From Chitinophaga terrae (ex Kim and Jung 2007) (GTDB taxonomy: Bacteria > Bacteroidota > Bacteroidia > Chitinophagales > Chitinophagaceae): a DNA stretch of 64,000 bases. Below the pieces are notes generated by a model, which made no database searches, was not told the origin of the DNA, and saw only the letters and a program-made list of their open reading frames with translations. Of the stretch, positions 1 through 64,000 are shown piece after piece; positions within the stretch are counted from its first letter, which is position 1; the number at the start of each line of letters is the position of its first letter. A program made the translations under genes and the position numbers. Location of the stretch: assembly GCF_900107795.1 (NCBI RefSeq), contig NZ_FNRL01000011.1:124001-188000 (forward strand), read 5' to 3'.

Positions 1-978
1 GCGCAGCTGGAAGGAAGCAAGGCATACGCCAAGCTGTTCATGGAGCGTCACCGGATCCCGACAGCGGCGTACCGCGAGTTCAATGAACAGAATTACGAAG
101 AAGGGGTTGCCTATATTCAACAGCATTCCTTACCAATCGTATTGAAAGCGGATGGCCTGGCAGCCGGTAAAGGCGTGGTGATCGCATTTTCGCAGGAAGA
201 AGCGCTGACCGAGTTTGAGCAGATGATCAAAGCTTCCAAATTCGGAGATGCCAGCAAGAAGGTAGTAATAGAACAGTTCCTGACAGGTATTGAGTTATCG
301 GTATTTGTGCTGACAGACGGGCATAGCTACCAGATCTTGCCGGAGGCAAAAGATTATAAACGTATCGGGGAGGGCGATAAAGGTCTGAACACCGGCGGTA
401 TGGGAGCAGTATCTCCTGTTCCGTTTGCCGATGCTGTATTTATGAAGAAGGTAGAAGACAAGGTGATAAAGCCTACGATAGATGGATTGTCGAAAGAAGG
501 CATTGTATATAACGGTTTCGTGTTTTTTGGCCTGATTAATGTAGATGGGGAGCCGCTTGTAATTGAGTATAACTGCAGGATGGGCGACCCGGAAACAGAA
601 GTAGTGATGCCTCGTTTGAAGAACGACCTGCTTGAATTATTCCAGGCAACCATCTCAGGCAAACTGAAAGAGCAAACTATCTATGTCGACGAGCGGGCGG
701 CATCAACAGTGATGCTGGTATCCAAAGGGTACCCCGAAGCTTACGAAAAGAATAAAGTAATTACTGGTATTCCTGCGCCAACTGCCGACCAGGTTGTGTT
801 TCATGCAGGTACTAAGGCGGAAGGCGGAAATGTGCTGACAAACGGGGGACGCGTATTGGCGATCACTTCCCTGGCCGGCAGTTTATCGCAGGCCCTTTCC
901 CACTCCGTTCAGACGGCTGAAAAGATCCAGTTTGATGGTAAGGTGTATCGTAGGGATATTGGTTATGAATTCATTTAA
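1..978 (+). CDS. purD: Phosphoribosylamine-glycine ligase (GAR synthetase), 5' end cut off by the window
   Basis: This enzyme joins 5-phosphoribosylamine and glycine using ATP, the second step of de novo purine synthesis, in the cytoplasm. The open frame runs in from base 1; its first visible residues (AQLEGSKAYAKLFMERH) match the family where the A domain meets the ATP-grasp domain, so the true start lies outside and roughly 100 N-terminal residues are missing. Visible ATP-grasp features are the lysine and glycine-rich segment VLKADGLAAGKGVVIA, the metal-binding stretch VIEYNCRMGDPETEVVMPRL and the C-terminal PurD lobe. The visible part is 325 residues. A stem-loop follows the stop codon at 991-1019. 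No other pur gene is in view. Confidence 0.96.
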   Translation, partial: AQLEGSKAYAKLFMERHRIPTAAYREFNEQNYEEGVAYIQQHSLPIVLKADGLAAGKGVVIAFSQEEALTEFEQMIKASKFGDASKKVVIEQFLTGIELSVFVLTDGHSYQILPEAKDYKRIGEGDKGLNTGGMGAVSPVPFADAVFMKKVEDKVIKPTIDGLSKEGIVYNGFVFFGLINVDGEPLVIEYNCRMGDPETEVVMPRLKNDLLELFQATISGKLKEQTIYVDERAASTVMLVSKGYPEAYEKNKVITGIPAPTADQVVFHAGTKAEGGNVLTNGGRVLAITSLAGSLSQALSHSVQTAEKIQFDGKVYRRDIGYEFI

Positions 979-1282
979 ACAGATCATCTGATGCCTGCGC
1001 AATTATCCTGCGCAGGTATCAATATTCCAACTTACAGGGAGGGGGCTGTAGCTACTGGAAAACGGGGAGGTAAAAAGGATTTTTTCGGAAAGCAGGAATT
1101 ATAAATAACGGGGCAACTCCGTTAATCAGACCGGGAGCAGGAAGAGAGAGTTACTATGCCGTTTTGGACAACAAATAACTTTTTTTAATATTTACTGTAA
1201 TATTGCAAGAATATCCATTTTTTGCATCGTATATTCGTTGGAATTATTCATTTTTGCATTCTAATTTTTGACCGTATCAACA
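979..1282. other. Intergenic region between purD and mreB
   Basis: This 304-base stretch holds no gene that I can support. It starts with a stem-loop at 991-1019 (stem core CCTGCGCA/TGCGCAGG, loop of 7). The second half is AT-rich and presumably carries the mreB promoter: a TTTG lies at 1221-1224 and a weak -7-like TATTCATTTTTG at 1245-1256, but neither fits the Bacteroidota consensus well enough to assign. Confidence 0.5.
991..1019 (+). terminator. Stem-loop after purD
   Basis: An 11-base-pair stem (one G-U pair) with a 7-base loop lies 12 bases after the purD stop. No T-run follows, so it may be a weak terminator or a 3'-end stabilising hairpin. Confidence 0.45.
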
Positions 1283-2305
1283 ATGGGATTTTTTAATTTT
1301 TTAACGCAGGAAATCGCGATTGATCTTGGTACAGCTAATACGCTGATAATTCACAATGACCAGGTAGTAGTGGACGAGCCTTCCATTGTAGCGATAGAAC
1401 GGGCTAGCGGCAAAATTGTGGCTGTGGGAAAGAAGGCCATGATGATGCACGAAAAAACACACGAATATCTTCGTACTATACGTCCCCTGAAAGACGGCGT
1501 GATCGCGGATTTTAATGCCGCAGAGGGTATGATCAGGGAACTCATAAAAATGATTTATCCTAAAAAGCCTTTGTTTGCTCCGAGTTGGAGAATGGTGATC
1601 TGCATTCCTTCCAGTATCACTGAGGTGGAAAAAAGAGCAGTTCGCGACTCTGCGGAACAGGCAGGCGCCAAAGAGGTATACCTGATCCATGAACCAATGG
1701 CTGCTGCCCTGGGTATCGGGATCGATGTTGAAGAACCGGTTGGTAACATGATCATTGATATAGGTGGCGGTACCACTGGTATCTCTGTGATCGCACTGGC
1801 AGGTATTGTTTGTGACCAGAGTATCCGTATCGCCGGCGACGAATTCACTGCCGATATCATGGAAGCCCTCCGTCGCTATCATAGCTTGCTCATTGGTGAA
1901 AGAACCGCAGAACAGATCAAGATCCACATCGGATCAGCCCTCAAAGAACTGGATAACCCGCCAGATGATATCCCGGTGAACGGTCGTGACCTTGTAACAG
2001 GTATTCCTAAACAGATCATGGTTTCTTACCAGGAGATCGCTGAAGCATTGGATAAATCTATCTTTAAGATCGAAGAAGCAATCCTTAAGGCACTGGAAAC
2101 AACACCTCCGGAACTTGCATCCGATATCTACCGCCGGGGTTTATATCTGACAGGTGGAGGCGCCTTGCTGAGAGGTCTGGATAAACGTCTTGCCCAAAAG
2201 ATCAAACTACCGGTTCATGTAGCAGATGACCCGCTGCGCGCCGTAGTTAGAGGTACTGGTATAGCCCTGAAACATGTTGGCAAATATCCATTCCTGATGC
2301 AATAA
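1283..2305 (+). CDS. mreB: Rod-shape determining protein MreB (bacterial actin)
   Basis: MreB forms membrane-associated filaments that steer the elongation peptidoglycan machinery. The 340-residue protein starts MGFFNFLTQEIAIDLGTANT, with the first phosphate-binding loop of the actin fold (IDLGTANTLI). The second phosphate loop appears as MIIDIGGGTTGISVIAL and the adenosine motif as LYLTGGGALLRGLDKRL near the C terminus. I use the ATG at 1283: it gives the family's usual N terminus, whereas an in-frame TTG at 1268 would add five residues unlike the family. It is first in the order mreB-mreC-mreD-mrdA-rodA, the standard elongasome cluster. Confidence 0.97.
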   Translation: MGFFNFLTQEIAIDLGTANTLIIHNDQVVVDEPSIVAIERASGKIVAVGKKAMMMHEKTHEYLRTIRPLKDGVIADFNAAEGMIRELIKMIYPKKPLFAPSWRMVICIPSSITEVEKRAVRDSAEQAGAKEVYLIHEPMAAALGIGIDVEEPVGNMIIDIGGGTTGISVIALAGIVCDQSIRIAGDEFTADIMEALRRYHSLLIGERTAEQIKIHIGSALKELDNPPDDIPVNGRDLVTGIPKQIMVSYQEIAEALDKSIFKIEEAILKALETTPPELASDIYRRGLYLTGGGALLRGLDKRLAQKIKLPVHVADDPLRAVVRGTGIALKHVGKYPFLMQ

Positions 2306-2403
2306 ACTCATTTGAGATCTACGGACCTGCTGCTACCAATAGCTTACCCTATTTTTTGCCGGCAGGCCCGTAAATCTCTAAATCTATAAATCACGGCTCG
2401 CTT

Positions 2404-3291
2404 GTGCGGAATCTAATCATTTTCTTTAGGCGATACTTTAACTTCTTTCTATTTCTGCTGCTGGAAGTGATTTGTTTAGTGCTGGTATTCCAGCGTAACA
2501 ATTTTCAACGTGCCGCCTACCTCAGCTCGGCCAATGATATCAGCGGTAAGCTGTACGACAAATACAGCAACGTTCAGTATTACTTCCACCTCAAGTCTAC
2601 CAATGATAGCCTCGTCAATGAGAATGTAAGGCTGCATAACGCCCTGCGCAGCAGCTTCGACAGCATGGTTACCACCAATGGGGTTAAAATAGATACCATC
2701 CGCCAATACAGCGACGATACCCTCCGCCGTGTCATCGGCACCCAGATCCGCCGATACCAGTACTTTGCGGCTAAAGTGATCAACAACTCCATTAATAAGC
2801 CCATCAACTATATTACCATTCACCGCGGCAGCGCCCAGGGCATACGCCCTAACATGGGTGTTATCAGCAGCAGCGGGGTGGTAGGCGTAGTCAGAAGCGT
2901 AAGCGAAAACTATTCAGTTATTCTTTCTTTACTCTCCAAATCCAATTCCGTATCCATCAGCGCCCGCGTTGGTCAGGGTAAAGAAATGGGGTCCGTACAC
3001 TGGGACGGAGATGACGCCGGTTTTGCAACCTTGAAAGACGTGCCTAAAAGCGCCCGGATACACAAAGGCGATACCGTTGTAACCAGCGGTTATTCCGCCC
3101 TCTTTCCTGAAAACATTCCTATCGGCTACGTAGAAAATATCACCATCGGAGATAAAGCCAGTACGGCTTATACCATCCGCATCAGATTAGCTACCAATTT
3201 CTATAACCTGCAATATGTGTATGTCATAGAAAACCTGCTGAAAGACGAACAACAACGATTGGAAGATTCAACTTATAAGTTGATTAAATGA
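2404..3291 (+). CDS. mreC: Rod-shape determining protein MreC
   Basis: MreC is a bitopic inner-membrane protein whose periplasmic domain contacts PBP2 and activates the elongasome. The 295-residue product starts with GTG, has a transmembrane helix at about residues 8-26 (FNFFLFLLLEVICLVLVF), a helical stretch at about 40-80 and then the beta-rich MreC core with the typical run NMGVISSSGVVGVV and GDTVVTSGYSALFPENIPIGYV. The last four bases overlap the start of mreD (ATGA), indicating translational coupling. There is no ATG in a better position for the start. Confidence 0.95.
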   Translation: MRNLIIFFRRYFNFFLFLLLEVICLVLVFQRNNFQRAAYLSSANDISGKLYDKYSNVQYYFHLKSTNDSLVNENVRLHNALRSSFDSMVTTNGVKIDTIRQYSDDTLRRVIGTQIRRYQYFAAKVINNSINKPINYITIHRGSAQGIRPNMGVISSSGVVGVVRSVSENYSVILSLLSKSNSVSISARVGQGKEMGSVHWDGDDAGFATLKDVPKSARIHKGDTVVTSGYSALFPENIPIGYVENITIGDKASTAYTIRIRLATNFYNLQYVYVIENLLKDEQQRLEDSTYKLIK

Positions 3292-3797
3292 GTATACTGT
3301 TAAAAAATATAATCCGGTTTATACTCCTGTTACTCATACAGGTGTTTGTGCTCAACGAGATACTGTTGCACCAGCTTGTGAGCCCATATCTTTATATGCT
3401 GTTCATTCTGGCGCTTCCTTTTAACCTCCCCCGCCCGGCTTTAATGTTCTTAGGCCTGCTGATGGGATTAGCCCTGGATATGTTTATGAACACCGACGGC
3501 ATGCATGCCGCTGCCTGCGTATTCATTGCCTATCTGCGCCCGTTTGTTATAAATATATTATCTCCGCAGGGTGGATTCGAAACCACTCAGAAAACCCCTT
3601 CCATGACCAGCATGGGGGTGTCCCAATTCCTTATCTATGCCGCTATCCTGGTATTCCTGCACCATACTGTTTACTTTCTGCTGGAAGTCTTTGGTTTAGG
3701 AAACCCATTATACCTTATCATGAAGATTGTATTTTCTACATTAGCCAGCCTTTTCCTCATCGTGCTGTATGAATTGCTCTTCTTCTCCAAGAAGTAA
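3288..3797 (+). CDS. mreD: Rod-shape determining protein MreD
   Basis: MreD is a small polytopic membrane partner of MreC and PBP2. The 169-residue sequence is almost entirely hydrophobic, with about five or six membrane segments (for example residues 6-26, 35-50, 52-68, 112-130 and 143-165). Sequence similarity between MreD proteins is low, so the call rests on size, topology and the exact position: it overlaps the mreC stop by four bases and is followed by PBP2 and rodA. Confidence 0.92.
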   Translation: MSILLKNIIRFILLLLIQVFVLNEILLHQLVSPYLYMLFILALPFNLPRPALMFLGLLMGLALDMFMNTDGMHAAACVFIAYLRPFVINILSPQGGFETTQKTPSMTSMGVSQFLIYAAILVFLHHTVYFLLEVFGLGNPLYLIMKIVFSTLASLFLIVLYELLFFSKK

Positions 3798-3885
3798 ACA
3801 TACATCCGGGGTCAAGACTGTTAAAAAATGATAAATTCAATGCTAATAGCGATTGCTGTCAGTTCATGCTTTATCGTTTTTAATG

Positions 3886-3893
3886 TAGGTTTG
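3886..3893 (+). promoter_or_regulatory. Probable -7 promoter box for mrdA
   Basis: TAGGTTTG matches the Bacteroidota -7 consensus TAnnTTTG and lies 14 bases upstream of the PBP2 start codon. I see no good -33 element, so this is a moderate call. It suggests that mrdA-rodA can be transcribed separately from mreBCD. Confidence 0.5.
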
Positions 3894-3907
3894 TAACTTT
3901 AATTAGC

Positions 3908-5845
3908 ATGTCAGTATTTAATCAGTCCAGGCGACGGGTAATACAGTTGATCATTCTGGGAATGGTAACACTGATCGTTACCAGGCTATTCTACCTGCAG
4001 ATAGTCGAAAAGAAGTACGCGAAACTGGCGGATGCCAATGCTGTATTGCGTAAAGTTGTATACCCGAGCCGTGGTATCATATTCGACAGGAAGAACCGCA
4101 GTATCCTGAGCAACGACGTACTGTACGACCTGGTTGTCACACCCGCAAGCGTAAAGAACATCGATACCGCTTACCTGTGCAACATCCTCCGGATAGACAA
4201 GGAGGAGTTCAAAAAGCGGATCGTAACCGCCATTGTGAAAAATGGACGGGTAAGGCAATCTGTGTTCGCTCCCTTGCTGGCCCCCGAGATCTTCGGCCAA
4301 TTGCAGGAAAGTATGTACCTGTTCCAGCCGGGATTTGAACTGGTGCCAAGGCAGATCCGCTCCTATCCTTATCCTGCAGCCGCCAATATCCTCGGTTATA
4401 TCGCCGAAATATCGCCTGCCATGTTAAAAGATACCGCCAACTACGGGTCTTACAACTCCGGCGATTATATAGGATTTACAGGACTGGAAAAAACATACGA
4501 ATCTGTGCTCATGGGCCAAAGGGGAATATCTTACCTGATCAAAGATAACCTGAACAGGCCCCAGGGACCGTACGAAAACGGCGAATTTGACAGCGCCGCC
4601 GTTGCCGGTAAGAACCTTCGTTTATCACTGGACATAGAACTGCAGATGCTGGGTGAAAAACTGATGAAAGGAAAATCAGGAAGCATCGTAGCAATAGACC
4701 CGCAAACAGGAGGCATACTCGCCATGGTAAGCGGTCCGAGCTTCGATCCGAACCTGTTGACAGGCCCTTACAGGAGCGCCAATTTTAATAAACTCTATCT
4801 CGATACAACCAAACCTTTGTTCAACCGCGCTATCCAGGCAATGTATCCCCCGGGTTCTACATTTAAGCCAATGATCGCGCTGGTGGGCCTGGATGAAGGA
4901 GTGATCACGCCCAGCTTCGGGTATCCGTGCGGGGGCGCTTATTACGGGTGCAGCAGGCCTATTAAATGCGAACACCATGATGCCGGTCACGCTGCGAACC
5001 TGCGACTGGCGTTGTCGCACTCCTGCAACTCCTACTTCTCGCACGTTTTCCGCCTGAGCGTAGACGCGGCGAAATTCGGGGGCATCCGGGTAGGTGGTTT
5101 ACAGAAATGGGCCGACTATATGAACAGCTTCGGTTTTGGTCACCGGATCGGTATCGATATCCCGAGCGAGGGAAGAGGCCTGGTGCCTGATAAGAAATAC
5201 TATGATGCGAGGTATAAAGGCAGCTGGAACTCCTGTACTTCCGTATTCCTCGGTATCGGGCAGGGAGAGCTGCTCCTGACCCCGTTGCAAATGGCTAATG
5301 CAATGTGTATAGTAGCTAACAGGGGATCTTATTATATCCCGCATTTTGTATCCAGCATCGATAACGATAATACCCATTTACTGGATAAATATAAAGTGAA
5401 GCACGAAGTGGCGCATATCTCGGATACTGCCTATAGCGCGGTAATCCACGGGATGACCGATGTGGTGGAAAGCGGAACGGGGCGTATTGCGCAGATCGAA
5501 GGGATCACCATCGGCGGTAAAACGGGTACAGCTGAAAACTACGGTATAGTGAACGGAGTCAGAACGAAACTGAAGAACCACGCCGTGTTCGTAGCCTTTG
5601 CACCCGCAGAAAAAGCACGTATCGCTATCGCGGTAATTGTTGAAAACTCAGGATTTGGCGCCAAGTACGCCGCACCGATCGCCAGTTTGATGATGGAGAA
5701 ATACCTGAAAGACAGTATTTCAACCAAACGTCAGCCATTGCTGAAATCAGTAATGGAAACAGTGACCATCGATCCGGCTATGTTGGCGAAATCCAAACTT
5801 GATTCACTGAATGAGCATGCAGTTATCAAAAAACCAACACCTTAA
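3908..5845 (+). CDS. mrdA: Penicillin-binding protein 2, elongation-specific transpeptidase
   Basis: PBP2 cross-links new peptidoglycan along the cell side wall together with RodA. The 645-residue protein has an N-terminal membrane anchor (about residues 11-29), the PBP dimerisation domain (VYPSRGIIFDRKNRSILSND), and a class B transpeptidase domain. The catalytic serine is Ser317 in PPGSTFKP, the SxN motif appears as SHSCNSYF, and the KTG motif as IGGKTGTAENYG. Length is normal for Bacteroidota PBP2. A 110-base gap with a promoter-like box separates it from mreD, and rodA follows after 29 bases. Confidence 0.96.
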   Translation: MSVFNQSRRRVIQLIILGMVTLIVTRLFYLQIVEKKYAKLADANAVLRKVVYPSRGIIFDRKNRSILSNDVLYDLVVTPASVKNIDTAYLCNILRIDKEEFKKRIVTAIVKNGRVRQSVFAPLLAPEIFGQLQESMYLFQPGFELVPRQIRSYPYPAAANILGYIAEISPAMLKDTANYGSYNSGDYIGFTGLEKTYESVLMGQRGISYLIKDNLNRPQGPYENGEFDSAAVAGKNLRLSLDIELQMLGEKLMKGKSGSIVAIDPQTGGILAMVSGPSFDPNLLTGPYRSANFNKLYLDTTKPLFNRAIQAMYPPGSTFKPMIALVGLDEGVITPSFGYPCGGAYYGCSRPIKCEHHDAGHAANLRLALSHSCNSYFSHVFRLSVDAAKFGGIRVGGLQKWADYMNSFGFGHRIGIDIPSEGRGLVPDKKYYDARYKGSWNSCTSVFLGIGQGELLLTPLQMANAMCIVANRGSYYIPHFVSSIDNDNTHLLDKYKVKHEVAHISDTAYSAVIHGMTDVVESGTGRIAQIEGITIGGKTGTAENYGIVNGVRTKLKNHAVFVAFAPAEKARIAIAVIVENSGFGAKYAAPIASLMMEKYLKDSISTKRQPLLKSVMETVTIDPAMLAKSKLDSLNEHAVIKKPTP

Positions 5846-5874
5846 TCAAACAAGCATAAACAGAAGAACCTAAC

Positions 5875-7161
5875 ATGAACCGCGCTCAAACCAAACTGAC
5901 ACAGGGAATAGACTGGCCTATAGTAGGCCTCTATTTGGCTTTGGTGACCATCGGTATCCTTTCGATCTTTGCTGCGGAATACCGCGGCGAAGGGAATATC
6001 CTGGGGGATATTATTCACCCGACGAAGAACTACTCCCGGCAGGTCATATGGTTTGGCGTTTCGTTGGTGCTTGCGGCCATTATCTGGCTTACCGACAGCA
6101 AATTCTTTACAGCTACAGCCAACCTGGCCTATGCAGGAGGCCTATTGCTGTTATTACTGGTGTTGGGAATAGGAAAAGATGTGAAAGGGTCGCATTCCTG
6201 GCTTGTGATAGGCGGGTTCCAGTTCCAGCCGGCCGAGTTGACGAAGCTTTGTACCAACCTGGCTTTGGCGAAATACCTGTCGTCGCAGGAAACGGACTTC
6301 ACCAAACTACGATCGCGATTGATCGCCGCCGCCATAGCCCTGATCCCTTCTGCTATTATTATCCTGCAGGACGAAACGGGTCTGGCGCTGGTATATTTCT
6401 CCTTCTTCCTTGTTATGTACAGGGAAGGGCTGCCCGGCATATTGCTGGTGATCGCATTCTCAGGAATAGTGCTGGTACTCTCGGCACTGCTCGTAGACAA
6501 GATCGTCCTGTTTGCCATATTTACCGTTATCACGGCGCTGGTCATCTACTTCAGCCGGCGGGAAATAAAGCGAAAGCGATCGAGGCTGGCGATTATCCTG
6601 GGCGTTTATGCCTTTTGCAGTTTCTTCGTGATGTTTGTAGTGCCTTTTGCATTTACGAAGGTGCTGAAAGACTACCAGGTACGGCGTATCGAAGTAATGC
6701 TGGGTAAAGAGAATGATCCGAAAGCTACCTATAATACCAGGCAGAGTATGATCGCTATTGGTTCGGGCGGCGTCTGGGGCAAGGGATACCTGAAAGGAAC
6801 CCAAACCAGGTACGATTTTGTGCCTGAACAAAGTACCGACTTCATTTTTTGTACTATAGGGGAAGATTTTGGATTTGCCGGCAGCATCATCTTCCTGGCA
6901 ATTTATGTGGCATTACTGTTCCGGATCATTTTTGTAGCGGAACGACAGCGATCGACATTCACCAGAGTATATGCGTACGGGGTAGCGAGTATTATATTCT
7001 TCCACCTTGCTATCAATATTTCCATGACCATAGGTTTGGCCCCTGTAATCGGTATTCCGCTGCCTTTGGTGAGTTATGGAGGATCATCGCTGATGACCTT
7101 TACCATGCTCATATTTATATTATTGCGCCTGGATGCCGACCGCCAGATGGTGTTGCGCTAG
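5875..7161 (+). CDS. rodA: Peptidoglycan glycosyltransferase RodA (SEDS family)
   Basis: RodA polymerises lipid II into glycan strands as the partner of PBP2. The 428-residue protein is polytopic, with about ten membrane segments. It has SEDS landmarks: GSHSWLVIGGFQFQPAEL in the first half, the periplasmic YNTRQSMIAIGSGGVWGKGY followed by PEQSTDFIF, and the terminal GIPLPLVSYGGSSLM. It follows mrdA by 29 bases, in keeping with the conserved PBP2-RodA pair. The stop codon is 24 bases before the next gene. Confidence 0.96.
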   Translation: MNRAQTKLTQGIDWPIVGLYLALVTIGILSIFAAEYRGEGNILGDIIHPTKNYSRQVIWFGVSLVLAAIIWLTDSKFFTATANLAYAGGLLLLLLVLGIGKDVKGSHSWLVIGGFQFQPAELTKLCTNLALAKYLSSQETDFTKLRSRLIAAAIALIPSAIIILQDETGLALVYFSFFLVMYREGLPGILLVIAFSGIVLVLSALLVDKIVLFAIFTVITALVIYFSRREIKRKRSRLAIILGVYAFCSFFVMFVVPFAFTKVLKDYQVRRIEVMLGKENDPKATYNTRQSMIAIGSGGVWGKGYLKGTQTRYDFVPEQSTDFIFCTIGEDFGFAGSIIFLAIYVALLFRIIFVAERQRSTFTRVYAYGVASIIFFHLAINISMTIGLAPVIGIPLPLVSYGGSSLMTFTMLIFILLRLDADRQMVLR

Positions 7162-7181
7162 GCCGGATTGTCGTATCTTTG
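7153..7181 (+). promoter_or_regulatory. Promoter for the MBL-fold gene, possibly giving a leaderless mRNA
   Basis: TTG at 7153-7155 and TATCTTTG at 7174-7181 fit the Bacteroidota pattern TTTG-N(about 19)-TAnnTTTG. The -7 box ends only four bases before the ATG at 7186, so transcription would begin at or just after the start codon. The -33 part lies inside the last codons of rodA. Confidence 0.55.
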
Positions 7182-7185
7182 TGAC

Positions 7186-7932
7186 ATGGCACGTATTATA
7201 CCACTATCAGAAGGGTCTTTTACCGTAGACGGGACCAAGAAGTTTGTACCATTTATCCTGGGCAAGGATGCTATGCAGGATCGCCCTCATGGTTCGTTAC
7301 TGGTTGAGATACAACCATTCCTCGTAATCACAGACAGGGATTATATTTTGCTGGATACCGGCCTCGGTTTCAGGAACCCTGATGGCGTGTTACAGATACA
7401 TCAGCACCTGATAGATCATGGGATCAATCCTATGGAGATCACGAAGGTGCTCATGAGTCACCTGCACAAGGATCATGCAGGCGGAATTTCGGCCACTGAC
7501 CCCGTAACCGGCGAGCGTACTTTAAATTTTCCACAGGCGACCTATTACGTGAATAACGAAGAAATGCAATATGCATTGGAGCATTCAGGCAAATCATATT
7601 TCGCTGAAGATATAGCCCTGCTTCAGCAAAGGGATAACATTGTATTCACTACCGGTAACGGGAAGATAGATGATTATATCTCTTATGAAGTGACAGGAGG
7701 CCATTGCCCTTATCACCAGGTGTTTTTGATAGACGATGGGGAGGATAAAGTGTTTTTTGGCGGAGATGTAGCCCCGCAGATCTCGCAGATGAAAAGCCGT
7801 TTTGCCGCCAAATACGATTATGATGGAAAACGCAGTATGGAGCTGCGCCAGGAGTTCATGGAGCGAGGAAAGGCCGAAGGCTGGACTTTCCTGTTCTATC
7901 ATGATACGAAAGAACCTTTTGCCAAATTCTAA
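7186..7932 (+). CDS. MBL-fold metallo-hydrolase, lactonase/hydrolase-like
   Basis: This 248-residue protein has the metallo-beta-lactamase fold metal ligands: SHLHKDHAGG (HxHxDH), a later histidine in TGGHCPYHQVFLID and the aspartate in FFGGDVAP. Its N terminus resembles cytoplasmic hydrolases of the AHL-lactonase/alkylsulfatase-like groups, but the substrate cannot be read from sequence. There is no signal peptide. I start at the ATG at 7186; an upstream in-frame TTG at 7168 would run through the promoter box. It follows rodA by 24 bases but appears to have its own promoter. Confidence 0.85.
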   Translation: MARIIPLSEGSFTVDGTKKFVPFILGKDAMQDRPHGSLLVEIQPFLVITDRDYILLDTGLGFRNPDGVLQIHQHLIDHGINPMEITKVLMSHLHKDHAGGISATDPVTGERTLNFPQATYYVNNEEMQYALEHSGKSYFAEDIALLQQRDNIVFTTGNGKIDDYISYEVTGGHCPYHQVFLIDDGEDKVFFGGDVAPQISQMKSRFAAKYDYDGKRSMELRQEFMERGKAEGWTFLFYHDTKEPFAKF

Positions 7933-7956
7933 ATACTATTCTTAATCTTTATCGCT

Positions 7957-8306
7957 ATGGCGCACACGGAGAGTTTCGCATCTGCATGGCTGGAAGCCTG
8001 GAATTCCCATGACCTGGATGCAATTATGGAGCATTACGACGAGTCTATTGTCTTCTATTCGCTATCGTTCAGCAACTGAACAACGATCCCGCAGGTCGGC
8101 TGGAAGGAAAAGAAGCATTGAGGGCTTATTTTGCCAAGGGTCTGGCAGCATACCCTGATCTGCATTTTGAACTGCACCAGGTACTGTCTGGCGTCCGCTC
8201 AGTGGTACTGTATTATAAAAGTGTAAATAACAAAATGAGTGCTGAGATGATGGTGTTGAATGACCAGGGATTAGTTACAGAAGTACGGGCGCACTATTCC
8301 GCATAA
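7957..8306 (+). pseudogene. Frameshifted NTF2-like (SnoaL-type) protein gene
   Basis: The first frame, from the ATG at 7957, reads MAHTESFASAWLEAWNSHDL and continues as a typical SnoaL/NTF2-like start (LDAIMEHYDESIVFYS), then hits TGA at about 8077. The other frame continues the same fold: IVQQLNNDPAGRLEGKEALR, then AYFAKGLAAYPDLHFELHQV and so on, to the stop at 8304-8306. Joining the two at about 8055-8062 restores an intact protein of about 117 residues if one or four bases were lost; the family usually reads SPFI at this point, and the bases for PF are what is missing. It is either a recent pseudogene or a sequencing error. Cofactor or substrate is unknown. Confidence 0.8.
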
Positions 8307-8795
8307 TTAAGGTCTTCGCTTGTTAGGACCGCCGCCCTGGCCCATCCTGTTCATGCGTTGGTTATTCAGGTGAATGACCATAATATTCCTGAATTCTCTC
8401 TCACTTTTAAATACCATCCCGGCTTTTCTGCCAGGCAATACTTTCTGGAATTCAGTGGAATACCTGGAACGGATGTCGAGCATTCGTTTCTGGTAGTTCA
8501 ATTCCTTATCCATATTCTTTTTGCCCGCTTCATCAGGGGTGAGGTGATCCTGGTCTTTCTTGTCGCGGTGTTCGGCAATCAGCTGTTCTACTTCTTTGGT
8601 GTAATTATTATAGACAGGAAGAAATTTCTGGGCTTCTTCCGGGGTAAGTTCAAGTTTTTTCGTCAGGTATTGTATCTGTATGGCCTTGATCTTTTCAGCG
8701 GCCTCATCAGACGCGGTTTGTTGTGCTGTTACAACAGAAGGACCAGCAAACAACATGAGTACGGTAAACCATATTAATTTAATACGCTTCATCAT
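8307..8795 (-). CDS. Periplasmic LTXXQ/Spy-like protein
   Basis: This 162-residue protein has a signal peptide (MMKRIKLIWFTVLMLFAGPSVVTAQQ, cleavage near residue 25), followed by a highly charged helical domain containing LTKKLELTPEEAQKFLPVYN, the pattern of Spy/CpxP-like periplasmic helpers common behind sigma-factor genes in Bacteroidota. The basic, glycine-rich tail ends GGGPNKRRP. Its start overlaps the stop of the preceding gene by four bases, so it is translationally coupled third in the sigma-factor operon. Function is inferred only from fold type and context. Its stop codon abuts that of the convergent NTF2-like pseudogene. Confidence 0.75.
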   Translation of the reverse strand: MMKRIKLIWFTVLMLFAGPSVVTAQQTASDEAAEKIKAIQIQYLTKKLELTPEEAQKFLPVYNNYTKEVEQLIAEHRDKKDQDHLTPDEAGKKNMDKELNYQKRMLDIRSRYSTEFQKVLPGRKAGMVFKSEREFRNIMVIHLNNQRMNRMGQGGGPNKRRP

Positions 8796-9487
8796 TTATT
8801 ATCGGGTAACACATCTTTAGATAATCCGGTTTGTTGCAGGTATTGCTCCAATGCTTCCGGAGCAATTTCGTTGTCTAATTGTTCCTGAACAAAAGAAGCC
8901 TCTTCATGCGGCACGGTAGACGTAGCCATAAAGGATTCGTTCTCAAGCGGGTCTATATGATTCTGCAGGTAGGATAAAAGGTCCTGCTCATCAAATTTTT
9001 CCAGTTGCCTTTCAATAGGAGGATGTGTGTTATTCAGGGTTTTAATAAGAAAGGGACTACCGGCAAGCAGGGTTAGCGACGCCGCAACAGCCAGTTTAAC
9101 CCAGGTACGTTTAAATAAGGGGCGTACAGGGGTAGTTGTTGGCAGCGAATCGAAATATCCTGCAGGAACGGTAAATGTTTGATTTTTAGGGATGCCGGCG
9201 AGGAAAGGAGAAAGTTCGGCCAGTTCAAGGGCCGGATCAGTCTCTTCTTCCTTCACTTTTTGCAGTATGAGGTTGGGAAGCTGCTCGAAATATCCTTCCG
9301 GAACAGTGTAAGCAGGGGCTTTTAAGTCCCCGATCCGGATCTGAAACAGGATAGCATCAGCCAGGGAGTCGAAGTACCCGGCCGGTACAGCAAACGGAAC
9401 CTGGGAAGGCCATTGTGCTTCCGGCGCGATTTGCTTTAATTCTTCTGCTATGGTTATCTCCTTATTCATATCCACGTTTTTAGACAT
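8792..9487 (-). CDS. Membrane protein with repeated VPxGYFDxL motifs, possible anti-sigma factor
   Basis: I do not recognise a named family. The 231-residue protein has three copies of the motif VPxGYF[DE]xL in its cytoplasmic N-terminal half (about residues 34, 63 and 105: FAVPAGYFDSL, YTVPEGYFEQL, FTVPAGYFDSL), then one transmembrane helix (about 130-150) and an acidic C-terminal part. It lies directly behind an ECF sigma factor and upstream of a Spy-like periplasmic protein. That position and topology are those of an anti-sigma factor, but there is no zinc-binding HxxxCxxC motif. An alternative start is the Met at residue 7. Confidence 0.65.
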   Translation of the reverse strand: MSKNVDMNKEITIAEELKQIAPEAQWPSQVPFAVPAGYFDSLADAILFQIRIGDLKAPAYTVPEGYFEQLPNLILQKVKEEETDPALELAELSPFLAGIPKNQTFTVPAGYFDSLPTTTPVRPLFKRTWVKLAVAASLTLLAGSPFLIKTLNNTHPPIERQLEKFDEQDLLSYLQNHIDPLENESFMATSTVPHEEASFVQEQLDNEIAPEALEQYLQQTGLSKDVLPDNK

Positions 9488-9574
9488 CCCTCACTCCTGA
9501 TAGTTTAATGCGATTTTAATCTTTTGGGAAATTTCTTTAAAAATTAATTAAAAAAGATATTTATAATTTTTGTG

Positions 9575-10126
9575 TTATCCATTCTTAATGTATTCTTCGA
9601 TCTTTTTAACAGCATGATGATAAGATGCCTTCAATGCGCCTTCGGAAGTATCCAGTATACGGCTCATTTCCTCGTAAGGCATTTCATCGTAATACCGCAG
9701 GTTAAAGACCAGTCTTTGCTTGTCCGGCAGGCTTAAAATGGCCCTCTGGAGCTTCCATTCCAGCTTATTGGGATCGAATTGCGGATCGGCTTTAAGTTTA
9801 TTACTTAATCCTGATTCGACCTCCGAAAGGGAAACAGATGTTTTACGTTTTTGCTGTTCCAGGAAAGTGAGGCTTTCGTTGGTTGCAATTTTGTATAGCC
9901 AGGTATACAGCTGTGCATCTTCCCTGAAGTTTTCCAGGTTTTTCCACACTTTAATGAATACATTCTGTAAAACATCGTTGGCGTCGTCGTGGTCGACCAC
10001 CATTCTCCTGATATGCCAGTATAGCCGTTCCTGGTACTTACGGATAATAAGCGTGAAGCCCTTCTCTTTGGTTTCGGAATGGCGGTAGATTGCCAGTAAT
10101 GTTTTATCGTCCTGTGAAACGGCCAT
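9575..10126 (-). CDS. ECF-type RNA polymerase sigma factor
   Basis: This 183-residue sigma-70 family protein has region 2 (DHDDANDVLQNVFIKVWKNL with the following WLYKIATNESL) and region 4 (LPDKQRLVFNLRYYDEMPYE, then a helix-turn-helix ILDTSEGALKASYHHAVKKI). There is no region 3, as usual for extracytoplasmic-function sigmas. It heads a minus-strand operon with the VPxGYF-motif membrane protein and the Spy-like protein. An envelope-stress role is likely from that context but not shown. Confidence 0.93.
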   Translation of the reverse strand: MAVSQDDKTLLAIYRHSETKEKGFTLIIRKYQERLYWHIRRMVVDHDDANDVLQNVFIKVWKNLENFREDAQLYTWLYKIATNESLTFLEQQKRKTSVSLSEVESGLSNKLKADPQFDPNKLEWKLQRAILSLPDKQRLVFNLRYYDEMPYEEMSRILDTSEGALKASYHHAVKKIEEYIKNG

Positions 10127-10231
10127 AGGTTAAATGGTTCTATACAGGTGTTAATTCCATGAATTTAATAAAAACCTGCGTAGTGAGACGGGTTTGCAGG
10201 CTAAAAGTTTAATTGGGAGAGGGTTTTGACA

Positions 10232-10269
10232 GAAATAAAAAAGCTGCCTTCAGTAACAAAGGCAGCTTT
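10232..10269 (-). terminator. Intrinsic terminator of the rmlA-galE-transketolase run
   Basis: An 11-base-pair perfect stem (AAAGCTGCCTT at 10240-10250 with AAGGCAGCTTT at 10259-10269, loop of 8) lies 22 bases after the transketolase stop. On the minus strand it is followed by a T-run. Confidence 0.9.
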
Positions 10270-10291
10270 GAATGTTATAGGAAGCCGGGAA

Positions 10292-11260
10292 TTATTGCTG
10301 TTGTTTTTTTCTTTGCATTGCTTTTTCAGCAGCAGCAACGATGTGGTCAGCATCCAGGCCGTATTTCTTCAACAGGTCAACCGGTTTGCCGCTTTCCCCG
10401 AAAGTATCGTTGGTACCTACGAATTCGATAGGTACGGGAATATTGCGGGAAGCAACATGTGCAACGCTGTCGCCTAATCCGCCGATGATGTTATGTTCTT
10501 CGGCTGTAACAGCGCAACCTGTTTTCTTCAGGGAAGTGATGATAGCGGCTTCGTCTAAAGGTTTAATAGTGTGTATGTTGATGATTTCAACGCTGTATCC
10601 TTTTTCTTCGAGGATCTTGCCGGCTTCGATAGCGATCCACACCAGGTGGCCGCAGGCGAAGAGGGTAACATCAGTACCTTCATGGAGGATCTGTGCTTTA
10701 CCGATCTCGAATTTCTGGTCTTCAGGGGTGAAGTTTGGCCATTTCGGACGGCCGAAGCGGAGGTAAACCGGGCCTTCGTAGTCGGCGATCGCGATAGTAG
10801 CGGCTTTGGTCTGATTAAAGTCGCAAGGTACGATCACGGTCATGCCAGGCAACATTTTCATCATCCCGATATCTTCCAGGATCTGGTGAGTAGCGCCATC
10901 TTCGCCCAGGGTAAGCCCGGCGTGTGACGCGCAGATCTTAACGTTCTTGTTAGAATAGGCTACAGACTGGCGGATCTGGTCATATACGCGTCCTGTAGAG
11001 AAGTTTGCGAAAGTAGTGGTATATGGAATTTTGCCGCCCAGGGTCATGCCGGCAGCGATGCCAATCATATTGGCTTCTGCAATACCTACCTGAACAAAGC
11101 GGTCAGGGAATTCTTTAATAAAGGCGTTCAGCTTCATTGAACCAAGCAAATCGGCTGTCAGGGCTACGACGTTGGGATTTTTGCGACCCACTTCCAGTAT
11201 GCCCTCTCCAAACCCTCCACGGGTTTCTTTTTCATTAAGAGGTTGAATATCTTTTACCAT
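10292..11260 (-). CDS. Transketolase C-terminal subunit (pyrimidine-binding and C-terminal domains)
   Basis: In split transketolases two polypeptides together carry out thiamine-diphosphate-dependent ketol transfer in the pentose phosphate pathway. This 322-residue product covers only the Pyr domain and the C-terminal domain. Visible features are [20 protein letters not shown] with the glutamate that activates the cofactor, the [13 protein letters not shown] loop, [16 protein letters not shown], and the C-domain with ITAEEHN-like [17 protein letters not shown]. The N-terminal PP-domain subunit should be separate, but neither neighbour encodes it. It lies last after rmlA and galE (51 bases from galE) with a strong terminator behind it. 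Confidence 0.92.
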
Positions 11261-11311
11261 CGTGACGTATTAAGATTGAGGCGTAAAAGTAAAAATTAAA
11301 AAGAACTGATC

Positions 11312-12340
11312 CTAGTTGCTGAGCACTTTATTCCGAAGGCTCACTTCCCACTGCCAGGCGGTGCGCATACTGTCTTCAATGCCAATTTTAGGTTCCCACT
11401 GCAGCTTTTCTTTAGCTTTAGTGTTGTTGGCATAGATGGCGATAACGTCGCCTTCCCTGCGTGGACCTATGGTATAGTTCAGTTTTACGCCTGAAATTTT
11501 TTCGAATGCCTTAATGGCTTCAAGAACGGTTACACCGTTGCCGGTTCCGAGGTTAAACACCTCGCAATTGCTTTCGTTGCGGTGTTCTATCAGGTATTGC
11601 AAAGCTTTGGTATGTGCATTGGCGATATCCATTACATGGATGTAATCGCGTACGCAGGAACCGTCTTTGGTATTGTAATCGTCGCCAAATACAGTGAGTT
11701 TAGGGATCTTGCCGATGGCTGTCTGTGTAATTACAGGAACCAGGTTATCCGGCTTGCCTAACGGAAGTTCGCCGATCAGTGCAGACGGGTGTGCGCCAAC
11801 CGGGTTGAAATATCGCAACAGGATTGACTGGGTGTCGTTTACCCTGCTATAGTCTTCGATGATCTTTTCGCCCATTTGCTTGGTGCGGGCGTAAGGCGAT
11901 TGCGCTTCTGCCAGCGGGGTTTCTTCCACTACAGGCAGGGCGGTAGTATTGCCGTATACAGAGCAGGAAGAAGAGAACACCAGGTTGGGAACATTATATT
12001 CTTTAACGCATTTCAGTACGTTAATGAGAGAGGTCAGGTTATTCTGGAAATACAGCAGAGGTTCATGTACAGATTCTCCAACGGCTTTCAGCGCTGCAAA
12101 ATGTATCACTCCTACGATGTCCCTGTTTTCATGGAAAACGGCGTTGGTATCTTCCAGGTTACAGAGGTCTACTTTGTAATTACGAACTTTTTTACCTGTA
12201 ATTTTTTCGATGCCATCTAACAGTTGAGTGGTACTTCTGATATTACTGTCTACAGAAACTACGTCAAAACCATTATTAATAAGATCTACAATAGTATGGG
12301 CGCCAATGTAGCCACAACCGCCCGTAACAAGAACCTTCAT
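11312..12340 (-). CDS. galE: UDP-glucose 4-epimerase
   Basis: This extended short-chain dehydrogenase/reductase interconverts UDP-glucose and UDP-galactose. The 342-residue protein has the NAD-binding motif GGCGYIGAHT at residues 7-16, the serine triad region VFSSSCSVYGN, the catalytic YARTK (YxxxK) and the family segment RYFNPVGAHPSALIGE. Length is normal. It lies 30 bases downstream of rmlA on the same strand, so both likely supply nucleotide sugars for surface polysaccharide. Confidence 0.95.
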   Translation of the reverse strand: MKVLVTGGCGYIGAHTIVDLINNGFDVVSVDSNIRSTTQLLDGIEKITGKKVRNYKVDLCNLEDTNAVFHENRDIVGVIHFAALKAVGESVHEPLLYFQNNLTSLINVLKCVKEYNVPNLVFSSSCSVYGNTTALPVVEETPLAEAQSPYARTKQMGEKIIEDYSRVNDTQSILLRYFNPVGAHPSALIGELPLGKPDNLVPVITQTAIGKIPKLTVFGDDYNTKDGSCVRDYIHVMDIANAHTKALQYLIEHRNESNCEVFNLGTGNGVTVLEAIKAFEKISGVKLNYTIGPRREGDVIAIYANNTKAKEKLQWEPKIGIEDSMRTAWQWEVSLRNKVLSN

Positions 12341-12370
12341 GATACTTGAGATTTACAAATTTTTATATAC

Positions 12371-13243
12371 TCAGAACCCTTTTTGAGAGAGCACCGTTTC
12401 GAGGTATGCACCGTAACCGCTTTTCAGCAACGGTTTTGCAAGGTCTTTTAACTGGTCTGCACTGATGAAGCCTTTTCTATAAGCTATTTCTTCGATGCAG
12501 GCGATCTTTATACCCTGGCGTTGTTCGATTACCTGTACAAATTGTGAAGCCTGCATAAGGGAATCAAATGTTCCTGTATCCAGCCATGCAGTTCCGCGCG
12601 GTAAGATAGAAACTTTTAACTTTCCGCGCTTCAAATATTCTTTATTAACATCTGTAATTTCATATTCTCCCCTGGCGCTTGGAGCCAGGTTTTTGGCTAT
12701 CTCCACCACGTTGTTATCGTAGAAATACAAGCCTGGTACCGCATAATTTGATTTTGGTTTGGCTGGTTTTTCTTCGATAGAAAGTACTGACATGTTATCG
12801 GCAAACTCAACTACTCCATATCGCTCAGGATCAGAAACCTGATACGCATATACGATACCGCCGTCAGGGTTGGTGTTATTGGCAAGTTGGGTACCTAAGC
12901 CGGCGCCGTAAAAGATATTGTCGCCTAATACCAGCGCTACACTGTCGCCACCAATGAATTGTTCTCCTATGACAAATGCCTGGGCAAGTCCATTAGGCGT
13001 AGGTTGTTCTGCATACGATAGCTTCAGGCCCAATTGTTCTCCATTACCGAACAGGCGCTGAAAAGAAGGCAGATCGTGGGGAGTTGAAATGATCAGGATC
13101 TCTTTTATGCCAGCCAGCATTAAGGTAGATAATGGGTAATAGATCATTGGTTTATCATAAACGGGCATTATCTGTTTGCTGATCGCATACGTAATGGGGT
13201 GCAACCTGGTACCGGAGCCTCCGGCAAGAATGATTCCTTTCAT
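12371..13243 (-). CDS. rmlA: Glucose-1-phosphate thymidylyltransferase
   Basis: RmlA makes dTDP-glucose from glucose-1-phosphate and dTTP, the first step to dTDP-rhamnose. The 290-residue protein starts [20 protein letters not shown], the nucleotidyltransferase signature, and carries [33 protein letters not shown] and [16 protein letters not shown], all typical. It is first in a three-gene run with galE and the transketolase subunit. The other rml genes are not in the window. A 14-base dyad lies upstream at 13275-13288. Confidence 0.95.
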
Positions 13244-13274
13244 CGGGTGATCAATTTTTGAATGGTAACTAACT

Positions 13275-13288
13275 TAACTATTTAGTTA
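13275..13288. promoter_or_regulatory. AT-rich dyad upstream of rmlA, possible operator
   Basis: TAACTA-TT-TAGTTA is a perfect inverted repeat 32 bases upstream of the rmlA start codon, inside the likely promoter region. A second overlapping half-site (CTAACT at 13269) lies next to it. No regulator can be assigned. Confidence 0.3.
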
Positions 13289-13349
13289 GCGTAATAAGAA
13301 AACCGCACAAAAATAGGTGCTTGCTTTTAAATGCACACTATTTTTATAA

Positions 13350-13385
13350 AAAAAGCTCCCCGGGTTGGTACCAGGAGAGCTTTTT
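13350..13385 (-). terminator. Intrinsic terminator of the DUF47-PiT operon
   Basis: AAAAAGCTC (13350-13358) pairs with GAGCTTTTT (13377-13385) around a GC-rich loop, and the minus strand continues in a T-run. It lies 26 bases after the PiT stop codon. Confidence 0.85.
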
Positions 13386-13410
13386 CCGATATTTTTATAT
13401 CAAGAATAGT

Positions 13411-14412
13411 TTATATAAACAGGTTTATAATAAAATAAGTAAACGCAGCTAATAAACCACTGATAGGAATAGTCAGTACCCATGCCCAGAGGAGGGATAC
13501 GGTTACCCCCCAACGAACAGCTGATAACCTTTTGGTAGCTCCAACTCCCATGATCGCACCCGTGATTACGTGGGTTGTACTGGCAGGGATACCAATATGT
13601 TCTGTCATGAACAGGGTTACAGCGCCGGCGCTTTCAGCAGCCACGCCTTCGAGCGGGGTTACTTTGGTGATACGGGTACCCATTGTTTTCACGATTTTCC
13701 ATCCGCCGCTCATTGTACCCAGTGCAATACAGGTAAAACAAGCCAACGGAACCCAGTCGGGGATGGCCTTGAGATTATCTATCTGGCCTGCAGATACCAT
13801 AGCTGCTGCAATAATACCCATTACCTTTTGGGCATCGTTACTTCCATGACCCAGGCTCAATGCAGCGGATGACGCCAACTGAAGACGTTTGAACCAGCTT
13901 TCCGCCCGGTATGGATTGGCTTTACGGCAAACGTTCACGATGATCAATGTAAGTACAAAAGATACAAACATACCTATCAGCGGCGCCAGTACGATAAAGT
14001 AAACGGTTGGCAATACTTTGTGATAGTTGATCACTTCCATTGAACCGGAAGCCGTTACAGCCGCCCCAATAAAACCCCCAATGAGGGTATGGGAGGAGCT
14101 GGAAGGAATACCTAACCACCAGGTGAAAAGGTTCCAGGTGATGGCGGCAATAAGGCCGCAAAGGATCACCTTCAGTGTGATAAATTGCTCAAATACTGAG
14201 CTGGCAACGGAATTGGCTACTTTAAATTCGCCTATTATGTATTTCGCAATGAAGAATGCAGCAAAGTTGAAGACTGCAGCCCAAAGTACGGCCTGGAACG
14301 GAGTTAGCACCTTGGTGGATACTATCGTGGCAATCGAGTTGGCGGCATCATGAAATCCGTTAATATAATCGAATATGAATGCCAGTATTATAATAATTAC
14401 TAATAAGACCAT
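13411..14412 (-). CDS. Inorganic phosphate transporter, PiT family
   Basis: PiT proteins carry phosphate (as a metal-phosphate complex) across the inner membrane with protons. The 333-residue polytopic protein has both halves of the family's duplicated signature: FDYINGFHDAANSIATIVST near the N terminus and LGHGSNDAQKVMGIIAAAMV in the second half, plus GIPASTTHVITGAIMGVG. It is preceded by a DUF47 protein with a 43-base gap, the usual PiT operon arrangement, and followed by a terminator. Confidence 0.94.
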   Translation of the reverse strand: MVLLVIIIILAFIFDYINGFHDAANSIATIVSTKVLTPFQAVLWAAVFNFAAFFIAKYIIGEFKVANSVASSVFEQFITLKVILCGLIAAITWNLFTWWLGIPSSSSHTLIGGFIGAAVTASGSMEVINYHKVLPTVYFIVLAPLIGMFVSFVLTLIIVNVCRKANPYRAESWFKRLQLASSAALSLGHGSNDAQKVMGIIAAAMVSAGQIDNLKAIPDWVPLACFTCIALGTMSGGWKIVKTMGTRITKVTPLEGVAAESAGAVTLFMTEHIGIPASTTHVITGAIMGVGATKRLSAVRWGVTVSLLWAWVLTIPISGLLAAFTYFIINLFI

Positions 14413-14455
14413 GACTCAAGGAGAATTTGTATTTTAACCTAATCTTCTCCCCTAA

Positions 14456-15106
14456 TCAGGAGTATTTGATAATGATGGTTTCGATAACGTTGGCGCAGTC
14501 TTCGCACTTGTCTGTAGCGATTTCCAACGCCTGGTAGATCTCCCGCATCTTGATCAGCTCAGCAGCGTTTTGCTCTGTATCGAACAGGTCGGCGATTGCC
14601 ATATCGTAGATATCATCAGCATGGTTTTCGAGGCTGTTGATCTTTACACAGGCATCGGTAATAACGCGCATGTTCTGCATGTAGCGGAGTTCAGGGATTG
14701 CTTTGGCGAGTTCCAACACACCCAGGTGGATCAGTTCAGTCAGTTTGCGGATGCTTTCATTGGCGCTGTGAACTTTATAGAGATCCATTCTTTTGGCGGA
14801 ACCATGGATGTAATCCGCCACATCATCCAGCGTGGCAGCCAGGTAGTGGATGTCTTCCCGGTCAAACGGCGTAATGAAGTTTTGGCCTAACTCTACAAAT
14901 ATGCGGTGAGTGTAATCGTCGTTCTTATGTTCCAGTCTCTCGATCAGGTGTACTTTATCTTTCCTCACCGACAGATCAGACGTTGCTACCAGTTCGTTCA
15001 GCACAGTTGCCATTTCTACCAGATTGGAAGCTACATCCTCAAACAATGAATAAAATACCCGGTCTTTCGGCATGAATAATTTTACAAAAGAATTGAAGCC
15101 TCCCAT
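14456..15106 (-). CDS. DUF47 (PhoU-like) phosphate transport regulator
   Basis: DUF47 proteins are all-helical PhoU-like partners of PiT transporters. The 216-residue protein reads MGGFNSFVKLFMPKDRVFYS at its start and contains RLEHKNDDYTHRIFVELG and FDREDIHYLAATLDDVADYI, with the metal-binding E/D-rich repeats of this fold (E..KNDD, E.HADDIYD, DKCEDCAN). I place the start at the ATG at 15106; a TTG nine codons upstream overlaps the -7 promoter box at 15131-15138. It is first in the operon with PiT. Confidence 0.88.
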   Translation of the reverse strand: MGGFNSFVKLFMPKDRVFYSLFEDVASNLVEMATVLNELVATSDLSVRKDKVHLIERLEHKNDDYTHRIFVELGQNFITPFDREDIHYLAATLDDVADYIHGSAKRMDLYKVHSANESIRKLTELIHLGVLELAKAIPELRYMQNMRVITDACVKINSLENHADDIYDMAIADLFDTEQNAAELIKMREIYQALEIATDKCEDCANVIETIIIKYS

Positions 15107-15130
15107 ACGTTTGAGTTTAAAAATTTGCCG

Positions 15131-15138
15131 CAAAAATA
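15131..15138 (-). promoter_or_regulatory. -7 promoter box of the DUF47-PiT operon
   Basis: On the minus strand this reads TATTTTTG, a perfect match to TAnnTTTG, 24 bases upstream of the DUF47 ATG. It decides the start codon, because the in-frame TTG upstream would be in the promoter itself. No clear -33 element is visible. Confidence 0.55.
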
Positions 15139-15288
15139 GCTTTCAGAATCTATCCCAGCCAGTAAATTACTCGAATTAATAATTCCTTAACACTGGATTA
15201 ATATAAAAGTAATATAGCGATTTTTCCTTTGTATTGAAAATAATCCTAATAGCAGCGGCCACAAGCCATTTAGAACCTACAATCGCAA

Positions 15289-16119
15289 ATGTCAGAAAAG
15301 CGCCCATTAGATATAGCAGTAATCTCAGATGTACATCTGGGAATTTACGGGTGTCATGCTAAGGAACTGGTTCAGTACCTCGACAGTATCTCTCCCAAGA
15401 TCTTGATCTTAAACGGTGACATTATCGATATCTGGCAGTTCAGTAAACGATATTTTCCTAAGTCCCATACCAAAGTGATCCGTAAGATACTCAAGATGAT
15501 AGGTAATGGAACGGAAGTCTACTATCTTACCGGCAACCACGATGAAGCCCTCCGTAAATACGCTGGTTTTGAGCTGAGCAACTTCACTATCGATAATAAG
15601 CTGGTACTGGAAGTAGACGGTAAAAAACACTGGTTCTTTCACGGCGATGTGTACGATGTGACCATGAAAAACTCCAAATGGCTGGCTAAACTGGGAGGAA
15701 AAGGATATGATCTGCTCATTATCCTGAACAGGTTTGTTAACCATGCCCTGGAAAAAATGGGAAGGGAAAAGATGTCCTTCTCCAAAAAAGTAAAACAGGG
15801 CGTGAAGTCAGCCGTAAAATTTATCTCCGATTTTGAACAGACGGTAGCTGAAATAGCAGTAGACAAAGAATTTGATGTGGTGTGCTGCGGTCATATTCAC
15901 CAACCCCTTATCAAGGAGATGAAAGCGGGCGACAAATCAGTTGTTTACCTGAATTCCGGCGACTGGGTAGAAAGCCTTACCGCGCTGGAATATTCGAATA
16001 AGCAATGGAACCTATACCAGTATCCTGTGACTAAATCCAAAGTTGTGCTGGCAGATGATGAAGAAGAAGGACTCACCGATTGGGATATTACCCGTACCAT
16101 CACATTTCCTAAGCTCTAA
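15289..16119 (+). CDS. Calcineurin-like metallophosphoesterase, LpxH-type UDP-diacylglucosamine diphosphatase
   Basis: The 276-residue protein has the metallophosphoesterase ligand set in order: DVHLG (residues 12-16), NGDIID, TGNHDE, FHGDVYD and CCGHIHQPLIKE. This pattern is that of the LpxH/LpxG-like family that cleaves UDP-2,3-diacylglucosamine in lipid A synthesis at the membrane face. Related proteins in Bacteroidota are usually annotated so, but activity on other phosphoesters cannot be excluded. It is divergent from the DUF47-PiT operon. A 17-base-pair AT-rich hairpin follows the stop. Confidence 0.82.
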   Translation: MSEKRPLDIAVISDVHLGIYGCHAKELVQYLDSISPKILILNGDIIDIWQFSKRYFPKSHTKVIRKILKMIGNGTEVYYLTGNHDEALRKYAGFELSNFTIDNKLVLEVDGKKHWFFHGDVYDVTMKNSKWLAKLGGKGYDLLIILNRFVNHALEKMGREKMSFSKKVKQGVKSAVKFISDFEQTVAEIAVDKEFDVVCCGHIHQPLIKEMKAGDKSVVYLNSGDWVESLTALEYSNKQWNLYQYPVTKSKVVLADDEEEGLTDWDITRTITFPKL

Positions 16120-16125
16120 ATTTTG

Positions 16126-16167
16126 TTATATTTAAATATAAATGTATATATTTATATTTAAATATAA
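16126..16167. repeat. Long AT-only inverted repeat after the LpxH-like gene
   Basis: A perfect 17-base-pair inverted repeat (16126-16142 with 16151-16167, loop of 8) contains only A and T in its arms. It starts 7 bases after the stop codon. It could end transcription or mark DNA that melts or bends easily; there is no GC-rich stem and no clear T-run. Confidence 0.7.
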
Positions 16168-16278
16168 TTTTCACAAAACCATAACAACCGCTTAATATTA
16201 AATTAAAGGTAAGCTCCTAAGTTTGCCAGTAATATAAGTAAATAGGCGCGTTGCGCGTATGAAAAATGAAGAAAGCAG

Positions 16279-16668
16279 ATGAAAGTATTGAAGTTACATC
16301 CTTTGATGACAATCTCCTTGTTGCAAATGCAAATTGAGCGGTTATTGTCTTGTAACGTTGCGGTATACGTGCGCCATTCGCTGGCTAATAACTTCGACAC
16401 CCTCAGAGATGCAGGGTTTGAAGAAGAAACGCTGGTGGAATTCCCTATCGATGAAACCCTCAGTTTACGCGAGTTCGAAGAAGAGATGGAAGAACGGTTT
16501 AATTTTTCCCTGGAACTATGCAGTAAAGACAATAAACCTTTCAGAAATAAAAGTCAGCACCTGTTCCAGCTCTCCGCTACCTGTGATAAAAAAGAGTTCC
16601 AGGACATCCCTCCTGAGATGCTGAATGCTTTCAACAACAGGCAATTCCCCCAACAAAATATCTGGTAA
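16279..16668 (+). CDS. Unknown 129-residue protein
   Basis: I do not recognise a family. The protein has no signal peptide or membrane helix. The first half contains ISLLQMQIERLLSCNVAVYV, the middle is very acidic (EEETLVEFPIDETLSLREFE) and the C-terminal part has two cysteine-containing beta-like stretches. It may be a small soluble alpha/beta protein. It is alone on the plus strand between the LpxH-like gene and the convergent YHS lipoprotein gene, 12 bases from the latter's stop. Confidence 0.6.
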   Translation: MKVLKLHPLMTISLLQMQIERLLSCNVAVYVRHSLANNFDTLRDAGFEEETLVEFPIDETLSLREFEEEMEERFNFSLELCSKDNKPFRNKSQHLFQLSATCDKKEFQDIPPEMLNAFNNRQFPQQNIW

Positions 16669-16680
16669 AAACTAACTAAG

Positions 16681-16977
16681 TTACTTGCCTAACTTCGCCA
16701 TGAATTTCTCCGGGTTTTTCTCGAAAACTCCTTTACAGGTCGGAGAACAGAAGTGGATAGTATCAGATTTATAAACCGTCCATTCCTTGTAGCTGGTATC
16801 ATAAGGCATTTCACAAACAGGATCAGGTAATTTCCCATTCACTGCAGCCAGTTGTTCAGCGGGTTTTTGATCTGCAGCAGGGGTTTGTTGTTGTGCAGCT
16901 TCCTGGCTGGCGGATTTAGGTTGCCCGGCACAGGCAAACAGGAATAGGGCGCTACAGCCGATAATAAGTTGCTTCAT
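16681..16977 (-). CDS. YHS-domain lipoprotein
   Basis: The 98-residue product starts MKQLIIGCSALFLFACAGQ, a lipoprotein signal with the lipid-anchored Cys at residue 16, then an Ala/Gln/Pro linker, then a YHS domain: DPVCEMPYDTSYKEWTVYKS with HFCSPTCKGVFEKNPEKF. The domain has the three cysteines of YHS metal-binding folds (DPVC, FCSPTC) that bind copper or other soft metals in related proteins. A Met five codons upstream (16992) would spoil the signal peptide. It follows the acyltransferase gene by 21 bases. Confidence 0.82.
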   Translation of the reverse strand: MKQLIIGCSALFLFACAGQPKSASQEAAQQQTPAADQKPAEQLAAVNGKLPDPVCEMPYDTSYKEWTVYKSDTIHFCSPTCKGVFEKNPEKFMAKLGK

Positions 16978-16998
16978 ATCTTTTTGCCCCAAAGGTAT

Positions 16999-18144
16999 CT
17001 AATTTTTTACCAACGCTTCTTTGGCCGTGGCATTATATTTTTTCCCGAAGGCCATCCATTTCAGCTCTACCCGGTTATAGGTAAAATGAGAAACCAGGAT
17101 CACTGCTACGAGGAAGGTCCCTAATAAAAAATAATCCGTGATAACATTACCCGTTGCGATTACCCGCACATTGCCGTCTGCAAAGGTCAGTTCCTTTTTG
17201 AACAGTTTGGAAACAATGATCGCTACCGACAAAAGTATCTGCCAGATAACATAATGAACAATGTAAATGGAATAGGATAGCTTCCCCAGGTATCTGAGGA
17301 AACCTGTTTTAAAAAAGGAAGAGATTAACCCCGCTTCCAGCGCAAAAACCAGCACTGTAAGCGCAAACAGGAAGGTTGCCAGTATATTCTTGATATTCCC
17401 AGCCGGCATCAGTACCAGGATGGCAACAATAGCTATCAGCAACAGGGATTCAATTACGCTGCTTACCCCTTTCCCCATACTGAGGGTATGTATCTTTTCA
17501 TAGATCATGTAGATAAGGCAACCCATAAAAAAACACAATAACCCCCTGGCAACAGCCGATTTCACGAAATCAACTTCAAAATACAAGCATAATAAGCCTG
17601 TTGCCGCCAGCAGGATTATACCTGTTGTTTTAATGCTGTTATTGCCGAATAACAGTAACCCGAAAATGAGGTAGATATAGAATTCAACACTGATGCTCCA
17701 CGCTACGATATTGAAGGAAAGCGTGTTGGCATTCGGAAGCCATGATTGCAACAGCAGCGCATTAGGCAATATTTCTGAAGGTGCTGAATTACCGACAAAG
17801 GCAGGATTATTAAATGCGAGCCCGTTCTTTTCAGCAATTAATTTCGCCAGCTCAATAGTGATGAACACCGCCAGGGTTACCAGGTGCAGCGGGAATATCC
17901 TGAAAAAACGGCTGATCGTATAGCTTTTAAAGCTGTTGCCTGTAAAGGTTTTCTTGCCGTAGGTATGAAATATAACAAAGCCGCTGAGTACAAAAAAGAA
18001 CTCAACGAAATAGTTCCCGTTGCGAAAGAAAGTTGTTTCAGTGACACATTGCTGTATCCTGGCGTGAAAGCAGACAACCAGCAACGCACAGATACCTCTG
18101 AAACTGTCTAGTGTCTCGAACCGCTTTTTCGGAAGCTGGACCAT
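16999..18144 (-). CDS. Acyltransferase 3 family membrane protein
   Basis: These integral membrane enzymes transfer acyl groups to surface sugars. The 381-residue protein starts with the family signature RFETLDSFRGICALLVVCFH and has FFVLSGFVIFHTYGKK and SYSIYIVHYVIWQ, with about ten membrane segments. The acceptor is unknown; there is no glycosyltransferase cluster next to it. The YHS lipoprotein gene lies 21 bases downstream and may be co-transcribed. Confidence 0.88.
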   Translation of the reverse strand: MVQLPKKRFETLDSFRGICALLVVCFHARIQQCVTETTFFRNGNYFVEFFFVLSGFVIFHTYGKKTFTGNSFKSYTISRFFRIFPLHLVTLAVFITIELAKLIAEKNGLAFNNPAFVGNSAPSEILPNALLLQSWLPNANTLSFNIVAWSISVEFYIYLIFGLLLFGNNSIKTTGIILLAATGLLCLYFEVDFVKSAVARGLLCFFMGCLIYMIYEKIHTLSMGKGVSSVIESLLLIAIVAILVLMPAGNIKNILATFLFALTVLVFALEAGLISSFFKTGFLRYLGKLSYSIYIVHYVIWQILLSVAIIVSKLFKKELTFADGNVRVIATGNVITDYFLLGTFLVAVILVSHFTYNRVELKWMAFGKKYNATAKEALVKN

Positions 18145-18217
18145 GAAGTAAGGTATAAGCAGATGATGAATTGATAATTAATAGCTATACGATGCTTCAC
18201 AGGATTGGTTAAAATAA

Positions 18218-18253
18218 AATTGTCCTGAAGGTAAGAAGAACTTCAGGACAATT
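18218..18253 (-). terminator. Intrinsic terminator of the M13 peptidase gene
   Basis: A 13-base-pair perfect stem (arms 18218-18230 and 18241-18253, core TGTCCTGAAG, loop of 10) lies 22 bases after the peptidase stop, with a T-rich tract following on the minus strand. Confidence 0.88.
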
Positions 18254-18275
18254 CAATATAATGAGGAAAATAATC

Positions 18276-20339
18276 TTACCAGATCACTACCCTTTCTGCT
18301 TCCGGCAATACCATTTTACTGCCGGGAGTGCAACCCCAGGCTTTTTCAAATTCAGCCAGGTGAGGCAGCGGGCCATTGATACGGAAGCGGGCCGGCGAGT
18401 GCGGATCTGTCTGGATCTGCTGACGCAGGGCTGCATCTGTAATGTTGCCATGCCATACCTGCGCCCATCCGAGGAAGAAGCGTTGTTGCCAGGTTAATCC
18501 ATCGATCGGCTTAGGCTCGCCTTTGCCTTCGAACGATTTTTCCAGGGCATGATAGGCCAGGGTCAGGCCACCCAGGTCAGCTACGTTTTCGCCGATGGTC
18601 AGCGCACCATTGATCTTAAAGCCAGGCAACGCTTCCAGGCCACTGAAATACTTGATATATTTCTGGGTAAGCTTATCGAAGTTGGCACGGTCTGCATTGG
18701 TCCACCAGTTTTTCAGGTTGCCATCTGCATCGAACTGAGAACCCTGGTCGTCGAAGCCGTGAGTGAACTCATGCCCGATCACTGCAATGATACCGCCGTA
18801 GTTGATAGCATCGTCAGCATCCGGGTTGTAGAATGGCGGCTGCAGTATACCGGCAGGGAATACTACTTCGTTGTTCAACGGGTTGTAGTATGCGTTTACG
18901 GTCTGCGGCGTCATTTCCCATTTCGACTTATCCACCGGCTTGCCAATCTTATCGATATTGTCTTTATGCTCGTAAAGGCTGGCGGCGATCACGTTTTCGA
19001 TCAGCTTACCTTTATCGATGTTAATGGAAGAATAGTCTTTCCATTTATCAGGATAACCGATCTTATAAGTGAATGAAGCCAGTTTCTTATGCGCCATTTG
19101 TTTGGTAGAATCGCTCATCCAGGTGAGTTTGTCGATCCTTTCTCCATACACTTTGCGCACGTTTTCGATCATCTCGGAAACTTTCTTTTTGCTGCTTTCC
19201 GGGAAGTATTTCTTAGCGAATAATTTACCCAAAGGCATGCCCAGTTGTGCATCGGTAGAACGGATTGCGCGTTCAGGGCGTGTTTTCTGAGCTTTTCTGC
19301 CTGTCATGATAGTTCCGTAGAAGCGGAAATTCTCGTTATCCAGTGCAGCAGGCAGGTAGCTGGCAAAATGAGTCAGCAACTGCCATTTGGAATATGTTTT
19401 AAGCGTTTCTATCGGTGTAGCTTTCAGGATAGCATTTGCTTTGGTGAGATACGGTTTATTCTGGATGATAATTGTATCTGTTTTGATATCCTGTTTTCCG
19501 GCGAAGTTGTCCCAGTCGAAATCGGGCGCTAATTTCTTCAGTTCGCTGAATGCAGCCCTGTTATATGTTTTCTGAGGGTCGCGCAGTTCAACGTTTGTCA
19601 GTTGAACGTTCGCCAGTTTGGTTTCGAAATCGAGGATGGTTTTACCCGGATTTGCTTCTTTGAAGCCGGCCAGGCTGAACATCTTGTCTACGTGGCCAAC
19701 AAACTCGCTGCGCACATTCCTGGTAGCAGAGTCCTGTCTTTCGTAGTAGCTTTTTTCGCCGAGGCTCAAACCGCTTTGTCCCTGGTACAGTACATTCACT
19801 TTACTGTTCTTGGCGTCTGCTTCCGCACCGAAGCCGGTGAAAGAGGAAACCCCGATCTTTTGCAGTTCGCCGGTTACGCTGGCCCAATCGGCCAGTGATT
19901 TTACAGCGTCAATTTTATCAAGGTATGGCTGTAAGGGAGAGATACCCAGTTTATCTACTGTGGCAGTATCCAGGAAAGAGGCGTAATAATCAGCGATCTG
20001 TTGTTCTTCAGTTCCTTTCTTGAGGTCGGTTTTGCTGCTCAGGTCTGCAATAATGCTTTTCAGACGTACTTCTTTGTTTTCTTTGTCGAGTACATTGAAT
20101 GCGCCCCAGCGGCTCTCCGTGGAAGGAATAGGGTTATTTTTCTTCCAGTTTCCATTAGCATAGTTGTCAAAATCGTCGCAGGCTTTGTAGGCAGTATCAA
20201 TATCCGACATGTTAAAAGCAGGCACTTTGGCTGTGGTGCTGTCGGCCGATTCCTGGTGTGTGGAATTGCCGGAGTTGCAGGCAACCATGGCAACCATGGC
20301 GGCCATTAACGGTAGCTTTACCGCATTGGATTTATTCAT
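18276..20339 (-). CDS. M13 family zinc metallopeptidase (neprilysin/PepO-like) lipoprotein
   Basis: M13 enzymes cleave peptides with a zinc ion. The 687-residue protein has a lipoprotein signal (MNKSNAVKLPLMAAMVAMVA then Cys21), the M13 N-terminal helical domain, and the catalytic domain with VIGHEFTHGFDDQGSQFD (HExxH) and GENVADLGGLTLAYHAL (third ligand Glu). The substrate-binding NAYYNPLNNEVVFPAGILQP and the C-terminal HSPARFRINGPL with the Cys-containing end are also typical. It should be exported to the envelope. It stands alone and has a strong terminator. Confidence 0.95.
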   Translation of the reverse strand: MNKSNAVKLPLMAAMVAMVACNSGNSTHQESADSTTAKVPAFNMSDIDTAYKACDDFDNYANGNWKKNNPIPSTESRWGAFNVLDKENKEVRLKSIIADLSSKTDLKKGTEEQQIADYYASFLDTATVDKLGISPLQPYLDKIDAVKSLADWASVTGELQKIGVSSFTGFGAEADAKNSKVNVLYQGQSGLSLGEKSYYERQDSATRNVRSEFVGHVDKMFSLAGFKEANPGKTILDFETKLANVQLTNVELRDPQKTYNRAAFSELKKLAPDFDWDNFAGKQDIKTDTIIIQNKPYLTKANAILKATPIETLKTYSKWQLLTHFASYLPAALDNENFRFYGTIMTGRKAQKTRPERAIRSTDAQLGMPLGKLFAKKYFPESSKKKVSEMIENVRKVYGERIDKLTWMSDSTKQMAHKKLASFTYKIGYPDKWKDYSSINIDKGKLIENVIAASLYEHKDNIDKIGKPVDKSKWEMTPQTVNAYYNPLNNEVVFPAGILQPPFYNPDADDAINYGGIIAVIGHEFTHGFDDQGSQFDADGNLKNWWTNADRANFDKLTQKYIKYFSGLEALPGFKINGALTIGENVADLGGLTLAYHALEKSFEGKGEPKPIDGLTWQQRFFLGWAQVWHGNITDAALRQQIQTDPHSPARFRINGPLPHLAEFEKAWGCTPGSKMVLPEAERVVIW

Positions 20340-20451
20340 ATTACAAACAGGTTTAGTTTTTAAAGTTATGGAAATCGGTTCAACTTGTCTAAAAGGTTTT
20401 TTATAAACGGTAATCCGGCAACGATTTCAAGGGAATTAATGAATAATTAGG

Positions 20452-20459
20452 TAGGTTTG
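20452..20459 (+). promoter_or_regulatory. Probable -7 box for the globin-rarA run
   Basis: TAGGTTTG matches TAnnTTTG and is followed by the ATG of the first gene after 22 bases. The same octamer is used before mrdA. No clear -33 element. Confidence 0.5.
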
Positions 20460-20481
20460 TAGTTGTAAAACAAGGTATTAA

Positions 20482-20994
20482 ATGAATTTTGAGTTCAAAG
20501 TTTTCAGGATCAGCAATGCATTAGCATTAACCCTTTCTGGTATGTCTGCAGTTCTTTCCTTATTTGCGCTTTCGGCAGCAGGAATGAGCCTGGAGATCAT
20601 CGTGTCGGTATTAGCATTTGGCGCCTGTTTTATACATAGCATACTATCCATGTCCCTGCAACGAACATGGGTTATTCCGGACGTTCCATTGAAAGAAAGC
20701 ACTCCCGGAGGTATCCGGATCATGGGAGGGATAGAACTGATCTTTGCCTTCTTCTGTATTTTTATAGGCTTCTTCATTCTTTTAATGCCAAACGACCTGC
20801 TGAAACAGGCTTTTGACCAGTTGCCGGAACAACAGCGAACCTCTAATGTACTGACGCCTGGTTACCTGAAACAATTGGCAGGTTATACCCTTTTTATAGG
20901 TATTTTGTATGCTTTAAACGTAATTCTATCACTCAGGCTGCTCAAAAAGGTAGTACGCCGGCAGGAGCAGGAGTTCCATAAGGAACAGGAGTAG
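20482..20994 (+). CDS. Four-helix membrane protein of unknown function
   Basis: No family is recognised. The 170-residue protein has about four hydrophobic segments (about residues 10-32, 37-58, 80-103 and 133-153), with a soluble loop of about 30 residues between the third and fourth (LLKQAFDQLPEQQRTSNVLT) and a basic, glutamine-rich tail (KKVVRRQEQEFHKEQE). It is the first gene of a plus-strand run with a truncated haemoglobin (20 bases downstream) and rarA. Confidence 0.7.
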   Translation: MNFEFKVFRISNALALTLSGMSAVLSLFALSAAGMSLEIIVSVLAFGACFIHSILSMSLQRTWVIPDVPLKESTPGGIRIMGGIELIFAFFCIFIGFFILLMPNDLLKQAFDQLPEQQRTSNVLTPGYLKQLAGYTLFIGILYALNVILSLRLLKKVVRRQEQEFHKEQE

Positions 20995-21014
20995 CCTGAA
21001 TAAATCTTTATATT

Positions 21015-21452
21015 ATGCCGTTGAAAGAAATTGAGAGCAGAGCGGATATCCAACAATTGGTAGATAGTTTCTATTCACGTGTACAGGCAGATGAATTGCT
21101 TGGTCATATCTTCAATGACATAGCAAAGGTCGACTGGGACCTCCATCTTCCCAAAATGTATGATTTCTGGGACAGCCTCCTCCTGGATGGCAGTTTCTCC
21201 GGCAATGTCATGCAACCTCACTTCAGGTTAAATAAACTGATCCCGTTGGAAGAGCAACACTTCAACAGGTGGCTGGCCATCTTTGAAGATACCGTCCATT
21301 CCCTCTTTACAGGGGAGAAAGCGGAACTGGCCATTTACAGGGCCCGCTCCATCAAAGAGATCATGGAATTCAAGATCAATCTTGTCAATCATCCCCCAAA
21401 AGATAATTCTAAAATTCCGCTCGTTAACCCGGGCAACGAAAGCAAAGGATAG
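21015..21452 (+). CDS. Group III truncated haemoglobin
   Basis: This 145-residue haem protein probably binds oxygen or nitric oxide. It has the 2-on-2 globin layout with group III features: LVDSFYSRVQADELLGHIFN, HLPKMYDFWDSLLLDGSFSG, and the proximal histidine in the LEEQHFNRWLAIFEDTV helix. The C-terminal tail (about 20 residues, PPKDNSKIPLVNPGNESKG) is extra. rarA starts three bases after its stop, so the two are co-translated or nearly so. The link to DNA repair is not obvious and may only reflect shared expression. Confidence 0.9.
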   Translation: MPLKEIESRADIQQLVDSFYSRVQADELLGHIFNDIAKVDWDLHLPKMYDFWDSLLLDGSFSGNVMQPHFRLNKLIPLEEQHFNRWLAIFEDTVHSLFTGEKAELAIYRARSIKEIMEFKINLVNHPPKDNSKIPLVNPGNESKG

Positions 21453-21455
21453 TTT

Positions 21456-22712
21456 ATGAAACCATTAGCGGAAAGATTAAGACCGGAAACATTAGGAGAA
21501 CTGGTAGGCCAGGAACACCTCACGGGGCCTGACAGCATTCTTCGCAAAGCCATCGAACAGGGCGTTATTCCTTCAATGATATTATGGGGACCGCCGGGCG
21601 TTGGTAAAACTACTATAGCCAATATCATTGCACATACCCTGCAGGTGCCTTTTTATACTTTAAGCGCTATTTCGGCCGGGGTAAAGGAAGTAAGGGAAGT
21701 TATTGAAATGGCCAAGAAACAGCAACACGCTGTTTTATTCATAGATGAGATCCACCGTTTTAATAAGTCACAGCAGGATGCGCTGCTCGGAGCTGTTGAA
21801 AAAGGGATCATCACCCTGATAGGCGCTACTACCGAGAATCCTTCTTTCGAGGTAAACGCGGCGGTACTATCCCGTTGCCAGGTATATGTTTTACGCCCCC
21901 TGGGCAACGAACAACTGATGCAGCTGCTGAAACAGGCCATGGAAAGGGACTCGTGGCTGCAAACAAAAGACATAGAGCTTAAAGAAACCTCCGCGCTTTT
22001 CAATATCTCCGGCGGCGACGCCCGCAAGTTGCTGAACCTGTTCGAGCTGGTTGTAAATACCATACAGGAAAGCCCTATAGTGATCACAGATCAGAAAGTA
22101 ATGGACATTGCCCAGCAAAGAGTAGCCATCTACGATAAAAGCGGGGAACAACATTACGATATCATCTCCGCCTTTATCAAATCTATCAGGGGGAGCGACC
22201 CGAATGCCGCCGTATATTGGCTGGCAAGGATGATAGACGGAGGAGAAGATGTTAAATTCATAGCCCGTCGTTTGGTGATCCTGGCGTCTGAAGATATAGG
22301 AAATGCCAACCCTAATGCCCAGTTGCTTGCTACCAGCTGTTTCCAGGCAGTGAATATGATAGGATATCCTGAATCCAGGATCATTCTTTCTCAATGCGTC
22401 ACCTACCTGGCTGCTTCTCCGAAAAGCAATGCCGCTTATATGGCCATCAACAACGCCCAGTCGGTAGTGGCAAAAACAGGCGATCTGCCTGTGCCTATGC
22501 ATATCCGGAACGCGCCAACTAAGCTCATGAAAGAAATGGGCTATAGTAAAGGTTACGCCTATGCGCACGATTATGAGAATAACTTCGTGGTACAGGAGTT
22601 TTTACCGGATGCCATCAAAGGCACAAAGTTCTACGACCCCGGTAAAAACCCGAGGGAAGAAGAACTGCGGCGTTACCTGAAAAACCTGTGGAAGGAAAAA
22701 TACAATTACTGA
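21456..22712 (+). CDS. rarA: Replication-associated recombination protein A (MgsA/WRNIP1-type AAA ATPase)
   Basis: RarA acts at stalled or collapsed replication forks. The 418-residue protein has the RarA start PLAERLRPETLGELVGQEHL, Walker A GPPGVGKTT, Walker B LFIDEIHRFNKSQQD, sensor 1 LIGATTENPSFEVN and the C-terminal tetramerisation region with SAFIKSIRGSDPNAAVYWLA and GYAYAHDYENNFVVQEFLPD. Length is typical. It ends in TGA at 22710-22712, and the convergent PBP1C stop codon begins at the very next base. Confidence 0.96.
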   Translation: MKPLAERLRPETLGELVGQEHLTGPDSILRKAIEQGVIPSMILWGPPGVGKTTIANIIAHTLQVPFYTLSAISAGVKEVREVIEMAKKQQHAVLFIDEIHRFNKSQQDALLGAVEKGIITLIGATTENPSFEVNAAVLSRCQVYVLRPLGNEQLMQLLKQAMERDSWLQTKDIELKETSALFNISGGDARKLLNLFELVVNTIQESPIVITDQKVMDIAQQRVAIYDKSGEQHYDIISAFIKSIRGSDPNAAVYWLARMIDGGEDVKFIARRLVILASEDIGNANPNAQLLATSCFQAVNMIGYPESRIILSQCVTYLAASPKSNAAYMAINNAQSVVAKTGDLPVPMHIRNAPTKLMKEMGYSKGYAYAHDYENNFVVQEFLPDAIKGTKFYDPGKNPREEELRRYLKNLWKEKYNY

Positions 22713-25166
22713 TCAATCCTTTTCTTTATTCAGAATTTCAAAACTCTGCTCTATTCTTTCCCCGTTCTCATCTACCAGCGTAATAATATGCCGGCCTGGT
22801 AACGGATGGAAAGCCATTTGATGAAACTCGGTAGTAGCGCCCATAAACTTGTTATCGAGGTGCCAGAAGATTTTCATGCTGGTGTTCCTGTGCGTAGCCG
22901 TAAAGATGGTTTGGCCTGGTTGCCCGTCTATTTCTATAGGAATATAGATCCTCGCGTTGGGCCGCGGATAGATCAGTTCCATCGGGGCTTTGTCCAAACC
23001 CACATAGGGCAGGCATTCGGGCTTATAAGGCGGTAATGGCAGGTAAGTGTTTTTGTTTCGATAATAGAATTCCTGCGAGGGTGGCAGTATGAACCAGGAT
23101 TTATGTTGCATGAACTGCGGCGATTCGCAGGCTTCTGTTACCCTGTAATGGCCCGTTCTGTCGAGATGCACTAACTGGTGAAAAGGACAAACGCCTGCCC
23201 TGATCCCTGCTGCGGGCACCATCAGGGTATCCACATCGTCGCATAGTTCGCTGGCCCTGTAGCCGCTTTGGGCGCAGACTTCCACTTTCCTGAGCTGTGC
23301 ATATGGCGGCACAAACCAGCTGCCTGTTTTCAGTTGCCTGAAAACATCGAACAGGATCGGGGCGGCGGTGGAAACGCCTATAAGTCCCGGCCTTCCTTCT
23401 CCGTCTGCATTTCCTACCCAAACGCCAACTACATATTGCGGCGTTACGCCAATGGCCCATCCATCGCGGAACCCAAAACTGGTACCGGTTTTCCAGGCAA
23501 TGCGCTGCGAAGAGGAAAACTGTTGCCAGAGCAATTCTTCTCCCGGCCGCATTCCTTCTGTCATTGCTTCGAAGGCATACCAGAGGGAACCCGCATCCAG
23601 TACTCCTGCATTACTGAGTTCATGCTCGTCGGGCTGTTCGGCATCATGGCGGTAGTTAGGCGGATGAATATCATCGAGGTCGTACTTGCCGTTGTATTGT
23701 TGTATATGAACCAGGGTCCGGGCCATGCTGGCGTACATGCCGCACATTTCCCATAGCGTTGTTTCCGCGCCTCCGAGGATCAGCGACAAACCATAATGAT
23801 CCGCTGGTTTATCCAGGGTAGTGATGCCTAATTTCTTAAGCAGGGTATAAAAGCGTTCGTACCTGTATTGCTGCAGCATCCTTACTGCCGGTATATTCAA
23901 CGACCTGGCCAGCGCTCTTGATGCCGGCACGGCGCCGTCGAAACCCAGGTCGAAGTTCTGGGGGGCGTAACCCGCGATCTGCGTAGGAATATCGGGGATC
24001 AGGGTATGCGGCAGTATAAGACCGTCGTTCAGCATGGCGGCGTACAGAACAGGCTTTAAAGTACTGCCGGGGCTGCGCCGCGACTGGATGATATCTACAT
24101 GGCTTTCCAGTTCCGAATCGGCGGGGTGATAAATATTTCCCACATAGGCCAGGGTGTTCCCGGTTTCAACATCCAGCACCAGTACGGCGGCGTTGTTGAT
24201 GCCGTTGGCTTTATAGCTGCTGTGAAATCTTTCGACAATAGCGGAGGCGCTGCGTTGCAGGCTGGCAATAACGGTGCTGCGCAACCTGGTAGGCTCGCCT
24301 TTCCTGATCTGTTTGTGGAACAGGTCCATCAGGTGAGGCGCATCCTGGGGAAGCGCCAAAGGCTGGTCGGGTAAGGGTTCCAGCTTCGACAACTGGCAGG
24401 TGAGCGAGTCTATGGTTTTCTGGCTGCAAAGTTTATCGAGCAGCCGGTTTCGTTTAGCCAGCAACGTTTGCCTGTTCCTACCCGGGTGAACCATAGCAGG
24501 GTTGTTGGGAAGAACGGCCAGCGCTGCCATTTCGCCCCAGGAAAGCAGGTCGGCCTTGCGGCCGTAATAACGCCATGCCGCTGCTTCCAGGCCGATTACA
24601 TTCCCGCCGAACGGGGCATTGGAGGCATATAGCGCCAGTATCTTTTTCTTGGATGCAGCAAATTCCAGCCTGGTTGCCAATACGCCTTCTATGATCTTTT
24701 GCCAGATATTCCGGGGTTGATTGCGCGATAAACGTATCACCTGCATGGTAATAGTACTGCCGCCGCTCATCACTTTTTTACCCTGGATATTCTGTTTAAG
24801 CGCTCTTACAATAGCAATAGGGTCAAGGCCCCAGTGATACCTGAAACGTTTATCCTCGTAGGCAATTATGCACTTCTCAAATTTTTCAGGCACATGTTCA
24901 TTAAAGGGAAATCTCCATTGGCCATCACTGGCTATGCCGGCGTTCAGCAGGTCGCCGTTGGCGTCTTCCAGCACGTAGGAGGTAGGAGTATTGAATAGCT
25001 TTTTGGGTAAACAGAAATAATAGGCAACAAGAAGGATGGCTAAAATAGCAAGTAACCATTTTCTTTTTTTACACCATTGTTTTATAGACTCCAACTGCAT
25101 CATTGCCGGGTGTTTGCTCTTTGTTGCCAGTTCCGGGAAGCCTTCCCGGAACTGGTTTATCAACAT
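22713..25166 (-). CDS. pbpC: Penicillin-binding protein 1C (bifunctional class A PBP)
   Basis: PBP1C polymerises and cross-links peptidoglycan in the periplasm. The 817-residue protein has an N-terminal anchor (about residues 37-52), a GT51 glycosyltransferase domain with catalytic Glu104 in AYEDKRFRYHWGLD and SGGSTITMQV, a transpeptidase domain with Ser368 in SPGSTLKP and KTG in WKTGTSFGFRDGW, and the C-terminal BiPBP_C beta domain. The ATG at 25166 lies four bases after the alpha-2-macroglobulin stop; an alternative start is the Met pair at residues 22-23. Pairing with an alpha-2-macroglobulin gene is conserved in many Gram-negatives. Confidence 0.95.
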   Translation of the reverse strand: MLINQFREGFPELATKSKHPAMMQLESIKQWCKKRKWLLAILAILLVAYYFCLPKKLFNTPTSYVLEDANGDLLNAGIASDGQWRFPFNEHVPEKFEKCIIAYEDKRFRYHWGLDPIAIVRALKQNIQGKKVMSGGSTITMQVIRLSRNQPRNIWQKIIEGVLATRLEFAASKKKILALYASNAPFGGNVIGLEAAAWRYYGRKADLLSWGEMAALAVLPNNPAMVHPGRNRQTLLAKRNRLLDKLCSQKTIDSLTCQLSKLEPLPDQPLALPQDAPHLMDLFHKQIRKGEPTRLRSTVIASLQRSASAIVERFHSSYKANGINNAAVLVLDVETGNTLAYVGNIYHPADSELESHVDIIQSRRSPGSTLKPVLYAAMLNDGLILPHTLIPDIPTQIAGYAPQNFDLGFDGAVPASRALARSLNIPAVRMLQQYRYERFYTLLKKLGITTLDKPADHYGLSLILGGAETTLWEMCGMYASMARTLVHIQQYNGKYDLDDIHPPNYRHDAEQPDEHELSNAGVLDAGSLWYAFEAMTEGMRPGEELLWQQFSSSQRIAWKTGTSFGFRDGWAIGVTPQYVVGVWVGNADGEGRPGLIGVSTAAPILFDVFRQLKTGSWFVPPYAQLRKVEVCAQSGYRASELCDDVDTLMVPAAGIRAGVCPFHQLVHLDRTGHYRVTEACESPQFMQHKSWFILPPSQEFYYRNKNTYLPLPPYKPECLPYVGLDKAPMELIYPRPNARIYIPIEIDGQPGQTIFTATHRNTSMKIFWHLDNKFMGATTEFHQMAFHPLPGRHIITLVDENGERIEQSFEILNKEKD

Positions 25167-25170
25167 ATCT

Positions 25171-28100
25171 TTATCTTACTACTTCAACCCATTTACCTGC
25201 CTGGTAAGCGTGTATGCTGTTATCATACATTGCTTCGCAGGAGGTAGCAGGTAAATAGAACCTGCCTAAATAGGCTGCATTCAGCAGTACATTGTATGTA
25301 CGTTTCTTGTTTTCTTCGATATTGAAGTAAGTATAAACCCTGTCGTCGCGTATATCCTGGTAGGTGAATGGCGACGCCTGGAATGCACTGTCATTTTCCA
25401 TCAGGCGGGTATTGATGATCTCCCAGCCTGAAGGGAAGATCTGCGAGAGCGCCATTTGTTCATAATAACCGCGTTTACCCGGGTTGGTGATGGTGATCGT
25501 TGCCATAAAGTCGGCGCCCTGTTTGAGGGTAGCCGGGTCTAAGGCTTTGCCGTCGCGGGTATGGTAGGTTACCTGCATGCCCAGAACGTCGGGATTATTT
25601 GCCGCAACAGGCTCCTGGCCTGATTCAGGTTGCCCCTGCAATATCAACCTCGTATACAACACATTGCTGCCGTTGTTTTTGATACTCAGGTTACCGCTGG
25701 CGCCGGTATTAAAGTTCACAGGCAGCTGAACAACATAGGATGCGCCGTTTACAGTGCCGGAAGTACCGTTAAGGTTATACGTGAAGTTCATCTTGCTGCC
25801 GCCTTTATTAGCGCCGCAGAACTTGGCTATTGCAATGAGCGAGTAAGCGGTAGTCTGAGTACTGTACCATTGATCGGCCTGCGAAAGCTGCGCTGCTACT
25901 TGCTTCAGCAGTTCGTTTGCCTTTGTACGCTGACCTAATATCGTCAGCGTTTCCAGGATCATGGCTTTATCGCGCAGGTCGGACCCAAAGGTGCCGCCCA
26001 ATTGGTTGTATGGTTTTACATCAGTGTTCAGTCCCTGGATCAGCGAATTCGCTACTTCAGGCTGTCCGGCCAGTTTGTATGCCGCCGCCAGTCTCCATTT
26101 TGCAGGAGCGGAAATATACCTGAATTCTTTCAGCCTGTTCATCGCTCCCAGTTCCGGTACTTTTGCAAGCGCGAGGAGGTATAACCTGTAGGCCTGTGTG
26201 AGATCGCCGCCGTAGAAGTTCTGGGTATTCGGCGCCCAGGTGCTGGCTTTATTGCGCTGGTATTTCTTCCACTGATCGAGGATGCCAGGGGTGAGCGTAT
26301 AGCCGCGGGCCTGCGCTTCTATGAGGAAGTTGCCTGCATAGTTGGTGCCCCATTCATCTGATTGTCCGCCGCCCGGCCAGTAGCTGAACCCTCCGTCGGA
26401 AGTCTGGAAGTTTTTCAATCTGACAATTCCTGCTTTTATGTTCCTGTCAATATTTGCCAGTTCACTTTCTTTCAGGTCCATCAGTTGGTTCAGCACCAGT
26501 TGAGGGAATACGCCTGAAGTAGTTTGTTCTATGCAGCCGTGCGGATATTCTATCAGGAACCTGAGGCGCTTGCCCAGGTTAAGCGCCGGGATGGTAGATA
26601 CTTCCAGCGTACCTTTATTGCTGCCGGCCATACCTACGCCTGTGAACGGCGTTTGCCAGTTCTGGCCTGCTTCCAGGGTGCTTTCAATGATATTGGTGAT
26701 AACCGGGTTCGGATTACGCACATCCAGCTCCACTTCTTCTTCTGCCTTTTCCGCCCCGCTGGCAGCTGTTGCTTTAATCCTGGCAATACCGGTCTGCGAT
26801 TTAACTTTCACGTCGAAGTATACGATCTGTTCGCCCGGTTGAGGGAAGGTAACTGTTTTAGAACGCTCGCCTACTACTTCCAGCAACGGGCTGGTATTGA
26901 GTGTAACCGTAGCGCTGCGTACATTTGGTTCCAGGCCGAATACGGTAACCGGCAACTGGATGGTTTCTGAAGGACCTAATACTCTTGGCGCGGATGTTAA
27001 TAACATCAACGGTTTCTTAATAGCAACAGTTTTTTCAGCAGACCCGTAAGCGCCGTCCTGCCCTGCTACTACCATGGCTTTGAGTGAACCGATGTACGGA
27101 GGCAGTTTGAATTTATGCGTTTGTTTCTGTCCTGATCGCAGGTAGAATGGTCCCATGTATTTCACCACAGGCTTGAACCTGTTGGCCTTTGCTGCACCGG
27201 CGTTCCTGTTTAATCCTTCGTCGCCCCCGATGGTGAGGATGCGATCCATATTCACGCTCCATGCTCCCAGTACATAGTCGAACAGGTCCCAGGTTTTTAC
27301 GCCCAGGGCTTCCCTTGCATAGAAAGAACTGTGCGGGTCAGGAGTTTTGAACCGTGTAAGGTCCAGCAACCCTTCATCAACCAACGCAATGGTATAGGTC
27401 ATTGGTTTGCCATTGGATTCGCTTACCGTGATGCTTCCTTCCGTTTCAGGCCTTAGTTTTTCAGGCATGCTGATAACCGGTTTCAGGATAGTGGTCGGAT
27501 CTTCCACTTTAACAGGGATGGTACCATACATCCTGATAGGAAGATCGTTCATCGTTTGCGCGTGCGGCTGCAGTAGGCTGATATTGACATAAATATTAGG
27601 CGACATGTTCTTCTCTGCTTTGAGACGATACACTGTCTGTCCTTTTTCTGTATTGATCCAGTAAGATTTAATCACCTTACTTCCTGATTCTATGCTTACA
27701 AGGCCCCTGCCGCCTGCATTACTAGGAATGGTAAGCACGATATCCTCGCCTACTTTATACTGTTTCTTATCTGAGGTGAAAGACAACATGGCTGCTTCCG
27801 CAGGGTTATCCTGCTGCAGGCGCTGCGCCCATCCCGGCCAGTCGATATACACCGCTTTACCGGATGTATGGCCGCTTTCCAGGTCTTTAACCCTTACCAG
27901 GTACCTGCCCCAGTCAGGACTGTTCACACGGAGGTTCCATTTGGCTTTACCATTGTGCACGGTGATCTCTTCTGTGCTTAACAACTGGTTGTATGTACCC
28001 TGGGTGAAGTTGCTGTAGTCGTCATCTTCTCCTTCTTCCCACCACCATCTCCATTTAATTTTATAGAGTTCTACACGCACCTGTTTATCACCGCTGGTAA

Positions 28101-30756
28101 GATTACCGTTGCCATCTACATCCACGATGTTTACGGTATGGTCCTTGTCTGTAAAGATCATGCCTGTATTGCGGTCTCCGGCCGGCAATTGCACGCCCAC
28201 ATAAGACGTGAAAGGATTGTAAGGCATGGAGAAATGATCGATGCTGAAATCGCCTCCCGGTTCAAATACTTTTACTTCAAAGTTTGCTTTCAACTGTCCC
28301 GGCGCTATTTTACCCAACTGGATATTTGCGTTGACGGGCGCATTGCCGTTTTCGTTCAGCGGGCCTTCGAATATGGTTTTGTTCTCTGCTTCAAACTTCG
28401 TTACAGGATCATCGAAGGTAAAGTCAGGGAAGTTTTTAAATGTTGTTTTCTGTTCAACCAGGGAAACATCCACTTTGGCTTTGAGGTTTTGCGCAGTAGC
28501 GCCAAACAGCCACATAGCTGAAAGCGTTCCTGGCGTACTTCCTTTCTGCAGGCTGGTATAGCTTCCGAAGTCCATTTTGATCTTAAGACGGTTAGGTTTA
28601 ACCGTTTCAATACGCAGGTTCTTCGTGAAAGTGGCGCCGCCAACTTTCACTTTAGCCACCCAGGAACCGGTAGGATCTTCAGGGTTGGTTGCTGTATTGA
28701 AGTTATAGAAGCCATTCAGGCCCTGGGTTTGGTTCAGGCGTTTATACAACTGTCCTTTAGGGTTATAGATCTCCAGGGTTACCGGGTGATCAGGCGGCAG
28801 CTTTGCATCTTTATCTTCCAGTATGAATGTGAGATAGAGAGAATCTCCCGGCCTCCATACTCCTCTTTCTCCATACAAAAATCCTTTGATCCCGTTCTGG
28901 ATCTCTTCTCCCTGTACATCAAACCTGCTCAGTGGAAGCGAGCTTCCATCGTCCAGTTTCAGGTATCCTCTTTCATTATCTTTTTTCGCGATCAGCAGGT
29001 AAGGTTTGCGTTTGAGATCGAACTTGGCCATGCCTTCCCCATCGCTTTTTGTTTTGAAGATCACTTGTTGCTGGTAGTCGAGCAGTTCCAGTTCTACACC
29101 GATCATTGGTTTGGTGTCGCGGATGTCGGTTACGGCAACCAGCATGCTGTTGTCATTTCCGCGTTTGGCGATCAGGCCAATGTTGGAAGCAATGATATTG
29201 CGGGATGCCCATCTGTCTTTGTTGTAGTAAGACGGGGAGCAGGCGTCGTTGCGGGCTTCCCAGTTGTAACCATATGGATAATAGCTGTTGTAGGTTTCCC
29301 AGAAATCATCATCTTCATCAATCTTCTCTCCATAACCATAATAGTCATAATCTTCTTCTGAAGATTGATCAGCCTGCCCGTTGCCGGTACTATCGGCAGC
29401 TGTGCAGGCTGTAATAGCATATGCTTTACGGAAGCCGATCGTGATGCGGTAGATGGCGCCGGGTTCTGTACGCAGCATTTTATCCAGGTCTATAAAGAAG
29501 CGGTTCTGTTTATGCAGGTTCAGCGACTTATCGTTATCCAGCCGGATAGTTTGCTGTACAACGGGCTTGGCTACACGGCGAAGTTCTTCGGAGCCGTTGA
29601 GATCATTCCGTTGCAGATATTGAGGAACATTGTTTTCATATATTTTGATGATGGTAACATCAACCGCTTTCAGGTTAACGGCATCAAAAGGCATCACCAG
29701 TTTGTCGCTTTGCGGAAGGATAACGCCTTTACCGGGAATGCTGACAGACGGGGAGCTATTGGCTACATTGATATTGGAACTGTAAGATTTGCCCAGCCGT
29801 TTGTCTGTAATGTTGATCACCCCTTCGTTCACCACTACATTGTAATTGCCTTCCATTTTTTGGGGGGCGTATACGCTTACTTCACTTCCGTCTATCGTGT
29901 AACGCAGGTCGCTGAACCCGCTGATACCTATCAAACCTTCCAGGCTTTGTGCAGGGCTTACCGGGTCAGAGAACTGCACCAGCAGGTGTTGTTCAGGTTC
30001 TGCTACCACTTTTACATCCAGTACTTTGAAATCACCTACCGCCGGAACTTCCACGGTGTTTTTATCTGAGTACTCAGCTTTTATCGGGGCGCCGTTCCAG
30101 TTCAGCTCCATGTTGCGGGCCGTGCTGGCGCGGGAAATATTATTGATTACAAATTTAGAAGTATGATCAGCGGCGTTGTGCGTCCAGCTTACAGGTAAAG
30201 CCTGACCGCCATATTGCACGGTGAGTAATTTTTCAATGGCCTGCGGATTTTCCACGTCGGCGGTATAAACAGAGCCGGAATAGGACATCTTGTCCAGGGT
30301 TGTACTGGAACTGGCTTTCAGTCCATTACTTTCTACAGAATAGGAAGGTTTGATCACTTTAAACCCGAAGTTGAAGGTTTTCAGGTCTGCAGGTACTTCG
30401 ATAACCTTGCCCAGTTTAAATGTTACGTCATAGGTTTTCCCTGGCTGCAGGTTTTCATCGGGTCTGAATTCAATGGTTGTAGCATCAACCCAGTAAGCTT
30501 TTCCTTTCACGGATGGGGAAAAATCGAAGATCTCCTTTTCTATAGGTTCGTTCGTGGTATGGGTTACATTAACCTGGCCATTTAACTGAACACGGATAGC
30601 ACTTTGCTTGGAGATGACTCCTGCCGTATATGCTTCGATATACCTGGCAAATTGGGGATTCATTTCTTTCCGACTGGAACGGCAGCCACAGATCAGTACA
30701 AGGGCGGCCAAAAAAGAGATTACTACCGGAACAGTAGACCGCTTAATTGGTAACAT
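25171..30756 (-). CDS. Bacterial alpha-2-macroglobulin family lipoprotein
   Basis: These large periplasmic proteins trap attacking proteases and are thought to guard the envelope during cell-wall repair by PBP1C. The 1861-residue product starts with a lipoprotein signal (LICGC, anchored Cys at about residue 25), then macroglobulin-like domains, the MG/bait segments and the thioester domain. The thioester motif is present as HGCIEQTT with Cys1408, so it can in principle form a covalent trap. An acidic Tyr/Gly-rich insert lies near residues 465-485 (SSEEDYDYYGYGEKIDEDDD), which is unusual. It is directly upstream of pbpC (four-base gap). Confidence 0.94.
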   Translation of the reverse strand: MLPIKRSTVPVVISFLAALVLICGCRSSRKEMNPQFARYIEAYTAGVISKQSAIRVQLNGQVNVTHTTNEPIEKEIFDFSPSVKGKAYWVDATTIEFRPDENLQPGKTYDVTFKLGKVIEVPADLKTFNFGFKVIKPSYSVESNGLKASSSTTLDKMSYSGSVYTADVENPQAIEKLLTVQYGGQALPVSWTHNAADHTSKFVINNISRASTARNMELNWNGAPIKAEYSDKNTVEVPAVGDFKVLDVKVVAEPEQHLLVQFSDPVSPAQSLEGLIGISGFSDLRYTIDGSEVSVYAPQKMEGNYNVVVNEGVINITDKRLGKSYSSNINVANSSPSVSIPGKGVILPQSDKLVMPFDAVNLKAVDVTIIKIYENNVPQYLQRNDLNGSEELRRVAKPVVQQTIRLDNDKSLNLHKQNRFFIDLDKMLRTEPGAIYRITIGFRKAYAITACTAADSTGNGQADQSSEEDYDYYGYGEKIDEDDDFWETYNSYYPYGYNWEARNDACSPSYYNKDRWASRNIIASNIGLIAKRGNDNSMLVAVTDIRDTKPMIGVELELLDYQQQVIFKTKSDGEGMAKFDLKRKPYLLIAKKDNERGYLKLDDGSSLPLSRFDVQGEEIQNGIKGFLYGERGVWRPGDSLYLTFILEDKDAKLPPDHPVTLEIYNPKGQLYKRLNQTQGLNGFYNFNTATNPEDPTGSWVAKVKVGGATFTKNLRIETVKPNRLKIKMDFGSYTSLQKGSTPGTLSAMWLFGATAQNLKAKVDVSLVEQKTTFKNFPDFTFDDPVTKFEAENKTIFEGPLNENGNAPVNANIQLGKIAPGQLKANFEVKVFEPGGDFSIDHFSMPYNPFTSYVGVQLPAGDRNTGMIFTDKDHTVNIVDVDGNGNLTSGDKQVRVELYKIKWRWWWEEGEDDDYSNFTQGTYNQLLSTEEITVHNGKAKWNLRVNSPDWGRYLVRVKDLESGHTSGKAVYIDWPGWAQRLQQDNPAEAAMLSFTSDKKQYKVGEDIVLTIPSNAGGRGLVSIESGSKVIKSYWINTEKGQTVYRLKAEKNMSPNIYVNISLLQPHAQTMNDLPIRMYGTIPVKVEDPTTILKPVISMPEKLRPETEGSITVSESNGKPMTYTIALVDEGLLDLTRFKTPDPHSSFYAREALGVKTWDLFDYVLGAWSVNMDRILTIGGDEGLNRNAGAAKANRFKPVVKYMGPFYLRSGQKQTHKFKLPPYIGSLKAMVVAGQDGAYGSAEKTVAIKKPLMLLTSAPRVLGPSETIQLPVTVFGLEPNVRSATVTLNTSPLLEVVGERSKTVTFPQPGEQIVYFDVKVKSQTGIARIKATAASGAEKAEEEVELDVRNPNPVITNIIESTLEAGQNWQTPFTGVGMAGSNKGTLEVSTIPALNLGKRLRFLIEYPHGCIEQTTSGVFPQLVLNQLMDLKESELANIDRNIKAGIVRLKNFQTSDGGFSYWPGGGQSDEWGTNYAGNFLIEAQARGYTLTPGILDQWKKYQRNKASTWAPNTQNFYGGDLTQAYRLYLLALAKVPELGAMNRLKEFRYISAPAKWRLAAAYKLAGQPEVANSLIQGLNTDVKPYNQLGGTFGSDLRDKAMILETLTILGQRTKANELLKQVAAQLSQADQWYSTQTTAYSLIAIAKFCGANKGGSKMNFTYNLNGTSGTVNGASYVVQLPVNFNTGASGNLSIKNNGSNVLYTRLILQGQPESGQEPVAANNPDVLGMQVTYHTRDGKALDPATLKQGADFMATITITNPGKRGYYEQMALSQIFPSGWEIINTRLMENDSAFQASPFTYQDIRDDRVYTYFNIEENKKRTYNVLLNAAYLGRFYLPATSCEAMYDNSIHAYQAGKWVEVVR

Positions 30757-30835
30757 CTGGAAAAATATTAGGGTGATTAACGATATATATACGAATGTAA
30801 ATAAGAATTTTGAAATAACCGGAATTCGTATATAA

Positions 30836-30876
30836 AACTATGGTTGATTTAATAACCAATTAAATCAACCATAGTT
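30836..30876 (-). terminator. Hairpin after the ModF-like ATPase gene
   Basis: A perfect 16-base-pair stem (30836-30851 with 30861-30876, extendable by one) lies four bases after the stop codon. The minus strand continues in a short T-tract (TTTTATAT), so it is probably a terminator. Confidence 0.75.
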
Positions 30877-30880
30877 CAGG

Positions 30881-32368
30881 TTATTTCACCATTTCTCCTT
30901 TGTTCAGTCTTATAAACTTATCGACGCAGGAAGGAAGTTCGTCTTCGTAGTGGGTAACAAAAATCAGGGCGATGTTGAGGTGTTCTGACAATTGTTCTAT
31001 TACATGTTTGAAATGTTGCTTCTGCTGATCGTCGAGCCCCTGGCAAGGCTCATCGAAGATGAGGAGCGGCGGGTTCTTTACCAGCGCCCTGGCCAGTAAT
31101 GTAAGCCTTTGCGCACTTTCAGGCACCTGTTTGAAAGGCGTTTTTTCGTGCTGGTTTATACCCAGTACTTCCATCCATTTACGGGCTTTTTCTTCCTGTT
31201 CCGGTTTTACAGGTTTAGGAGTGCCGATAATATCTGAATAACCGGAGCATACTACCTGCAGGCAGTTATCGCGGGAGGTGAAGTACTGGTGCAGTTCGGG
31301 AGATACGAACCCGATTTTCTTTTTAATATCCCAGATGCTTTCGCCGGACCCCCGTTTCCTGTCGAACAGCCAGAGTTTATTGGCGTAGGCCTGCGGGTTA
31401 TCGCCGTTGATGAGGCTTAGCAGAGTTGATTTTCCTGCGCCGTTAGGTCCGAGCAGCGCCCATTTGTCGTTTGGCTTTACTACCCAGTTAATGCCTTTCA
31501 GGATGGTATTCTCTCCATACTTGACGTGGATATCTTCCATCTTCACGATCGTATCAAAAACCGGCATGTCAACATTGGCCGTCAGGGAGGCGATAGTTTC
31601 GCTTTCTATGCCAGGCAATGTTGGGGCAGCAACAGGAACAGGCAATTTGATAAATTCTTCCCTTGTGTATTTGCCGGTTATTTTTCCTTCTTCCAGCGTT
31701 AATACATTAGTGATATTCTGTGGAACTTCTGTGGGGGTGGTAGACATTATTACCGTAGTTCCACCGGCAATAATGTTATTGATCATCTCTGTAAATTCTT
31801 TTCTTGCCTGCACATCCAGCCCGATAAAAGGATTGTCGAGCATGAGCAGTTGCGGTTGCTGGAACAAAGAACGGGCTATCATTACCCGGCGGGTTTCGCC
31901 ATTCGATAATTTGATCAGCCGTTTTTCCAGCAGGTTTTCCAGGCGCAGGGCCTTCATCCAGGCGGGTACTTCTTCTATCTCCAGGTATTCTTTAACAGTG
32001 GGCGAATTATCGGCATCCATGCTGTTGAAGCGTTGCTGGTAATAGAAGTCGGTAGTGGTATTGGAAAGATTTTTAAAAGTATGATGATGACCTACGAATG
32101 CGATCAGGTTGCGGTAATTGAACCAGGGATCGGTGATGGTATGGGTGGCTTTGTATTCATCGTAAAAGTGGTAATGTATACTGCCGTTAATAATATTAAA
32201 CTTTCCGAGTATCGTGTTTAATAGCGCTGTTTTTCCTGAGCCGCTGGGGCCAACGATTGCCCAGTGGGTACCTTTGCTGATCTGCCAGTCGATTGATTGA
32301 AAAAGCGTCTTGTCTAAGTATCTAACAGTAATGTTCGACAAAGAAAGAAACGGTTGCTGTTGTTCCAT
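30881..32368 (-). CDS. Double ABC ATPase, ModF/PhrA-like
   Basis: The 495-residue cytoplasmic protein has two ABC ATPase domains in tandem. The first has Walker A GPSGSGKTALLNTILG, signature LSNGETRRVMIARSL and Walker B LLMLDNPFIGLD. The second has GPNGAGKSTLLSLING, a degenerate signature (VPESAQRLTLLARAL) and LLIFDEPCQGLD. This matches the ModF-type ATPases once linked to molybdenum or photorepair, whose role is unclear. No permease or binding protein is next to it, so a transport role is doubtful. A hairpin follows. Confidence 0.85.
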   Translation of the reverse strand: MEQQQPFLSLSNITVRYLDKTLFQSIDWQISKGTHWAIVGPSGSGKTALLNTILGKFNIINGSIHYHFYDEYKATHTITDPWFNYRNLIAFVGHHHTFKNLSNTTTDFYYQQRFNSMDADNSPTVKEYLEIEEVPAWMKALRLENLLEKRLIKLSNGETRRVMIARSLFQQPQLLMLDNPFIGLDVQARKEFTEMINNIIAGGTTVIMSTTPTEVPQNITNVLTLEEGKITGKYTREEFIKLPVPVAAPTLPGIESETIASLTANVDMPVFDTIVKMEDIHVKYGENTILKGINWVVKPNDKWALLGPNGAGKSTLLSLINGDNPQAYANKLWLFDRKRGSGESIWDIKKKIGFVSPELHQYFTSRDNCLQVVCSGYSDIIGTPKPVKPEQEEKARKWMEVLGINQHEKTPFKQVPESAQRLTLLARALVKNPPLLIFDEPCQGLDDQQKQHFKHVIEQLSEHLNIALIFVTHYEDELPSCVDKFIRLNKGEMVK

Positions 32369-32448
32369 TATTTAAACTATTGGGCTAAGAAATTTCACTG
32401 TCGGAGATAAATTTAGCAGGAAATTTCAAAGGTTCATACATTTATATT

Positions 32449-32898
32449 ATGAATTGGAAGATTAAAGCATTTGACGAGCTCACGGTGCATGAACTGTATG
32501 ATATCTTGTACCTGCGCAGTGAAGTATTTGTAGTGGAGCAGAATTGTGCATACCAGGACCCTGACGGGGCAGACCAGCGGGCATTGCATCTCACAGGAAC
32601 GGATGATGACGGGAATTTGCTGGCGTATACACGGATATTTCCTCCGGGTGTGCAATATGACGAGGCCAGTATAGGCCGGGTGGTGACCAGCCCTGGTAAA
32701 GGCCGCGGAAAAGGGATAGGGCGCGAATTGATGCAGCGTTCTATTGATGCCGTACAGGAATATTTCGGCGATGTGGATATCGTGATAAGCGCACAGGCGC
32801 ATTTAGACAGGTTTTATACCTCGCTGGGCTTCAGGCAGATCAGTGATATCTACCTGGAAGACGATATTCCTCATATAAAAATGAAAAGGGATCATTGA
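32449..32898 (+). CDS. GNAT family N-acetyltransferase, ElaA-type
   Basis: The 149-residue protein matches the ElaA group: MNWKIKAFDELTVHELYDIL, LRSEVFVVEQNCAYQDPDGA, then the acetyl-CoA binding segment RVVTSPGKGRGKGIGRELMQ and the C-terminal AQAHLDRFYTSLGFRQISD. The substrate is unknown. It is the single plus-strand gene between two minus-strand blocks, starting about 80 bases from the divergent ABC ATPase gene. Confidence 0.88.
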   Translation: MNWKIKAFDELTVHELYDILYLRSEVFVVEQNCAYQDPDGADQRALHLTGTDDDGNLLAYTRIFPPGVQYDEASIGRVVTSPGKGRGKGIGRELMQRSIDAVQEYFGDVDIVISAQAHLDRFYTSLGFRQISDIYLEDDIPHIKMKRDH

Positions 32899-32909
32899 TC
32901 CCTTCCCTC

Positions 32910-33737
32910 TTATTTCTTTGGTATTTTCTTTTTCTTCAATTCTACCAGTGGAGCATGTTCTTTGAGCCTGTAGAATGGGATAACGTAAGATACTGTGTAT
33001 TGAACATCAAACACCGAACGTTTAGACCCACTGCCAAATCCCGGCACCGTGATCGGTGTAAAATCCGGTGATTTAACGCTGTTGATCATGATACGTTCCC
33101 TGATATTCCAGCCAAGGAAAAAATTCTTCAGCACTTCCGCTTTCAGTCCCACAACCAGCTCGATCCAGTGAGCATTGGCGTTGGTTTTAGGGATGCTTCC
33201 CTTGATATTATCTCCCCAGTAATTATTCCTGTTATTGTATTCAGGCACCGAATAGTTGAAATGAGAAAAGCCATAGCGCATGCCCACATAAAAGATATTC
33301 TTCTCTGTGGGGTACTGGCGTTTCAGGAAATTATAATCGGCTCCCAGCGTGGTATAGAATCCTGAACCTTTATAGGTATAGTTGCTATCGCTGTATGGAG
33401 TGCTGCCATACCCTGCTTCGAAGGCTGCATACCAGTTGGCATTGATCCTTGCATCGGCCACCACGGTCACTTCCTTCCTGTACGGGTAATAGATAGCAGT
33501 AACAATGCGGCTCAGATCCAGTCCTATACGCACCCCCCCGGGGATATACCAGGAGCTGTCTTTAGGTAACGCGATACGTGCAGTGTCGGCAGCTGTTTTT
33601 TTACGGGCTGTATCCGCTACTGCTTTATGCGTAGTATCCTTTACCGGTTTAGCCGGTGCGCTTTTATTCTGAGCATTGGCCACGCCGCAGAGCAGGAGAC
33701 TACTGATTAAAGAAAAACAAAGTAAGATGCGTATCAT
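32910..33737 (-). CDS. DUF6048 outer-membrane beta-barrel-like protein
   Basis: The 275-residue protein has a signal peptide (to about residue 22, ANAQ), a Lys/Ala/Thr-rich linker (KDTTHKAVADTARKKTAADT) and a domain rich in alternating aromatic strands (ANWYAAFEAGYGSTPYSDSN, KNIFYVGMRYGFSHFNYSV), typical of small outer-membrane barrels. It corresponds to what is annotated DUF6048 in Bacteroidota, commonly next to DUF6452. The start overlaps the end of the DUF6452 gene by 38 bases. Function is unknown. Confidence 0.78.
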   Translation of the reverse strand: MIRILLCFSLISSLLLCGVANAQNKSAPAKPVKDTTHKAVADTARKKTAADTARIALPKDSSWYIPGGVRIGLDLSRIVTAIYYPYRKEVTVVADARINANWYAAFEAGYGSTPYSDSNYTYKGSGFYTTLGADYNFLKRQYPTEKNIFYVGMRYGFSHFNYSVPEYNNRNNYWGDNIKGSIPKTNANAHWIELVVGLKAEVLKNFFLGWNIRERIMINSVKSPDFTPITVPGFGSGSKRSVFDVQYTVSYVIPFYRLKEHAPLVELKKKKIPKK

Positions 33738-34176
33738 TACTGGAGGTTACGGACTTGTTATTAATCAGAACAGAATCAATAGTGTTCCGGGTAGCGATCA
33801 CGGTATCCAGGGTGAAGTAGGTACCGAAACCACAGCCGGGTGAAACAAAGTGTTGAACCCTTTTGTAACGGAACGTAATAGTATCTGCTACCAATGCGGA
33901 ATCCACTTTCAGGTAGAACCGTGAGCTATCGGCCAATGGCGACAATGGCATGAACAGGTCTTTCAGTGGTTGTTTTTTATAGATAGAATCACGGCCCAGG
34001 GCAAACAAGGTTACTTTGGGCATGACTGTATCTCTGACCACCCCGGCGCTGTCGCGCTGGAAGTGAACATGCAGATCATTCCTTAATGTCTGATCGCAGA
34101 CTTTTGTTTCATTTTCGCAGGCTATGAAGACGGCGAATAATGAACATGTGAGTAGTATCTGGTATATCCTTTTCAT
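33700..34176 (-). CDS. DUF6452 lipoprotein
   Basis: Starting at the ATG at 34176, the 158-residue protein begins MKRIYQILLTCSLFAVFIAC, a clear lipoprotein signal with Cys20. The rest is a beta-rich domain of unknown role (VCDQTLRNDLHVHFQRDSAG, ending HLTLFFFNQ), as in DUF6452. A longer frame upstream would bury the signal peptide and overlap uvrA. It lies 26 bases after uvrA and overlaps DUF6048 by 38 bases. The pair may form a lipoprotein plus barrel unit. Confidence 0.78.
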   Translation of the reverse strand: MKRIYQILLTCSLFAVFIACENETKVCDQTLRNDLHVHFQRDSAGVVRDTVMPKVTLFALGRDSIYKKQPLKDLFMPLSPLADSSRFYLKVDSALVADTITFRYKRVQHFVSPGCGFGTYFTLDTVIATRNTIDSVLINNKSVTSSNDTHLTLFFFNQ

Positions 34177-34202
34177 TCGTGATGCATCCGGGTCGCAAGA
34201 TA

Positions 34203-37082
34203 TTAAATTCCCAGCTCCTTTTTGAGGAATGCGGCTGTATGACTTTCTTTGCATGTACTAACCTGTTCGGGAGTGCCTGTGCAGAGGATAGTACCACCGC
34301 CGGCGCCGCCTTCAGGCCCCAGGTCTACAATATAGTCGGCCATTTTGATAACATCCAGGTTGTGTTCTATCACCAGCACAGTATTTCCCCTGTCTACGAG
34401 CTTATTCAATACTCCCAGCAACAGCTGGATATCCTGGAAATGCAGTCCTGTTGTTGGCTCATCAAGGATATAGATAGTTTTGCCGGTATCTTTTTTCGAA
34501 AGCTCGGTAGCCAGTTTTACCCTTTGGGCTTCACCGCCGGAGAGGGTAACTGCCGACTGGCCAAGGGTGATATACCCAAGTCCTACATCCTGCAGGGTTT
34601 TGATCTTGCGATAGATCCATGGAACCGGCTGGAAGAACTCCACTGCATCGTCTACAGTCATATCCAGTACATCGGAAATAGATTTTCCTTTGTAGCGGAT
34701 CTCCAGGGTTTCGCGGTTATAACGGCGACCGTTGCATTTCTCGCAAGGTACATATACATCCGGGAGGAAGTTCATTTCTATCACTCTCATTCCCCCGCCT
34801 TCACAAACATCACAGCGGCCGGTTTTTACGTTGAACGAGAAGCGGCCGGCATTATAGCCCCTGATCTTGGCTTCCGGAACGGAGGCGAAGAGGGTACGGA
34901 TGTCCGTAAAGAAACCGCAGTAAGTGGCAGGGTTACTCCGGGGAGTTCGCCCGATCGGCGATTGGTCGATCTCAATCACCTTGTCTATATTTTCCAGCCC
35001 TTTGATGCTTTTGTACGGCATAGGCTCCTGTTTGGAGTCGTAAGCATGTTGAGAAAGGATTGGATATAATGTTTCGTTGATCAGTGTAGATTTGCCGCTG
35101 CCTGATACGCCGGTTACGCAGATGAATGTGCCTAAAGGCAATTTCAGGTTCACGTTTTTCAGGTTGTTACCGGAGGCGCCTTTCAGTTCGAGGAAATTGC
35201 CATTTCCTTTGCGCCTGGCTTCCGGAACAGGCGGAATAGCTTTACCATTCAGGTAATTGGCGGTAGGCGTACCCAGTTTTAAGATCTGTTTAGGCGTGCC
35301 CTGTGCTACGATCTGGCCTCCATGTACTCCTGCTCCCGGGCCAATATCCACCAGGTGATCTGCATGTAGCATGATGTCTTTATCATGTTCTACAACGATC
35401 ACGGTATTGCCCATTTCTTTCAGGTTTCGCAGGGCGTCGATCAGTTGCATGTTGTCGCGTTGGTGCAATCCAATGCTCGGTTCATCAAGTATATAGGTGA
35501 TACCCATCAGTTGGGAGCCTATCTGCGTAGCAAGGCGGATACGTTGCGATTCGCCCCCGCTGAGCGTACGGGTAGGGCGGTTCAGGGTCAGGTAGGTGAG
35601 TCCTACGTTCAGGAGGAACTGCAACCGTTCCCTGATCTCTTTCAGGATATCCTTTGCAATTGCATTCTGTTTCTTTTCCAGCCTGTCTTCAATTCCATCG
35701 AACCAGCCCAGTAATTTATCCAGGTCCATATTTCCCAGTTCGGAAATATTTTTGCCATCCACTTTAAAGTAGAGGCTTTCCTTTTTGAGGCGGGAGCCGT
35801 TGCATTCAGGGCAGGTGCTGAGTTTCATAAAACCTTCTGCCCAGCTTCTTACATGGTCGGAAGAGGTATCGTTGAAATACCGGCGTACCATGTTAACAAC
35901 ACCTTCATATTCGGTAGAGTATTCCTTTTCTTCGGCATTATCCCCAAATTCGAGGTCTACCTCCAGTTTCCCGTTTTCATCGCCGAACAGCAGTACGTTC
36001 AGGGCTTTCTGAGGGATATTGGAAATTGGAGCGGTGAGGGAGAATTTATATTTCTTTGATAGTTGCTGTACCTGTTTGTAGGTGAAGGTATCGCGGGCTT
36101 CTCCCAACGGTTTTAGTCCCCCGTCGGCAATTGAAACGCTGTAATCCGGGATCACTTCGTTCATATCTATCTGGTAGATGGTGCCCAGTCCTTTACAGCG
36201 GGGGCAGGCGCCGTAAGGGGAGTTGAAGGAGAAGGTGTTGGGACTTGGCTCATCGTACGACAGGCCGGTGTCTTCACACATGAGTTGTTTGCTGTACTGG
36301 CTTACTTTTTCGCTGTCATGGTCCATGATCATCATGATGCCTTTTCCCATTGTGAGCGCTTTTTGTACGCTCTGGCTGATGCGGGTGCGGGCATCTTCTT
36401 TCACCTGGATGCGGTCTATCACCAGTTCGATGTCGTGAATTTTATAGCGGTCTACCTGCATTCTTTCTTTCAGGTCCTGGATTTCGCCGTCTACCCTTAC
36501 TTTGAGGTAGCCTTGTTTCCTTACCTGTTCGAAGAGTTCGCGGTAATGGCCTTTACGTCCGCGCACCAGGGGTGCGAGAACGGCTAATTTTTTATTGTTA
36601 TAATTTTTAAACAGGTGTGCAATGATCTCTTCTTCGGAGAAGCGGGTCATTGGTTTGTTCGTAATGTAGGAGTATGCAGTTCCGGCTCTTGCATAGAGGA
36701 GGCGGAGAAAGTCATAGATCTCTGTGATGGTTCCTACAGTAGAGCGGGGATTTTTGTTAGTAGTTTTTTGTTCAATAGAAATAACGGGAGAAAGGCCTGT
36801 TATTTTATCGACCTGCGGGCGCTCCATATCGCCGATGAACTGACGTGCATAGGCGGAAAAGCTTTCCATATATCTGCGTTGTCCTTCAGCGTAAACGGTA
36901 TCAAAGGCGAGTGATGATTTTCCACTGCCACTGATTCCGGTGATCACTACCAGTTTATTTTTGGGCAACTCGAGGTCCAGGTTCTTCAAATTATGCTCCC
37001 TTGCGCCAAATATGGCTATTTGTTCATCTACCGGGGCTTGCGCGGCGGATTGAGCGGGTACATTCTCTTTTTTCTTTGCCAT
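34203..37082 (-). CDS. uvrA: Excinuclease ABC subunit A
   Basis: UvrA recognises damaged DNA for nucleotide excision repair. The 959-residue protein has two ABC ATPase modules: GISGSGKSSLAFDTVYAEGQ and GVSGSGKSTLINETLYPIL as Walker A motifs, ILDEPSIGLHQRD and ILDEPTTGLHFQD as Walker B regions, and zinc-binding pairs CPRCKG, CPECNG, CDVCEGGG and CEKCNG. Length is standard. It heads a run with DUF6452 and DUF6048. The 5' side holds the long inverted repeat at 37126-37312. Confidence 0.97.
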   Translation of the reverse strand: MAKKKENVPAQSAAQAPVDEQIAIFGAREHNLKNLDLELPKNKLVVITGISGSGKSSLAFDTVYAEGQRRYMESFSAYARQFIGDMERPQVDKITGLSPVISIEQKTTNKNPRSTVGTITEIYDFLRLLYARAGTAYSYITNKPMTRFSEEEIIAHLFKNYNNKKLAVLAPLVRGRKGHYRELFEQVRKQGYLKVRVDGEIQDLKERMQVDRYKIHDIELVIDRIQVKEDARTRISQSVQKALTMGKGIMMIMDHDSEKVSQYSKQLMCEDTGLSYDEPSPNTFSFNSPYGACPRCKGLGTIYQIDMNEVIPDYSVSIADGGLKPLGEARDTFTYKQVQQLSKKYKFSLTAPISNIPQKALNVLLFGDENGKLEVDLEFGDNAEEKEYSTEYEGVVNMVRRYFNDTSSDHVRSWAEGFMKLSTCPECNGSRLKKESLYFKVDGKNISELGNMDLDKLLGWFDGIEDRLEKKQNAIAKDILKEIRERLQFLLNVGLTYLTLNRPTRTLSGGESQRIRLATQIGSQLMGITYILDEPSIGLHQRDNMQLIDALRNLKEMGNTVIVVEHDKDIMLHADHLVDIGPGAGVHGGQIVAQGTPKQILKLGTPTANYLNGKAIPPVPEARRKGNGNFLELKGASGNNLKNVNLKLPLGTFICVTGVSGSGKSTLINETLYPILSQHAYDSKQEPMPYKSIKGLENIDKVIEIDQSPIGRTPRSNPATYCGFFTDIRTLFASVPEAKIRGYNAGRFSFNVKTGRCDVCEGGGMRVIEMNFLPDVYVPCEKCNGRRYNRETLEIRYKGKSISDVLDMTVDDAVEFFQPVPWIYRKIKTLQDVGLGYITLGQSAVTLSGGEAQRVKLATELSKKDTGKTIYILDEPTTGLHFQDIQLLLGVLNKLVDRGNTVLVIEHNLDVIKMADYIVDLGPEGGAGGGTILCTGTPEQVSTCKESHTAAFLKKELGI

Positions 37083-37125
37083 AATATTAAACTACTAAAC
37101 TACGCCATAATTACGAGAATTTCAC

Positions 37126-37312
37126 GCAGAGGAGCGAAGTTTCGCGCAAAGGAGCAAAGAAGCAAAGACGCAAAGTTTTTAAATAAGAAAGCAAAGGAGT
37201 AAAGAATACTGAAAAGTAGTCTTTACTCCTTTGCTTCTTAATATTCGCTTCGATCAAAAAAACTTTGCTTCTTTGCTTCTTTGCTCCTTTGCGTGAAACT
37301 TCGCTCCTTTGC
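37126..37312. repeat. Long inverted repeat with GCAAAG tandem motif, copy 1
   Basis: A nested palindrome fills the gap between uvrA and fabF. The inner stem is perfect over 16 base pairs (37190-37205 with 37220-37235, loop of 14). The outer arms (about 37126-37180 and 37258-37312) pair with few mismatches and are built of GCAAAG units about 7-8 bases apart. The right arm keeps an extra block (ATTCGCTTCGATC) that the left arm lacks. The end lies four bases from the fabF stop codon. It is homologous to the copy at 50393-50551. Confidence 0.85.
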
Positions 37313-37315
37313 AAC

Positions 37316-38578
37316 CTACGCTTTGTATTTTTTGAATACGCAGATCGCATTGTGGCCGCCGAAACCGAAGGTATTGCTCATGGCTACGTTGATGGTACGT
37401 TGCTGCGCTTTACCTAAAGTCAGGTTCAGGTTAGTTGGAATTCCTTCTCCCAGCACGGTAGTGTTGATGGTTGGAGGAACGATATCTTCCTGGGTGGCTT
37501 TGATACAAGCGATGGCTTCGATAGCGCCGGCAGCGCCGAGCAGGTGACCTGTCATTGATTTGGTGGCACTGATGTTCAGTTTTTCTGCGTGATCGCCGAA
37601 TGCAGAAACGATCGCTTTCAGTTCGCTGACGTCGCCTACCGGTGTGGAAGTGGCGTGAGCGTTGATATAATCGATATCTGTCATTTGCAGGTCTGCATCG
37701 CGGATGGCTTCTTCCATACCCATACGTGCACCCAGGCCTTCGGGGTGAGTAGCGGTCAGGTGATAAGCGTCGCAAGTCATTGCGCCGCCGATCATTTCAC
37801 CATAGATGGTAGCGCCCCTGGCGATCGCGTGTTCATATTCTTCCAAGACAATAGCTCCGGCGCCTTCTCCCATTACAAAACCATCACGGTCTGTATCGAA
37901 AGGACGGGCGGCGTGGGTAGGGTCTTCGTTGTTGGTAGACAAAGCTTTAAGAGCATTAAAGCCGGCAATGCCTGCACGGGTTACAGGTGCTTCCGAACCG
38001 CCGGCGATGATAGCATTGGCTTTACCCAGGCGGATATAGTTAAATGCATCAACCAGTGCGCTGGAAGAAGATGCGCAGGCAGAAACAGTACAGAAGTTCA
38101 CTCCCATAAATCCATATTTCATGGCTATCTGGCCTGCTGCGATGTCGGAAATCAATTTAGGAATGAAGAAAGGGTTGAATTTAGGAACGAAATTAGCTTC
38201 CGCAAATTCAACGATCTGTTCTTCGAACGTCAGCATACCGCCGTTACCTGAAGCCCAGATAACGCCAATTTTGGTCTTATCCACGCCTTCATTAGTAAGG
38301 CCCGCATCCAATACTGCTTCATGAGCAGCAGCCATAGCGTACTGTGTGAAGTTGTCCATTTTCCTGGCTTCCTTCTTTTCCATGTATTTCTCTACATCAA
38401 AACCTTTGACTTCACAGGCAAATTTTGTCTTGAACTCTGTGGTGTCAAATTTTGTGATGGGACCGGCGCCACTTACACCAGCCTTCATATTGTTCCAAAA
38501 TGTATTTACATCATTCCCGATAGGTGTTAGTGCTCCGAGACCGGTAACCACAACCCTTTTCAGTGTAACAGTACGCAT
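37316..38578 (-). CDS. fabF: 3-oxoacyl-[acyl-carrier-protein] synthase II
   Basis: FabF extends the growing acyl-ACP chain in type II fatty acid synthesis. The 420-residue thiolase-fold protein has the catalytic Cys168 in TVSACASSSSAL, the two histidines in INAHATSTPVGDVSE and SMTGHLLGAAGAIEA, and the closing SNTFGFGGHNA. It usually sits behind acpP, but here the next gene upstream is a desaturase and no acpP is within view. A -7 box (TAAATTTG at 38610-38617) gives it its own promoter. The long inverted repeat starts four bases after its stop. Confidence 0.96.
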   Translation of the reverse strand: MRTVTLKRVVVTGLGALTPIGNDVNTFWNNMKAGVSGAGPITKFDTTEFKTKFACEVKGFDVEKYMEKKEARKMDNFTQYAMAAAHEAVLDAGLTNEGVDKTKIGVIWASGNGGMLTFEEQIVEFAEANFVPKFNPFFIPKLISDIAAGQIAMKYGFMGVNFCTVSACASSSSALVDAFNYIRLGKANAIIAGGSEAPVTRAGIAGFNALKALSTNNEDPTHAARPFDTDRDGFVMGEGAGAIVLEEYEHAIARGATIYGEMIGGAMTCDAYHLTATHPEGLGARMGMEEAIRDADLQMTDIDYINAHATSTPVGDVSELKAIVSAFGDHAEKLNISATKSMTGHLLGAAGAIEAIACIKATQEDIVPPTINTTVLGEGIPTNLNLTLGKAQQRTINVAMSNTFGFGGHNAICVFKKYKA

Positions 38579-38609
38579 ATTTTTTACTTTAATAAAAAAA
38601 GTTAGAGCG

Positions 38610-38617
38610 CAAATTTA
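38610..38617 (-). promoter_or_regulatory. -7 promoter box of fabF
   Basis: The minus strand reads TAAATTTG, matching TAnnTTTG, 31 bases upstream of the fabF ATG. No clear -33 element is seen. Confidence 0.5.
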
Positions 38618-38731
38618 GTTACTTATTGTTATGATTAATCATTTTCATTAAGATAATCTAACATAACTTTTATTAATTTATATTGAAATGGGCCACTGTA
38701 GCGGTTTTTTGGACCATTATCGACATAAAAA

Positions 38732-38760
38732 CGGCTGTCTCTACTGGTTAGAGACAGCCG
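38732..38760 (-). terminator. Intrinsic terminator of the desaturase gene (GTCTCT family)
   Basis: CGGCTGTCTCT (38732-38742) pairs perfectly with AGAGACAGCCG (38750-38760), loop of 7; the minus strand then runs into TTTTT. The stem resembles those at 46069-46099 and 46149-46185. Confidence 0.9.
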
Positions 38761-38794
38761 GGTATTTACTTAAAACGGCCGAAATGTGGATAAC

Positions 38795-39910
38795 TCAGGC
38801 AGCCGCTGCGGCGGCCACATAAGGTTGAACAGCCATTTTCCGGGTACGTTGTTTAAGGAATGAGATAATTTCTGCATCCGTCTGGAAACGGTCTCCTATG
38901 TTTACAAAGTTTTTGGCAAGAAGATCATACCGTTTCAGCATCAGGTATGCCCAGACATGCAGGAAATGTATGCCGTCAAAAACGATAGCATCGTTGTCGA
39001 TATACTCTTTTATCGTTTTCCGGAAGTACACAGGATGTTCTGTCCAATGCATGCTTGGTTTCAGGTGATGACTGATATGGTAGCCATCGTTCCAGCATTT
39101 GTGGTTGTATTTGGTATTGATGCAGGTGATACTGTTCTTATATGCATTGTCAGGATCCGCAGGGCAGATGAAAGCATGTTGCGCCCAGTTGCCCACCATC
39201 ATGATTATCCTTGAAATAATAAAAGGCAGGATAAATACCACGAATGTAGCAGGGAAGTTCACAAATGACAACCCGACGCAAACAGCAGCAAACAATACTT
39301 CGCCCCTGATCAGTTTTATCATCAGTTTATTCCTTTTCTTACGGATATGATACCTGGCTGTATCGTAAGCCCCGAAGGTTACGAAGTTCCACAGGTAGAG
39401 CAGGAAACCGCGGAACGAATCCCGCTGGTAGAACATGGTACAGCTATCGTCGTCCGGCATATTATTCTCCGGGTGATGCATACCAATATGGTGTGAATAA
39501 TAGGATTCGGGCGTTTGTCCGAACAACGGGCCTATTACCCATGGGAGGTAGTTGTTCCAAAACTGGTATTTCTTATTAAAGAAAGCCCTGTGGCTGGTGC
39601 AGTGCAACATCAGGCCGAAAGGTCCTTTAAAAGTAACATTGTTAAAGAATTGGTAAAGAATGGCGGCAGCCCACCATACCCAGTTATTCATACCCGGGAT
39701 GTACATCAGGATGGCCAGCGGCCATAAGGTAAACGTGATCTTTACTGTAAGGTAAACAAACGGAAGGTCTCGCTCGTCTTTTATCCAGCTTTTAAACAGC
39801 CTGTCGAGCGCTGTTTCTTTTTCCGGCTTGATATAAACAGGGTCAGTTAGATTATCAGAGAAATATTTCATAATAAATTGAAGATTGTCTACAGTTGTAG
39901 TTGTTGGCAT
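38795..39910 (-). CDS. Membrane fatty acid desaturase
   Basis: The 371-residue membrane protein carries the three histidine boxes of di-iron desaturases: HCTSHR, HHIGMHH and NDGYHISHH, among about four membrane helices (for example residues 50-90 and 205-245). It would put double bonds into membrane acyl chains. The C terminus ends in an alanine run. A start at Met14 (39871) is possible: the promoter-like TATTTTCG at 39912-39919 lies only two bases from the first ATG, so transcription from it would favour Met14. A 14-base palindrome lies 17 bases upstream. fabF lies downstream with a terminator between. Confidence 0.88.
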   Translation of the reverse strand: MPTTTTVDNLQFIMKYFSDNLTDPVYIKPEKETALDRLFKSWIKDERDLPFVYLTVKITFTLWPLAILMYIPGMNNWVWWAAAILYQFFNNVTFKGPFGLMLHCTSHRAFFNKKYQFWNNYLPWVIGPLFGQTPESYYSHHIGMHHPENNMPDDDSCTMFYQRDSFRGFLLYLWNFVTFGAYDTARYHIRKKRNKLMIKLIRGEVLFAAVCVGLSFVNFPATFVVFILPFIISRIIMMVGNWAQHAFICPADPDNAYKNSITCINTKYNHKCWNDGYHISHHLKPSMHWTEHPVYFRKTIKEYIDNDAIVFDGIHFLHVWAYLMLKRYDLLAKNFVNIGDRFQTDAEIISFLKQRTRKMAVQPYVAAAAAA

Positions 39911-39927
39911 TCGAAAATAGAGCCAAT

Positions 39928-39941
39928 AACGTTATAACGTT
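39928..39941. promoter_or_regulatory. Perfect 14-base palindrome upstream of the desaturase, likely operator
   Basis: AACGTTATAACGTT is its own reverse complement and lies 17 bases upstream of the desaturase ATG, just upstream of a -7-like TATTTTCG. A dimeric repressor bound here would block the promoter. The regulator is not known; the LacI gene faces away on the other side of the same gap. Confidence 0.5.
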
Positions 39942-40016
39942 CGCAATAAGTATATATTATTGACTTGTCTTGTTGGAAGATAAATCATTTTTTTCTTCCT
40001 GCCTTGCATTTAACAG

Positions 40017-40024
40017 TATTTTTG
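40017..40024 (+). promoter_or_regulatory. -7 promoter box for the LacI-family gene
   Basis: TATTTTTG is a perfect TAnnTTTG match, 108 bases upstream of the ATG at 40133. It would give a leader of about 100 bases. The -33 element is not clear. Confidence 0.45.
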
Positions 40025-40132
40025 TAATTTCCGTCGCCAGGTTATTACCATAAGCGTAACTATACGACCATTAAAAAAGATTGAATTCCCGGTATGAAAA
40101 AATTTGAGTATGCCAAAATCAGTGTCCTATAG

Positions 40133-41149
40133 ATGGAAAGATTGACCCTTAAAGACGTAGCAAAACTGGCCGGAGTAGCACCTTCCACAGTATCTTTCGT
40201 ACTGAATGGAAAAGGAAAGCAAATGAGGATCCGGGACGAGGTGGCACAAAAGATAATGCAGGTTGCCGAGAAAGCAGGATACGAACCGCACCGGATGGCG
40301 GTAAACCTGCGGACAGGGCAGTCGAAAACTTTAGGCCTGATCGTCGAAAGTATTTCCGGAAGTTTTTTTGCCTGCCTGGCAAAAACCATTGAAACCGAAG
40401 CGGAGCGCAACGGTTATAACGTGGTGTATTGCAGCACTGAGAATAATGCGCAGAAAGGCGCAGAGCTGATCAAGATGCTGGGCCGGCAGATGGTAGACGG
40501 CTACCTGATCACCCCGGCGCCAGGAATGGAAAAAGGAATACAGCAACTGGTACAGCAACAGCGGCCGCTGGTGCTGATGGATAGCTATTTCCCGGGGATT
40601 AAAGCCCCTTATGTGCTGATCAATAACTTCGAAGGCGTACACCAGGGCGTTAAACAGCTGGTGAAGAAAGGATTGACAAAAATAGCTTTTGTGACGGTAG
40701 ACCTGGACCTCATCCAGCTCGATGAAAGGCAGAGAGGGTATGTAACTACCCTGAAAGAGCACAAGATCCCTGTAAAAAAGAAATACATCTTACAAGTAAA
40801 ATACCACCGGCAACATAGCGATTCCTTAAAAGAAATACGCACATTCCTGGAAGAGAACCCCGACCTGGAGGCTATATTTTTTGCTACAAATTACCTTGGA
40901 ATCCTTGGATTAGAAGCAATTTCGGATCTAAAACTGAAAATGCCGGACGATATTGCCGTTATGTGCTTTGACGATCACGATATCTTCAGGCTGTACCCTC
41001 CTGGTATTTCAGTGATCGAACAGCCGATCGAAAATATAGCCAGGACGGCTATAGATATGTTAATGCAGCAGCTGGATAAAAGCAAGGGGCCACTGAAAAG
41101 GTATGCGGTAGAATTGCCTGGCCGGTTGATCCTGAGAGGTTCCACCTGA
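40133..41149 (+). CDS. LacI/GalR family transcriptional regulator
   Basis: The 338-residue protein has the LacI helix-turn-helix at its N terminus (LTLKDVAKLAGVAPSTVSFV, with the hinge ending HRMAVNLRTGQSKTLGLIV) and a periplasmic-binding-protein-like effector domain (MVDGYLITPAPGMEKGIQQL, ending AVELPGRLILRGST). It probably responds to a sugar. It lies upstream of, and on the same strand as, two GH92 genes, which are its likely targets, but no clear operator was found. A terminator separates it from them. Confidence 0.92.
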   Translation: MERLTLKDVAKLAGVAPSTVSFVLNGKGKQMRIRDEVAQKIMQVAEKAGYEPHRMAVNLRTGQSKTLGLIVESISGSFFACLAKTIETEAERNGYNVVYCSTENNAQKGAELIKMLGRQMVDGYLITPAPGMEKGIQQLVQQQRPLVLMDSYFPGIKAPYVLINNFEGVHQGVKQLVKKGLTKIAFVTVDLDLIQLDERQRGYVTTLKEHKIPVKKKYILQVKYHRQHSDSLKEIRTFLEENPDLEAIFFATNYLGILGLEAISDLKLKMPDDIAVMCFDDHDIFRLYPPGISVIEQPIENIARTAIDMLMQQLDKSKGPLKRYAVELPGRLILRGST

Positions 41150-41208
41150 AAAAGAGCAGATTTCGGAAATTATTTTTATTTTTAAAGCTGCTATTGCAAT
41201 TAAACGGA

Positions 41209-41240
41209 AAAAAGGATCGACTATAAGGACCCTTTTTTTT
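41209..41240 (+). terminator. Intrinsic terminator of the LacI-family gene
   Basis: AAAAAGGATC (41209-41218) pairs with GACCCTTTTT (41229-41238) with one mismatch, followed by a T-run to 41240. It lies 60 bases after the stop codon. Confidence 0.75.
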
Positions 41241-41372
41241 CGGGGCCTGTGCTAAATCGATTTTTCAGATTACCTTTAAAGCCGGAATAACGACCTGGAT
41301 CGTATATTTTTCAAGGGTTTATTGTGTATTTGAGTCAACAAACACCATTTTCATTTTATTTAAAAAGAACGC

Positions 41373-43664
41373 ATGAAAAAAGTTGGATTGCTAGCAGCAG
41401 CTTTATTTTGCCTGCAGGGCGCCTATAGCCAGACAGTGGAGAAGGTAACCTCGCCGGCAGATTGGGTGAATACCCTGATGGGTACCGATTCCAAAGTTTC
41501 GCTGTCTAACGGTAATACTTATCCCGCTATCGCCCTTCCCTGGGGTATGAATTTCTGGATGCCTCAAACCAATACAATGGGTAACGGCTGGGCATATCAA
41601 TACACTGCCGACAAGATCAGGGGCTTTAAGCAAACACACCAGCCTTCACCGTGGATCAACGACTACGGGCAGTTTGCCATTATGCCGGTAACCGGCACAG
41701 TAAAGTTCGATCAGAACAAACGCGCCAGCTGGTTCTCTCATAAATCTGAGGTTGCAAAACCTTACTATTACAGCGTTTATCTTGCCGACCCGGATGTAAC
41801 TACCGAGATCACGCCAACGGAAAGGGCCGCCCAACTTCGCTTCACCTTCCCGCAAACCGACAGCGCTTTTATAGTGGTAGATGCTTTCGACAAAGGATCT
41901 TATATCAAGATCATTCCTGCTGAGAAGAAGATCATCGGTTATACAACCAAGAACAGCGGAGGCGTTCCTGCCAACTTCAAAAACTATTTTGTAATCACTT
42001 TCGATAAGCCTTTCACCGTTGCTGATACCTGGCACGATTCCGTTCTGGTAAAAGGACAACTGGAATTACAGGCAAATCATACAGGCGCCGTTGTTGGCTT
42101 CAAAACCAGCAAAGGAGAAAAAGTAGGGATCAAAACTGCTTCTTCCTTTATCAGCTTTGAACAGGCCGAACTGAACCTGCAGCGCGAAATTGGTCAGGAC
42201 TCCTTCGACGCTACCTGCCAGAAAGCAAAAGACACCTGGAATAAAGAATTGGGCCGCCTCGCAGTTGAAGGCGGAACCGTAGACCAGGTACGTACTTTTT
42301 ATTCTTCTTTATACCGCGTACTCCTTTTCCCAAGGAAGTTCTATGAGTATAACAACAAGAATGAAGTGGTTCACTACAGCCCTTTCAACGGCGAAGTGTT
42401 ACCTGGCTATATGTTCACCGACAACGGTTTCTGGGATACCTTCCGCGCCGTACATCCGTTCTTTACACTGATGTACCCTTCTTTAAGCGCCAAGATCATG
42501 GAAGGGTTAGCCAATACTTACAAAGAAAGCGGCTGGTTGCCTGAATGGGCAAGCCCTGGCCACCGCGATTGCATGGTTGGTTCCAACTCCGCTTCTCTCA
42601 TCGCCGACGCTTATCTTAAAGGCATCCGCGGTTACGATATCAACACCCTTTACCAGGCTATCTTAAAGAACACCGAAAATGAAGGTCCTTTAAGTTCTGT
42701 TGGCCGTTTAGGCGTTAAATACTATAATACCTTGGGTTATGTGCCTTACGATGTGAATGTGAATGAAAATGCCGCCCGTACGCTGGAATATGCATACGAC
42801 GACTTTACCATCCTGCAGCTGGCAAAAGCCCTGAACCGCCCGAAGAAAGAGATCGCGCTGTTCGAGAAACGTTCTCAAAACTACCGCAACCTGTTTGATC
42901 CTGAGACCAAACTGATGCGCGGTAAAAATAAAGATGGCAAGTTCCAGGCTCCATTCAATCCGTTTAAATGGGGAGACGCGTTTACCGAAGGTAACAGCTG
43001 GCACTATACCTGGTCTGTATTCCACGATATTCAAGGCTTGTCTGACCTGATGGGCGGAAGAGAGGCGTTCGTGGGAATGCTGGACTCTGTATTCAACATG
43101 CCTCCGATCTTCGATGAAAGCTACTATGGTACCGTGATCCACGAGATCCGCGAAATGCAGATCATGAACATGGGACAATATGCGCACGGCAACCAGCCTA
43201 TCCAGCATATGATCTACCTGTACAACTATGCTGGTCAGCCATGGAAAACTCAATACTGGATCCGCCAGGTAATGAACAAATTGTACCACGCAACACCTGA
43301 CGGGTATTGCGGCGATGAAGACAACGGTCAAACCAGCGCCTGGTACGTGTTCTCTGCAATGGGCTTCTACCCTGTTTGCCCGGGTACTCCCCAGTATGTT
43401 TTCGGAACGCCATTGTTCCCTAAACTGACTATGACATTGGAAGATGGTAAGAAAATGGTTATAAATGCACCAGGGAACAGTGAACAAAATCTCTATGTGC
43501 AGAGCGCTTCGTTAAACGGGCAACCATACGCTAAAAACTGGATCAGCCACCAGGACCTGCAAAAAGGCGGCGCCCTGGAATTCAGAATGGGAGCAAATCC
43601 TGAGAAAACAAGAGGCACTGATCCATCAGCTTATCCTTACTCTTATTCCAACAGCAAGAAATAG
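41373..43664 (+). CDS. GH92 exo-alpha-mannosidase-like enzyme with Gln at the presumed acid position
   Basis: GH92 enzymes are calcium-dependent exo-acting alpha-mannosidases. The 763-residue protein has a signal peptide (MKKVGLLAAALFCLQGAYSQ) and no lipobox. GH92 landmarks are LMGTDSKVSLSNGNTYPAIA, GWAYQYTADKIRGFKQTHQP, GNSWHYTWSVFHDIQGLSDL and the catalytic segment. There the motif reads HGNQP with Gln608, where most members, including the neighbour, read HGNEP. The base motif GDEDNGQTSAWY is intact. This replacement is known in members that cleave mannose-1-phosphate diesters, so the substrate may be phosphomannan-like. It is followed by a terminator and a second GH92 gene. Confidence 0.93.
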   Translation: MKKVGLLAAALFCLQGAYSQTVEKVTSPADWVNTLMGTDSKVSLSNGNTYPAIALPWGMNFWMPQTNTMGNGWAYQYTADKIRGFKQTHQPSPWINDYGQFAIMPVTGTVKFDQNKRASWFSHKSEVAKPYYYSVYLADPDVTTEITPTERAAQLRFTFPQTDSAFIVVDAFDKGSYIKIIPAEKKIIGYTTKNSGGVPANFKNYFVITFDKPFTVADTWHDSVLVKGQLELQANHTGAVVGFKTSKGEKVGIKTASSFISFEQAELNLQREIGQDSFDATCQKAKDTWNKELGRLAVEGGTVDQVRTFYSSLYRVLLFPRKFYEYNNKNEVVHYSPFNGEVLPGYMFTDNGFWDTFRAVHPFFTLMYPSLSAKIMEGLANTYKESGWLPEWASPGHRDCMVGSNSASLIADAYLKGIRGYDINTLYQAILKNTENEGPLSSVGRLGVKYYNTLGYVPYDVNVNENAARTLEYAYDDFTILQLAKALNRPKKEIALFEKRSQNYRNLFDPETKLMRGKNKDGKFQAPFNPFKWGDAFTEGNSWHYTWSVFHDIQGLSDLMGGREAFVGMLDSVFNMPPIFDESYYGTVIHEIREMQIMNMGQYAHGNQPIQHMIYLYNYAGQPWKTQYWIRQVMNKLYHATPDGYCGDEDNGQTSAWYVFSAMGFYPVCPGTPQYVFGTPLFPKLTMTLEDGKKMVINAPGNSEQNLYVQSASLNGQPYAKNWISHQDLQKGGALEFRMGANPEKTRGTDPSAYPYSYSNSKK

Positions 43665-43710
43665 AACGAAATATTTTCTTTAGACAAATTTCATTGTTCA
43701 CTGACTAATT

Positions 43711-43737
43711 CATCCCGATTCTTCGGGATGTATTTTT
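43711..43737 (+). terminator. Intrinsic terminator between the GH92 genes
   Basis: CATCCCGA-TTCT-TCGGGATG is a perfect 8-base-pair stem with a four-base loop, followed by a T-run (43734-43738). An ATG at 43728 lies in its stem and is therefore not the start of the next gene. Confidence 0.85.
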
Positions 43738-43766
43738 TAAAAGAAGGTCTAACACAAAATCAATTC

Positions 43767-46046
43767 ATGAAAAAAACAATATTATCTATTCTGCTGGTAT
43801 CCTCCCTGCACGGTTTCGCCCAGGAAAACGTGCTGCAGTACGTGAAACCGATCACCGGCACACAACGGATGGGACATACCTACCCCGGCGCTACTGTACC
43901 TTTCGGTATGGTGCAGTTAAGCCCCGAAACTGATACGATTCCTTACGACATGAACGGGAAATACAATCCTGATGTGTATAAGTATTGTGCAGGATATCAA
44001 TATGAAGACAAAACAATTGTAGGATTCAGTCATACGCATTTCAGCGGTACCGGCCACTCCGACCTTGGCGATTTCCTCATCATGCCAACAGTTGGCAAAC
44101 TGCAATTAAACCCCGGAACCGCCGATAATCCTGAAAGCGGCTACCGTAGCAGGTTCTCTCATGCCAATGAAGTGGCGGAACCAAACTACTACAAAGTAAA
44201 ACTGGATGATGATAATATCATCGCCGAGCTGACAACCAGCAACCGCGTAGGTTTCCACCAATACACCTTCCCGCAGACCGACCAGGCTCATATCATCCTG
44301 GATATGATGTCGGGCATTTACAACCACGAGAATAAAAACGTCTGGACCTTTATCCGCGTTGAAAACGATACACTGATCACGGGCTTCAGGCAAACCAACG
44401 GCTGGGCGCGTACAAGGATCGAATATTTTGCAATGGTGTTCTCCAAACCATTTGTACAATACGGTCAGCAAAATTATTCCAAAGACGTTTACCGCGGTTT
44501 CTGGAGAAAATTCGATCAAACAAAGAATTTTCCTGAAATGGCCGGCCGCCAGCTTCGCGCATACTTTGATTTCAAAACATCTGCAGGCGAAAAGATCAAG
44601 ATCAAATTTGCGCTCTCTCCTGTAAGTACTGCCGGCGCTGTAAAAAATCTTTCAGAGATCCCGGGATGGGATTTTGATAAAGTGAAACAGGATGGCCAGG
44701 CATTGTGGGCCAAAGAGCTGAACAAGATCCATATCGAATCCGGGAGCCGGGAAGAAAAGGAAAACTTTTATACGGCCATGTACCATGCTTTCATTAACCC
44801 AACTACCTACATGGATATTGACGGTTCGTACAGGGGGCTGGATATGAATATTCACCAGGCGGATGGCTTCACCAACTATACTACTTTCTCCCTCTGGGAT
44901 ACATACAGGGCTTTGCACCCGCTTTTCAACGTTATTCAGCCTAAGCGGAACGCTGATATGATACAATCGATGCTGAAACACTATGAACAAAGTGTACAGC
45001 ATATGCTGCCTGTATGGTCGCATTACGCCAATGAAAACTGGTGCATGATAGGCTATCACAGCGTTTCTGTAATTGCAGATGCTATCATGAAAGGCAATGC
45101 GCCTTTTGATGCGGAAAAGGCATTGGAGGCCTGTGTAACTACTGCGCGGCATCGCACCTACGATGGCCTGGAATACTATATAGACAAAGGCTATGTGCCG
45201 GAAGACAGGAACGGTTCCTCTGTTTCCAAAACCCTCGAATATGCATACGACGACTGGTGTATTGCACAGGTAGCGAAGAAATTGGGCAAGCAGGATATTT
45301 ATGATGAATTCATGAAACGTTCTGCCAACTACAGGAATGTTTACGATTCACAGACAGGTTTTATGCGCCCGCGCCTGGACAACGGTACCTTCAAAACCAG
45401 CTTTGATCCGCTGCAAACGCACGACCAGGGCTTTATTGAAGGTAACGCCTGGAATTACAGCCTGTATGTTCCGCATAACCCCGACGATATGATCGCCATG
45501 ATGGGCGGTAAAAAGCAGTTTACCCAACACCTGGATTCATTATTCACAATGGAACTGCCGGATAAATATTTTGCGGAAACGGAAGATATTACCCGCGATG
45601 GTATCATTGGCAACTACGTGCATGGTAATGAACCTTCTCACCATGTGGCCTACCTTTATAACTGGACCGGCTACCCCTGGAAAACCCAGGAAAGGGTGAG
45701 GATGATCCTGAAAAAGATGTACCATCCGGGTCCTGACGGCTTAGGCGGAAATGACGACTGCGGCCAGATGAGCGCCTGGTATATTTTCACCACGCTTGGT
45801 TTTTACCCCGTTTGCCCGGGCTCAGATCAATACTCGCTGGGCAGCCCGGCTATCGATAAAGCTACCCTGCAGCTGGAGAACGGGAAAACATTTGTTGTAG
45901 ATGTAAAGAACCAGGGAGATAAGAATGTTTATGTACAGAAAGTGATGTTAAACGGCGCTCCTTTAAATCGTTTGTATATTACGCACGATGAAATTATGAA
46001 AGGTGGAGTTATTACCTTTGTAATGGGTTCCAAACCGAAAAAGTAG
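43767..46046 (+). CDS. GH92 exo-alpha-mannosidase
   Basis: The second GH92 enzyme, 759 residues from the ATG at 43767, which gives the signal peptide MKKTILSILLVSSLHGFAQ. An in-frame ATG 39 bases upstream lies inside the terminator stem and is rejected. It has YVKPITGTQRMGHTYPGATV, CAGYQYEDKTIVGFSHTHFS, GNAWNYSLYVPHNPDDMIAM, HGNEPSHHVAYLYN with Glu622 and GGNDDCGQMSAWY. So it is a normal family member, and is secreted to the periplasm. The pair may act on different linkages. No SusC/SusD genes are adjacent. A terminator follows at 46069. Confidence 0.95.
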   Translation: MKKTILSILLVSSLHGFAQENVLQYVKPITGTQRMGHTYPGATVPFGMVQLSPETDTIPYDMNGKYNPDVYKYCAGYQYEDKTIVGFSHTHFSGTGHSDLGDFLIMPTVGKLQLNPGTADNPESGYRSRFSHANEVAEPNYYKVKLDDDNIIAELTTSNRVGFHQYTFPQTDQAHIILDMMSGIYNHENKNVWTFIRVENDTLITGFRQTNGWARTRIEYFAMVFSKPFVQYGQQNYSKDVYRGFWRKFDQTKNFPEMAGRQLRAYFDFKTSAGEKIKIKFALSPVSTAGAVKNLSEIPGWDFDKVKQDGQALWAKELNKIHIESGSREEKENFYTAMYHAFINPTTYMDIDGSYRGLDMNIHQADGFTNYTTFSLWDTYRALHPLFNVIQPKRNADMIQSMLKHYEQSVQHMLPVWSHYANENWCMIGYHSVSVIADAIMKGNAPFDAEKALEACVTTARHRTYDGLEYYIDKGYVPEDRNGSSVSKTLEYAYDDWCIAQVAKKLGKQDIYDEFMKRSANYRNVYDSQTGFMRPRLDNGTFKTSFDPLQTHDQGFIEGNAWNYSLYVPHNPDDMIAMMGGKKQFTQHLDSLFTMELPDKYFAETEDITRDGIIGNYVHGNEPSHHVAYLYNWTGYPWKTQERVRMILKKMYHPGPDGLGGNDDCGQMSAWYIFTTLGFYPVCPGSDQYSLGSPAIDKATLQLENGKTFVVDVKNQGDKNVYVQKVMLNGAPLNRLYITHDEIMKGGVITFVMGSKPKK

Positions 46047-46068
46047 GCTTGTTTATCAATTGTATAAA

Positions 46069-46099
46069 AGGGCTGTCTCTACGCTGTGGAGACGGCCCT
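46069..46099 (+). terminator. Intrinsic terminator of the second GH92 gene (GTCTCT family)
   Basis: A 12-base-pair stem (46069-46080 with 46088-46099, two G-U pairs, loop of 7) lies 22 bases after the stop and is followed by TGTTTATTTTAT. It is close to the reverse complement of the hairpin at 46149-46185. Confidence 0.85.
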
Positions 46100-46148
46100 G
46101 TTTATTTTATGGCTCTGCTGTTTAAGCTCCTGTATGGGCCACAAATCA

Positions 46149-46185
46149 AAAAGGTCCGTCTCCACAGCGTAGAGACGGACCTTTT
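46149..46185 (-). terminator. Intrinsic terminator of the sugar-oxidation cluster (GTCTCT family)
   Basis: A perfect 14-base-pair stem (46149-46162 with 46172-46185, loop CACAGCGTA) 24 bases after the stop of the 1134-residue protein gene; minus strand ends in a T-run. Its stem and loop mirror the terminator at 46069-46099. Confidence 0.88.
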
Positions 46186-46209
46186 ATAACGCTTGCGCGT
46201 ATATTTTTC

Positions 46210-49200
46210 TTATGGCAATAATGCAATTGAAACAACGCCTAACTGCACCTGCTGAGTTGCATCTGTCGATTTAAAACGGATATACAGGTTATGTAATTTA
46301 CCGTCGGTGATCGGGGTGAACCTGATGGCAGCTTTGTTAGGAGCTTTTGCAGCAGCGCCGGGACCGATGGTCACTTCGCCGAGGCGGGCGCCATTTTCGT
46401 CGTCCAGGAATGCTTCAACAACATAGCCCTGTTGCGGTGTTTCCTGAACCATGTAAGTGAATTCAAGTCCGCTGACTTCTGTCAGGTCGAGTTGCTTGTA
46501 GCTTGCCCAACCGCCGTTTGAAGGGATCAGGAACTTGCGGTTATCTACAGAGAATGCAGAAATACCGTTGCTCTTGTCGTAATCCGCTGCCGGGATAGTT
46601 GGGTTGCGTAATTCAACGGATGCTGTTCCGGTGATTGGTTTAATACCTGCGCCGCCTTTATCTGTATAGCTTGCGAACAGGTACAGCGTTCCGTTTTCTT
46701 TTACTTCGCCGCCCATAGTTGGGTTGATCGCGCCAGATACCGGCAGGGAAGCAACTTTAGGCGTATTGCCGCCTACAGAGTAGATGTATTCTACCAGCTG
46801 TTTTGCTTCGCCCATAGACAGGCCAGGGTGAGCCGACATAGCTGTTTCGCCCCAAACGCCGCCACCGCCGTTGATGATCTTCTTCGCCAGTTTTTCCGGA
46901 GCTTCAGGATCGTTCTTGTATTTTTCAGCTACCTGTTTAAAGCTTGGACCAATTGATTTCTCATCAACCTTATGACAGGTCTTACAATCAGAAACTTCCA
47001 TGATATTCTTGCCGGCAATGGCGCCGCTGATGATCTGGTGGCCCTGAGGAGATGCGGCTTTATCTTTACCATCGATATAATCTGCCTTCACAAAGATGTT
47101 GTTCACATCCAGTTTGCCATCTGCCGAGCTGCCATCTTCCTTATCACTTACGCTAACAGCATAGTGAACCTGTTTGCCAGGGAAGTAGAACATCTTGTTG
47201 CCTGTAATGTCGATCTTCACTTCAGGAGTTTCGTTACCTGCATAGAGTTCAATGTTCTTGCTCTTAGTTTTAGCGCCTTTGTCGTCTGCTACTTCCACTG
47301 ATACCTGGTATTCACCGGCTGTAGTGTAGGTATATTCAACAAATGGTTCTGTCGTTTCTTTCTTGGTGCCGTTGCCCAGGTTCCACATATAAGTGAGTTT
47401 ATCGCCATCCGGATCTTTAGATCCTTCTGCACTGATCTTCACTTTAAATGGCAGGCCGCCGGTCTGATGGTTTACAGAGATCTCAGCTTTCGGAGCGCGG
47501 TTGCCGCCGTTGTAGTCTATACGGGCCAAACCTGCATCCGGGTTTTTGCTGAACCAGCCGTTTCCGTATTCCAGTACATACAAACGGCCATCAGGACCCA
47601 TTTCCATATCGATAGGCGCTACAAATTTGGTATGAGGCATGAACTTTTCCATTTTGGAGAAGTTGCCGTTTTTGTCCATGGTTACAGCCATGATCCATCC
47701 GCGGATCCAGTCGTAGATGAACAGTTTACCATTGTAGTAATCAGGGAAACGGGTTTCTTTTGGATAGAATTCGCTGTAGTATACAGGGCCTGCTTCCGCA
47801 TTACGGCCTCCGGAACCTACGATCGGGAACTCTTCTGATTTTGCATAAGGGTACCAGATGAAGGCAGGAGTAGCTGGAGGTAATTCTTTTAACCCCGTGT
47901 TGTTACGGGAATGGTTGATTGGTTTTAACGGATCGTAATATGGTCCGCTTTCGCCAGTCTCGTAATTATACACCCTGTAAGGTTTGTTATTGGCGATGAA
48001 CATAGGATAACCAAAGAAGCCAGGTTTTTTGGCCTGGTTGATCTCATCGTATCCGCGTGGTCCGCGCAGGGAATCATCGTTATTGGCATCCGGACCTACC
48101 TCTCCCCAATACACATACCCGGTTTTCTGGTCTACCGACATACGGTAAGGGTTACGCGTACCCATAGCGTAGATCTCAGGGCGTGTTTTGGCGGTACCCT
48201 CTGGGAAGAGGTTACCTTTAGGAATGCTGTAGGAGCCATCTTCATTCACTTTAATACGAAGGATCTTACCACGCAGATCGTTGGTGTTGGCAGATCCGCG
48301 CAGGTCGTCGTATTGCAGGTGACCAGGACGGTCGTCTGTTGGTCCGTAACCTTTGCTCACATATTTCTGGCCCGGTTCGTCGAATGGCGTGGTATTATCA
48401 CCTGTAGAAAGATATAACAGGCCATCGGGACCAAAAGCGATAGAACCGCCTGTATGGCAGCAGATATCACGTTGTGAATAGAATTGCAGGATCACTTTTT
48501 CGGAAGACATGTCCAGTTTGTTGTTTTCGAATTTGAAACGCGACAAACGGTTAACGGAAGTGTCTTTAGGCGAATACATCGCGTAGATGTAGTGATTATC
48601 CTTGAATTTAGGATCGGCGGCCAGTCCCAGGAATCCTTCTTCAGCATTTACATGCGGCACATCGGTATGATGATAAACATTCAGGAATCCAACCTGTGAA
48701 AGTTTTTTCTCTGCATTGTTATAGAGCATCAGTTCACCACGGCGCTGGGCAATGAGGATGTCGAGGTTCGGGAGTATAGCCATTTCCGTTGGTTCGAAGA
48801 ACTCGCCCGATACCAGCTGGGTTTTGGTGAAACGGTCTTCGTCCGGAACGCGCAGCGTAGTTGCTTTGCTGTAATCCAGCACCAGGTTCTTACCGATCGC
48901 ATATTTAATACCGCCGGCAATATGTTTCAGGAACAGGCTATCAGAATAGGATTCTTCGGTATGACCAAGACCTGTGTAGAAAGCGCGTCCGCCATCATAG
49001 TCGTGGTACCAGCTGATAGGGTGATTACCATTCATGGTACCGCCCTGGTAGCTCTTTTCGTCCAGTTTCAGCAGTACCGTAGTGGTAGTATCTACATTCC
49101 TGTAGTTGTACCATTCGTCGGTATGTTCCCATTTTTCGGGAAGTCCTTCTGTTGCAGGGAAAGATTTGTCCACTACTTCGATGGTAGCTTTATGAACGCC

Positions 49201-49614
49201 CGGAGGGTGGTTCTGGAACCATGCGCCGGCGAGGTGGTTATACCATCCCCATTCGTATTCTGCATCGGCTGCGGCATGAATACCAACGTACCCGCCACCT
49301 GCCTGGATATATCTTTCGAAATCAGCTTCCTGGTAGTTGTTCAGCAGATCACCTGTGGTATTGAGGAAGATAACGGCAGCGTATTGTTGCAGTGAATCTT
49401 CGTTGAATTTCGCTGCATCTACAGTAGTGTCTACATCAAACCCATTTTCCTGTCCCAGTTTCTGGATGGCAGTGATGCCCGGGGTGATGGAGTTATGATG
49501 GAAGCCTGCTGTTTTGGTAAACAGGAGCACTTTAGGCTTTCCGGGCCTGGACTTCTGACAGGCGGCGAAGCCTACAAGGGCCAGGAGAAGAATTAGTTTA
49601 ATTGAATTTTTCAT
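46210..49614 (-). CDS. Five-part lipoprotein: ThuA, PQQ-type sugar dehydrogenase, PKD, cytochrome c and carbohydrate-binding-like domain
   Basis: The 1134-residue protein begins with a lipoprotein signal (LLALVGFAAC, Cys20). Domains in order: ThuA-like (about 28-240, VLLFTKTAGFHHNSITPGIT); six-bladed sugar dehydrogenase of the PQQ/sorbosone type (about 255-690, with IAQRRGELMLYN, MYSPKDTSVNRLSR, GRLYVLEYGNGWF); PKD (about 700-795, DPDGDKLTYMWNLGNGTKKE); monohaem cytochrome c (about 870-960, CKTCH at 877-881); and a beta-rich C-terminal part that resembles CBM6. Electrons taken from a sugar could pass to the haem in the same chain. It is the last gene of the cluster. Confidence 0.9.
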   Translation of the reverse strand: MKNSIKLILLLALVGFAACQKSRPGKPKVLLFTKTAGFHHNSITPGITAIQKLGQENGFDVDTTVDAAKFNEDSLQQYAAVIFLNTTGDLLNNYQEADFERYIQAGGGYVGIHAAADAEYEWGWYNHLAGAWFQNHPPGVHKATIEVVDKSFPATEGLPEKWEHTDEWYNYRNVDTTTTVLLKLDEKSYQGGTMNGNHPISWYHDYDGGRAFYTGLGHTEESYSDSLFLKHIAGGIKYAIGKNLVLDYSKATTLRVPDEDRFTKTQLVSGEFFEPTEMAILPNLDILIAQRRGELMLYNNAEKKLSQVGFLNVYHHTDVPHVNAEEGFLGLAADPKFKDNHYIYAMYSPKDTSVNRLSRFKFENNKLDMSSEKVILQFYSQRDICCHTGGSIAFGPDGLLYLSTGDNTTPFDEPGQKYVSKGYGPTDDRPGHLQYDDLRGSANTNDLRGKILRIKVNEDGSYSIPKGNLFPEGTAKTRPEIYAMGTRNPYRMSVDQKTGYVYWGEVGPDANNDDSLRGPRGYDEINQAKKPGFFGYPMFIANNKPYRVYNYETGESGPYYDPLKPINHSRNNTGLKELPPATPAFIWYPYAKSEEFPIVGSGGRNAEAGPVYYSEFYPKETRFPDYYNGKLFIYDWIRGWIMAVTMDKNGNFSKMEKFMPHTKFVAPIDMEMGPDGRLYVLEYGNGWFSKNPDAGLARIDYNGGNRAPKAEISVNHQTGGLPFKVKISAEGSKDPDGDKLTYMWNLGNGTKKETTEPFVEYTYTTAGEYQVSVEVADDKGAKTKSKNIELYAGNETPEVKIDITGNKMFYFPGKQVHYAVSVSDKEDGSSADGKLDVNNIFVKADYIDGKDKAASPQGHQIISGAIAGKNIMEVSDCKTCHKVDEKSIGPSFKQVAEKYKNDPEAPEKLAKKIINGGGGVWGETAMSAHPGLSMGEAKQLVEYIYSVGGNTPKVASLPVSGAINPTMGGEVKENGTLYLFASYTDKGGAGIKPITGTASVELRNPTIPAADYDKSNGISAFSVDNRKFLIPSNGGWASYKQLDLTEVSGLEFTYMVQETPQQGYVVEAFLDDENGARLGEVTIGPGAAAKAPNKAAIRFTPITDGKLHNLYIRFKSTDATQQVQLGVVSIALLP

Positions 49615-49628
49615 TACTATAGCTAGTC

Positions 49629-50375
49629 TTAGTTATTGGGTTTCCAATTACCGATGGCGTATTCTATGCCACCCAGTAAATGCTTCAGATATACAGGATC
49701 CTGGTAGGATTCTTTGACGTGGCCCATTTCAGTGTAAAATGCGCGTCCTCCTTCGAAGCTGTGATACCAGCACATAGGGTGATTGTCGCCGTTTTTACCG
49801 CCGGAGTAAGTGCTTTCATCTATTTTGATCAGCACATGCACATCAGGGTTCAGGTTCTTGAAATTGTACCACTCGTCTTTACGGATCCATTCATCCGGCA
49901 GGTCTTTGGTGGCGGGGTGGTTATGATCTACAACCCTGAGCATTGCTGTTTGCTGGTGCGGGTGACTGAGGAACCATGCACCGGCCAGTTTGTTGTACCA
50001 AGGCCAGTCGTACTCTGTGTCTGTTGCCGCGTGGATACCCATCCATCCTCCGCCTTTGTGTATGTAGTTTTCGAAAGCTACCTGTTGCGCGCTGTCTAAT
50101 ACATCGCCGGTAGTGCAGCTGAAGATGACTGCTGCATATTTTTTAAGATTGGAAGGAGTGAATACACTTGCATCTTCCGTAGTGTCGACCTTAAAACCGT
50201 TTTCTTCCCCTAATTTCATGATTGCCAGCTTAGCGGCTGGAATGCAATCATGACGGAATCCTTTGGTTTTGGAGAACACTAAAACTCTTTTTGTTTTTGG
50301 CTTATGACCGCCGGCTTGCGCGGCTGTCAGGCCAATAAGGAGCATGAGTGCGAAAAACGTGGTTAATGTTTTCAT
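49629..50375 (-). CDS. Secreted ThuA-like protein
   Basis: The 248-residue protein has a signal peptide (MKTLTTFFALMLLIGLTAAQAGG) and one ThuA domain (VLVFSKTKGFRHDCIPAAKL, GGGWMGIHAATDTEYDWPWY, MCWYHSFEGGRAFYTEMGHV), a glutamine-amidotransferase-like fold linked to 3-keto-sugar and trehalose-type metabolism. It is clearly related to the first domain of the 1134-residue neighbour, 14 bases downstream. I start at 50375; the longer frame (to 50411) begins inside the inverted repeat. Its catalytic activity is not established. Confidence 0.9.
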   Translation of the reverse strand: MKTLTTFFALMLLIGLTAAQAGGHKPKTKRVLVFSKTKGFRHDCIPAAKLAIMKLGEENGFKVDTTEDASVFTPSNLKKYAAVIFSCTTGDVLDSAQQVAFENYIHKGGGWMGIHAATDTEYDWPWYNKLAGAWFLSHPHQQTAMLRVVDHNHPATKDLPDEWIRKDEWYNFKNLNPDVHVLIKIDESTYSGGKNGDNHPMCWYHSFEGGRAFYTEMGHVKESYQDPVYLKHLLGGIEYAIGNWKPNN

Positions 50376-50392
50376 TGTGTACGTGGGTTGTT

Positions 50393-50551
50393 CTTTCACG
50401 CGGAGACGCAAAGAATTTTTTTAGATTGAAGCGAATTTTAAGACCGCAAAGGAGCGGAGATTATGTATTGTTTAAAATATTTATTTCCGCTCCTTTGCGG
50501 TCTTAAAATTCGCTTCAATCTAAAAAAATTCTTTGCGCCTTTGCGTGAAAG
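50393..50551. repeat. Long inverted repeat with GCAAAG motif, copy 2
   Basis: Two 66-base arms (50393-50458 and 50486-50551) pair with only three mismatches around a 27-base loop. The arms contain GCAAAGGAGCGG, GAAGCGAATTTT and TTTCACGC, as in the copy at 37126-37312. It lies four bases from the DUF1080 stop codon and 17 bases before the ThuA start, on the transcribed path between the two genes, so it may fold in the mRNA. Confidence 0.9.
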
Positions 50552-50554
50552 GAA

Positions 50555-51277
50555 TTAAAGTTCTCTTATTTTGATATTACGGTACCATACGTCGTTACCG
50601 TGGTCCTGCAAGGCGATATGACCTTTAGCGTATTTGCCGAAGTCCTTCCAGTTTTTGAATTTACTGTTAGCTACCAAAGCATCCCATTCAGGAGTACCCA
50701 TAGTAGTTTCGGCAGTTTTAACGCCGTTGAGCCAGAGGGTCAGGTGACCATCTTTTTTCAGGATCCTGGCGGTGTTCCACTGGCCAACCGGTTTGGCAGG
50801 GTTAGATGGAGCTTTGATCAGGTCGTACAATTCGCCTGAATTGTGCTTTACGTTCTTACCATCCGGGTGTTTTGCATCGTCCAGTACCTGCATTTCAGGA
50901 CCGGATAAGTATGACTGGCCCAATGAAGGATCTTCATGTACGCTGAAAATGATACCGCTGTTACCGCCTTCAGAGATCTTCCAGTCGATCAGCAGTTCGT
51001 AATTTTCGTATTCGCCGTCTGTTACCAGGTCGCCGCCGGGGGCGCCACTTTTCTTGGCAGATTGGTCGAGGCCAATTGCGCCATCAGCAACTTTCCATGC
51101 CGCGCTGGCAGAAGACTGGTTGTAAGAATGCCATCCTTTGGTAGAAGTACCATCGAACAACAGTTTCCAACCTTGTTTCTTTTCTTTTGCCGACAGGGTA
51201 TTCAATTTCTGGGCATTAACAACCTGGGTGCTGATTACAGCACCGAGCATGAGTGCGCCCATGATTATTTTTTTCAT
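50555..51277 (-). CDS. DUF1080 (3-keto-disaccharide hydrolase-like) secreted protein
   Basis: DUF1080 proteins have a jelly-roll fold and some cleave 3-keto-glycosides. The 240-residue protein has a signal peptide (MKKIIMGALMLGAVISTQVV, cleavage at VNAQ), then GWKLLFDGTSTKGWHSYNQS, ENYELLIDWKISEGGNSGII, LSGPEMQVLDDAKHPDGKNV, YDLIKAPSNPAKPVGQWN and the closing IALQDHGNDVWYRNIKIREL. All are family hallmarks. It lies 29 bases from the cytochrome c gene. Confidence 0.93.
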   Translation of the reverse strand: MKKIIMGALMLGAVISTQVVNAQKLNTLSAKEKKQGWKLLFDGTSTKGWHSYNQSSASAAWKVADGAIGLDQSAKKSGAPGGDLVTDGEYENYELLIDWKISEGGNSGIIFSVHEDPSLGQSYLSGPEMQVLDDAKHPDGKNVKHNSGELYDLIKAPSNPAKPVGQWNTARILKKDGHLTLWLNGVKTAETTMGTPEWDALVANSKFKNWKDFGKYAKGHIALQDHGNDVWYRNIKIREL

Positions 51278-51306
51278 TTACTATGAGTTAAGTGATGAAT
51301 AGAAGT

Positions 51307-51723
51307 TTACTTCTTCAGGGACAGGATGTAGGTCACCATTTCCTTTGCATCATCTTTAGATACATTAGGGTGTGGCAACATAGCTACTTCTCCCCAGTTA
51401 CCTGAACCGCCTTTGATAACCTTATCAGCAAGTTTGTCAACATTTTCAGGAGTGTTAGGATATTTAGCAGCGATATCTTTCAATGCAGGTCCTACTACTT
51501 TCATTTCTACTTTGTGGCAGGTCTGGCAGTCGCTTGCCGCCATGAGCTTTTCACCTTTGCTTTCTTCGGTTTTAGCTTCGCTGCTGCCTGAAACCATTGA
51601 ATTATCTGCTGCCGGAGTTTCCTGCGCATTTTCTACTTTCTTTTCTTCTTGTTTTGTCTCACCTCCGCATGCCGCAAAAAATACAGCACTTAATACCAGC
51701 GGCGCCAGATATCTCTTTCTCAT
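51307..51723 (-). CDS. Lipoprotein monohaem cytochrome c
   Basis: The 138-residue protein has a lipoprotein signal (MRKRYLAPLVLSAVFFAACG, Cys19), a charged linker (about 22-58) and a cytochrome c domain with CQTCH at 66-70, GPALKDIAAKYPN and the distal Met in GEVAMLPHPNVS. This domain is a close relative of the haem domain inside the 1134-residue protein (same SDCxTCHKV, IxGGxGxWGExAM and HP). It likely carries electrons from sugar oxidation to the terminal oxidase. Confidence 0.93.
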   Translation of the reverse strand: MRKRYLAPLVLSAVFFAACGGETKQEEKKVENAQETPAADNSMVSGSSEAKTEESKGEKLMAASDCQTCHKVEMKVVGPALKDIAAKYPNTPENVDKLADKVIKGGSGNWGEVAMLPHPNVSKDDAKEMVTYILSLKK

Positions 51724-51782
51724 TTGTTGATGTTTTAAATAATTGTTTATAATAGATTTAATGACTTACTGATTTTAACGAC

Positions 51783-51833
51783 TTTGGGATTTTGTTTATC
51801 GGTTCAGGAAGAATCAATAAACAAAATCCCAAA
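51783..51833. other. Perfect 16-base-pair stem upstream of the cytochrome c gene
   Basis: TTTGGGATTTTGTTTA (51783-51798) pairs perfectly with 51818-51833, loop 19 bases. It lies between the isomerase stop and the cytochrome c start. The minus strand has no T-run after it, so a protein-binding or RNA-processing role is as possible as termination. Confidence 0.6.
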
Positions 51834-51854
51834 ATATAGGTCTTATTAGTTAGC

Positions 51855-52910
51855 TCAGATACCGAGTATGCGTTTGTTGAAAGCCTCGTCTGTTCCCGCT
51901 CCTGCGAAATCGTCGAATGCTTTTTCTGTAACCCTGATGATATGATCTTTTATGAAAGGAGCGCCTTCTTTAGCACCGTCTTCCGGATGCTTGATGCAGC
52001 ATTCCCATTCCATAACAGCCCATCCTTCAAAGTTATACTGTGTTAATTTGCTGAAGATGGATTTGAAATCTACCTGTCCGTCGCCCAGGGAGCGGAAACG
52101 TCCCGGCCTGTCGATCCATGACTGGAAGCCGCCGTATACGCCTGATCTGCCGGTTGGGTTGAATTCAGCATCCTTTACGTGGAATGCCTTGATCCGCTCG
52201 TGGTAGATATCGATGTATTCGAGGTAATCCAGGCATTGCAACAGCAGGTGGCTTGGATCGTAGAGCAGGTTTGCCCTTTTGTGGTTGCCTGTAGCTTCCA
52301 GGAAGCGTTCGAAGGTAATACCATCGTGCAGGTCTTCACCCGGGTGAATTTCGTAGCAAACGTCTACGCCATTTTCTTCAAACTCGTTGAGGATAGGCAG
52401 CCAGCGTTTTGCCAGTTCAGCAAAGCCTGTTTCTACCAGTCCGGCAGGGCGCTGAGGCCATGGGTACATGGCTGGAGCCCAGAGCAGGGCGCCGCTGAAA
52501 GTAGCATGGGCATTCAAACCCAGGTTCCGGCTGGCTTTAGCAGCGTATTTCAGCTGGTTCACAGCCCATTCTGTACGGGCTTTGATGTTATTATGATATT
52601 CGGCAGGCGCAAAACCATCGAACATTTCAGAGAATGCCGGGTTTACAGCTACCAGTTGTCCCTGCAGGTGGGTGCTGAGTTCAGTGATCTCCAAACCGGC
52701 AGCGTTTACGATACCTTTGATCTCGTCTGCATAGGTTTTGCTTTCAGCAGCTTTTTGCAGGTCTATCAGTCTTGTTTCCCAGGTTGGGATCTGAACGCCT
52801 TTAAAGCCAATGGAAGCAGCCCATTCGCAGATGGATTTCAGGTTATTGAACGGCGCTTGATCACCCATGAACTGCGCCAGGAAAATACCAGGTCCTTTTA
52901 TCGTTTTCAT
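51855..52910 (-). CDS. Sugar phosphate isomerase/epimerase family TIM-barrel protein
   Basis: The 351-residue cytoplasmic protein belongs to the xylose isomerase-like TIM-barrel superfamily. The metal ligands are visible: Glu in DVCYEIHPGEDLHDGITF, Asp/His in LLYDPSHLLLQCLD and HVKDAEFNPTG, and Glu in WAVMEWECCIKHPEDGAKEG. The best analogy is the epimerase YcjR of E. coli, which acts on 3-keto sugars beside a Gfo/Idh dehydrogenase, but the substrate is not proven. It lies 22 bases after the dehydrogenase. Confidence 0.88.
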   Translation of the reverse strand: MKTIKGPGIFLAQFMGDQAPFNNLKSICEWAASIGFKGVQIPTWETRLIDLQKAAESKTYADEIKGIVNAAGLEITELSTHLQGQLVAVNPAFSEMFDGFAPAEYHNNIKARTEWAVNQLKYAAKASRNLGLNAHATFSGALLWAPAMYPWPQRPAGLVETGFAELAKRWLPILNEFEENGVDVCYEIHPGEDLHDGITFERFLEATGNHKRANLLYDPSHLLLQCLDYLEYIDIYHERIKAFHVKDAEFNPTGRSGVYGGFQSWIDRPGRFRSLGDGQVDFKSIFSKLTQYNFEGWAVMEWECCIKHPEDGAKEGAPFIKDHIIRVTEKAFDDFAGAGTDEAFNKRILGI

Positions 52911-52932
52911 ACAATCGTTCTGGTGGTGAATA

Positions 52933-54096
52933 CTAGATCTCGAAGTTAGTCCATTTTACATCGCTTTGTGCAGAGCGAACAACGTTATCAATGAACGCCA
53001 TACCGCGAACACCTTCGGCAACGCTTGGGAAGTCGAGAGATTCAGGAGAAGGCGTTACGCCGTCGATCTTTGCGCTCAGCGTACGTGCGAAGTTGCGATA
53101 CAGGTTGCCAAATGCTTCCAGGTAACCTTCAGGGTGGCCGCCCGGAGTGCGTGTGTTGGCGGTCATATAGCTCGACTGGAAGCCATAGCCGTTACCTGCA
53201 CGGTAGATCTCTGTTGGTTTGTCCAGCCATTTTACCAGCAGGGTATTTGGTTCCTGCTGTGCCCATTCGAGCCCGCCTTTTTCGCCGTATACACGGATCT
53301 TCAGTGCGTTCTCTTCACCGGCAGCAACCTGTGAAGCCATTAAAACACCGGCGGCGCCGTTGTCGAAACGCAATAAAACGTTGCCATCGTCATCCAGGGC
53401 GCGACCAGGAACCATGATATTCAGGTCGGCGCATAACTGGGTGATATTGGAGCCGGTGATATATTCTGCCAGGTTAGCAGCGTGGGTACCGATGTCGCCC
53501 ATGCAACCGCTTTTACCTGATTTGGAAGGATCTGTTCTCCATGCTGCCTGTGCATTGCCTTCTCTTTCGCTCATTTTGCTCAGCCAGCCCTGAGGATATT
53601 CTACCCATACTTTACGGATCTTACCCAAAGCTCCGTCTTTTACCATTTGCCTGGCTTGTTTCACCATTGGGTAACCGGTGTAGGTATGTGTCAGTAAAAG
53701 TGTTAAGCCGGTAGCTTCCACTTTCTCTTTTAATTTTTTAGCTTCTTCCAGGGAAAAAGTGATCGGTTTTTCTATCACTACGTTGAAACCTTTGTCTAAC
53801 GCCATCATGGCAGGCTCGAAGTGCGCGAAGTTCGGAGTAACGATTGTTACAAAGTCCAGGCGTTTATCGGCCGGCATGGCAGCTTCTTTTTCCAGCATGG
53901 TTTTGAAATCCAGGTAGGTGCGTTCCGGGTCCAGGAACAACATTTTTCCTGATTCGATAGCTGTTTCATTATGAATGCTAAGTGCACCAGCTACTAATTC
54001 AATTAATCCGTCCATATTGGCAGCAATACGGTGAATTGCACCAATGAAGGCGTCTTTACCGCCTCCGATCATTCCCATTCTGAGTTTCCGTGTCAT
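52933..54096 (-). CDS. Gfo/Idh/MocA family oxidoreductase
   Basis: The 387-residue NAD(P)-dependent enzyme has an N-terminal Rossmann fold (MGMIGGGKDAFIGAIHRIAA), the family EKPI motif (GFNVVIEKPITFSLEEAKKL) with the catalytic Lys, and the GDIGTHAANLAEYI motif in the second domain. No signal peptide is present, so it is cytoplasmic. Members in such clusters oxidise or reduce C3 of sugars. It lies 23 bases after the MFS gene and 22 before the isomerase gene. Confidence 0.92.
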   Translation of the reverse strand: MTRKLRMGMIGGGKDAFIGAIHRIAANMDGLIELVAGALSIHNETAIESGKMLFLDPERTYLDFKTMLEKEAAMPADKRLDFVTIVTPNFAHFEPAMMALDKGFNVVIEKPITFSLEEAKKLKEKVEATGLTLLLTHTYTGYPMVKQARQMVKDGALGKIRKVWVEYPQGWLSKMSEREGNAQAAWRTDPSKSGKSGCMGDIGTHAANLAEYITGSNITQLCADLNIMVPGRALDDDGNVLLRFDNGAAGVLMASQVAAGEENALKIRVYGEKGGLEWAQQEPNTLLVKWLDKPTEIYRAGNGYGFQSSYMTANTRTPGGHPEGYLEAFGNLYRNFARTLSAKIDGVTPSPESLDFPSVAEGVRGMAFIDNVVRSAQSDVKWTNFEI

Positions 54097-54119
54097 ATTT
54101 ACAATTATCGTTTTTTAAG

Positions 54120-55400
54120 TTAAGCTATTTGAACCTTTTGTGCATTTTTACGATTACGCATATAGAAATAAAGACCAGTAAAGGCCACGATCAAAATGAT
54201 CGGGATCACTAAAGTTGCTTTAATGATCTCAGGGCCTGCAACTGCCGTAGCCTGTGCAAAAGCGGTAGCTTCAGCGCTGCCCGGAGCCGCGGAACGGTAT
54301 GCGTCAACAGCTGCGCCGGCAGGCAGGTTCTTAACTATAATGCTATCGTAGAACCCGCCCATGAATATCATATAAATCGAAACGGCAAACATACCGGCAC
54401 CGCCCATAAGGTTCATGCCTAAAGCGCCTGATTCAGGGATATTCTCAGAAACAAATCCCAACATTGTTGGCCAGAAATAGGTAACGCCCATTCCGAAGAT
54501 AAAGGCTGCCACAAATATCATGTTTCCGGACACATGCGAGAGTAAATATAAGCCCAAAGCACTTAAAATTGCAGAAATTAATAAAACCCCGGTTGGAGAC
54601 ATGCGGTGTACAACCGGTCCGGCTACCGCTCTTCCCAGCGTTTGCACGCCTGCTGTTAGCGCTAAAATAAGAATGGAGTTTTCTGTTACATTTTTCAGCA
54701 ATACCTCGATCCACTGGCCTGTAAAGAGTTCTGTGATAGCGGTACCGAACATGAGAATGAACATGCAGATAAAGAGAGGGCTCACTACTGAACGGTACAT
54801 CTGGGAGGTGGAGATACCTGATGCCACCCTTTCTGTTACAGGAAAATCAAGTTTCATGAACAGGTAACCATAAACGATAGTTGGGATAAGCATTGTAGCT
54901 ACCTGCAACTGGTAAGAGGTCAGTCCTACTTTCTTCATCAGGAATACCAGCAGGGTACCTATTACGATACCTCCGGGGAACCAGAGGTGAAAGTGGTTCA
55001 GTTTAGTGGTCTTATTGGTTGGGAAGATGGTTGCTACCAGCGGGTTACAGGCAGCTTCTACCGTTCCGTTTGCCATACCAATAAAGAGAGTGGATATGAA
55101 GAGTGACCAGAAGCCGCTGGCGGTGATAGTCAGGATAATACCCAGCAGGTGCAGCACGAAAGCTGCCAGCAGCAGGCGTTTCATGCCTATCAGGTCTACT
55201 ATGAAGCCGCCGATCACTACTGCCAGCGGGAATCCCCAGAACGCAGTAGAGGCAATAATACTCAGTTGTTTAACATCCAGATGGAACAGAACGCCCAGGT
55301 CGCCCAGGATACCAGCTCTGATACCAAATGACAAAGAGGTTACCAGCAGCGCTGTACAGCTGGCAACGAATAATTTTTGCGGTTGAATAGTGTTTGCCAT
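54120..55400 (-). CDS. MFS sugar transporter
   Basis: The 426-residue protein has about twelve membrane helices and motifs of the fucose permease-like group (IGGFIVDLIGMKRLLLAAFV; TVEAACNPLVATIFPTNKTT; LNHFHLWFPGGIVIGTLLV). It probably imports a sugar or glycoside with protons. It is the first gene of the minus-strand cluster that continues into the dehydrogenase, epimerase, cytochrome, DUF1080 and ThuA genes. An 80-base hydrophilic loop near residues 355-385 is rich in alanine and serine. Confidence 0.9.
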   Translation of the reverse strand: MANTIQPQKLFVASCTALLVTSLSFGIRAGILGDLGVLFHLDVKQLSIIASTAFWGFPLAVVIGGFIVDLIGMKRLLLAAFVLHLLGIILTITASGFWSLFISTLFIGMANGTVEAACNPLVATIFPTNKTTKLNHFHLWFPGGIVIGTLLVFLMKKVGLTSYQLQVATMLIPTIVYGYLFMKLDFPVTERVASGISTSQMYRSVVSPLFICMFILMFGTAITELFTGQWIEVLLKNVTENSILILALTAGVQTLGRAVAGPVVHRMSPTGVLLISAILSALGLYLLSHVSGNMIFVAAFIFGMGVTYFWPTMLGFVSENIPESGALGMNLMGGAGMFAVSIYMIFMGGFYDSIIVKNLPAGAAVDAYRSAAPGSAEATAFAQATAVAGPEIIKATLVIPIILIVAFTGLYFYMRNRKNAQKVQIA

Positions 55401-55579
55401 AAACGTGGACTTTTGGTTAAAACATTTTAGTTAAAGTGATAGATAGAACAGTTGTTAAACCTTTAAATTTATAAAAAGTATTTTCATATTTTTAGCTTTT
55501 TGTATGGGTGAAATGATAAAATTTTGAAAATTTTCATTTTCTACCCCAATGAACTGTTTTTGCACCCTAAATCCCTTAC

Positions 55580-55610
55580 TTGCGGCTCCGGGGGAGCGGT
55601 CGTATTTTTG
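55580..55610 (+). promoter_or_regulatory. Strong promoter in the gap before secA
   Basis: TTG at 55580-55582 and a perfect TATTTTTG at 55603-55610 are separated by 20 bases, the best match to the Bacteroidota promoter in this window. Transcription would start near 55617, far (340 bases) from secA. Confidence 0.6.
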
Positions 55611-55616
55611 GATAAG

Positions 55617-55680
55617 CGGTTAGCCGGATGCAGCACGGAAGCAGCCGTTTCGCCAAACTTCAACGTATTGTTAATTAAGC
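55617..55680 (+). ncRNA. Candidate stable RNA, possibly signal recognition particle-like
   Basis: Right after the promoter, GGTTAG (55618-55623) and AAGCAGCC (55639-55646) flank a small hairpin (CCG/CGG, 55624-55626 with 55636-55638). They match, with one base change, the GGUCAG and AAGCAGCC strands of the conserved SRP RNA core. Further pairs enclose it: AAGCGG with CCGTTT (55614-55619, 55645-55650). But the apical loop (GATGCAGCA) is not the usual GNAR tetraloop, and some of the pairing bases overlap the promoter. The 3' end is not defined. I rate it as a candidate only. Confidence 0.35.
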
Positions 55681-55955
55681 TATTTAAATTACAAAAAGCA
55701 GGTAAAAACAGCCTGGAAAACCCGAATTTATTCCTACTTTTACAGGCCTTGCCGAGCAGCTCAAGAACTGACACCTTGACAGTCTGTCTTTACAAGCACA
55801 ATATTTGAGTAACCTGGATGTCATCTATCCAACTAATAAGCCCGCCGCCACTGTGCCACAGGCTATCTGAACAGCGAGTTAAACCAACTGGTTTTGGCCT
55901 GGAAGGGATTAGGTTACAAGAAATTAAAATCGTTATTCGTAATTAAACATTTAAC

Positions 55956-58900
55956 ATGTTAGGTTTTTTATCAAAGCTATTTGGAGGGAATAAGTCTGAG
56001 AGAGATATTAAAGCTATCACTCCAGTGGTGCAGAAGATCAATGAAGAGTACGAAAAACTGCAATCCCTTCCTATCGATGAATTGCGCCACAAAACCCAGG
56101 ATTTTCGCGCACGTATTGCAGCTCACCTTGCAACTATAGATAAAGAAATTGCTGAAAAACAGCAAACTGCTGATACAGAGGAAGACGTTACAGTTAAAGA
56201 TACTATATACCAGGAAATAGATTCCCTGAAAAAAGACCGCGACAAGCAACTGGAAGTAGTATTAAAAGAAATACTGCCCGAAGCTTTTGCCGTTGTTAAA
56301 GAAACTGCCCGCCGCTTCTCCCAGAACCCTACTATTACCGCCACTGCTACCAATCTCGACAGGCAACTGGCTGTAGTAAAAGATTATGTAACAATCGACG
56401 GAGATAAGGCCATCTGGAAAAACAGCTGGAACGCAGCCGGTAACCTTGTTACCTGGAACATGGTACACTACGATGTACAGCTCATAGGCGGTACCGTACT
56501 GCACCAGGGTAAGATCGCCGAAATGGCTACGGGTGAAGGTAAAACCCTTGTTTCTACCTTGCCTGCTTACCTGAATGCACTGGCAGGGCAAGGCGTTCAC
56601 ATCGTAACTGTGAACGACTACCTGGCACGCCGTGACTCTGAATGGAACGGTCCATTATTCGAGTTCCTCGACATCACGGTTGACTGTATCGACAAACATC
56701 AACCCAATACTCCTGAACGTCGCAACGCTTACCTGGCAGATATTACCTACGGTACCAACAACGAATTCGGCTTCGACTACCTCCGCGATAACATGGTGCA
56801 TAGCCCGGATGAAATGGTACAACGCAAACACCACTTCGCAATGGTCGATGAGGTGGATAGCGTATTGGTGGATGACGCCCGTACCCCATTGATCATTTCT
56901 GGTCCTATCCCCCGCGGTGAAGAACAGGAATTCCATGTCCTGAAGCCACGTATCGAGTACCTGGTAGAAATGCAGAAAAAAGCTACCAACCAATACCTGC
57001 AGGAAGCTAAGAAACTGATCGCCGAAGGGAAAGACGATCCTAAAACCGGTGGCCTGGCCCTGATGCGCGCCTGGAGAGGTTTGCCAAAGAACAGCGCCCT
57101 GATCAAATACCTCAGCGAACCCGGTCACAGGGTTTTGCTCCAGAAAGCTGAAAACTACTACCTGGCAGACCAGCAACGCGAAATGCCGAAAGTAGACGAA
57201 GGTTTATATTTCTCTATCGACGAAAAAAATAACAGCGTAGACCTTACCGAAAAAGGTATTCACCTGATCACCCAAGGCGGCGAAGATCCTAACTTCTTCA
57301 TCCTGCCGGATGTGGGAACAGAATTGGCAGAAATTGAAAAACTGTCAGTTTCTCCTGAAGAAAAACTGCAACGCAAGGATATGCTGTTGCAGGAATTTGC
57401 AGCAAAATCAGATCGTATCCACTCCATCCAGCAATTACTGAAAGCATATACCCTCTTTGATAAAGACGTGGAATATGTGGTAATGGACGGTAAAGTAAAG
57501 ATCGTAGACGAACAGACAGGTCGTATCCTGGATGGCCGCCGTTATTCTGATGGCCTGCACCAGGCGATAGAAGCGAAGGAAAACGTAAAAGTGGAAGCTG
57601 CTACCCAAACCTTTGCAACCATTACTTTACAGAACTACTTCCGTATGTATCACAAGCTGGCTGGTATGACCGGTACAGCTTCTACAGAAGCGGGCGAGTT
57701 CTGGGAGATCTACAAACTGGATGTGGTAACTATCCCTACCAACCTCCCGATTTCCCGTATCGACGCAGAAGACCTGGTTTATAAGACCAAACGCGATAAA
57801 TATAAAGCGGTGATCGAAGAGATCAAGCAGCTGAAAGCAAAAGGCCGCCCCGTACTGGTAGGTACTACCTCCGTAGAGGTTTCTGAATTGCTCAGCAAAA
57901 TGCTGACCTTCGAAAAAGTACCTCATAATGTATTGAACGCTAAGCAACACGCCCGTGAAGCACAGATCGTAGCGGAAGCCGGTTTGCCGGGCGCCGTTAC
58001 CATCGCCACCAACATGGCCGGTAGGGGTACGGATATCAAGCTCGGACCTGGCGTGAAAGAAGCCGGCGGTCTGGCTATTATCGGTACCGAAAGACACGAA
58101 AGCCGCCGTGTAGACAGGCAGTTACGTGGTCGTGCCGGTAGGCAGGGCGATCCTGGTACTTCCCAGTTCTTCGTTTCCCTGGAAGATGACCTGATGCGTA
58201 TGTTCGGTTCCGAAAGGATAGCCGGGCTGATGGACCGCATGGGGTATAAAGAAGGAGAAGTGATCCAGCACAGCATGATCACCAAATCCATCGAAAGAGC
58301 ACAGAAGAAAGTAGAAGAAAATAACTTCGGTATCCGTAAACGTTTGCTGGAATACGACGATGTGATGAACAAACAACGTACAGTGATCTATGCTAAACGT
58401 AACCACGCATTGTTCGGGGAAAGACTGGCAATTGATATCGATAACGCCTTCTATGATGTAGCGGAAAGCCTGGTGACTACACACCGTGAAAGCGGGGATT
58501 ATGAAGCATTCAAAATGGATGTGATCATGAACTTCTCTATCGAAACCAGCATCACACCTGAAGAACTGGCCAAAGGCGACCTGCAGGCTACAGCCTCCAA
58601 ACTGTATCATGAAGGTAAAGAGAACTACCAGCGCAAGATCAACGACCTGATCTCTCAAACCCTGCCTGCAATAGAAAATATCTACAAAGAGCAGGGACAT
58701 CATATCGAAAACATTTCTATTCCATTTACCGATGGCAAGAAAGGGGTGAACGTACTGGCTAACCTGCAGAAAGTAGTGGAAACACAAGGACAGGAAACCA
58801 AAAATGCCCTGGAACGCAGCATAACGCTGGCATTGATCGACGAGGCCTGGAAAGAGCACCTGAGAGCAATGGACGATCTGAAACAATCTGTTCAGAGCGC

Positions 58901-59273
58901 CGTGTACGAACAAAAAGATCCGTTGCTGATCTATAAGTTCGAAGCATTCAACCTGTTCAAGAGCATGGACGGCGAAACCAGCCGCGACATCGTTTCCTTC
59001 CTGACCAAATGCGGTATCCCAATGAGAACCCGCTCATCAGAGGCGGCTCCTGAAATCCGCGAAGGCCATGAAGAAAGAACAGACATGAGCCGTATGCGCG
59101 CTACGCATGAAGACATGGACGCACCGGCGGCCCAGTCTAACGGCCATGCCCCGGTTGCAGAAGAGGTGAAATCAGAACCTATCAGGCACCAGGGTCCGAA
59201 GATCGGACGTAATGACCTTTGCCCTTGCGGTAGCGGTAAAAAATACAAACAATGTCATGGTAAAGATGCTTAA
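55956..59273 (+). CDS. secA: Preprotein translocase ATPase SecA
   Basis: SecA drives export of unfolded proteins through SecYEG. The 1105-residue protein starts [20 protein letters not shown] and has the DEAD-type motor: Walker [38 protein letters not shown], Walker [21 protein letters not shown], the second motor half with [20 protein letters not shown] and [19 protein letters not shown]. The C-terminal zinc motif is [14 protein letters not shown]. Extra residues near 65-100 and in the linker make it longer than the E. coli protein, as usual in Bacteroidota. A terminator follows. Confidence 0.98.
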
Positions 59274-59306
59274 TACAGCATCGTAATCATTGATCTGTAT
59301 ATTATT

Positions 59307-59354
59307 AATGGATCGCAATTTCCCTGTCATATAGGGGTTGCGGTCCATTTTTTA
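59307..59354 (+). terminator. Intrinsic terminator of secA
   Basis: AATGGATCGCAA (59307-59318) pairs with TTGCGGTCCATT (59338-59349), one G-U pair, with an inner CCCT/AGGG helix in the loop, followed by TTTTTATT. Confidence 0.8.
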
Positions 59355-59386
59355 TTGGGGCGGTCGGCCATCCGGCCTAATTTCTT

Positions 59387-59394
59387 TATTTTTG
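59387..59394 (+). promoter_or_regulatory. -7 promoter box of deoC, probably leaderless
   Basis: TATTTTTG ends five bases before the deoC ATG at 59400, so transcription would begin at about the start codon. It also shows that an upstream in-frame ATG at 59355 is not used. No convincing -33 element. Confidence 0.5.
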
Positions 59395-59399
59395 CTGCT

Positions 59400-60065
59400 A
59401 TGAACATCAACAGATACATCGACCACACCGTTCTGAAACCTACTACTACACTAGAAGATGTGAAAAAGTTATGCATGGAATGCGTGGAATATGATTTTGC
59501 CGCCGCCTGCGTACCTCCTTTGTATGTTAAGATAGCCTCGCAGTTCCTTGGAGCTACCAATACCAAAATAGCCACAGTGATCGGATTTCCCTTCGGCTAC
59601 TCCGCCATCGAGGCGAAAGTGGCAGAAACAGTACTGGCAATCGTAGACGGGGCAGATGAACTGGACCTGGTGATCAACATCTCTGCTATCAAGAATAACG
59701 ATTGGGAATATTTGGAAAAAGAAATCGCCAACATCATGTACATTGTACGTGAAAAGAAGAAGGTGATTAAGATAATTATAGAAAGTGGCATATTATTGGA
59801 AGACGAGATCGTTAAATGCTGCCAGTTATATAGCAAGTACGGGGTAGATTTCATGAAAACGTCTACCGGCTATGCAGAGAGAGGAGCAACTGTTGAAGCT
59901 GTAAAGTTAATGAGGGCCAACCTGCCTGAAAACATACAGATCAAGGCATCCGGCGGTATCCGTACTTATGCTTTTGCCAAAGAGCTGATAGACGCCGGAG
60001 CTACCAGGATAGGGGCAAGTGCCAGTGTTAATATTGCTAAAGAGGCGCAGGAAGCAACCGCATAA
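59400..60065 (+). CDS. deoC: Deoxyribose-phosphate aldolase
   Basis: DeoC splits 2-deoxyribose-5-phosphate into glyceraldehyde-3-phosphate and acetaldehyde in nucleoside breakdown. The 221-residue class I aldolase has the Schiff-base lysine in YGVDFMKTSTGYAERGAT, the second lysine in IKASGGIRTYAFAKELI, and VDGADELDLVINISA. I start at the ATG at 59400 (MNINRYIDHTVLKPT), the family N terminus. It is followed by the SPOR protein gene (34-base gap). Confidence 0.96.
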   Translation: MNINRYIDHTVLKPTTTLEDVKKLCMECVEYDFAAACVPPLYVKIASQFLGATNTKIATVIGFPFGYSAIEAKVAETVLAIVDGADELDLVINISAIKNNDWEYLEKEIANIMYIVREKKKVIKIIIESGILLEDEIVKCCQLYSKYGVDFMKTSTGYAERGATVEAVKLMRANLPENIQIKASGGIRTYAFAKELIDAGATRIGASASVNIAKEAQEATA

Positions 60066-60099
60066 CCAGATTATTCATTTTATTAATTATACAGTATTC

Positions 60100-60540
60100 A
60101 TGCAAAAGTTATTCATCCTGGTAGGCTGTTTATTGATCAGTGGCCTGGCCATGGCGCAGGATAATGAAACAGCAACGAATGGGAACGTGAGAGTGATTAA
60201 AGACAGCCGTTTAGATGTGCTGATCAGGAAACAGATCTACATCAATAACCTGGCTATCCGTAACCAGTCAGGGTTCCGTGTACAGGTGATTTCTACCAAT
60301 AAACGCGGAGACGCTAACGAAGCAAAGGCAAAAGTGATGCAGCTGTTCCCGGATTACCGTACCTATCTCGATTATCAATCTCCCTATTTTAAAGTTCGCG
60401 TTGGTGATTTTAAGACAAGAGACGAAGCTGCAGAGTTGAGGGATAAATTATCCGATCTCTTCTCCGGCGGCGTATTCGTAGTGCCGGCTATTATTAACGT
60501 GACTCCAGACAAAGAACTATCGAATGAAGAACCGTATTAA
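60100..60540 (+). CDS. SPOR-domain protein
   Basis: The 146-residue protein starts MQKLFILVGCLLISGLAMAQ, a signal peptide, and has a SPOR-like C-terminal domain (GFRVQVISTNKRGDANEAKA, then YFKVRVGDFKTRDEAAELRD). SPOR domains bind glycan strands lacking peptides at the septum. I chose the ATG at 60100; upstream Mets in frame would add a stretch of basic residues that is not a signal peptide. Its end overlaps the M20 gene by 17 bases. Confidence 0.88.
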   Translation: MQKLFILVGCLLISGLAMAQDNETATNGNVRVIKDSRLDVLIRKQIYINNLAIRNQSGFRVQVISTNKRGDANEAKAKVMQLFPDYRTYLDYQSPYFKVRVGDFKTRDEAAELRDKLSDLFSGGVFVVPAIINVTPDKELSNEEPY

Positions 60541-61699
60541 GGAATTAGCCAAGGCATATGCACCTGAGTTAATAGCTGTCAGACACCACTTGCATTCACA
60601 CCCGGAATTATCTTTCCAGGAATATAATACTACCGCCTTTATACAGCAGAAGCTGAAAGAATACGGCGTTAATTTTAAAGCTGGTATTGCCGGTACCGGC
60701 ATCATCGCGTTGATAGAAGGAAAGAATCCTTCTTCCAAAACCATTGCATTACGTGCAGATATCGACGCATTGCCAATTACAGAAGCGAATAACGTTCCCT
60801 ATAAATCTACCAACGAAGGCGTTATGCACGCCTGCGGGCACGATGTACATACTTCATGCGTACTGGGAGCTGTTAAAATATTGAACGAGTTGAAAGATGA
60901 ACTGGAAGGTACTATTAAAGTATTGTTCCAGCCGGGAGAAGAAAAACACCCGGGAGGCGCCAGTATCATGATAGCAGAAGGTGCCCTCGAAAATCCGAAG
61001 CCCGACGCCATACTCGGACTTCATGTGCACCCTTCCCTGGAAGTAGGGAAACTGGGATTTCATGCCGGTAAATACATGGCAAGCGCCGACGAGATCTATA
61101 TTACAGTAAAAGGGAAAGGCGGGCATGCCGCTCAGCCTCATTTAACTGTTGATACCATATTGGTAGCTTCCCAGCTTGTGGTAAGTTTACAACAGATCAT
61201 CTCCCGCAACAACAATCCTTTCTCTCCTTCTGTATTGTCTATCTGTGCATTTAACGGTGGCTTCACTACCAATGTGATCCCCAGTGAAGTGAAACTGATG
61301 GGTACATTCAGGGCTATGGACGAAACATGGCGTTTTAAAGCCCATGAACTGATCCGCAAACAGGCTATCGGCATCGCCGAAGCTATGGGAGCCGAAATTG
61401 ATGTAGAGATACTGGTAGGATATCCTGTTCTCGATAACAACGAAGCTGTTACGAACAAAGCAATTGAATTGGCAACAGAATACCTGGGGCCTGAGAATGT
61501 AGGCGATACAGAGATCAGGATGGGAGCAGAAGATTTCGCATTCTATTCGCAGGTTATTCCCGCCTGTTTCTTCAGGTTAGGTACAGGTAACGCAGCCAAA
61601 GGTATTACGTCTGGCGTGCATACTCCAACTTTTGATGTAGACGAACGCGCTATTGAAATTGGTATGGGAACTATGGCCTACCTGGCGACACGGTTTTAA
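60524..61699 (+). CDS. M20 family amidohydrolase (N-acyl-L-amino acid hydrolase type)
   Basis: The 391-residue di-metal enzyme has the M20D ligands: HSHPELSFQEYNT, MHACGHDVHTSCVLGAVK, LFQPGEEKHPGGASIMI, RMGAEDFAFYSQVIPA and GVHTPTFDVDERAI. It probably removes acyl groups from amino acids; indole-acetyl-amino acid hydrolase and peptide roles cannot be separated by sequence. No signal peptide is seen. It begins inside the SPOR gene (17-base overlap) and ends before a strong bidirectional terminator. Confidence 0.93.
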   Translation: MKNRIKELAKAYAPELIAVRHHLHSHPELSFQEYNTTAFIQQKLKEYGVNFKAGIAGTGIIALIEGKNPSSKTIALRADIDALPITEANNVPYKSTNEGVMHACGHDVHTSCVLGAVKILNELKDELEGTIKVLFQPGEEKHPGGASIMIAEGALENPKPDAILGLHVHPSLEVGKLGFHAGKYMASADEIYITVKGKGGHAAQPHLTVDTILVASQLVVSLQQIISRNNNPFSPSVLSICAFNGGFTTNVIPSEVKLMGTFRAMDETWRFKAHELIRKQAIGIAEAMGAEIDVEILVGYPVLDNNEAVTNKAIELATEYLGPENVGDTEIRMGAEDFAFYSQVIPACFFRLGTGNAAKGITSGVHTPTFDVDERAIEIGMGTMAYLATRF

Positions 61700-61717
61700 T
61701 TCAACAGTCTTAAATAT

Positions 61718-61750
61718 AAAAAAACGCTGCCCGGAAAGCAGCGTTTTTTT
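61718..61750. terminator. Bidirectional intrinsic terminator
   Basis: A 13-base-pair perfect stem (61718-61730 with 61738-61750, core ACGCTGC, loop CCGGAAA) has A-run and T-run on both sides, serving the M20 gene (+) and the lipoprotein gene (-). Confidence 0.93.
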
Positions 61751-61768
61751 ATGGCAGATATAGTTGAA

Positions 61769-63553
61769 TTAAGGTACTGAATTCATCGGAAGCCTGAATG
61801 TGCCTGAAAACGGCAGGCGTTGTGTGCAGAGGCTGTCTTTACATACAGTTCCGCTGATGCTTCCTTCAACGAGATCTCCTCTTTGGCTGCCTATCTTGGT
61901 GATCGTACAGGTGCCTTCAACATTAAAGTAGTCATTTCCTTTGAAACGCATGCTAAAAGACTGCTCCAGGGTGTAGGTGCCCGGAACGAAAGCCTGGTTG
62001 GAACGCAGTCTCCATTCCAGATATTCGCTGTAATTAGTCCTGGCAACATCGAACGACAGGAAATGGTTGCCGACGCTGTAGATAGTATAGGAAACCGCTG
62101 TGCTATCCTGTTCTCCGAATGTAAACTTGCTTCCGTCGAAATCGATATTTACAAATTGAGCAGCCGTCTGGCAAACGGTGACGTCTATATTTTCTGCATT
62201 GATAGTAACTGTTTTTTCCGCTGTATTGCCGTTATTGGTAGCCGGGTCTATTGCGGATATTTCAAGTTTGGAAGGAGTATCATTGCAGCGTATAACAGAG
62301 ATAGTATATTTCCCGTCATCCCCGCTATAAGCCCTGTATGTTCTGCCATCGATCTTTGCAGATACGAATACATTTTTCAGGACATTGTTATTACAGTCAG
62401 TTATTTTGCCGGTAACCGTCAACATAGGCGCAGTTACATTAATGGCAATATCGCCCAGGTCTGTATCCTTACCCAGCGGGCCGATTGGCTGAGGGTGAGT
62501 ATAGAGGGTATTCTGGCATTGGCCTATTACTTTCAGCGTCAGCGCCTGGTCGGCAGGCACAATTCCTTCCACTACGCCTTTATCGTCGGTATATGCGAAT
62601 CCGACCTGGCCATTGGTTGCTTTTAATGATACCTGGGTGCTTTGCAGCGGAACGCCTGTATTATCAGTAAAGCGGATCTTTATCCTGGCCTGTGCAAAAG
62701 GGTAATCGAGGTTCCAGAAAGAGAAGTGTTTCACGGTTCCTATATAATAAGAGCCTACCCTCGTAGCCTGGCCTTCTTCCTGCCATAAACCGGTTTTCTC
62801 ATTAAAATACCAGAGCGGCATGGTAGCAGGTGCAGTTGCCACTAACGAAGAAGGGATCGTGTACCGGATCGTGACGGTAGAGTTGCTGTCGATATGCAGC
62901 TCTTCTCCGTTTGCGCCTTTAAGTTCGGCGCCCAGCATGCCGTACGATAACAAGCCTACTTCCTTCCCATCTTTATTGGTTCCTCTAAGCGCCCCGGGCT
63001 GAATATCAGCAAACCTGCTGTCTTCAGGATTTATAAGGTTTAACAATACGCTTACCTTTCCTGTATACGGTTCGTTATTGCCGTTCAGTACCTGTTTAGG
63101 CTGGAATATAAGCTGGCAGTTGGGAACAGCTACTTGTCCGCCTGCCGTTGCATCAAATTTTCCTGCTTCTGTTTTAGGCAGCAATTGTATCTGAACGTAT
63201 TTCAGGCTGTTGGCGCTGGCAAGGAAAGTACGGCTGCCATTGAAGTAACCGGTTTTCCGGACCAGGACCAATGCCGTATTTTTCGGCACGTTTACATTAT
63301 CGAACTTGAAATAGCCATTAATATCTGTAGTACTTTTTTCTGATCCGAAAAATACATCAGCATCTTTCACCGGCTCCTGTTTTTCATCTAAAACCCTGCC
63401 CTGAACGCTGGATTTGGTCATTTCTATAGTACCTGGAGGATTGGGGCCTGGTCCCTCCTGTTCGGAAGATTCTTCTTTCTGGCATGCAAAGAAGGCAATG
63501 CCCAGGGAAAACAATAACAATAATACAAGGGGAAACCTTTTACTTACCATCAT
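61769..63553 (-). CDS. Lipoprotein with carboxypeptidase-regulatory-like domains
   Basis: The 594-residue protein starts with a lipoprotein signal (LLLLFSLGIAFFACQKEESS; Cys about residue 24) followed by an acidic and proline-rich linker (GPGPNPPG). A carboxypeptidase-regulatory-like fold is at about 48-115 (VQGRVLDEKQEPVKDADVFF, GYFKFDNVNVPKNTALVLVR). A second similar one lies at about 375-445 (LTVTGKITDCNNNVLKNVFV). Between and after are beta-sandwich parts I do not recognise. It is a surface-exposed or periplasmic anchor, function unknown. Confidence 0.82.
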   Translation of the reverse strand: MMVSKRFPLVLLLLFSLGIAFFACQKEESSEQEGPGPNPPGTIEMTKSSVQGRVLDEKQEPVKDADVFFGSEKSTTDINGYFKFDNVNVPKNTALVLVRKTGYFNGSRTFLASANSLKYVQIQLLPKTEAGKFDATAGGQVAVPNCQLIFQPKQVLNGNNEPYTGKVSVLLNLINPEDSRFADIQPGALRGTNKDGKEVGLLSYGMLGAELKGANGEELHIDSNSTVTIRYTIPSSLVATAPATMPLWYFNEKTGLWQEEGQATRVGSYYIGTVKHFSFWNLDYPFAQARIKIRFTDNTGVPLQSTQVSLKATNGQVGFAYTDDKGVVEGIVPADQALTLKVIGQCQNTLYTHPQPIGPLGKDTDLGDIAINVTAPMLTVTGKITDCNNNVLKNVFVSAKIDGRTYRAYSGDDGKYTISVIRCNDTPSKLEISAIDPATNNGNTAEKTVTINAENIDVTVCQTAAQFVNIDFDGSKFTFGEQDSTAVSYTIYSVGNHFLSFDVARTNYSEYLEWRLRSNQAFVPGTYTLEQSFSMRFKGNDYFNVEGTCTITKIGSQRGDLVEGSISGTVCKDSLCTQRLPFSGTFRLPMNSVP

Positions 63554-63725
63554 AGGGATTTGTTAAGATTTATGTTTGAAGGTTGAAGATATATAAATTT
63601 ATTTTAAATAGTTAAGAGGATAATGATCGGCTTTGAATCTGCTGATGCAGCGGGGAAATAAAACGCCGGATAGTTTCATTGAACTTATCCAGCGTTGAAG
63701 AATAGCGGTAAGGGGAGATAAAAAA

Positions 63726-63751
63726 AGCGGGAGGTTAGATAACTTCCCGCT
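63726..63751 (-). terminator. Intrinsic terminator of the last gene
   Basis: An 11-base-pair stem with one G-U pair (63726-63736 with 63741-63751, loop AGAT) lies 23 bases after the stop codon; the minus strand continues in a T-run. Confidence 0.85.
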
Positions 63752-63774
63752 GTTGTGATGATTTATTGCTTATG

Positions 63775-64000
63775 TTATTTAATTGTTTTGATAGATTTTA
63801 GTGCCTCGCCGCTGATCTGCAGTTCGTTCAGGCTATCTACTTTAATATCCGCATACTTGTTGCCTGGCCTGAAATACAGGTTGCCATGTTTTTGTATGGT
63901 GATGTCGGCAGAATCGATCTTGCAGTCTTCTCCTACTTCCAGGGAAGTTTGCTGGGCTCCCGAAAATTTCAGGGACCTGATCTCTGAATTATAGATCCTG
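63775..64000 (-). CDS. 3' end of a GIN-domain (DUF2807)-like protein gene, start beyond the window
   Basis: Only the last 74 or so residues are visible. They read RIYNSEIRSLKFSGAQQTSL, then EVGEDCKIDSADITIQKHGN, LYFRPGNKYADIKVDSLNEL and a tail ending SIKTIK. The repeating short beta rungs with alternating hydrophobic residues are those of GIN-type putative auto-transporter adhesin domains of Bacteroidota, usually lipoproteins or secreted proteins. The identity is tentative because the signature part is outside the window. Confidence 0.5.
   Translation of the reverse strand, partial: RIYNSEIRSLKFSGAQQTSLEVGEDCKIDSADITIQKHGNLYFRPGNKYADIKVDSLNELQISGEALKSIKTIK

Follow-up and report, generated by a model that had tools for sequence, protein, structure and literature searches.

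We found that the long inverted repeat standing between the DUF1080 and ThuA genes in the window, the whole 64,000-nt stretch of Chitinophaga terrae DNA analysed here, is one member of a dispersed family of gene-end palindromes. This family is well supported as a family, in its placement directly after stop codons, and in its turnover between related species. On balance, and by a narrow judgement, we read the palindromic repeat as a replacement for 3'-end terminators, with predicted termination or 3'-end protection as the best inferred role.

An earlier, sequence-only reading of this DNA had described an inverted repeat here with 66-base arms and three mismatches. The repeat was confirmed, with 63 of the 66 nt paired, and an alternative solution gives 69-nt arms matching at 94% around a 21-nt loop (Table 1). 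The very long RNA hairpin that had been proposed directly after the stop is likewise predicted. The transcribed minus strand of 50393-50551 has a predicted fold of -106.9 kcal/mol, compared with a shuffled mean of -28.3 (z -23.3), and none of 200 shuffles folds as well. Three nucleotides separate the palindrome from the DUF1080 TAA stop, and the same spacing of 3 nt separates copy 1 (37126-37312) from the FabF-like gene, whose stop is at 37316. The "four bases" reported before are this gap counted inclusively, alike in both copies. The gap is no fixed distance, however, since 3 nt falls within the tight distribution of the family as a whole, whose median is 0. The two copies had also been taken for the same inverted repeat. 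They do share a family, but their sequences differ, the sole listed match being 73% over positions 98-158 of the copy 1 query, and the comparison points to relatives within one family and not to duplicates. The ThuA start is most likely the ATG at 50375, 17 nt past the palindrome, which was chosen by a codon-usage gene caller; we preferred it over the TTG inside the element that is given by the list of open reading frames. A search of the 64-kb window against Rfam returned no matches above the gathering threshold.

Table 1 Features of the element at 50393-50551, its flanking genes, and copy 1 (window coordinates).
Feature	Position	Strand	Remarks
Palindrome left arm	50393..50461	.	Outer end CTTTCACGCGGAG, family unit GCAAAG
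Loop	50462..50482	.	21 nt with 69-nt arms; 27 nt in the 66-nt solution
Palindrome right arm	50483..50551	.	Outer end GCGTGAAAG
DUF1080 / 3-keto-disaccharide hydrolase (PF06439)	50555..51277	-	Upstream gene of the transcript; TAA stop 50555-50557
ThuA (PF06283)	49629..50375	-	Downstream gene of the transcript; probable ATG 50375
Copy 1, same family	37126..37312	.	55-nt arms, 52 paired, 77-nt loop; diverged sequence
Beta-ketoacyl synthase (FabF-like)	37316..38578	-	TAG stop 3 nt from copy 1

Two other features of the window were recorded. Another hairpin family (GGCTGTCTC...GAGACAGCC), ordinary in appearance and with terminator-like matches on both strands, occurs at 46063-46188, between a plus-strand frame ending at 46046 and a minus-strand frame ending at 46210, and again at 38728-38759. 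The region 46210-49614 encodes a protein of 1134 aa that combines ThuA, GSDH, PKD, and cytochrome c domains, adjoining the single-domain ThuA gene.

The genome from which the window comes (G000) comprises 6.63 Mb in 64 contigs, and 1.21 Mb of it (18%) was sampled in contiguous pieces. A sequence-independent search of this sample, with a minimum arm length of 22 nt and one run of N left out, yielded 58 long palindromes. The family accounts for 50 of them, or about 41 per Mb, from which we estimated a genome total of about 270 elements, assuming that the sampled 18% is typical. Arms range from 35 to 151 nt and are built of short GCAAAG-type units. Typically they open with GTTTCACGC[A/G]AAG and continue in short purine-rich units (GCAAAGAA, GCATAAGA and similar), mirrored in the partner arm. 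The end word TTTGCGTGAAA is present in 237 copies genome-wide, compared with 3 copies of the reversed control. This excess and the z of -23 for the fold rule out a chance origin of the palindrome and of the family. In the 1.21-Mb sample, 91 of 104 longer end motifs are located in or within 60 nt of the 50 palindromes, and the other 13 lie farther away. Left-arm-type half elements repeated head-to-tail, with no palindrome detected, were observed at C19:146635-146930 (L084). At C23:334 and C28:334 the end word lies about 330 nt from the contig start, as if the assembly had broken near elements.

To describe placement, we called the neighbouring genes with a simple codon-usage caller (880 genes). 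Element ends that face a stop codon were found within 5 nt of it in 47 of 74 cases and within 10 nt in 54 of 74 (median 0), and no end facing a start codon (0 of 25) came within 10 nt (median 79). The 50 elements occupy 26 convergent, 21 co-directional, and 2 divergent gaps, plus one at a contig edge. Relative to element-free gaps, convergent gaps are in excess (P 1.6e-9) and divergent gaps in deficit (P 0.01, or P 2.4e-7 when counted by intergenic bases). Placement after stops alone is not special, because 3' stem-loops, mostly in convergent gaps, are general in bacteria (PMC1590033). What is special is the closeness to the stop. Of the 26 convergent elements, 11 have both ends no more than 5 nt from stops, compared with the 7.7% that uniform insertion into the present element-free convergent gaps would give. 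The stops beside elements are also unusual in kind, TAG making up 46 of 68 compared with 216 of 880 in all called genes (P 5e-15). At a frequent junction, TA is followed directly by GTTTCACGC, so that the element's first base is the third base of the stop; we infer that an element extending any farther would destroy the stop. No triplet precedes TTTCACGC-like words more often than TAG, yet TAG stands before only 33 of 316 of these words, internal units included, and a GTAG tag is mostly absent, as judged by eye, at the far ends that adjoin no gene.

We compared gaps between species for the 22 of 50 elements whose two flanking genes lie no more than 3 kb apart in stretches of the relatives G011 or G004. 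The family is absent at 21 of the 22 orthologous gaps. The exception is element E26, whose gap carries a family member in G011 as well. The present locus (E32), where G011 has a weak hairpin with some GCAAAG-like units, was scored as lacking the family. The empty-site comparison proposed by the sequence-only reading supports gain and turnover of the family. Mobility of the transposon kind is so far not supported. Inspection by eye of the orthologous gaps, which differ by more than a clean insertion, recognised no target duplication, and the genome has no match to the Y1_Tnp transposase domain. Downstream of fabF, inspection of 260 nt by eye found the family missing in 12 of 12 same-genus relatives; the fabF stop is TAA in 11 of these 12 and TAG in the window genome.

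The orthologous gaps were then scanned for terminators under a strict rule, with a stem of at least 6, at least 4 G-C pairs, a T-rich tail, and a position no more than 110 nt from the stop. In the relatives, 18 of 38 sides passed, covering 13 of the 22 elements, compared with 0.6 in shuffles that preserve base composition only. The relatives' terminator stems are 7-21 bp. Ten of the 13 elements correspond to ordinary short terminators and three (E26, E42, and E44) to long palindromes in the relative, namely the G011 family member at E26 and palindromes of another family in G004 at E42 and E44. For the other 9 of 22 elements, nothing in the relatives' stretches passed the strict rule. Of the 38 sides in the window genome, 11 passed (shuffled 0.4), 10 of them within the element. 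The eleventh is the right side of E40, where an ordinary terminator survives between stop and element and replacement is therefore incomplete. For the element at 50393-50551 neither scan detected a strict-rule terminator, including within the element itself, which also has no U-tract outside its stem. At C19:92624 an element of 345 bp was gained where the relative has only about 7 nt between its genes, and hence no terminator that could be replaced.

At shared gaps the family is nearly always missing from the two relatives, which in many cases have an ordinary, short intrinsic terminator there. In the window genome this place is taken by the element, which usually leaves the old terminator no room. 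Confidence in replacement is reduced by the three terminator matches that belong to long palindromes and by the old-style terminator left next to one element. Other long tandem-unit palindromes were also seen in the relatives, of the CAGGATTAAACTGATTA type in G004 (L160-L166, L309-L328), several of them at gaps occupied by elements in the window genome, and of the ATTTACGGATTTT type in G011 (L147-L159).

The family is patchily distributed. The pattern TTTCACGCN{2,30}GCAAAG has 409 matches in the window genome, whereas the 59 other species of the genus that were counted have 0-69 each; pattern-rich species besides our own are G082, G104, and G093. Patchiness also marks the end word in a sample of the bacterial family, and in a 99-genome sample of the phylum, which includes our own genome, few others are rich. 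A functionless, selfish, non-autonomous repeat (MITE-like or REP-like), seen after stops only since other insertions were purged, could account for this patchiness and for an end unit shared by many phyla. It would also fit the proteins shortened or extended by elements E13, E14, and E44 and the terminator persisting at E40. Purging alone, however, would not place ends within 5 nt of both convergent stops, as in the 11 of 26 elements above, and neither the target duplications sought by eye nor a Y1 transposase in the genome was found. We consider a purely selfish repeat unlikely.

On a wider scale, a stricter 29-base pattern was found in at least 111 stretches of GTDB genomes. The titles among the matches listed include Bacteroidota, Cyanobacteria, Chloroflexota, Acidobacteria, Planctomycetes, Verrucomicrobia, Proteobacteria, Desulfobacterales, and others; these cross-phylum loci are partly metagenome bins, in which misbinned contigs are possible, and the listed records not marked as bins include Nostoc, Anabaena, and Cnuella. 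Among the matches listed, 57 of 121 cross-genome pattern matches lie in palindromes with arms of at least 18 nt. Stop proximity was evaluated for 51 distinct palindromes from other genomes (one of 52, the 648-nt locus L215, was left out). An end lies within 12 nt of the facing stop of an open frame in 23 of 51 (random mean 7.6, maximum 15), and both ends lie near stops in 8 of 51 (random mean 0.38, maximum 3). Acidobacteria and Verrucomicrobia bins contain compact forms, in which the arms measure about 26-33 nt and the loops about 9-12 nt. Carriage by phages or plasmids was considered and rejected, as a compact member (L190) used as query gave no phage matches and matched 2 of 72,556 plasmid records. 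Both plasmid matches cover 28 of the 79 query bases, and the one inspected is intergenic. Loss of SbcCD was also rejected as a cause. SbcD (TIGR00619) has no match in the window genome, but also none in 8 of 12 same-genus relatives (G001, G002, G004, G005, G006, G008, G011, and G012), all of which except G011 have no more than 4 pattern matches, so that the loss is permissive at most.

The family resembles the DNA uptake sequences of Neisseria in having a short exact word that occurs at gene ends as inverted pairs with little space between them; in Neisseria such pairs stand in terminators (PMC2397512). The high copy number of the exact end motif adds to the likeness. The family differs in its few single copies, much longer and variable arms, and occurrence in many phyla. 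Given that single copies are rare (91 of 104 end motifs lie in or near palindromes) and that the end motif is also found in unrelated phyla, we regard a DNA-uptake-type signal as highly improbable.

The DUF1080-ThuA gap itself was surveyed in 29 relatives and our own genome, drawn from 40 genomes. DUF1080 is followed by ThuA in all 30 loci. The sequence-only reading had held that presence of the repeat at the same place in all relatives would speak against a mobile or regulatory role; the family motif is present at this gap in only 1 of 29 relatives (L340, genome G104). A transcript-end role fits in that other hairpins recur at the gap in a number of relatives. The gap folds at -40 kcal/mol or below in 12 of 29, and these strong folds include palindromes of AAAAAGC-like units (L330-L334, L336), of other units (L335, L337), and of AATTACG units (L354). 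The remaining gaps have small hairpins or none that is clear, and in five relatives (L345, L346, L355-L357) the gap is 30 nt or less or the genes overlap. A role at this gap is dispensable, because some relatives have no hairpin there.

The six AAAAAGC-type gaps, from six species, share a 29-pair stem in which 92.5% of cells are paired and 5 pairs are changed on both sides, the stem being defined from one of the six sequences and the species being related. This pairing beats slid versions and nearly all shuffles (at most 9 of 500 do as well), except in the number of pair types (168 of 500). The paired changes provide moderate support for kept pairing, and template switching would yield the same paired-change pattern as selection.

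These strong folds bear on the possibility that the elements stabilise messages or attenuate operons in the manner of the E. coli REP/BIME. Under this model there would be no termination, and trimming of the message back to the hairpin would raise the upstream gene and lower the downstream one. It would suit the 21 of 49 elements that lie between co-directional genes, the position of the element at 50393-50551 at 17 nt before the ThuA start, its very stable predicted fold, and the 12 of 29 relatives with strong folds at the same gap. The family nevertheless prefers convergent gaps (26 of 49), where lowering of a downstream gene cannot be the role, and we view this model as a possibility that deserves only tentative weight.

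The two arms of an element are more alike than arms of different elements. In 50 of 50 elements the left arm is closest to its own right arm, with a median of 98% compared with 85% to the arms of others; since these elements were found as palindromes, their high arm identity is partly ascertained, which we checked against the arms of other elements and the 91 of 104 end-motif figure. Private 14-mers, present in no other element, occur in both of an element's own arms in 44 of 50 elements, and those in one arm only are about as many as those in both (733 vs 769). By pattern, the inner arm types are alpha-beta in 18 elements, alpha-alpha in 4, beta-beta in 9, and others in 19. Loops are 7-27 nt in the four alpha-alpha elements, which include 50393-50551, and 13 to 156 nt in the beta-beta elements. 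The short alpha-alpha loops are as expected if one arm had been copied onto the other. The inner arm types showed no consistent orientation with respect to the direction of transcription (5 vs 2).

Selection on the arms at the RNA level was rejected as an explanation, not decisively. On the sense strand of co-directional elements, arm mismatches comprise 16 G-U (G-T) and 12 A-C, with no clear excess of the former. Because the mismatches give no clear sign of selection for RNA pairing, we favour template switching at the DNA level as the putative cause of arm likeness. Palindromes made or kept by template switching are known elsewhere, also inside coding sequence, as reported in PMC8794818 and PMC6649704. 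Perfect arms are explained in those systems by inter-arm copying, the cause favoured for our family; the palindromes there lie in rRNA genes and mitochondrial genes, whereas here they form a dispersed bacterial family tied to stop codons.

The palindromes could be a mutational by-product, with gene-end hairpins acting as template-switch hot spots and terminators growing outward until coding sequence halts them. The likeness of arms within elements, the tandem short units, the piling of ends at the stop with TAG as TA plus the element's G, and the other tandem-unit palindromes in relatives would all follow. In-place growth, however, cannot explain why one end motif recurs at hundreds of loci and across several phyla, nor is there any terminator in the relative at C19:92624 that could have grown. 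A by-product origin is improbable in our judgement.

Some elements run into coding sequence. In 8 of 68 cases the stop lies at least 17 nt inside the palindrome. At C17:61421 (C17:61421-61711) two convergent, unrelated genes both end in ARNHV, a tail that is missing from 12 and 3 aligned orthologs of the two genes. Both genes at C19:111781 end in RE, and their G004 orthologs end in RAN and TGE. At E13 one protein is shortened by the element, and at E14 and E44 protein tails are read from it. Tails that are apparently repeat-encoded were noted at C17:61421-61711, C20:205107, C19:86053, and C17:155375.

A search of the titles and abstract openings listed for published open-licence papers did not find a description of the family. 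The nearest likeness is to REPs and to GTAG- and CGTC-tagged palindromes or REPINs. According to PMC3733652, these are also high-copy, located 3' of genes, mostly convergent or co-directional, and able to supply TAG, the GTAG termini of REPs often providing the TAG stop of flanking genes. The family shares the intergenic position 3' of genes. It differs from these REPs, which are 20-40 bp, in its arm length of 35-151 nt and in arms that differ between elements and match within each. Membership among REP/RAYT elements was rejected on the tag (33 of 316, with far ends mostly without GTAG) and on the transposase. A search for RAYT (Y1_Tnp, PF01797) gave 0 matches in the window genome, and the control search, run on 14 known genomes, detected it in 5. 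Intrinsic terminators, also bidirectional ones, and bacterial 3' stem-loops stand after stops and in convergent gaps in the same way (PMC1590033). Relatives often carry a terminator at the same gap, and 10 of 38 element sides have a hairpin with a T-rich tail. In contrast to intrinsic terminators, the family has arms several times longer, a common repeat sequence, and mostly no canonical U-tract. We filed the family as REP-like gene-end palindromes outside any named family.

A family element is a non-coding palindrome set against stops, often filling a convergent gap from stop to stop. In the replacement reading, its RNA copy would fold into a very long hairpin that may end the upstream message, or permit trimming back and protection, and in convergent gaps the hairpin could act in both directions. 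At the DUF1080-ThuA gap the element may partly separate DUF1080 expression from that of ThuA. At the DNA level, copying of one arm onto the other (quasipalindrome or template-switch correction) would keep the arms near perfect, and the pattern of ends suggests that it may also let the palindrome extend to, and sometimes beyond, the stop codon. Elements would also spread to new loci and other phyla. More tentatively still, and with considerable doubt, the elements might be trans-phylum, self-perfecting palindromic terminator cassettes that spread between genomes by a route not described before, displace the native terminator up to the stop, are maintained by inter-arm copying, and occasionally rewrite last codons, with rival sequence families competing for gene ends across species.

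The DUF1080-ThuA gap is a ready test case, because its content varies among related species from unrelated palindromes through small hairpins to almost nothing. If the replacement reading is true, it would make testable questions of REP-like movement without RAYT, of template switching versus selection on hairpins, and of the rate of terminator turnover. The repeats that alter protein ends are an unusual source of new C-termini. The gene-end signal in some bacteria would then be supplied by an invading repeat and not by locally evolved terminators.
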